Made by a program: the position numbers and the translations under genes
Part shown: in pieces, positions 1-24,278 of the stretch
Layout: every line of letters starts with the position of its first letter
How positions within the stretch are numbered: position 1 is the stretch's first letter
The notes under the pieces: model-generated
What the model saw: the letters and a program-made list of their open reading frames with translations, nothing else
Database searches by the model: none
Told to the model about the DNA's origin: nothing
Source: a virus
Virus record (IMG/VR): IMGVR_UViG_3300027631_001829
Coordinates: 1 to 24,278 of that record
DNA: 24,278 nt
Reading direction: 5' to 3' (one strand)

Positions 1-186
1 ATCTGTATGGTTATAGCTTTAGCTGTTGACCTAATAACAGGTTATTTTGGAAAACCATTAGTAATTAACGAATTTATATTCAATGGTTTCTTAGTTATAA
101 CACTTGGAGCCTTTGGTATTGCATCGGTTGATAAGTACATAAATAACAAACACAACAAACAAGAAGAAGTAGAAAACGAAGGTTAA
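1..186 (+). CDS. C-terminal part of a small membrane protein (holin-like?)
   Basis: The first 61 codons visible, read from base 1 in frame, are open to a TAA at 184-186; the start lies outside the window. The fragment begins inside a hydrophobic stretch, has a short loop containing Gly-Lys-Pro, a second hydrophobic helix of about 20 residues, and a charged C-tail rich in Lys, Asn and Glu. This two-helix, charged-tail layout is typical of phage holins and other small inner-membrane proteins, but no diagnostic motif is visible, so holin is only a guess. A strong terminator follows directly. Confidence 0.6.
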   Translation: MCMVIALAVDLITGYFGKPLVINEFIFNGFLVITLGAFGIASVDKYINNKHNKQEEVENEG

Positions 187-188
187 TT

Positions 189-218
189 AAAAAAGGGGGA
201 GTTAAACTCCCCTTTTTT
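189..218 (+). terminator. Rho-independent terminator after the membrane protein gene
   Basis: A GGGGAGT / ACTCCCC stem with a short loop is flanked by A-runs on the left and six T on the right, directly after the TAA at 184-186. Confidence 0.85.
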
Positions 219-220
219 AA

Positions 221-228
221 TATTTATT
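221..228 (+). promoter_or_regulatory. TATTTATT, variant of the candidate late-promoter octamer
   Basis: It lies just after the terminator and 40 nt before the ATG at 269. It differs by one base from the TATTTATA found upstream of the virion genes. The surroundings are very AT-rich, so chance occurrence is possible. Confidence 0.3.
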
Positions 229-268
229 ATAAAATAAAATAAAATAAAACAAAAAAAAAACAAATATT

Positions 269-980
269 ATGGCAGACAGAAACGGAGACGGAATAGTATA
301 TCATCGCTCAGATTGTGGTGAAAACTATGTAAGATTTTATGGATTTGGTGGAGACGGTCTTTTATGGATTTGGTGGAGACGGTCCTTGTTCAACGTGTGA
401 AACGTGGGGACTTACGGATAAAGCAATAAGGTACATACACGACCATCCTGAAATAAATCATAGACTTGAAGATGTGGTTGGTAAAGAGTGGGATGAAGAA
501 GTTGTGCCACTATTAGAAGAAGCTTTTGAAGAAGTAAAAGAGGGTGTATACGATGCGTACCAATGGGCAGATAAAAATGCTTGTAATATAGCAGTAACCG
601 CGGCAATTGGTTTGGGTTGTGTTGCGGCATTTGCACCAGAACAACCAGCGGGCGCAGCGACATCAACCACTCTATCACTTATGGCAACACCTGTTCTTTA
701 TGTTGCAGATAAAGCGGCTAAAGTGGTGGTAGTAATGGCAATGACAGAAATTATAACAGAAGGATTTTTAGCAATACCATATGTTAGTGAGAGTATTGAT
801 CATACACTATTAAAAAATATAATTTCAAATTGTTTAGGTAAAAGTTTAGATTCTGCAGAGTTATGGGCAACACCAGCTGGAGTTGGTATTGCAATTGGAG
901 CAGCATTTGCACCAGTTATTGCAGATTTGATATGTACAAAAACTTGTCCAGCAGGATTTACTAAAGCATTTGGATCGTAA
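269..980 (+). pseudogene. Frameshifted gene for a hydrophobic protein of unknown function
   Basis: The natural start appears to be the ATG at 269, which opens a frame beginning MADRNGDGIVYHRS. That frame reaches FYGFGGDG and then goes out of frame, stopping soon after (tga near 401). The remaining gene runs in another frame (open from 339) to a TAA at 978-980. The break is caused by a perfect 25-bp tandem duplication at 335-384. Removing one copy gives a continuous 228-residue protein. The body has an acidic helical segment followed by two or three long hydrophobic Ala/Val/Ile-rich stretches, suggesting membrane insertion. A Cys-x-x-Cys follows the repeat and a Cys-x-x-x-Cys lies near the C-terminus. 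I do not recognise the family. A shortened product could alternatively start at the ATG at 339, giving 213 residues. Confidence 0.6.
335..384 (+). repeat. Perfect 25-bp tandem duplication
   Basis: The 25-mer beginning TTTTATGGATTTGG occurs twice head to tail, at 335-359 and 360-384. Twenty-five is not a multiple of three, so the second copy shifts the reading frame of the gene that starts at 269. Confidence 0.9.
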
Positions 981-983
981 TAA

Positions 984-991
984 AATTTATA
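984..991 (+). promoter_or_regulatory. AATTTATA, candidate late-promoter octamer variant
   Basis: It sits 16 nt upstream of the ATG at 1008, the same spacing class as the TATTTATA copies upstream of virion genes (17-19 nt). One mismatch to the octamer. Confidence 0.35.
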
Positions 992-1007
992 TAAAATAAA
1001 AAAACAT

Positions 1008-1724
1008 ATGAAAATTTTACTAATATTATTAGGTCTATTTTTTAGTTTAAGTGTAACCGCGCAAACTATTGGTAAAACACAAACAGAACAATATAAAGCA
1101 TCATTTGAAACTGCAATTGATATATCTAAATTTTTAGATTATGAGGGACCACAAATACCTATTCAAATATTAAAAGCGGGTATTTCAGATGAAATGTATG
1201 AGATGTATCCAGAACTTAAAGAAAAAAGAGTTGGTTTGGGTGTTGCAAATATTTCTATGGAATACCTTGAGAATCTTAATCGTTTTAAATTTACAGAAGA
1301 TAAGACGGAAATTAAGAACAGAATGGTAAAACAATTCCAAGCATCTGCCGCGGGTATATCTGAAAATAAATTAGATGGACGTGGTAAAATTAACTTGGCG
1401 GAATATTTTGTAACAATCGAATGTTATGACTATTCGGTATCTGAAGATGAAACAATTAACATTCAAAACGGTGTCAAAAATTTAATGGTTACTCGAATTG
1501 GTTTACAGGTTAGATTTACAAATGCGGAGACAGGTGTAGTGTTTGGTGCGTCTGGATTGGGTGAAGCTAAAACAACAAGAGAGTTAACTTTATTATCGGA
1601 CGCGACTGTTGATCCAGTTAAATTTAATCAGTCAACCATTTCAATTGCAACTAAAAAGGCGTTAGACATTGCGTGTGCTAGAATATTAGATAGAATGATT
1701 AAAAAACAAATATTCTTAAAATAA
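1008..1724 (+). CDS. Secreted CsgG/TolB-like periplasmic protein
   Basis: This 238-residue protein begins with a clear signal peptide: Met-Lys, a hydrophobic core of about 14 residues, then a likely signal peptidase I site after VTAQ near residue 19. The C-terminal half has the pattern seen in CsgG-, LpoB- and FlgO-type periplasmic domains: a strand containing GLQVRFTNAETGVVFGASG, a variable segment, then a helix in which Ala/Ile-rich residues (KKALDIACARILDRM) close the domain. CsgG family members build secretion pores or bind at the outer membrane; here only the domain resemblance is seen and the pore-forming region is not evident. The stop overlaps the start of the FeoA-like gene by one base, implying one transcript with the genes that follow. 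The function in the phage is unknown. The envelope location is well supported, the family call only moderately. Confidence 0.6.
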   Translation: MKILLILLGLFFSLSVTAQTIGKTQTEQYKASFETAIDISKFLDYEGPQIPIQILKAGISDEMYEMYPELKEKRVGLGVANISMEYLENLNRFKFTEDKTEIKNRMVKQFQASAAGISENKLDGRGKINLAEYFVTIECYDYSVSEDETINIQNGVKNLMVTRIGLQVRFTNAETGVVFGASGLGEAKTTRELTLLSDATVDPVKFNQSTISIATKKALDIACARILDRMIKKQIFLK

Positions 1725-1957
1725 TGTCACAAGAAGTTATAGATGTACCACAATCAATAAATTGTGAAAATTGTAATCCTTGTATTAGACTAAGATTAAT
1801 GGAAATAGGTTTTATACAAGGTCAGGAAATTGAAGTTGGTGGTGAGAAATTAGGATTACATATTATACATCTATTATCTAATAATGGTACTATTTCGCAA
1901 ACATTCGCACTAAGAAAAGAAGAATTAGGCAGAATTTGCCTAAAAGAAAAAAAATGA
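1724..1957 (+). CDS. FeoA-like small SH3-fold protein
   Basis: This 77-residue protein matches the FeoA domain. In bacteria that domain is a small SH3-like barrel that partners the ferrous iron transporter FeoB or forms the C-terminus of DtxR-type regulators. The signature is the run RLRLMEIGF at residues 22-30, followed by a Gly-containing turn (GQEIEV), strands, and the closing FALRKEELGRI at 61-71, where the family normally has LALR..EA..I. An N-terminal Cys-x-x-Cys-x-x-Cys (C14, C17, C20) is an addition that might bind a metal. No FeoB is present nearby. The gene starts on the last base of the CsgG-like stop codon and its stop overlaps the next start (ATGA), so translation of all three genes is probably coupled. 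The role in a phage is unknown. Confidence 0.7.
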   Translation: MSQEVIDVPQSINCENCNPCIRLRLMEIGFIQGQEIEVGGEKLGLHIIHLLSNNGTISQTFALRKEELGRICLKEKK

Positions 1958-2724
1958 AAAAATGTTATATCCTATTTTTATTCTTTTTATTTCTACTATC
2001 ATTTCAAAACGTAAATGGTCAGTCTGTTGTTACTCAAACTTTTATAGATAAATGCACTGGAGAAATGAAAGTCGCAACCACTACATATGTAAATGGTCAG
2101 GCTGTCATAAGTTTTTATAATCAAATTAAAACATTTACACAAGCCGAAGTTAATGCTGGAATTGCTCAGGTTTGGTTGTTATCGGTTAAAACTTCTTACG
2201 AAGCAATAACTTGTCCAATTAATAACCCCGTTGTTACTCAAACTGTACAACAAACAGTAACTCAGGCAGCCACAGCAGCAGCTGCAGCAGCAGCAAGTGC
2301 GGCGGCATCAGCAGCGGCAAGTTCCGCAGCTTCATCAGCAGCATCGTCATCAGCATCATCAGCAGCAAGTAGTAGTGCTAGTTCAGCCGCTGCTAGTTCC
2401 GCATCAACTCCACCAAGTACACCTCCAAGCGGAGGGTCTAGTAGTTCATCTAGTAGTTCATCTAGTAGTTCATCTAGTGGTTCATCCGAATCTAAAACGG
2501 AGTCTAAAACTGAAAGTAGTTCAGAGTCAAAAAGTGAATCAAAGTCGGAAAGTAAAAGTGAAGAAAAGAAAGAAGAATCTAAATCAGAGTCTAAAGAAGA
2601 AAAGAAAGAAGAGAAAAAGGAAGAATCTAAAGAGGAGAAAAAGGAAGAGAAAAAAGAAGAAAAAAAGAAAAAATATGAATCCAATGCTTTTAGCGTCGGA
2701 TTTAACAACCGCACAATCAGTTGA
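1954..2724 (+). CDS. N-terminal part of a split surface protein: signal peptide plus Ala/Ser- and Glu/Lys-rich repeats
   Basis: I prefer the ATG at 1954 because it forms an ATGA overlap with the upstream stop and directly precedes a signal peptide (MKKCYILFLFFLFLLSF...NGQS). An in-frame ATG at 1936 would add six charged residues. After the signal comes a domain of about 85 residues with two or three Cys, then a long low-complexity region: Ala-rich, Ser-rich, a pure Ser run, Ser/Glu/Lys, and finally Glu/Lys. The DNA includes four 12-bp tandem units. The reading frame ends at 2724 after a short out-of-family tail, while a neighbouring frame carries a beta-barrel domain from about 2675. One extra base in the A-tracts at 2660-2673 would explain the split; without it the gene would encode a single 457-residue outer-membrane protein. 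Confidence 0.65.
   Translation: MKKCYILFLFFLFLLSFQNVNGQSVVTQTFIDKCTGEMKVATTTYVNGQAVISFYNQIKTFTQAEVNAGIAQVWLLSVKTSYEAITCPINNPVVTQTVQQTVTQAATAAAAAAASAAASAAASSAASSAASSSASSAASSSASSAAASSASTPPSTPPSGGSSSSSSSSSSSSSSGSSESKTESKTESSSESKSESKSESKSEEKKEESKSESKEEKKEEKKEESKEEKKEEKKEEKKKKYESNAFSVGFNNRTIS
2437..2484 (+). repeat. Four 12-bp tandem units encoding polyserine
   Basis: TCTAGTAGTTCA occurs at 2437, 2449 and 2461, with a one-base variant at 2473. The unit length keeps frame, so copy-number change would alter the length of the Ser run without disrupting the protein. Confidence 0.85.
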
Positions 2725-3328
2725 TGGTCAATATAGTGTAATGTTATCTATGGGTGTAAGTAGGACATCTATGGCGGGAGATAAATCATTCGGTGTTAAT
2801 GGAATTGTATGGTCAACACTAGACCAATATGTAGTTTCATCAAGTTACACCAAAATGGACTTTAGTAATGGTAAATTAAATGCTATTCACTCATATGGAG
2901 CATCTGTAGCATATTTGAAAGGTACTTGGATGACACTTACTTCATACACATTTATAAAACCAGATCCTAAGTTTGGTACATATGGTGTTAACGTTGGAGG
3001 TATTGGATTGTTAACCAAGGATTTACAAGGTAATCACGACATTAGCATTTCCACATCATTAGTTGGATTTTGGACCAAACCGTTTCAATATAGTAAAAAA
3101 TTAACATTGTCCCCTCAAGTATTTGTTATGTCATCACCCATAAGTTATCAACCATCGGCAGGTTCAACTATGATAAATAGAAGTGTTGGATTTTTAGTTG
3201 GTAGTAGTTTTGATTATAAAATTTCTAAACGTTTTGGGTTTAGTTTTAATTATAAAGCTAACTTCAACACCTCACCAGGTTCACAGGTACTACATAACTT
3301 CTTGGTTGGGTCAAGGGTTATGCTTTAA
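2675..3328 (+). CDS. C-terminal outer-membrane beta-barrel part of the split surface protein
   Basis: The frame from the ATG at 2675 encodes 217 residues beginning MNPMLLASDLTTAQSVDG and ending with NFLVGSRVML. It has alternating hydrophobic/polar strands, many Gly, Ser and Tyr, and aromatic girdle-like residues, as in small outer-membrane barrels. It has no signal peptide of its own, but it continues directly from the Glu/Lys tract of the frame starting at 1954 if one A is removed, so the two pieces probably belong to one secreted protein. The frame also stays open upstream to about 2297, but there it only mirrors the Ser/Lys-coding DNA and is not real protein. As it stands the barrel could be made only by frameshifting or re-initiation, and re-initiation would leave it without an export signal. 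Confidence 0.6.
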   Translation: MNPMLLASDLTTAQSVDGQYSVMLSMGVSRTSMAGDKSFGVNGIVWSTLDQYVVSSSYTKMDFSNGKLNAIHSYGASVAYLKGTWMTLTSYTFIKPDPKFGTYGVNVGGIGLLTKDLQGNHDISISTSLVGFWTKPFQYSKKLTLSPQVFVMSSPISYQPSAGSTMINRSVGFLVGSSFDYKISKRFGFSFNYKANFNTSPGSQVLHNFLVGSRVML

Positions 3329-3343
3329 TATGTACCAAAAAAT

Positions 3344-3372
3344 AAAATCCCCAGTGGAAACCGGGGATTTTT
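3344..3372. terminator. Bidirectional terminator between convergent units
   Basis: AAAATCCCC pairs perfectly with GGGGATTTT, and there are T-runs on both strands. It lies between the plus-strand surface-protein gene and the minus-strand genes that converge on it. Confidence 0.8.
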
Positions 3373-3433
3373 GGGACAAAATAAATAAATGTATCTTACG
3401 ATAATCTATAAATAAAAGTATAACTAATGTCAA

Positions 3434-3766
3434 TTAAGAAGTCAAGTCTTTTTTTAAAGAAACAATTTCAGAACAAGTTTCATAATCTTCCATATTCTCA
3501 AAATACGGCATTACATCCCTTGTAAGTATAATAGTTTCATCCTTTTTAAAGGTAAATTCAGTATCCCAATCAAGACCCCTAATTTTAGCGGAAATTTGTA
3601 AATTAAGACTTTTTTTTCTTGTGACCTTAAATTCGGCAAACAATTCAATAATTGATTTGTAAATTTCGGTTTTGTTTTCATCGTAGAAATCTGTAAAATC
3701 GTTGTACCTCCCATCAAATGATAATTCTTTGAATATGTTTGGACTTTTTCTTAATTTAGTTTGCAT
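3434..3766 (-). CDS. Hypothetical protein, 110 residues
   Basis: An open frame of 110 codons with typical phage codon use, the last gene of the minus-strand group. The product is mixed charged/hydrophobic with a predicted helix (KTEIYKSIIELFAEF), then alternating strands around KIRGLDWDTEFTF, and a short helical C-terminus. I see no signal peptide, transmembrane helix or known motif. It lies 65 nt downstream of the cyclic-phosphate receiver gene and may share its transcript, ending at the bidirectional terminator at 3344-3372. No function assigned. Confidence 0.6.
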   Translation of the reverse strand: MQTKLRKSPNIFKELSFDGRYNDFTDFYDENKTEIYKSIIELFAEFKVTRKKSLNLQISAKIRGLDWDTEFTFKKDETIILTRDVMPYFENMEDYETCSEIVSLKKDLTS

Positions 3767-3831
3767 ATGGATTGGTTTAGTAAGTTTATTGGGTAAAATT
3801 AAGTAAAAATAATTAACGGCAAAAATAATTT

Positions 3832-4311
3832 TTAGTTATTTTTAATTCTTTTCCATTTGGCCTCTCTTGCTTCTGGACTTAACATAAAAATCTCTTCAAT
3901 TTTATGAGGTATTTCGTTTCTACCACAACTTTCGGTTAATTTACAATTTTTCAAATAATTGTTGATGTATCCCATCATATTGTGACTACCAATTGGGTTT
4001 GCCGAATGAACATAAATTGATGGTAGTGGAATATTGGTGTCCATACTAAGGTTAACCAAAAATTTACAACAATCATATCCTGTCTTCTCTTCTATATTTT
4101 CATAGTTAAGTTTGTAATTATCTTTTACGTTATTGTAATACTCAATCATTGCACTCTCACCTAAATCGTGATCTAAAGATATCTTCCCGATGTTATTTAA
4201 ACCGTGTGTTTCAATTAAAGATACAAACTGATAGTAATCTCTGGCAATCACCCAACCATCTTCTAATGGGGTCCTAACGTCGTCTAGATATATGTTAATT
4301 TTATTATTCAT
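3832..4311 (-). CDS. Cyclic-phosphate-processing receiver domain protein (cREC)
   Basis: This 159-residue protein carries the hallmark residues of the cREC family, a receiver-fold domain predicted from comparative genomics to process 2',3'-cyclic phosphate RNA ends and often found next to RNA ligases. Visible are an N-terminal strand ending in the acidic pair D10-D11 followed by R-x-P, the SLDHDLG signature at 45-51, and VHSANPIG at 101-108 before a helix containing two Met. It differs from ordinary response-regulator receivers in having His in the phospho-acceptor region and no output domain. The start overlaps the end of the RNA ligase gene by 8 nt, so the two are translationally linked. 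With the ligase and the upstream P-loop kinase it forms an RNA-repair cassette. The family assignment is strong; the biochemical role is inferred. Confidence 0.8.
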   Translation of the reverse strand: MNNKINIYLDDVRTPLEDGWVIARDYYQFVSLIETHGLNNIGKISLDHDLGESAMIEYYNNVKDNYKLNYENIEEKTGYDCCKFLVNLSMDTNIPLPSIYVHSANPIGSHNMMGYINNYLKNCKLTESCGRNEIPHKIEEIFMLSPEAREAKWKRIKNN

Positions 4312-5473
4312 TTTTAAATGGTTTTGAGTAAGTTGGGTATAATATTTTCCAAATACTTTGTTTATGTTCCTTTCCGTCTAACATATTAAATAAAATGTTA
4401 GAGTGTCTATATTGTTTTGCCCTAATTGCAAACTCTTTTCTATCTAAATTTCGTGATTTTAAATTTTCATAAATTTCGGTGTAGTCTTTATTAATGTTAT
4501 CAAACCTAATAGTTAAGTCTTTAACAGTTTCTTTAACCCAATTATTAAATTCATCAGGAACTTTTTCTAATAACTCATCAAATGGTTTATTATCTTTCAA
4601 ATACTCCCAAATATCCCTATTTGATATGTTTGTAATAATTCTATGTAATCTAACGTATTCTTCACCTTTAATTTTTATCCGTGAAATTGGTCTATCATTA
4701 AATTTTAAAACATAACCTTCATTATCATTTGATATTGTATTTTTTAATGATTCAATATCGTCACCTAAATTATATGACTTAACAAGTTCAAAATTACATC
4801 CACCAATTAAACCATCACAATGTTCTAACGGCATTTCAAAATCATCAACCATAGTATGAACAATACCAAGTAAGATTAGTTTTTCTTCTGAACCGTAGTT
4901 AACGACAATCCTATTTTCGGGATAAATTATTTCAAAAAGATATGTGTACCCAGGATGTAAAGAATCTAAATTATGTTTTTTTAAAATTTCAGAACCTTTA
5001 ATTGCCTGTTCGGATGTAAACGATCCTCTAGATGCAAAAACCCACTCGTCTTTTGTTTTTGGTGTTGGTTGATAATATGGGTTATCATAATCTGGTATGT
5101 TGTTTGGGTCAAAGAACCTTTCCATACCTGTTTCATAATTGTTATTAAACCATATGTTATATCTTCTTTCATCTGTTAGTTCTTCTTCATAATGAAAAAG
5201 AATTCCTAAAGATCCGTCTAGTTTTTCGTAAACTTTAAAATCTCCACTAGGTAGGGAGTCCATTTCCTCTAAATTAAAAAATTTTCTAAATGGTCTAGCA
5301 ACTATTCTACCTTTTGAGTTAGTTACTAATCCACGACATTGCATCGTTATATCATCCCATAACTTCTCATATTGAACTTTTTGGGAATAATTCCAAATTG
5401 TTAAATCTTTAGTTGGGTGGGTTTGTTTTATTAACAAACCATCTTCGTAATATTTTTCTAATTTTTCTAACAC
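4304..5473 (-). CDS. rnlA: RNA ligase, T4 Rnl1-like
   Basis: A 389-residue nucleotidyltransferase-type RNA ligase, which would adenylylate itself on lysine, activate an RNA 5'-phosphate and seal it to a 3'-OH. Motif I is KLDGSLG with catalytic K84. It is preceded by the Rnl1-type stretch CRGLV (46-50) and RPFRKFFN (60-67). Motif III lies near FASRGSF (147-153), motif IIIa is LFEIIYPE (179-186), motif IV NEGYVLKF (251-258) and motif V RIKIKGEEYV (265-274). Length is close to T4 Rnl1 (374). The start is GTG at 5473; an in-frame stop lies just upstream and no ATG fits better. T4 Rnl1 repairs tRNA cut by the host anticodon nuclease PrrC, and a similar counter-defence role is likely here. The kinase gene lies upstream and the cREC gene overlaps the 3' end. 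Confidence 0.9.
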   Translation of the reverse strand: MLEKLEKYYEDGLLIKQTHPTKDLTIWNYSQKVQYEKLWDDITMQCRGLVTNSKGRIVARPFRKFFNLEEMDSLPSGDFKVYEKLDGSLGILFHYEEELTDERRYNIWFNNNYETGMERFFDPNNIPDYDNPYYQPTPKTKDEWVFASRGSFTSEQAIKGSEILKKHNLDSLHPGYTYLFEIIYPENRIVVNYGSEEKLILLGIVHTMVDDFEMPLEHCDGLIGGCNFELVKSYNLGDDIESLKNTISNDNEGYVLKFNDRPISRIKIKGEEYVRLHRIITNISNRDIWEYLKDNKPFDELLEKVPDEFNNWVKETVKDLTIRFDNINKDYTEIYENLKSRNLDRKEFAIRAKQYRHSNILFNMLDGKEHKQSIWKILYPTYSKPFKNE

Positions 5474-5550
5474 AACGCTTTATTAAAGGTTCGTTTCTTT
5501 TTTGGTTTGGGTCGACAACATTAAGGAATGAAACAATAAATTGACTCATC

Positions 5551-5976
5551 TTAGAGTTTAATTTCGAATCTATTTTTCATTTGTTCCAATTTTTCATCTG
5601 GAACATTATGGATGTTTACACTTCCGTGTCTATTTTCAACAATAACGCTGTGTACTCTATATTTGTATCTTTCCGCCATTTCATAATAGGAATCCATTTC
5701 CCATTTTTCGGTGAAAGTATTTGCAACAACAATCCTTGAGATTTCTAACTTCATTCTTTCCGCACATTTTTGTTGACAATCATTGTGTGCTTGTTTTATT
5801 TTAGTTGCATCAAAATTATAATTTCCTTTATCGTCCATAAAGAAATTATCCGCCGATAATACGTCTGGGGAATTAGACCCTGGGCAGTGTAAAATTATAT
5901 CACCTAATGACGTTTTACCACTTCCTGGTAACCCTCTTAATAATATTAAGTCTCCCGTGTATTCTTTATCCTCCAT
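5551..5976 (-). CDS. P-loop kinase, predicted RNA/DNA 5'-kinase (N4BP2/AAA_33 type)
   Basis: A 141-residue P-loop protein with Walker A GLPGSGKT at 15-22, a SADNFF acidic motif at 41-46 (as in polynucleotide-kinase-like P-loop kinases), VANTF at 84-88 followed by W-E-M-x-x-Y, and a C-terminal HNVPDEKLEQMKNRFE segment at 123-138. This order matches the AAA_33 / N4BP2-like kinases, relatives of the kinase half of T4 Pnk. No phosphatase half is present, unlike T4 Pnk (301 residues); the cREC protein two genes downstream could supply 3'-end processing instead. First gene of the kinase-ligase-cREC series. A perfect inverted repeat and a TATTTATT lie just upstream. The kinase fold is certain; RNA as substrate is inferred from the neighbours. 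Confidence 0.82.
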   Translation of the reverse strand: MEDKEYTGDLILLRGLPGSGKTSLGDIILHCPGSNSPDVLSADNFFMDDKGNYNFDATKIKQAHNDCQQKCAERMKLEISRIVVANTFTEKWEMDSYYEMAERYKYRVHSVIVENRHGSVNIHNVPDEKLEQMKNRFEIKL

Positions 5977-6001
5977 ATCAATACTTTTTTAATAAATAGA
6001 A

Positions 6002-6031
6002 ATGGGTTGGGAAAAATCTCTCCCAACCCAT
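6002..6031. terminator. Perfect 11-bp inverted repeat, possible terminator or leader hairpin
   Basis: ATGGGTTGGGA at 6002-6012 pairs with TCCCAACCCAT at 6021-6031. It follows the lipoprotein stop on the minus strand, but the following T tract is short and interrupted (TTTCTATTTATT), so termination may be partial. It also lies 25 nt upstream of the kinase start. Confidence 0.55.
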
Positions 6032-6037
6032 ATTTGG

Positions 6038-6226
6038 TTACTTAACCTCTTCTGTTTTAGAAGAGTCAGTAGGAGTTGCCACCACAGTAGAGTCAGTTGT
6101 ACTTACTGCAGATGAATCAACATTAACCGATGTTGAGTCTGTTTGTTCAGTTGTGGTTGACCCATTACCACACGCAGTTAATGCTACAATAGCAAAAAGT
6201 GCGAAAACGAATATATATTTCTTCAT
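6038..6226 (-). CDS. Small lipoprotein
   Basis: A 62-residue protein with an N-terminal Met-Lys-Lys, a hydrophobic core, and the lipobox LTAC with the lipidated cysteine at residue 19. The mature part is about 43 residues, nearly all Ser, Thr, Asp and Val with a few Glu/Lys, and lacks a globular core. Small Ser/Thr-rich lipoproteins like this are tethered to the periplasmic side of the membrane or exposed on the cell surface. In phages such proteins can block superinfection, but nothing in the sequence proves that. It has its own host-type promoter (TTTG at 6260-6263, TATATTTA at 6232-6239) and stands alone between two hairpins, so it is probably transcribed by unmodified host polymerase early in infection. 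Confidence 0.8.
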   Translation of the reverse strand: MKKYIFVFALFAIVALTACGNGSTTTEQTDSTSVNVDSSAVSTTDSTVVATPTDSSKTEEVK

Positions 6227-6231
6227 AAGTG

Positions 6232-6263
6232 TAAATATACGAAGAAATAATGATTATACCAAA
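6232..6263 (-). promoter_or_regulatory. Host-type (Bacteroidota) promoter for the lipoprotein gene
   Basis: On the minus strand, TTTG (6260-6263), 20 nt, then TATATTTA (6232-6239). The Bacteroidota consensus is TTTG, 19-21 nt, TAnnTTTG; only the last base differs. The ATG follows five nt after the -7 box, so the leader is absent or very short. Confidence 0.6.
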
Positions 6264-6272
6264 TTTAACAAT

Positions 6273-6303
6273 AAAAAAACCCCAACGATATGTCGGGGTT
6301 TAA
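6273..6303 (-). terminator. Terminator after the clpC-like gene
   Basis: Minus strand: AAACCCC, 10-nt loop with short complementarity, GGGGTTTTTTT. It lies about 110 nt past the ClpC-like stop and upstream of the lipoprotein promoter. Confidence 0.8.
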
Positions 6304-6415
6304 GGTCTTTCGGTGGGTTCAACCCCACTTACTTATGAAAAAAAACGAAAAGGTAATCGACAAAGAGAACCTCCAAGAATATAAATATATATACTTTATG
6401 TAAAAAGTCAACTAT

Positions 6416-8434
6416 TTACAATAATTTTTTTACAATCGTTAGTTTTTCAGACTTATACTTTAAAGTAATATTCTCATTTTCTTTAATATTTCCTCGTAAT
6501 ATTTCTTCACTTAGGAAATCTTCACATAGATTTTGAATAATACGTTTTAAAGGTCTTGCACCATATTCCTCTTGAGTGTTTAATTCGTAGATTCTTTCAA
6601 TCACCGATTTATCAAAAGTAATTTTATAACTTTTTTCGGTTAATCTATTGTTTAGTTTACCAACCTCAATTTGAATAATCTTTTTAAGAGTTTCCTCATT
6701 AAGGGGATTGAATAAGATAATGTCATCAATTCTATTTAAAAACTCAGGATTGAACTGTTGTTTCAAAGCTTTTTGAATGATTGATCTTTTAACATCAGAT
6801 TTTTGTTGTGCACTTGACCCAGTGTTAAAACCGACTCCACCGCCAAAATCAGACACACGTTTTGCTCCAACATTAGAAGTCATAATAATAATCGTATTTG
6901 TAAAATTTACTTTACGACCAAATGAGTCAGTTAAATGACCTTCATCTAAAATTTGAAGTAAGATATTGAATACGTCTTTATGTGCTTTCTCAATTTCATC
7001 AAATAAAATTACAGAGAAGGGGTTATTTTTAACTTTCTCAGTCAACTGACCTCCTTCGTCGTAACCAACATAACCTGGAGGAGAACCTATCAATTTAGAT
7101 ACGTTGTGTTTCTCCATAAACTCACTCATATCAACACGGATGATTTTATCTGGATCACCAAATAATAAATCTGCAATCGATTTAGCTAGAAATGTTTTAC
7201 CAACACCAGTGGAACCAATAAAAATAAATGAACCGATTGGTTTGTTTGCGTCCTTAATACCAACTCTATTTCTTCTAATAGATTTAGAAATGGTTGCAAT
7301 CGCATCGTCTTGACCAATTACCTTTGCAGATAATAAAGATTCCATTTTTAAAAGTTTTTCGGTTTCTTTGGAATCTAATTTAGTTATTGGGACTCCCGTC
7401 ATTTCAGATATAATATCGTATACATCGTCGATAGTGATTGGGGTTTTATTTTCTTTTAAACTATCCGCCCATTTTTGTTTCTCATCTTCAAGTTTGACGA
7501 TTAACTTTCTTTCCTCGTCTCTTAATTTTGCTGCTTGTTCGTAGTTTTGAGATTTTACAACTTGAATCTTCTTTTCTTTAATTTCTTCAACACTCTTTTT
7601 CAATTTCTCAATAGATTCTGGAACTCTACTACTCACTCTTTTTTCCGAACCTAATTCATCTAATACATCAATTGCCTTATCTGGAAATTGTCTATCAGTA
7701 ATATAACGATTTGAAAGCTTAACAATTGTTTCTATAACATTATCCTCATATTGTACTTTATGAAATGTTTCATAAGACGATTTAAGATTTTTTATAATTT
7801 CAATTGTCTCAGATTGAGTTGGTTCTCTTAAAATTATTTTTTGGAATCTTCTTACAAGTGCGGAATCTTTTTCTAAATGTTTCTTATATTCATCAAAGGT
7901 AGTTGCTCCAATACATTGAATCTCACCTCTTGCAAGTGCTGGTTTTAAAATGTTAGCAGCATCCATCGCTCCACTAGCATTACCCGCACCAACCATTGTA
8001 TGTAATTCATCAATGAAAACAATAACATTCGTTACCTGTTGTAATTCATTTAAGATTGCTTTAATTCTTTCTTCAAACTGTCCACGGTATTTTGTACCTG
8101 CAACGAGTGAAGTTAAATCAAGGGAAACAACTCTCTTATCTAAAAGATTGGTAGGACATTCTCCCTTATAAATCATTAAAGCTAATTTTTCAACTAATGC
8201 GGTTTTACCCACACCAGCGTCTCCCACGATAACTGCATTATTTTTTTTCTTACGGGACAGAATCTGAGCAATTCTTTTCACTTCTTTATCTCGACCAATT
8301 ACTGGGTCAATTTTACCTTCTTCGGCAATCTTAGTTAGGTCCCTTGAGAAATTATCTAAAATTGGTGTTTCTGAACCTTTACGAACTTTCCTTGGGTTAG
8401 TTTGTGGTCCTTCTTCAAAAAAATCTACAGCCAT
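6416..8434 (-). CDS. clpC: ClpC-like AAA+ unfoldase lacking the N-terminal Clp_N domain
   Basis: A two-ring-domain Hsp100 unfoldase that threads substrate proteins, normally into ClpP. I start at the ATG at 8434 (672 residues): the longer frame from 8467 begins inside a near-perfect promoter. D1 has Walker A GDAGVGKT at 71-78 and Walker B VIVFIDELH. The middle region contains a UVR-like coiled coil (QNYEQAAKLRDEE) as in ClpC. D2 has GSTGVGKT and Walker B VILFDEIEKAH. The D2 loop keeps VGF, the (I/V/L)GF tripeptide that docks on ClpP. Only about 40 residues precede D1, so the roughly 150-residue Clp_N substrate/adaptor domain of host ClpC (about 840 residues) is missing. The gene is divergent from hsp20 across a shared operator-like region. 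It probably couples to host ClpP, with altered substrate choice. Confidence 0.9.
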   Translation of the reverse strand: MAVDFFEEGPQTNPRKVRKGSETPILDNFSRDLTKIAEEGKIDPVIGRDKEVKRIAQILSRKKKNNAVIVGDAGVGKTALVEKLALMIYKGECPTNLLDKRVVSLDLTSLVAGTKYRGQFEERIKAILNELQQVTNVIVFIDELHTMVGAGNASGAMDAANILKPALARGEIQCIGATTFDEYKKHLEKDSALVRRFQKIILREPTQSETIEIIKNLKSSYETFHKVQYEDNVIETIVKLSNRYITDRQFPDKAIDVLDELGSEKRVSSRVPESIEKLKKSVEEIKEKKIQVVKSQNYEQAAKLRDEERKLIVKLEDEKQKWADSLKENKTPITIDDVYDIISEMTGVPITKLDSKETEKLLKMESLLSAKVIGQDDAIATISKSIRRNRVGIKDANKPIGSFIFIGSTGVGKTFLAKSIADLLFGDPDKIIRVDMSEFMEKHNVSKLIGSPPGYVGYDEGGQLTEKVKNNPFSVILFDEIEKAHKDVFNILLQILDEGHLTDSFGRKVNFTNTIIIMTSNVGAKRVSDFGGGVGFNTGSSAQQKSDVKRSIIQKALKQQFNPEFLNRIDDIILFNPLNEETLKKIIQIEVGKLNNRLTEKSYKITFDKSVIERIYELNTQEEYGARPLKRIIQNLCEDFLSEEILRGNIKENENITLKYKSEKLTIVKKLL

Positions 8435-8455
8435 ATTAATAAGTTTTATTTTGTA

Positions 8456-8486
8456 CAAATGTAACATAAATTATTCTAAAAACAAA
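8456..8486 (-). promoter_or_regulatory. Host-type promoter for clpC
   Basis: On the minus strand TTTG (8483-8486), 19 nt, TACATTTG (8456-8463), a full match to the Bacteroidota consensus. The -7 box overlaps the upstream candidate start at 8467, which decides for the ATG at 8434 and gives a leader of about 16 nt. Confidence 0.75.
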
Positions 8487-8490
8487 ATTA

Positions 8491-8545
8491 AGACAAAATG
8501 TCTAAAAAAATGTCTAACAAATGTCTAAATGTCACTTTTAGACAT
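8491..8545. promoter_or_regulatory. Operator-like array of ATGTCTAA repeats between clpC and hsp20
   Basis: ATGTCTAA occurs at 8498-8505, 8510-8517 and 8521-8528, and inverted (TTAGACAT) at 8538-8545. Spacings of 12 and 11 bp place the direct copies on one DNA face. The first also forms AGACA-AAA-TGTCT (8491-8503). Palindromic TTGTACAA copies lie outside the array at 8451-8458 and 8558-8565, near each gene's start. Confidence 0.6.
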
Positions 8546-8586
8546 TTGGCAAATAAATTGTACAAAAGTACAAAAACAATATTATT

Positions 8587-8955
8587 ATGATAACATTATT
8601 TAAAGACCCGTTCTTCAACACATTGGATAATGTGTTTGAACAATCGAGAGTAGGAACCTCTCCACAAATAAACGTTACTAAAAACGAAATGGAGTATAAG
8701 GTTCTTATGGGTGTTCCTGGTTTAACCAAGGAAGATTTAAAAATCACCATTAAAGATGGTATAATTAAAATTTCTTATTCAAAAGAAGAAAAGAGTGAAA
8801 CGTCCCACTTTGTGAATAGTTTCACCAAATCTTACTCATTACCTGATGACGTTAAAGAAAAAGATGTTGAGGGTAAGGTTGAAAATGGAATTTTAGAACT
8901 AACGTTACCGATTGATAAAAAGAAGCCGTTAGAAAGAATTATATCTCTTAATTAA
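8587..8955 (+). CDS. Small heat-shock protein (Hsp20 / alpha-crystallin family)
   Basis: A 122-residue ATP-independent chaperone that binds unfolding proteins and prevents aggregation. The alpha-crystallin domain spans about residues 27-110: MEYKVLMGVPGL at 35-46 matches the family's Y-x-v-x-x-d-l-P-G, KEDLKITIKDGIIKIS follows, and the C-terminal strand has the near-invariant ENGILEL at 99-105 (family A-x-x-x-n-G-v-L). The N-arm is short, about 26 residues, and the C-tail carries PLERI rather than a clear I-x-I. T4-like cyanophages commonly encode Hsp20; here it is divergent from a ClpC-like gene, suggesting shared control by the repeat array between them and a protein-quality role during virion assembly. 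A terminator follows within a few bases. Confidence 0.93.
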   Translation: MITLFKDPFFNTLDNVFEQSRVGTSPQINVTKNEMEYKVLMGVPGLTKEDLKITIKDGIIKISYSKEEKSETSHFVNSFTKSYSLPDDVKEKDVEGKVENGILELTLPIDKKKPLERIISLN

Positions 8956-8958
8956 TAA

Positions 8959-8983
8959 AGACCCCCAATTATGGGGGTTTTTT
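8959..8983 (+). terminator. Terminator after hsp20
   Basis: ACCCCC, 6-nt loop, GGGGGT, then a run of T. Confidence 0.9.
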
Positions 8984-8995
8984 ATTATTTACCAA

Positions 8996-9003
8996 TATTT
9001 ATA
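8996..9003 (+). promoter_or_regulatory. TATTTATA candidate late promoter
   Basis: Immediately follows the hsp20 terminator and lies 17 nt upstream of the ATG at 9021. Confidence 0.5.
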
Positions 9004-9020
9004 TAGAAATATAGAATATT

Positions 9021-9572
9021 ATGGGAAGAATATTAAGATTGACCGAATCTGAATTAACTAAAATGATACAAGAAATGATAGACGCAAATGAAATGGCGTT
9101 ATCACATCAAGATTTCCAAACATCGGAAGATTTATCTGATTTAAGAGCGGCAATCGAATCTAATAAAATTGTGAGTGTTGCGTTTGTTAAAAAAGACGGA
9201 ACCGTTAGACATATGGCAATTAAGAAATACTTAAGTTCATATGAGTCTAGTGACAAACCAAAAAGTGAAAAACAAATTAACATAGATTCAAATAACGATA
9301 TGAAAACCGTTGTTGATATCAATTCATACATCAAATCTGTAAAAGGTGGTATGGAAAAAGGTGAAGCCGCTGCTAAATCATTCAGAAGAGTATTGTTAGG
9401 TAATGTTTTAGGTTTCTTAGTTGCAGGTAAATTCAAAGATTTACGTCAAGAGAATAACATTCAGGAGAGATTTGGTGAAGAAGTTTTCAATTCATTAACT
9501 AAATCAATGGTAAGAGCTATGGATGCTGAACAAAATCAACAAGATGCTGATTTACAGGAATGTATGAAATAA
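9021..9572 (+). CDS. Virion-type protein with N-terminal LTES leader and SH3-like domain
   Basis: A 183-residue protein. The first 20 residues (RILRLTESELTKMIQEMI) are a Lys/Arg-poor amphipathic helix preceded by a basic patch, a leader I associate with head proteins of T4-like phages and which resembles the capsid-targeting leaders of T4 internal proteins. LTE9-S10 fits the (I/L)xE cleavage pattern of prohead protease. Residues about 38-70 (SDLRAAIESNKIVSVAFVKK.. then DGTVRHM) look like the SH3-barrel DUF2693 family found in many phages. The C-terminal half is helical with a Gly/Ala segment (VLLGNVLGFLVAGK). It is flanked by terminators with a TATTTATA upstream, so it is a single-gene late unit. 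An internal or decorating head role is inferred from these hints only. Confidence 0.7.
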   Translation: MGRILRLTESELTKMIQEMIDANEMALSHQDFQTSEDLSDLRAAIESNKIVSVAFVKKDGTVRHMAIKKYLSSYESSDKPKSEKQINIDSNNDMKTVVDINSYIKSVKGGMEKGEAAAKSFRRVLLGNVLGFLVAGKFKDLRQENNIQERFGEEVFNSLTKSMVRAMDAEQNQQDADLQECMK

Positions 9573-9591
9573 TCAAAAATTATTGAAAAAT

Positions 9592-9621
9592 ATAGACCCC
9601 TCACAAACGAGGGGTTTTTTA
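9592..9621 (+). terminator. Terminator after the 9021-9572 gene
   Basis: ACCCCTC, 6-nt loop, GAGGGGT, then a T-run. Confidence 0.9.
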
Positions 9622-9626
9622 TTTGA

Positions 9627-9634
9627 TATTTATT
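9627..9634 (+). promoter_or_regulatory. TATTTATT, candidate late-promoter variant
   Basis: It immediately follows a terminator and lies 28 nt upstream of the ATG at 9663; one mismatch to TATTTATA. Confidence 0.35.
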
Positions 9635-9662
9635 TAGTATATTCTTATAAAAACATAAAACT

Positions 9663-9908
9663 ATGGGTATTATATCAGAATCAATTAATGGTAACTTGAT
9701 TGAAGTTATAATTAAATCATCAAATTTACAGAGTGCAACATATTTCACCGAAGAGGAGAAATTATCGGTAACTTTTAATAATGGATCTATTTATGAATAC
9801 GAAAAGATTCCTTGGGCTAAGTTCACTAAATTTAGAATGGCCGAATCCCAGGGGAAGTATTTTAATCAGGAGATATCCAAAACACACAAATTTACCAAAG
9901 TAAAATGA
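9663..9908 (+). CDS. KTSC domain protein
   Basis: An 81-residue protein whose residues 17-70 match the KTSC domain (named for a Lys tRNA-synthetase C-terminal extension): I-K-S-S-N at 17-21 at the start, a strand containing TEEEKLSVTFNNGSIYEYEKIP, then W-A-K-F, and finally Gly64-Lys-Tyr-Phe-Asn68 where the family has G-(R/K)-x-F-N. KTSC is a small domain, often a stand-alone phage protein, proposed to bind RNA or nucleotides; its function is unproven. The stop overlaps the next gene's start (ATGA), so it is coupled to the nucleotidyltransferase. No metal-binding or membrane features. Confidence 0.85.
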   Translation: MGIISESINGNLIEVIIKSSNLQSATYFTEEEKLSVTFNNGSIYEYEKIPWAKFTKFRMAESQGKYFNQEISKTHKFTKVK

Positions 9909-10678
9909 GTTTATTTGAAGAACTAGTCGAGTACACTAAAGATGACGAAAGAATTGTAAAATCTTTTGAAACTAAAGATATTTTGTCAAATGAAATTTTT
10001 GATGAATCTAAGGATGGTTTCAAAATGAAAGAAGTCGTTAGAAAACGTTTGATTGAGATTGCTAACGATTTTGTTGAATCTTTTGGTGTTGAGTTCTTTA
10101 TTCACGACGTAGTATTAACTGGTTCTTTAGCTAATTTTAACTGGTCGGAATTTTCTGATGTCGATTTACACGTATTAATAGATATGAGTGAAATAGATGG
10201 AGATAACGGTTCACCCATTCTAATGACCATCATTAAAGAGTTTTTCGATGCTAAAAAGAACGTTTGGAATGAGAAACACGACATTAAAATTAAAGGTTTT
10301 GATGTGGAAGTTTATGTTCAGGATGTGGAGGAACCGCACATTTCTTCGGGTGTTTATTCTATTTTACACGATAAGTGGGAAATTGAACCAAAAAAAGAGA
10401 CACCTAATATTGACGATAGAAAAATATTGGAAAAAGGTGAGGACTTTGCTAAGAAAATAGATCAATTAGTTGATTTAGGGATTAGTGATGAAGTTTTACC
10501 TAAGATTGAGTCGTTAAGAAAAAAATTAAAGCAATTCAGACAAAGTGGTTTAGAGACAGGAGGTGAGTATTCTTATGAGAACCTAACCTTTAAATTACTT
10601 AGAAGAAATGGATACATTAACAAGTTACTAAAACTAAAAACGGACATAATAGATAAGAAATTGTCCATAACACAATAG
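9905..10678 (+). CDS. Pol-beta superfamily nucleotidyltransferase
   Basis: A 257-residue protein with the minimal nucleotidyltransferase signature: LTGSLANFNWSEFSDVDLHV at 71-90, i.e. G-S followed by an acidic pair (D85, D87) in the D-x-D arrangement. A plausible third carboxylate lies near residue 140 in FDVEVYV. Family members transfer nucleoside monophosphates to RNA, protein or small molecules, or act as toxins or antibiotic-resistance enzymes; the acceptor cannot be read here. The C-terminal third is helical (RKKLKQFRQSGLETGG..), as in T4-like phage homologues annotated only as nucleotidyltransferases. The gene overlaps the KTSC gene by 4 nt. No clear terminator follows; a TATTTATA about 30 nt downstream begins the next unit. 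Confidence 0.82.
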   Translation: MSLFEELVEYTKDDERIVKSFETKDILSNEIFDESKDGFKMKEVVRKRLIEIANDFVESFGVEFFIHDVVLTGSLANFNWSEFSDVDLHVLIDMSEIDGDNGSPILMTIIKEFFDAKKNVWNEKHDIKIKGFDVEVYVQDVEEPHISSGVYSILHDKWEIEPKKETPNIDDRKILEKGEDFAKKIDQLVDLGISDEVLPKIESLRKKLKQFRQSGLETGGEYSYENLTFKLLRRNGYINKLLKLKTDIIDKKLSITQ

Positions 10679-10707
10679 GGAACCTTATTTTTTTCTATAT
10701 ATCTATG

Positions 10708-10715
10708 TATTTATA
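10708..10715 (+). promoter_or_regulatory. TATTTATA candidate late promoter
   Basis: Lies in the 71-nt gap between the nucleotidyltransferase and the acidic head protein, 34 nt before the ATG at 10750. Confidence 0.5.
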
Positions 10716-10749
10716 GGATAAGAATAAGTATATCTTAATTAATATCAAA

Positions 10750-11808
10750 ATGGCAGAAATTAAACCACTTGGAAGTGAGAAATTAAACGGGGATGACAAA
10801 TTAAAAAGAATCCTTGAGTTAACTTACTATAATAACGCAAATAATAAACCTCAAACAAAATCAGCAGAATTAGTTTCAGAAGCTAAGAATGGTGGTGGAG
10901 TATATGGTATCGTCAAAGAAAAAGATGGATACTATGTGAAAAGAGGATTAAACGAATCATCACTTGATTATATCGGTGGTATGTTTATGAAGAATAAAAA
11001 CAAATTTTCTTCATATTCCGAAGCGTTAAAAAGACTTGAATTAGTTAAGGGTCAAGAAGAATTACAAGAAGCAACGAAATACGTTTTAAAACAAAACAAA
11101 CCTCAAGAAGAGATACCGGCTCCTGATATGGAGGCACCTGTAGATGAACCATCTGCGGATATGCCAGCTCCTGATATGGAGGCACCTGTTGCTGAACCAT
11201 CTACAGATATGGAGGCTCCCGATATGGAAGCTACAGATACTGAATCTCCTTCGGACGATATGGGTGGTGAAGATATGGGCGGAGAATCAAGTTCGGAAGG
11301 AAAACCTTCTGATTATATGGCTGAAGTACAAAAATTTGCAGGTAAACTTGGTCAAGAATTAAGAGATCAAAAAGAAAAAATGGAAAGTGATGATATTAAG
11401 TACGTTCTTAATATGATTATATCTGCAGTTGATTTAGACAAACTTGAAGAAGAAGATATCGAAGATATTTCTAAGAAATTTGAAAGAGATGAAGATTTTG
11501 GTGACGATGAAGAAGTTCCTGCAGAAGAACCTGAAATGGGTGACGATGAAGAAGTTCCTGCAGAAGAACCTACATCTGATGAAGATATCGATGAAGAATT
11601 GTCAATGGCGGGATTAACGGGAGAAGATGAACCAATGGATGCTTTAGAAGCGTTTATTAATACACCTGTTGAAACTGGTGAAATTGATATTTCACGTTAC
11701 GCAGATATTGATGAAGATTCTGACGATATTCAAGAAATTGATATGGATAAAATCAAAAATGAAATTAATCAAAGTGTTGGTGAAACACTAAGCAAATATT
11801 TCAAATAA
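10750..11808 (+). CDS. Acidic prohead/internal head protein with Pro-Glu-Ala repeats
   Basis: A 352-residue protein in three parts. Residues 1-115 form a basic, apparently folded domain with the pattern KPLGSEKL..KLKRILEL..NN and later YGIVKEKDGYYVKRGLNES..DYIGGM; I recognise this arrangement as conserved in T4-like phages but without a named function. Residues 118-185 are a linker of APDMEAPV-type repeats. The remainder is very acidic with a 13-residue repeat (GDDEEVPAEEP) and a C-terminal amphipathic helix. Possible prohead-protease sites are VSE44-A, LNE69-S and LQE107-A. High acidity and low Cys/aromatic content resemble scaffold or core proteins that are degraded during head maturation. 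It is first in a tightly packed series ending at 14276. A core function is inferred. Confidence 0.65.
   Translation: MAEIKPLGSEKLNGDDKLKRILELTYYNNANNKPQTKSAELVSEAKNGGGVYGIVKEKDGYYVKRGLNESSLDYIGGMFMKNKNKFSSYSEALKRLELVKGQEELQEATKYVLKQNKPQEEIPAPDMEAPVDEPSADMPAPDMEAPVAEPSTDMEAPDMEATDTESPSDDMGGEDMGGESSSEGKPSDYMAEVQKFAGKLGQELRDQKEKMESDDIKYVLNMIISAVDLDKLEEEDIEDISKKFERDEDFGDDEEVPAEEPEMGDDEEVPAEEPTSDEDIDEELSMAGLTGEDEPMDALEAFINTPVETGEIDISRYADIDEDSDDIQEIDMDKIKNEINQSVGETLSKYFK
11118..11213 (+). repeat. 48-bp in-frame direct repeat (16-residue unit)
   Basis: A 22-bp identical core (starting CTCCTGATATGG) recurs at 11120-11141 and 11168-11189, part of a diverged 48-bp unit encoding APDMEAPVxEPSxDM; a third, partial unit follows. 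Confidence 0.75.
11500..11571 (+). repeat. 33-bp perfect direct repeat with 39-bp period
   Basis: Identical copies at 11500-11532 and 11539-11571 encode GDDEEVPAEEP. Perfect identity at synonymous positions suggests recent duplication. Confidence 0.85.
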
Positions 11809-11809
11809 A

Positions 11810-12211
11810 ATGAATCTAATCTATGTCAATGAAATTGGTTCAGATTATAAAGGTCAAAAACAGTACGAATTTATCTTTAGTTCATCAACTGAAATTGACA
11901 TAGAGGAATGGTTTGTTATACCAGCTTCCGCAATATCTGGATCTAAATCACCTGAAATAGAATATGTAGACTTAGTCGGTCTATTAAAAAATACCGATTT
12001 AAAATTAGAATTAGTTCAAGACTCCGATTATTTCGGAGTTATTGATGCTGTAGATGGTGTAGTTGCGTTGGCTTGGGAAAAATTTGATTTTGATTCTGAG
12101 TTTGACAGACTTACATTTAAGTTCGGGGAATCTTTGGAATCTGTTTCTAAAAAACTAAAACAAAGAGATTATCAATTATTAAAAGAAGAGATAAAATTCA
12201 AAGAAATATGA
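11810..12211 (+). CDS. Hypothetical protein in the head gene series
   Basis: A 133-residue protein starting 1 nt after the previous stop and overlapping the next start by 4 nt (ATGA), so it is co-translated. It is beta-rich with a run of alternating hydrophobic residues (KQYEFIFSSSTEIDIEEWFVIP), a central SKSPEIEYVDLVGLL, and a charged helical C-terminus. No signal peptide, membrane helix or catalytic motif is visible. Its placement among acidic head proteins suggests a structural or assembly role; I cannot name the family. Confidence 0.65.
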   Translation: MNLIYVNEIGSDYKGQKQYEFIFSSSTEIDIEEWFVIPASAISGSKSPEIEYVDLVGLLKNTDLKLELVQDSDYFGVIDAVDGVVALAWEKFDFDSEFDRLTFKFGESLESVSKKLKQRDYQLLKEEIKFKEI

Positions 12212-12900
12212 AAAGAAACGAAATAGTTGAATCCTTAATGAAAGAAGGGTTCTCAGAAAAAACACTAGTTAATTTTAGTGACAAACAACTTGTAACATTT
12301 GCAAGTAGAATCTTAGGTGAAGCCGATATTATGATTTCAAAGAAAGATCCATTGGCTAATCAAAAAATTGCCGACGCGAAAAAACAAAACAAATCTATTG
12401 AGACATACGAAGAGGAAATGAAAGAGGGATTAAAAGGTAATCAAAAGAAGTTAGATAAGAACCATAATGGTAAAATTGACGGTCAAGATTTTAAAATATT
12501 AAAAGGACAAAAGAAAGAAGTTAGTGAGGATAAAAAATGCAATGACTGCGGTTGTACGAAATCAGAGTGTAAATGTAAAAAATCCAACATTAAAGAATGG
12601 GTTTCTGAAGTTACTAACAAAAAATTTCATAGTTTTACATCAAAAAACGAAATTATGGAAATGATTCAATTTAAATTAGGAGAACAAGAAGTCGGTTCAA
12701 AAGTTAAAAAGGGACACAATGGTATTCCAGAATTTATGAGTTACGATGTTATCTCAAGTACTGAAACTATTGATGCTGAACCAACAACAAAACCAGCACC
12801 TGTAAAACCAAAAACAAATCCTGGTACTAAACCAAAAACACCTTATCAACCTGGTCCGGGAAAAAACCCTAAACCAAAAGCGTTAAAAGAAACCAAATAA
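12208..12900 (+). CDS. Head-region protein with EF-hand loop and Cys-rich knuckle
   Basis: A 230-residue protein with a modular layout. Residues 1-38 form a helical leader (ESLMKEGFSEKTLVNFSDKQL) ending in ILGE38-A39, which fits an (I/L)xE prohead-protease site. Residues 83-94 (DKNHNGKIDGQD) match a calcium-binding EF-hand/dockerin loop, with oxygen ligands at D83, N85, N87, D91 and D94, Gly at position 6 and Ile at 8. Residues 111-123 hold five Cys (C111, C114, C116, C121, C123) in a CxxCxC..CxC arrangement, probably binding zinc. The C-terminus is a Pro/Lys/Thr-rich disordered tail (KPAPVKPKTNPGTKPKTP). Overlaps the preceding gene by 4 nt; its TAA shares an A with the next ATG. A cleaved internal head protein is a reasonable inference; the metal sites are predictions. 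Confidence 0.7.
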   Translation: MKRNEIVESLMKEGFSEKTLVNFSDKQLVTFASRILGEADIMISKKDPLANQKIADAKKQNKSIETYEEEMKEGLKGNQKKLDKNHNGKIDGQDFKILKGQKKEVSEDKKCNDCGCTKSECKCKKSNIKEWVSEVTNKKFHSFTSKNEIMEMIQFKLGEQEVGSKVKKGHNGIPEFMSYDVISSTETIDAEPTTKPAPVKPKTNPGTKPKTPYQPGPGKNPKPKALKETK

Positions 12901-14276
12901 TGATACTTTCTAAGAAAAAATTACTATCTTTGATAAAAGAAAATTTAGAAGAGATGGCAATGGATTTTGATTCAAACGATAGACCTGATAGTGGGGTTGA
13001 GGATAAATTAAAACAGGGGGAAACTCCTTTTAAGAAAGTACCTTTACCTAAAACAGGAGAAGAACCAAATAAGAACTTTCAAGAGGTTCTTGGTTCTGAA
13101 AGATATAAGCAATTATTAGCAACACTTAGAAGGTATGTTCCAAACGCACCAACTCTTCGTGGGATGGATGGTGTTATGAGTTTACAACACCTATTAATGA
13201 ATGCTCACAACACTATTGTTCAAGCTGAATTAAATCATAGGGAAGAATTAGAACGTTTAGCGGTAGATTTAGTTATGAAAGAAATGGGTATACCAGAAGG
13301 TTCCATTGAATTTGATGCTAAGATAATTGGAATGGGTGAAGTTAACACTGATGATTTTAATAATGATCAAGATAATGAGGAAAACCCAGAAGAGGTAGAT
13401 ATATCTAACGATATTGATTTAGGTGTTGAAGTTAACCTATTTAACGAATTACAAGGTTTAGATGTTGAGAAAGCTAAGAGACGTTTAATTAATAGTATAA
13501 TACAGGGAGCATCTAATAAAGGACACTATATGTATCATTTAGCCCCTGAAAAGATTGGAGAAATTACGGGTAACCCTAATTTAATCAATATGTACGGTAT
13601 TATGATGTCAATCAATGACCTTAGTTATTGGCAATTGAGTGATGAGACGATTAAACAAATGGGTAATTCTGGAGCAGGAAAAGAACAAGTTGAAAGACCT
13701 GAAGATGAGGACGGAGTTGCTAAAGTTGTTGCTCGTGGAATTAACTTTCCAGTATTAGTTCACGAATTAATAAAAGGAGTTTTAGAATTATTTGCAATCC
13801 AAGGAAGACCTGAAGATGAAGACACATACGATGAAGTAGAATCTAGTGAAGATACTTTAGAAAAGGAAATGTGGGATTTAAGATTGGGTCCAGCAATTTG
13901 GGATAGATTAAGAAGTCAATTCCCTGAAGATATTGTTATTGATGAAAATAAAAGAGAATTACAAAACTACCTATTAGTTGAGATATTCAAATTACCCGCT
14001 AAAAAATTCTTAGTCTTTATGAGAGAAGTTCTACAAGGAACAGAAAATGGTAAAAGATTAATGAATGAATTAATGGACGGAATTAATAAAATGTTTAATG
14101 ATCAAGCATACGAAGACGCGGTTTCTATTTTTAGAAACGATTTAGAAGATGTTGCCGATGAAAGTGAACCTGACGATATAAACAGTTTCCTTAATTCATT
14201 AGGGATTAGAGGTAATATAGATTCAGATGATGAGGACGACGAAGATGACGATGACAGTCCATTTCAAAGAAGATAA
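12900..14276 (+). CDS. Large acidic head-region protein, function unknown
   Basis: A 458-residue protein starting on the last base of the previous stop codon. It opens with a helix (SKKKLLSLIKENLEEMAMDF) similar to the leader of the 9021 gene product and containing IKE and LEE. The middle is helical and well folded in appearance (ELNHREELERLAVDLVMKEMG; later GINFPVLVHELIKGVLELFA), with two PEDED motifs, and the last 20 residues are nearly all Asp/Glu before a basic end. No Walker motif or catalytic signature is visible. It is the last gene before a strong terminator and directly precedes the terminase. A structural or internal head protein is suggested by context; the family is not recognised. 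Confidence 0.65.
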   Translation: MILSKKKLLSLIKENLEEMAMDFDSNDRPDSGVEDKLKQGETPFKKVPLPKTGEEPNKNFQEVLGSERYKQLLATLRRYVPNAPTLRGMDGVMSLQHLLMNAHNTIVQAELNHREELERLAVDLVMKEMGIPEGSIEFDAKIIGMGEVNTDDFNNDQDNEENPEEVDISNDIDLGVEVNLFNELQGLDVEKAKRRLINSIIQGASNKGHYMYHLAPEKIGEITGNPNLINMYGIMMSINDLSYWQLSDETIKQMGNSGAGKEQVERPEDEDGVAKVVARGINFPVLVHELIKGVLELFAIQGRPEDEDTYDEVESSEDTLEKEMWDLRLGPAIWDRLRSQFPEDIVIDENKRELQNYLLVEIFKLPAKKFLVFMREVLQGTENGKRLMNELMDGINKMFNDQAYEDAVSIFRNDLEDVADESEPDDINSFLNSLGIRGNIDSDDEDDEDDDDSPFQRR

Positions 14277-14280
14277 TACA

Positions 14281-14307
14281 AGGTGGTAAGTTTTACCACC
14301 TTTTTTT
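14281..14307 (+). terminator. Terminator before the terminase gene
   Basis: AGGTGGTAA, GTT loop, TTACCACCT, then seven T. It separates the acidic-protein operon from the terminase unit. Confidence 0.9.
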
Positions 14308-14308
14308 G

Positions 14309-14316
14309 TATTTATA
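14309..14316 (+). promoter_or_regulatory. TATTTATA candidate late promoter, abutting the terminase start
   Basis: Only 3 nt separate the octamer from the ATG at 14320, and a strong terminator lies immediately upstream. If it acts as a -10-like element, the mRNA would begin at or near the ATG. Confidence 0.5.
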
Positions 14317-14319
14317 TAT

Positions 14320-16095
14320 ATGAATAATAGAGCAGAACAATTATTAGAATACGCGAAAATTATAAAGGACACGCCTTATGCTCTGAGAACGTATCTACAA
14401 ACGTATGATAATACTCAGAAGAAGTACGTACCTATGGATTTATTTCCTGACCAAATACAATTGATTCAGGATTACGAAAATTACAACGAAAATATTACTA
14501 AAAAATATAGACAAGCGGGTGTAACTACGGTAACCGCCGCTTGGTTATCAAAAAAATTACAATTAGCAAAACCTGAGAATCCTGAAAGAATTCTTATTAT
14601 TGCAAACAAACGTGATACGGCAATTGAGATGGCTAATAAAGTTAGACACTTTATTGACCAATGGCCTGAATGGATAAATGTTGGTTTTTCACCCGATAAG
14701 AACTCAGAAAGTAGATTTAGATTAAATAACGGTTCGGAAGTAAAAGCCGTCGCAACATCTGCGGATGCACTTCGTGGTTTTACACCAACTGTACTTGTTT
14801 TTGATGAGGCGGCTTATATCGAAGCTGGTGATGATTTTTGGGCAGCATCTATGGCATCCTTGTCCACAGGTGGTAAGATTATTCTTATCTCAACCCCAAA
14901 TGGATATGACCCAATTTACTACGGTGTTTATGATCAAGCGTTAAGAGGTATTAATGACTTCCATATAACTGATTTAAGGTGGTTTAAAGACCCAAGGTAT
15001 ACCAAAGACTTAAAGTGGGTTAAATGTAGTGACATATGTCATTATATGTTGAATAGAGAACAATATAATGATGATGATGTTGTTCTTAATGAATTCGATA
15101 TGTCTAATTACCAAGAATTAGAAGAACAGGGTTATAAACCGTTCTCATCTTGGTTTGAGTCAATGTCTAAGAAATTTAAATACGATAGACGTAAAATTGC
15201 TCAAGAGTTAGAATGTGACTTTTTAGGTTCTGGAGATGGAGTTATTCCTGGTGATATTCAAGAGAATATTGCTAAGAATATGATTAGGGTACCAATCGAG
15301 AAATATATGCAAGGAACCTTTTGGCAATGGAAAGAACCAATTAATGGTCACAGATATATTATGGGAGTTGACGTTAGTAGAGGTGATAGTGAGGATTTTT
15401 CATCTATTAACATTATAGATTTTGATGATAGGGAACAGGTTGCGGAATATATTGGTAAAATACCTCCAGACGATTTAGCATCGGTGGCATATAAATGGGG
15501 TATTTTATATGGTAATGCCTTTATCGTTATCGATATTACGGGAGGTATGGGAGTTGCTACATCAAGAAAATTACAAGAATTAAATTACAAGAATCTTTAT
15601 ATTGATGGAATAAACACTCAAAACATTTGGGAGTACAATAAGAAAGCACTAGATAAAATACCAGGTTTAAATTTTAATAATAAAAGAACTCAAATTGTTG
15701 CGGCGTTTGAAGAGGCCCTGAGAAAAGGGTTTAGTGTTAGGTCTAATAGATTGTTAAATGAACTTAATACGTTTGTTTATATGAATGGTAGACCTGACCA
15801 TATGAAAGGTGCTCACGATGATGCCATTATGAGTTTATCTATGGCGTTATATTCGGCGGACATTTGTTTTAATCAACTTGAAAAAACAGAAAACGCAAAC
15901 AAAGCAATGTTAGAGTCTTGGACTATGTCAGAAAGGACATATGAGGTTAATAAATCACACTATTCATATGGAACGTCGTTAGACCCAATCGGGGCGATGG
16001 CTACCGACCCAAGTTTTTTTCATAAGGATAACCCACATAACGTACCAAAAGATATGTATAGGGAATTCTCTTGGTTGTTCGGAAAAAGTAAATAA
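14320..16095 (+). CDS. terL: Terminase large subunit (T4 gp17-like)
   Basis: The DNA-packaging motor, an ATPase that pumps genomic DNA into the prohead through the portal, fused to a nuclease that cuts concatemers. The 591 residues compare with 610 in T4 gp17. The ATPase has a deviant Walker A KYRQAGVTT at 62-70 in which the usual Lys after Gly is Val, Walker B VLVFDEAA at 158-165 (D162, E163) and coupling motif STPNG at 191-195. The RNase H-fold nuclease shows three acidic positions: D351 (GVDVSRGDS), D405 (VIDITGG) and D500/D501 (AHDDA). T4 gene order would place tail genes 18 and 19 next; here the portal follows directly. The ATG at 14320 is the only good start before Met39. Confidence 0.95.
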   Translation: MNNRAEQLLEYAKIIKDTPYALRTYLQTYDNTQKKYVPMDLFPDQIQLIQDYENYNENITKKYRQAGVTTVTAAWLSKKLQLAKPENPERILIIANKRDTAIEMANKVRHFIDQWPEWINVGFSPDKNSESRFRLNNGSEVKAVATSADALRGFTPTVLVFDEAAYIEAGDDFWAASMASLSTGGKIILISTPNGYDPIYYGVYDQALRGINDFHITDLRWFKDPRYTKDLKWVKCSDICHYMLNREQYNDDDVVLNEFDMSNYQELEEQGYKPFSSWFESMSKKFKYDRRKIAQELECDFLGSGDGVIPGDIQENIAKNMIRVPIEKYMQGTFWQWKEPINGHRYIMGVDVSRGDSEDFSSINIIDFDDREQVAEYIGKIPPDDLASVAYKWGILYGNAFIVIDITGGMGVATSRKLQELNYKNLYIDGINTQNIWEYNKKALDKIPGLNFNNKRTQIVAAFEEALRKGFSVRSNRLLNELNTFVYMNGRPDHMKGAHDDAIMSLSMALYSADICFNQLEKTENANKAMLESWTMSERTYEVNKSHYSYGTSLDPIGAMATDPSFFHKDNPHNVPKDMYREFSWLFGKSK

Positions 16096-16137
16096 CGTTT
16101 CCTAATTAAATAAAAAGGTTTATATTGTAAAGAAAAC

Positions 16138-16145
16138 TATTTATA
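16138..16145 (+). promoter_or_regulatory. TATTTATA candidate late promoter, abutting the portal start
   Basis: Four nt upstream of the ATG at 16150, the same geometry as the terminase site. Confidence 0.5.
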
Positions 16146-16149
16146 TACG

Positions 16150-17967
16150 ATGGCAGAGAATAATAACACAGTCTTTCAGAAATTAACAAGGATGTTTGGT
16201 TACCCTAATCAGGTAAAAAAAGACCAAATCCCTTCATTTAATTTCTCTAAAGACCAAATACTAAAGACGGACAATAGAGAAGAGTACGAAAAGGCGGTGT
16301 TGCAAGCACAACAAAGTCAATACGTTGCCGATAAATGGGCTAAATTAGACCAATCTCTTTATAACCAATCGGTTTATTATGAACCAAACAGATTAGCGGC
16401 CTATTACGATTATGAATCTATGGAGTTTACTCCTGAAATTTCGGCAGCTTTAGATATCTACGCAGAAGAGTCTACAACACTTTCAGAAAAGGGTGAGATA
16501 TTAACAATCTTTTCTGAATCAGATAGAGTTAAAACAATATTAGAAGATTTATTTATCAACAAATTAGATATAAACACTAACTTACAAATGTGGGCTAGAG
16601 GTTTATGTAAATATGGTGATGATTTTGTCTATTTAAAAATTGACCCTGAAAAGGGTATCATTGGTGTACAACAATTACCAAACATTGAAATAGAAAGAAT
16701 TGAGGGTTCGTCATCTAAGAACCCTGGACAAATGTCTGACGCTAAATCTCCAACAAGAGAACTACGTTTTACTTGGAAGAACAAAGAAATGGAATTCCAA
16801 GCTTGGGAGATTGCTCACTTTAGATTATTGGGTGATGACAGAAAACTACCTTATGGTACTTCTATGTTAGACAAGATTAGAAGAATTTGGAAACAACTTT
16901 TACTTGCTGAAGACGCAATGTTAATTTACAGAACATCAAGAGCACCTGAAAGACGTGTGTTCAAAGTATTCGTTGGTAATATGGACGATAAGGACATTGA
17001 ACCATATGTACAACGTGTGGCAAGTAAATTCAAAAGAGATGCTATTGCTGATCCACGTAATGGTAATGTGGATATGAGATATAATCAGATGGCTGTTGAC
17101 CAAGATTATTTTATCCCTGTACGTGATCCGTCACAAACAAACCCAATCGAAACTTTACCAGGGGCACAAAACTTAGGTGAGATTGCTGATATTGAATATA
17201 TCCAAAAGAAATTATTAGCCGCGTTACGTATTCCAAAAGCGTTCTTAGGATTTGAAGAAGTTGTTGGTGAAGGTAAAACTTTAGCATTAATGGATATTCG
17301 TTTCGCTAGAACAATTAATAGAATACAAAAATCATTAATTCAAGAATTAAATAAAATCGCTTTAGTTCATTTATACCTTATGGGTTTAGAAGATGAATTA
17401 AATAATTTTACATTATCATTAACAAACCCATCAGCACAATCTGATTTATTACGTATAGAACAATGGAAAGAAAAGGTTACTCTTTATAAAGATGCAACCT
17501 CAGACCAATCACAAGTTGGTATATTACCTGTTTCACATACTTGGGCTAAAAAGAATATACTTGGATTTAGTGATTCTGAAGTTATTCTTGATTTACAACA
17601 ACAACGTTTAGAAAGAGCAATGGGATTTGAATTAACAAATACTCAAAATGTTATTAAACGTTCAGGAGTATTTGATGATGTGGATGCTAAGTATGGGATT
17701 CCAGAAGAGGAGAGAAAAGCGGCGGAAGCTGCGGGGGCAACTGGTGAAGCACCTGCGGGAGGTGGAATGGATATGGGTGGAGGATCACCACCACCAGCTG
17801 ATGCAGGAGGAGAGGCACCACTTAGTGAATCTAAATCTAAGAAATCAAAAATATTAGGGATGTTAGGTGACGAAAGTTTATCAATTAATGACTTATTTGA
17901 TATGGATAAGGCGAAACGTAATATTTATGAAATAGAAACAAAAATAAAAGACATTTTAAACGATTAA
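16150..17967 (+). CDS. Portal protein (T4 gp20-like)
   Basis: Forms the dodecameric ring at the single head vertex through which DNA enters and to which the tail attaches. The 605-residue protein has T4 portal landmarks: SAALDIYAEESTT near the N-terminus, WARGLCKYGDDFVYL, IAHFRLLGD..LPYGTSML, AEDAMLIYRTSRAPERRVFKV, and LRIPKAFLGFEE..GKTLA before a helical crown region. It exceeds T4 gp20 (524) mainly through a C-terminal extension: a Gly/Pro-rich linker (about 525-557), then LSE560-S561, which fits the prohead-protease pattern, and a helical tail of 45 residues. That tail may bind scaffold and be removed on maturation, which is inference. It is followed 2 nt later by a small helical protein gene. 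Confidence 0.95.
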   Translation: MAENNNTVFQKLTRMFGYPNQVKKDQIPSFNFSKDQILKTDNREEYEKAVLQAQQSQYVADKWAKLDQSLYNQSVYYEPNRLAAYYDYESMEFTPEISAALDIYAEESTTLSEKGEILTIFSESDRVKTILEDLFINKLDINTNLQMWARGLCKYGDDFVYLKIDPEKGIIGVQQLPNIEIERIEGSSSKNPGQMSDAKSPTRELRFTWKNKEMEFQAWEIAHFRLLGDDRKLPYGTSMLDKIRRIWKQLLLAEDAMLIYRTSRAPERRVFKVFVGNMDDKDIEPYVQRVASKFKRDAIADPRNGNVDMRYNQMAVDQDYFIPVRDPSQTNPIETLPGAQNLGEIADIEYIQKKLLAALRIPKAFLGFEEVVGEGKTLALMDIRFARTINRIQKSLIQELNKIALVHLYLMGLEDELNNFTLSLTNPSAQSDLLRIEQWKEKVTLYKDATSDQSQVGILPVSHTWAKKNILGFSDSEVILDLQQQRLERAMGFELTNTQNVIKRSGVFDDVDAKYGIPEEERKAAEAAGATGEAPAGGGMDMGGGSPPPADAGGEAPLSESKSKKSKILGMLGDESLSINDLFDMDKAKRNIYEIETKIKDILND

Positions 17968-17969
17968 AA

Positions 17970-18710
17970 ATGAACAATTTCGGGAAGATTAAATCCAAGT
18001 TATTGAAAACGATAACCGAAGCTTACGAGCAAGGAGAACTTAAGAATAACACTAAGAACTTAATTAAAGTAGTTAAGAAGAATAAGGACTTTAAAGAAAT
18101 GTATATGTTTTACGAAGAAATCGAAAACAAATACTTTGACGATAAAGAAACTGCAAGGTTATATGTTGAAGAAATTGGAAACATATTAAAACAAAAGGCA
18201 ACTAAAGTTAAGGATTTCTGTGAAGTAATTAATATGTCTGTTTACAATACTCAAATTGATGAGAATGAGTTATACGATTCAATTGACCAATTACTAGAAG
18301 AAGATAGTTTAAAAAATATTGACAAAAAAGTAGTTGCTAAGAAAAAATTAGTAGAACATTTAACAAAAAAGAAAGAAATTAAAGAATCAGGATTAGAAAC
18401 ATATACCTCAAATGAGAATCTTTTACACGCTGTTTTAGCAAATAACTTTAATGTATTATACAGTAATAATTTAAATGAAGAACAACAAACAGAATTAAAA
18501 ACTATTCTTTCAATCTCAAATGAAGATTTAGTTTTGAAAACTACAGAATTAAAAGAATCTATTCTTAATAGAGTTGGTTCACTTTTAAGTGAATCTAACG
18601 ACAACGACTTAACCACTAAATTAAGTAAAGTAAAGGATGAGGTTCAAGATATGGATTTATCCAAATACAATTATTATCGACTTACTCAACTAAAAAATGG
18701 TCTTGTTTAA
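17970..18710 (+). CDS. Helical prohead-core-type protein
   Basis: A 246-residue, almost wholly helical, Lys/Glu-rich protein beginning 2 nt after the portal stop, in the position where T4 carries the small core genes 67 and 68. The N-terminus KLLKTITEAYEQ contains ITE17-A18, and LLSE-S occurs near the C-terminus; both fit prohead-protease sites. Coiled-coil-like segments span the middle. I see no enzymatic motif. The 3' end lies within a perfect 13-bp inverted repeat shared with the convergent bS21 gene, and the two stop codons overlap. A head-core role is inferred from position and composition only. Confidence 0.7.
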   Translation: MNNFGKIKSKLLKTITEAYEQGELKNNTKNLIKVVKKNKDFKEMYMFYEEIENKYFDDKETARLYVEEIGNILKQKATKVKDFCEVINMSVYNTQIDENELYDSIDQLLEEDSLKNIDKKVVAKKKLVEHLTKKKEIKESGLETYTSNENLLHAVLANNFNVLYSNNLNEEQQTELKTILSISNEDLVLKTTELKESILNRVGSLLSESNDNDLTTKLSKVKDEVQDMDLSKYNYYRLTQLKNGLV

Positions 18711-18724
18711 TCAAGACCATTTTT
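18693..18724. terminator. Perfect bidirectional terminator within the two convergent gene ends
   Basis: AAAAATGGTCTTG (18693-18705), loop TTTAAT, CAAGACCATTTTT (18712-18724): a 13-bp perfect stem with T-runs on both strands. It overlaps the final codons of both the plus-strand core protein and the minus-strand bS21 gene. Confidence 0.9.
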
Positions 18725-18898
18725 AATTTGTTGAATATACGTCGCCTTTAAACGTTGTGTTCTTTTCACAACGGAGGGTTTAACAAATTCTTGTCTTTCT
18801 CTTAACTCTTGAATTTGTTTGGTATTACGTACCTTGTTTTTATACAGCTTTAGAGCTCCCTCGATTCCCTTATTACTGTCTACTTTAATATATAACAT
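18707..18898 (-). CDS. rpsU: Ribosomal protein bS21 homologue
   Basis: A 63-residue basic protein closely matching Bacteroidota bS21: an N-terminal strand of the type (M)xxIxVxxNxxIxxALKxxK (here Leu-Tyr-Ile-Lys-Val, then ALKLYKNKV), a helix where hosts have LRRRQ (ELRERQEFVKPS at 32-43), and a long basic C-terminal helix (KRTQRLKATYIQQIKN). bS21 sits on the small-subunit platform next to the 3' end of 16S rRNA; in Flavobacterium ribosomes it helps sequester the anti-Shine-Dalgarno tail. A phage copy could replace host bS21 and bias translation. It is the only minus-strand gene inside the head block, with its own host-type promoter and no Shine-Dalgarno, whereas host rpsU in Bacteroidota is known to carry a strong one. 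Start at 18898, about 16 nt after the promoter box. Confidence 0.88.
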   Translation of the reverse strand: MLYIKVDSNKGIEGALKLYKNKVRNTKQIQELRERQEFVKPSVVKRTQRLKATYIQQIKNGLD

Positions 18899-18914
18899 AT
18901 CTATAATTATATCC

Positions 18915-18946
18915 CAAATATACTAAATGTTTTTTGGTATTTCAAA
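18915..18946 (-). promoter_or_regulatory. Host-type promoter for rpsU
   Basis: On the minus strand TTTG (18943-18946), 20 nt, TATATTTG (18915-18922), a full match to the Bacteroidota TTTG / TAnnTTTG consensus. Confidence 0.75.
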
Positions 18947-19001
18947 TATTTTAGTTTATATTTTTTTAACACCATAAAATAAAAATAATATGAAAATATA
19001 A

Positions 19002-19427
19002 ATGAAAACAGGAAAGTATATCTCCCTTGGAGAATACAACGAAGTGAAAATAGGATACGGAACCGTAGACTTCAAAAACTTAAAAACAATTTACCTAAAA
19101 TTAAATGCTTGGGTAGAACCAAATAATGATACGGATGATTTTGATCATTTAATCAATAAAACTAGAAGGGGAATAAAAGAAATAATATACAATTTAAAAA
19201 ATGAAAATTTCAAACCTCAATGTATTGTAGATTTAGATATTAGAACAAAGGGTATAAAATTAAATAAAAGGTCATTTATGAACCTTGAGGTTACATTATA
19301 TGTTGATAATTTCTTCGATGTTAAGTCTAAAAACATTAAATTATCAGTTAAAGACATTATAAAATCCATCATCGACGATAGATTATCTAATAAAAATCTC
19401 TTTAACTTCTACAAAAACAAGAAATAA
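19002..19427 (+). CDS. Hypothetical protein upstream of the prohead protease
   Basis: A 141-residue protein that opens a plus-strand unit divergent from rpsU. It is rich in Lys, Asn and Asp with beta-like segments (FKNLKTIYLKLNAWVEP; CIVDLDIRTKGIKL; FMNLEVTLYVDNFF) and helical stretches (HLINKTRRGIKEIIYNLK; VKDIIKSIIDDRL). No signal, membrane or catalytic motif is visible. The ATG at 19002 is preferred over one at 18990, which opens only a three-codon frame. Its position just before gene 21 suggests a head-assembly role, but I cannot assign one. Confidence 0.65.
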   Translation: MKTGKYISLGEYNEVKIGYGTVDFKNLKTIYLKLNAWVEPNNDTDDFDHLINKTRRGIKEIIYNLKNENFKPQCIVDLDIRTKGIKLNKRSFMNLEVTLYVDNFFDVKSKNIKLSVKDIIKSIIDDRLSNKNLFNFYKNKK

Positions 19428-19441
19428 CTTATATATCGTTG

Positions 19442-19449
19442 TATTTATA
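19442..19449 (+). promoter_or_regulatory. TATTTATA candidate late promoter for the prohead protease
   Basis: 19 nt upstream of the ATG at 19469, the same spacing as for the scaffold gene. Confidence 0.5.
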
Positions 19450-19468
19450 GTATTAATAGAAACTATAA

Positions 19469-20152
19469 ATGAAGATATTAGGTCCTAATGAGACGGGGAA
19501 AGGAATATTAATCGAGTACGACGCTGGACACGTTTCCCCCGAAGACAACAAAAAAATTATATCGGAGATGAAGGATATGGACTTTTCACAAGACCTTATC
19601 CTTTATGCCGTTTTGCAAAAATACGACACACCGAACAAAAACGGGAGAATCTACCCCGAAGTCATTCTTAAGAGAGAAGACCAAAAATACCAACAACTTA
19701 TTAAAAAAGGTGGAGCCCTTAACGAATTAAACCACCCTTCATCTTCACTTATCGATTTGGATAGAGTTTCACATTCTATTCTTGAGACTTGGTGGGAAGG
19801 AAAAATGTTAATGGGTAAAATAAAATTATTCACTTCTCCAGGTTGGAGAAAGATGGGTATTGTATCTACTAAGGGAGACCAAGCGGCAATGTTAATTATG
19901 AACGGAGCAACTCTTGGTATCTCATCTCGTGGAGTTGGTTCATTAAAGAACGTAAAAGGTCAAAACATTGTTCAGGAAGACTTTGAACTAGTTTGTTTTG
20001 ATTTAGTATCGTCACCATCTACTCCTGGGGCATATGTATTTGCAGACCTAGAAGACAGAGAACAGTATCAAGAATCGGTAAAGGAAAATCCGATACTTGA
20101 TGACAGAATGAAAAAATTAATGGGGGGTTTAGATAAATTTTTATCTAAATAA
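19469..20152 (+). CDS. Prohead core protease (T4 gp21-like)
   Basis: The maturation protease (peptidase family U9 type, herpes assemblin-like fold) that cleaves scaffold, core and capsid proteins inside the prohead. The 227 residues compare with 212 in T4 gp21. Seen are NGRIYP at 58-63, ELNHP at 86-90 with the likely catalytic H89, a hydrophobic strand MLMGKIKLF, the ATLGISSRGVGS segment at 147-158 containing the likely nucleophile S152 or S153, and FDLVSSPSTPGAYV at 177-190, all in the family order. It is immediately followed by its presumed substrates, the gp22-like scaffold and gp23-like capsid protein. Catalytic residues are assigned by analogy. A TATTTATA lies 19 nt upstream. Confidence 0.93.
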   Translation: MKILGPNETGKGILIEYDAGHVSPEDNKKIISEMKDMDFSQDLILYAVLQKYDTPNKNGRIYPEVILKREDQKYQQLIKKGGALNELNHPSSSLIDLDRVSHSILETWWEGKMLMGKIKLFTSPGWRKMGIVSTKGDQAAMLIMNGATLGISSRGVGSLKNVKGQNIVQEDFELVCFDLVSSPSTPGAYVFADLEDREQYQESVKENPILDDRMKKLMGGLDKFLSK

Positions 20153-20206
20153 TCAATTTTTTAGGGTTTCTAATATTAGAAAAGAGAATTTTCCATAAAA
20201 CCGTAA

Positions 20207-20214
20207 TATTTATA
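20207..20214 (+). promoter_or_regulatory. TATTTATA candidate late promoter for scaffold and capsid genes
   Basis: 19 nt upstream of the ATG at 20234. Confidence 0.5.
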
Positions 20215-20233
20215 AAGTAATAAAACAAAAAAA

Positions 20234-21409
20234 ATGACCGAAAAATCCATTTTAGAACAAGCGTTACTTCAAGTACAAACACTTGAAGAAGCAGTAAAGC
20301 AAAATGCAAAGGGTATACTTGCTTCAACAATGAAACAAGAACTAAATGATTTGCTTAAAGAATCGGAAGAAGAGGAACAAGAAGAAACTCCTGCAATGGG
20401 AGATGATTCTGCTGAACCTAATGAAGAGGGAACAAATGATATGTCAGAACAACCAGTAGCCGACGATGAAGAAGGTGAAGACGATTCTGAAAATGTTGAT
20501 GACCTTGATAATGATGATCCAAGTAAAGACATCGAATCTATGGATTCTGAAGACGAAATGTCTGACGATGAAGAAGAGGAAATCGATGAACCATCTTTTG
20601 ATGACGTAGACACAGATGATGAAGATGTAATGGATATGACCGGAGCTTCAGATGATGAAGTTTTAAAAGTTTTCAAAGCAATGAAACCAGAAGATGGTAT
20701 TGTTGTTAAGAAAGACGGTAATGACCTTAATCTTGACTTGGGTGATGACGAGTATATCATTAAACTTGATAGTGAAGAAAGTGAAGCACCTGTTGCTGAC
20801 GAATTCGGAGATGACTCTGAAGAAGCTCCAGAATTAGGTGAAGAAACTATCTACGAAATTGAGTTAGACGAAGAGGAAGAAGAAGAAGCTGAGGTTTCTG
20901 AAGAAGAATCTGAAGAAGATGGTAAAGAAGTTGAAGCTACCGAAGCGGCAAGAACATACGGTAACGACGTTAGAACTCCGGCAAACCAAGGTAAAAAATA
21001 CAAAGCTGGTCGCCACGAAATGAATGAAGAAGTTGAAACACTTAAGAAACAAAATTCTGAGTATAAGAAAGCTTTAATTCTTTTCAAGGAGAAATTAAAT
21101 GAAGTTGCAGTGTTCAACGCAAACTTAGCTTACGCTACTCGTTTGTTCACAGAACATTCTACTACAAAACAGGAGAAATTGAACATATTAAAGAGATTTG
21201 ATTCAATTTCAACTATGAACGAGGCTAAAAACTTGTTCAGCACAATAAAATCTGAATTAGGTACTAAAATGACAGTAACTGAATCAGTAGTTGAGAAAAT
21301 CTCTAACACTCCATCATCTTCATCTTCTCAAGAGGTATTATCTGAGGCGAAAGCTTACGAGAATCCACAATTCAGAAGAATGAAAGATTTAATGAGTAAA
21401 ATAAAATAA
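20234..21409 (+). CDS. Prohead scaffold/core protein (T4 gp22-like)
   Basis: A 391-residue protein that would form the internal core on which the capsid assembles and then be digested by the prohead protease. Evidence is its location between the gp21-like and gp23-like genes and its composition: an N-terminal coiled coil (EQALLQVQTLEEAVKQ), a very acidic, low-complexity region (about residues 45-235), and a C-terminal Lys/Glu helical domain (LKKQNSEYKKALILFKEKLN) similar to T4 gp22. It is longer than T4 gp22 (269) because of the acidic insert. LSE371-A372, 20 residues from the C-terminus, and MNE-A fit protease sites. Antisense frames here are only mirrors of the Asp/Glu codons. Confidence 0.88.
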   Translation: MTEKSILEQALLQVQTLEEAVKQNAKGILASTMKQELNDLLKESEEEEQEETPAMGDDSAEPNEEGTNDMSEQPVADDEEGEDDSENVDDLDNDDPSKDIESMDSEDEMSDDEEEEIDEPSFDDVDTDDEDVMDMTGASDDEVLKVFKAMKPEDGIVVKKDGNDLNLDLGDDEYIIKLDSEESEAPVADEFGDDSEEAPELGEETIYEIELDEEEEEEAEVSEEESEEDGKEVEATEAARTYGNDVRTPANQGKKYKAGRHEMNEEVETLKKQNSEYKKALILFKEKLNEVAVFNANLAYATRLFTEHSTTKQEKLNILKRFDSISTMNEAKNLFSTIKSELGTKMTVTESVVEKISNTPSSSSSQEVLSEAKAYENPQFRRMKDLMSKIK

Positions 21410-21440
21410 TAAATAAAAAACAAAAACCAAATATTTTAAA

Positions 21441-23174
21441 ATGGGAGCATTATTAGAAAGCGGTATGGTTGGTAACATCGGGTTAAAACACCTTAGAGTT
21501 ATCAAAGAAGATACCATCAAAAAATGGGACGAACTAGGATTCTTAGAAGGTCTAGAAGGTCACCAAAAAGATAACATCGCACAATTGTATGAAAACCAAG
21601 CGTCACACTTAATCAACGAAGCAGCAGTAGCTGATGCGTCTGGTTCTTTCGAGACTGTAGTTTTCCCTATCATTCGTCGTGTATTCTCTAAATTATTAGC
21701 TAACGACATCGTGTCTGTACAAGCTATGAACTTACCAATTGGTAAATTATTCTTCTTCGTTCCTAAAATTCAGGAAAGAAATTCAGGAGCTCACTATTCT
21801 CCATATGGTATGCCAGGAGCTGGTGGAAGTGCTTCAACTGGTTACACAGGAAATAACTTATACGACAGATTCTACGAAGGTGGAGATGACGCAGATCAAG
21901 GATTGTTTGACTACTCTAAAGGAGAAGTTACTGACGTATCTTTAACTGGTACTTCTATCGTTACTTTTGCAACTGGTGTTGAAAGTTCTCCAGTAACTTT
22001 AACTTCAGGTTCAACTGCATCATCTAGTGTGATTGTTAAATTAACTGGTTTCTCTAAACCAGGTCAAGGTAAATTAGCTGGTCCAGACGGTAACGAAATG
22101 GATACAGAAGAGTTCTTAGCTTCTTTACAGATTTCATCTGCTAAAGTTAGAGCTGGTGCTTCATTACCTTTCAATGTGGTAACACAAAAATATGGTAAAG
22201 GTATTGTTGAATACGGTACAAAAAGATTTGATGCAGCTAACGGTGCTGGATATCAAGATATCTGTGATGAAAATGGTATTATCTACTTAAGTGTAGATTT
22301 AGAAACATATTCAGCAACTTCAGGTTTCTCAAAATTCACTCCAACAGGTACAACAGATTTAGATGGTGCTGATTTCGTAGCTACTTACCGTAGATATGCA
22401 TCTTTAGAATTTGAAGATCAAATTGGTGAAGTATCTTTTGACCTTTCTTCTGTGACAGTTTCTGTAACTGAAAGAAAATTAAGAGCTAGCTGGTCTCCAG
22501 AATTGGCACAAGACGTTAGTGCATTCCACAACATCGATGCTGAAGCTGAGTTAACTGCATTGTTATCTGAGCAAATCGCAGCTGAAGTTGACCGTGAAAT
22601 CTTACGTGATTTACGTAAAGGTGCGGCTTGGAAAGCTAAATGGGATTACAATGAGTGGAAATACGGTGGAACTGGTGGTGCAACTTTACAAGGTTACACT
22701 CAAAAAGATTGGAACCAAACATTGATCACTAAGATCAACCAAGTTTCAGCTCAAATCCACAAAACTACTTTAAGAGGTGGTGCTAACTGGATCGTTGTTT
22801 CTTCAGAAGTTTCTGCAGTATTTGATGATTTAGAGTACTTCCACGTATCTAACGCTCATCCAGAGCAAGATCAGTACAATATGGGTATTGAGAAAGTTGG
22901 TACATTAGCAGGTCGTTACCAAGTATACCGTGACCCTTACTTCCCAGCAGGAAAAATCTTGATTGGACACAAAGGTAAGTCATTGTTAGACGCTGGTTAT
23001 GTATACGCACCATACGTGCCGTTACAATTAACTCCTACTATGTACAATCCGTTCAATATGACTCCAATTAAGGGTATTATGACACGTTACGCAAAGAAAA
23101 TGGTAAACAACCGTTACTTTGGTGTAATTGATGTACAAGGTATCGTTACATTCAGTTTGGATACATTAAGATAA
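21441..23174 (+). CDS. Major capsid protein (T4 gp23-like)
   Basis: The HK97-fold shell protein. The 577 residues exceed T4 gp23 (521). N-terminal residues 1-60 form a helical delta-like peptide (KKWDELGFLEG; IAQLYENQASHLINEA) ending at INE60-A61, matching the T4 cleavage pattern (LTE-A after residue 65). The conserved core follows: VFPIIRRVFSKLLANDIVSVQAMNLP.. , then an inserted beta-rich domain (about 155-330), and the strongly gp23-like RKLRASWSPELAQDVSAFHN and EQIAAEVDREIL, ending with VPLQLTPTMYNP and YFGVIDVQGI. Codon use shifts towards C-ending codons for Phe, Asn and Tyr relative to neighbours, as expected of a very highly expressed gene. Probably co-transcribed with the scaffold; a terminator follows. 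Confidence 0.96.
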   Translation: MGALLESGMVGNIGLKHLRVIKEDTIKKWDELGFLEGLEGHQKDNIAQLYENQASHLINEAAVADASGSFETVVFPIIRRVFSKLLANDIVSVQAMNLPIGKLFFFVPKIQERNSGAHYSPYGMPGAGGSASTGYTGNNLYDRFYEGGDDADQGLFDYSKGEVTDVSLTGTSIVTFATGVESSPVTLTSGSTASSSVIVKLTGFSKPGQGKLAGPDGNEMDTEEFLASLQISSAKVRAGASLPFNVVTQKYGKGIVEYGTKRFDAANGAGYQDICDENGIIYLSVDLETYSATSGFSKFTPTGTTDLDGADFVATYRRYASLEFEDQIGEVSFDLSSVTVSVTERKLRASWSPELAQDVSAFHNIDAEAELTALLSEQIAAEVDREILRDLRKGAAWKAKWDYNEWKYGGTGGATLQGYTQKDWNQTLITKINQVSAQIHKTTLRGGANWIVVSSEVSAVFDDLEYFHVSNAHPEQDQYNMGIEKVGTLAGRYQVYRDPYFPAGKILIGHKGKSLLDAGYVYAPYVPLQLTPTMYNPFNMTPIKGIMTRYAKKMVNNRYFGVIDVQGIVTFSLDTLR

Positions 23175-23193
23175 TCTTAGGATTCATCATACT

Positions 23194-23226
23194 AAAAACC
23201 CCCTCAGAAATGTGGGGGTTTTTTAT
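23194..23226 (+). terminator. Terminator after the major capsid gene
   Basis: AAAAACCCCC, 10-nt loop, GGGGGTTTTTT, within 20 nt of the capsid stop codon. Confidence 0.92.
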
Positions 23227-23227
23227 T

Positions 23228-23259
23228 ATTGGTATATTCCAAAAAATTTCTTATATTTG
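23228..23259 (+). promoter_or_regulatory. Host-type promoter for the 23264 gene
   Basis: ATTG (23228-23231), 20 nt, TATATTTG (23252-23259): full -7 match, one mismatch at -33. The box ends 4 nt before the ATG at 23264, predicting a leaderless or nearly leaderless mRNA. Confidence 0.6.
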
Positions 23260-23263
23260 TGGT

Positions 23264-23578
23264 ATGTCAGAGGTAGATTACAGTAAATTAAGGTTAGATG
23301 TCTTAGAGAAGTTAATATATTCTAGAAGTATAGAATGTAAGATGAATAAGACTGAAATGATTAGAACGTTGAAACTCGACGATGAGGGAAAGTATTTTCC
23401 ACCAATGAAAGAGACAACTTACGATAAATCTGATGGAGGATATATTATTGGGATAGATTTGACAAATAAATCACATTTAGTACAAATTGGGAACCTAATA
23501 TTAAAGAAAGAGGCTAAAAATTTACATAGATATGCAACTGGTTTGTTATATTATTGGGCAAAACAAAAACTAATTTAA
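23264..23578 (+). CDS. Small hypothetical phage protein, SAP/HeH-like N-terminus
   Basis: A 104-residue protein. I reject the longer frame from 23210 because its start lies in the capsid terminator and its first 18 codons cover the promoter. The N-terminal half (LEKLIYSRSIECKMNKTEMIRTLKLDDEGKY, here split by turns) has the helix-extended-helix pattern L..L...R.I.C.M.KTEMI..L seen in small SAP/HeH-like nucleic-acid-binding segments of phage proteins. The second half is a strand pair (GGYIIGIDLTNKSHLVQIGN) and a helix with Arg, Tyr and Trp. It is followed 1 nt later by dCMP deaminase, so the two are probably co-transcribed from a host-type promoter. Function unknown. Confidence 0.7.
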   Translation: MSEVDYSKLRLDVLEKLIYSRSIECKMNKTEMIRTLKLDDEGKYFPPMKETTYDKSDGGYIIGIDLTNKSHLVQIGNLILKKEAKNLHRYATGLLYYWAKQKLI

Positions 23579-23579
23579 T

Positions 23580-24020
23580 ATGGAGTGGACTGAATATTTT
23601 TTAAACATTGCTGAACAGGTTAAACAGAAATCTAAAGACCAATCAACACAGATAGGTGCAGTTATCGTTGGGGAGGACAAAGAGGTCCTTTCTACGGGTT
23701 ATAATTCATTTCCGAGGGGATTGGACGATTCTAAACAAGAACGTCAGGAAAGACCTGAAAAGTACTTTTGGATGGAACACGCAGAACGTAATGCAATATA
23801 TAACGCCGCTCGTATTGGAGTATCGTTAAAAAACTCCATAATATATCTTACATCGGGATTACCGTGTATGGATTGTGCTAGAGGTATAGTAAATAGTGGA
23901 ATTAAAACTGTTTATTGTAAACAGGTATGTACAACTAAAAATAAAGATAAATGGGACGAATCTCAAAAGAAAAGTCTTGAGTTGTTAAGGGAGTGTGATG
24001 TTGACGTGATTTACTATTAA
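23580..24020 (+). CDS. cd: Deoxycytidylate (dCMP) deaminase
   Basis: A zinc enzyme that deaminates dCMP to dUMP, feeding thymidylate synthesis for phage DNA replication. The 146-residue protein shows the cytidine-deaminase-fold signature: HAE at 67-69 (zinc ligand H67 and catalytic E69) and PCMDC at 95-99 (zinc ligands C96 and C99), preceded by QIGAVIV and TGYNSFPRG for substrate binding, as in T4 Cd and comEB. T4 Cd is 193 residues; this one lacks an extra zinc-binding insertion. Adjacent to the 23264 gene and convergent, with no gap, with the partial gene that begins at 24021. Confidence 0.93.
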   Translation: MEWTEYFLNIAEQVKQKSKDQSTQIGAVIVGEDKEVLSTGYNSFPRGLDDSKQERQERPEKYFWMEHAERNAIYNAARIGVSLKNSIIYLTSGLPCMDCARGIVNSGIKTVYCKQVCTTKNKDKWDESQKKSLELLRECDVDVIYY

Positions 24021-24278
24021 TTACCAAGTTCTACAAGCCCAATATCTAGGTTTCCAACGTGGACCAGGATTACTACAGTTATGTCTGGCCCTAAATGATT
24101 TACGTCTTTTAGGGTTATTCTTTTTAATAACCATTCGTTTACCTTTTGCAGACTTACCACCAAAACCAAAGTTAACTTTAACTACTTTACCTTTGTCGTT
24201 CTTAACGTATACTTTGAACTTTTTAATGTCCCCCTGCATTATCTTACCTAACTGAACTTTACGTCCTTGATATTCGGC
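24021..24278 (-). CDS. Conserved phage protein, partial (5' end outside window)
   Basis: The minus-strand frame is open from the right edge to a TAA at 24021-24023, 85 residues visible; an internal Met lies at 24239 but upstream sequence is in frame, so I treat it as truncated. The segment is basic: KKFKVYVKNDKGKVVKVNFG, GKRMVIKKN, then RKSFRARHNCSNPGP and the ending RYWACRTW. The pattern VNFG...RRKxFRARHxC...RYWxCxxW is a recurrent C-terminal domain in T4-like and other phage proteins (I think DUF5872-type); its function is unknown. The invariant Cys, His and Trp may form a metal site. Its stop abuts the dCMP deaminase stop. Confidence 0.7.
   Translation of the reverse strand, partial: AEYQGRKVQLGKIMQGDIKKFKVYVKNDKGKVVKVNFGFGGKSAKGKRMVIKKNNPKRRKSFRARHNCSNPGPRWKPRYWACRTW

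Follow-up and report, generated by a model that had tools for sequence, protein, structure and literature searches.

The window, which is the whole 24,278-base IMG/VR record and a viral fragment without host DNA, carries an inverted gene for a Bacteroidota-type ribosomal protein bS21 whose leader is without the strong Shine-Dalgarno (SD) signal specific to host rpsU. The reading we favour, and regard as about evenly poised, is that a functional bS21 is made late, enters the host 30S subunit and escapes the rpsU feedback, with the ribosome pool drifting to the phage protein. The observed basis of this reading is the identity of the protein, its Tyr54, the inverted placement in the late block, a leader that is SD-less across the family, and a shared promoter-like element and terminator. 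The rpsU feedback is taken from McNutt et al. (2023; PMC9976891) and late expression from Chen et al. (2022; PMC9723584). That the protein is incorporated in this host, displaces host bS21 and benefits the phage is what we infer.

The bS21 open reading frame (ORF) begins with ATG and encodes 63 aa (MLYIKVDSNKGIEGALKLYKNKVRNTKQIQELRERQEFVKPSVVKRTQRLKATYIQQIKNGLD). It matched Pfam PF01165 at 45.9 bits (cut-off 27) and NCBIfam TIGR00030 at 32.1 bits (cut-off 28.95). Its top PDB sequence match was chain z of 7jil, a 64-aa bS21 (3e-12, residues 1–62); 7JIL is the F. johnsoniae ribosome according to Chen et al. (2022). When the protein was aligned with host bS21 proteins, the nearest among those fetched were from Flavobacterium, at 48% identity. 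AlphaFold modeled the two-helix fold of ~60 residues expected for bS21, with helices at 11–35 and 41–60 (mean pLDDT 82, pTM 0.40). The profile scores ruled out a chance ORF, as did the conservation of the gene across 80 or more viral contigs, and the original prediction of a bS21 homologue held.

Bacteroidota-type, anti-SD-hiding bS21 proteins are recognized by an aromatic residue at position 54, and the hiding of the anti-SD tail is attributed to Tyr54. Tyr54 was present in the window protein and in 62/62 proteins of its family; the diverged same-synteny group had 47 Tyr, 5 Phe, and 1 His at this position (aromatic in 53/53). Together with the Flavobacterium relatives, this supported the predicted Bacteroidota type. 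Because Tyr54 is kept, the window protein should hide the anti-SD tail as host bS21 does. The first helix differed from that of hosts: the window has N21, V23, and Q28 where the host has R21, F23, and T28. Across same-synteny phages K27-Q28 was near-invariant (mostly G27-T/V28 in hosts), V23 stood in place of host F23, and R21 was lost. These differences agree with the bS21 divergence at positions 21, 23, 25, and 28 reported by Chen et al. (2022).

As predicted, bS21 was inverted within the T4-like head block, between the TerL and portal genes on one side and the protease and capsid genes on the other (Table 1). An acidic 391-aa protein was encoded between the S77 protease and Gp23-type capsid genes. 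Among relatives in the window's family, 338/338 landmark matches lay on the strand opposite bS21, and both bS21 neighbors had homologues in related loci. Identification of the host from the record itself was dropped, as the record is purely viral and holds no host rpsU for comparison.

Table 1. Features of the bS21 locus and the surrounding head block (window coordinates).
Feature	Position	Strand	Remarks
Large terminase (TerL)	14320..16095	+	TATTTATA at 14309-14316
T4-like portal protein	16150..17967	+	TATTTATA at 16138-16145
Convergent conserved hypothetical gene	17970..18710	+	Overlaps bS21 by 4 nt; ends KNGLV
Predicted bidirectional terminator, 13-bp palindrome with T run	18693..18724	.	Fold -16.5 kcal/mol, z -5.8
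Phage bS21 gene	18707..18898	-	Pfam, NCBIfam, and PDB sequence match; Tyr54
TAATTATA element, variant of TATTTATA	18902..18909	-	Starts 11 nt before bS21 start codon
Host-type promoter match, TTTG-N20-TATATTTG	18915..18946	-	Pattern match
Divergent conserved hypothetical gene adjoining bS21	19002..19427	+	141 aa
Prohead protease (S77)	19469..20152	+	TATTTATA at 19442-19449
Gp23-type major capsid protein (MCP)	21441..23174	+	

By gene order and features set against their description, the window is a new member of the phage family of Chen et al. (2022), who described 47 Bacteroidetes phage genomes with a reverse-strand bS21 amid TerL, portal, prohead protease, and MCP genes. Theirs were jumbo phages in clades a–e, with Tyr54 or another aromatic residue, Clp and chaperone genes, a G+C content of 31.0–33.7%, and genomes of 293–331 kbp, whereas the window is known only as a 24,278-base fragment. 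Shared with them were the reverse-strand bS21 between two conserved hypothetical genes amid TerL/portal/protease/MCP, the aromatic residue 54, the G+C content (32.8% in the window), and nearby Clp and Hsp20 genes. Chen et al. (2022) gave as a rule that TerL-adjacent bS21 was no longer seen below ~70% TerL similarity. This rule failed in IMG/VR, where contigs at 56–62% TerL identity to the window kept the inverted bS21. INPHARED contained no bS21 with more than 60% identity to that of the window and no TerL match reaching 60% identity.

SD strength was scored by pairing the 30 nt that precede each start codon with GGAUCACCUCCUUUCU, which we take to be the Bacteroidota 16S tail; the contrast between host and phage was stable with other tail lengths that covered the extended pairing. 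All 80 Flavobacterium-type host rpsU genes scored -19.6 kcal/mol or stronger (range -19.6 to -24.7, median -22.2), compared with a median of -3.8 for host genes adjoining rpsU (1.3% below -9), in keeping with the unusually strong host SD that had been predicted. Only confident starts were counted, as starts were not reliably placeable in part of the genomes, and 86% of the 122 host genes so retained, a sample that leans towards Flavobacterium, fell below -13. The viral set comprised 306 bS21 loci, corresponding to 145 distinct protein-plus-leader pairs. The bS21 leader of the window, identical to that of locus L005, scored -4.0 kcal/mol, and the 66 distinct bS21 leaders of its family ranged from -5.4 to 0.8 (median -1.5, none below -9). 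The exceptionally strong SD of the rpsU type (below -13 kcal/mol) was found neither in the window bS21 nor in its family, and the SD-less state that had been predicted for the phage gene was thus confirmed.

The remaining window genes had a median SD score of -2.4. SD-lessness is the default in phage and host genes alike, and alone it cannot bias ribosomes towards the phage; the phage bS21 therefore need not favor phage mRNAs. For the same reason the absence of an SD was not accepted as a sign of selection. The original prediction had further proposed that phage bS21 biases ribosomes towards SD-less phage mRNAs. This part fared poorly: host genes adjoining rpsU are also SD-less, and with Tyr54 kept, the phage protein should preserve, not change, the mRNA preference of the host. 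Any change of mRNA choice would need another route, for example the N-terminal helix.

A same-synteny clade formed by L287, L288, L291, L374, and their copies had AAAAGGAGG before bS21 (-12.2). Among neighboring late genes of this clade, 3 of 49 pooled ORFs were below -9, all with an identical -10.4 in three related contigs. On a portal tree of 110 rows, made by a quick method, the SD-bearing rows (only two of them non-identical) formed one tip clade within SD-less relatives, for which a single gain of the SD is the simplest reading. Escape from feedback is therefore not universal. The unrelated phages L294, L319, L321, and L279 also had a bS21 SD (-9.8 to -13.5) and were set aside as clean examples, since SD-like leaders occurred on some of their other genes too. 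L279 (LR756501.1, 735 kb), L294, and L321 are huge or unrelated phages in which SD use elsewhere looks mixed.

The original prediction had placed bS21 behind a textbook Bacteroidota promoter. A host-type TTTG-N20-TATATTTG match was indeed present, but 'textbook' was an overstatement: the window held 3 exact matches against a chance mean of 1.48, hardly above chance, and the -33 TTTG occurred in 4 of 36 distinct family leaders, confined to a few close relatives. Of 111 distinct bS21 leaders, 34% had the -7-like TAnnTTTG (4% in shuffles), which was absent before TerL, portal, and protease genes. A host vegetative promoter as the sole promoter was rejected because the -33 element is unconserved and bS21 shares TATTTATA-type elements with late genes.

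In leaders from related phages, which are hence not independent samples, TATTTATA lay upstream of TerL in 70% (4% in shuffles), portal in 66% (5%), and protease in 71% (3%); it was absent before the capsid gene. Plus-strand copies in the window began at 8996, 10708, 14309, 16138, 19442, and 20207, and all six were intergenic, 11–42 nt ahead of rightward-block genes. The total count of eight in the window was not beyond chance (mean 4.1). A resembling element, TA[ACT]TTATA, was better conserved than the -33 element: 69% of bS21 leaders carried it, against 9% in shuffles, and its usual positions were -12/-11 or -28 to -26. The TATTTATA/TAATTATA-type element is read here as a candidate phage late promoter element, to which the host-type element possibly adds transcription of bS21. 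Literature searches turned up no relevant description of a late promoter motif from Bacteroidota phages. On this reading, messenger RNAs whose 5' ends lie beside the ATG would have almost no leader, and a bS21 mRNA of this kind would offer no room for an SD.

bS21 and the convergent gene each have their stop codon within the predicted terminator palindrome, which is why both proteins end in KNGL plus one residue. A hairpin across the stop codon was found for 48 of 51 family proteins ending in NGLx and for 2 of 11 ending otherwise. Ten distinct stems, hand-picked among those seen, had 100% pairing, with three pairs changed on both sides; compensatory stem changes were seen in relatives L040, L072, L071, and L074. 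The two genes overlapped by 4 or 8 nt in the L002–L081 loci where both ends were placeable. Several diverged lineages had the two genes 28–430 nt apart and a bS21 without the NGL end. Chen et al. (2022) took the conserved bS21 C-terminus as possibly important for ribosome substitution. The overlapping terminator offers a non-ribosomal reason, and the conservation may partly reflect it.

In F. johnsoniae, the extended SD of rpsU subjects the gene to autoregulation by ribosomes without bS21, which favor rpsU and do worse on SD-less mRNAs (McNutt et al., 2023). The window gene resembles this rpsU in protein family, near-equal length, Tyr54, and 48% identity; it differs in its leader, whose pairing energy with the 16S tail is -4.0 kcal/mol against about -22 for the host leader. 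Phage bS21 is expressed late and transcribed with structural genes in the phages of Chen et al. (2022), and the window gene would likewise supply a functional bS21 of the Bacteroidota type in the late phase of infection. The phage protein would enter host 30S subunits, either instead of host bS21 or alongside it. The 16S tail would stay hidden because the C-terminal anchor and Tyr54 are kept, and host rpsU, which needs that tail, would remain poorly translated. Being SD-less, the phage copy would be translated like other phage late mRNAs and not be throttled by bS21 levels, and the ribosome pool would shift in favor of the phage protein. It is plausible that the phage gene escapes the rpsU feedback of the host, in that this follows logically from the circuit of McNutt et al. 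(2023). A wider reading is tentative and, as a whole, rather improbable: the family captures the bS21 control loop of the host, its SD-less late copy keeping host rpsU off, staying exempt, and taking over the pool, while the derived clade gained an SD and joined the feedback.

Ribosome substitution with selection of phage transcripts was already proposed by Chen et al. (2022), and Mizuno et al. (2019) are also credited with the substitution idea, as quoted in PMC9976891 and PMC9723584. In the specialized ribosome of the Chen et al. model the anchor is kept, and the N-terminal helix over the mRNA path differs and selects phage mRNAs. The phage-specific first-helix residues and the divergence reported by Chen et al. 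fit this model, as does the higher A content of phage leaders (0.53, against 0.37 for host genes beside rpsU), although A-richness may simply mirror base composition. Host mRNAs are SD-less as well and no discriminating mRNA feature is known; we consider such selection fairly unlikely. That phage bS21 instead keeps all ribosomes replete and aids SD-less mRNAs generally, with specificity and rpsU control unchanged, seems less probable still. The poorer performance of bS21-lacking ribosomes on SD-less mRNAs (McNutt et al., 2023) and the likeness of the phage protein to ordinary Bacteroidota bS21 speak for it, but the autoregulation of the host should suffice to keep its ribosomes replete, and the phage-specific helix residues are conserved.

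A role as an extraribosomal or virion-packaged RNA-binding protein, or as a neutral passenger gene, is very improbable. Packaging was raised as a possibility by Chen et al. (2022), while a neutral passenger fits badly with a reading frame, Tyr54, orientation, and terminator conserved across many contigs. As to entry into ribosomes, the bS21 of Pelagibacter phage HTVC008M is reported to enter E. coli ribosomes in work on viral ribosomal proteins in general (Mizuno et al., 2019; PMC6375957). This bS21 is likewise phage-encoded but belongs to another host lineage; the literature search found no report of ribosome entry by a bS21 of the window's family.

Substitution by phage bS21 is thus not a new idea; the regulatory contrast between an SD-less phage copy and a strong-SD host rpsU is cleaner than any found published. 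A term search of the main text of Chen et al. (2022) gave no mention of a promoter, terminator, autoregulation, or the SD state of bS21 leaders. McNutt et al. (2023) discuss phage bS21, and among the papers searched there was no later study of the leaders of phage bS21 genes. Of the ribosomal proteins that phages encode, bS21 is said to be the commonest, and the rpsU feedback in Bacteroidota is a measurable circuit already worked out. Host rpsU at about -22 kcal/mol, set against SD-less phage copies and one SD-bearing clade, makes the hijacking idea directly testable with reporters.

Additional observations were made elsewhere in the window. Upstream of the head block, a Clp-type AAA+ ATPase gene (683 aa) was divergent from an Hsp20-like gene (6416-8955). 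An RNA ligase gene (RNA_lig_T4_1) on the minus strand lay beside an AAA_33 P-loop kinase-like gene (4304-5976), an arrangement that recalls T4-like RNA repair. A signal-peptide protein with a Ser/Ala and then a Lys/Glu low-complexity stretch was encoded at 1936-3328; its own frame stops at 2724 and another frame is open to 3328, possibly through a frameshift in the repeat.
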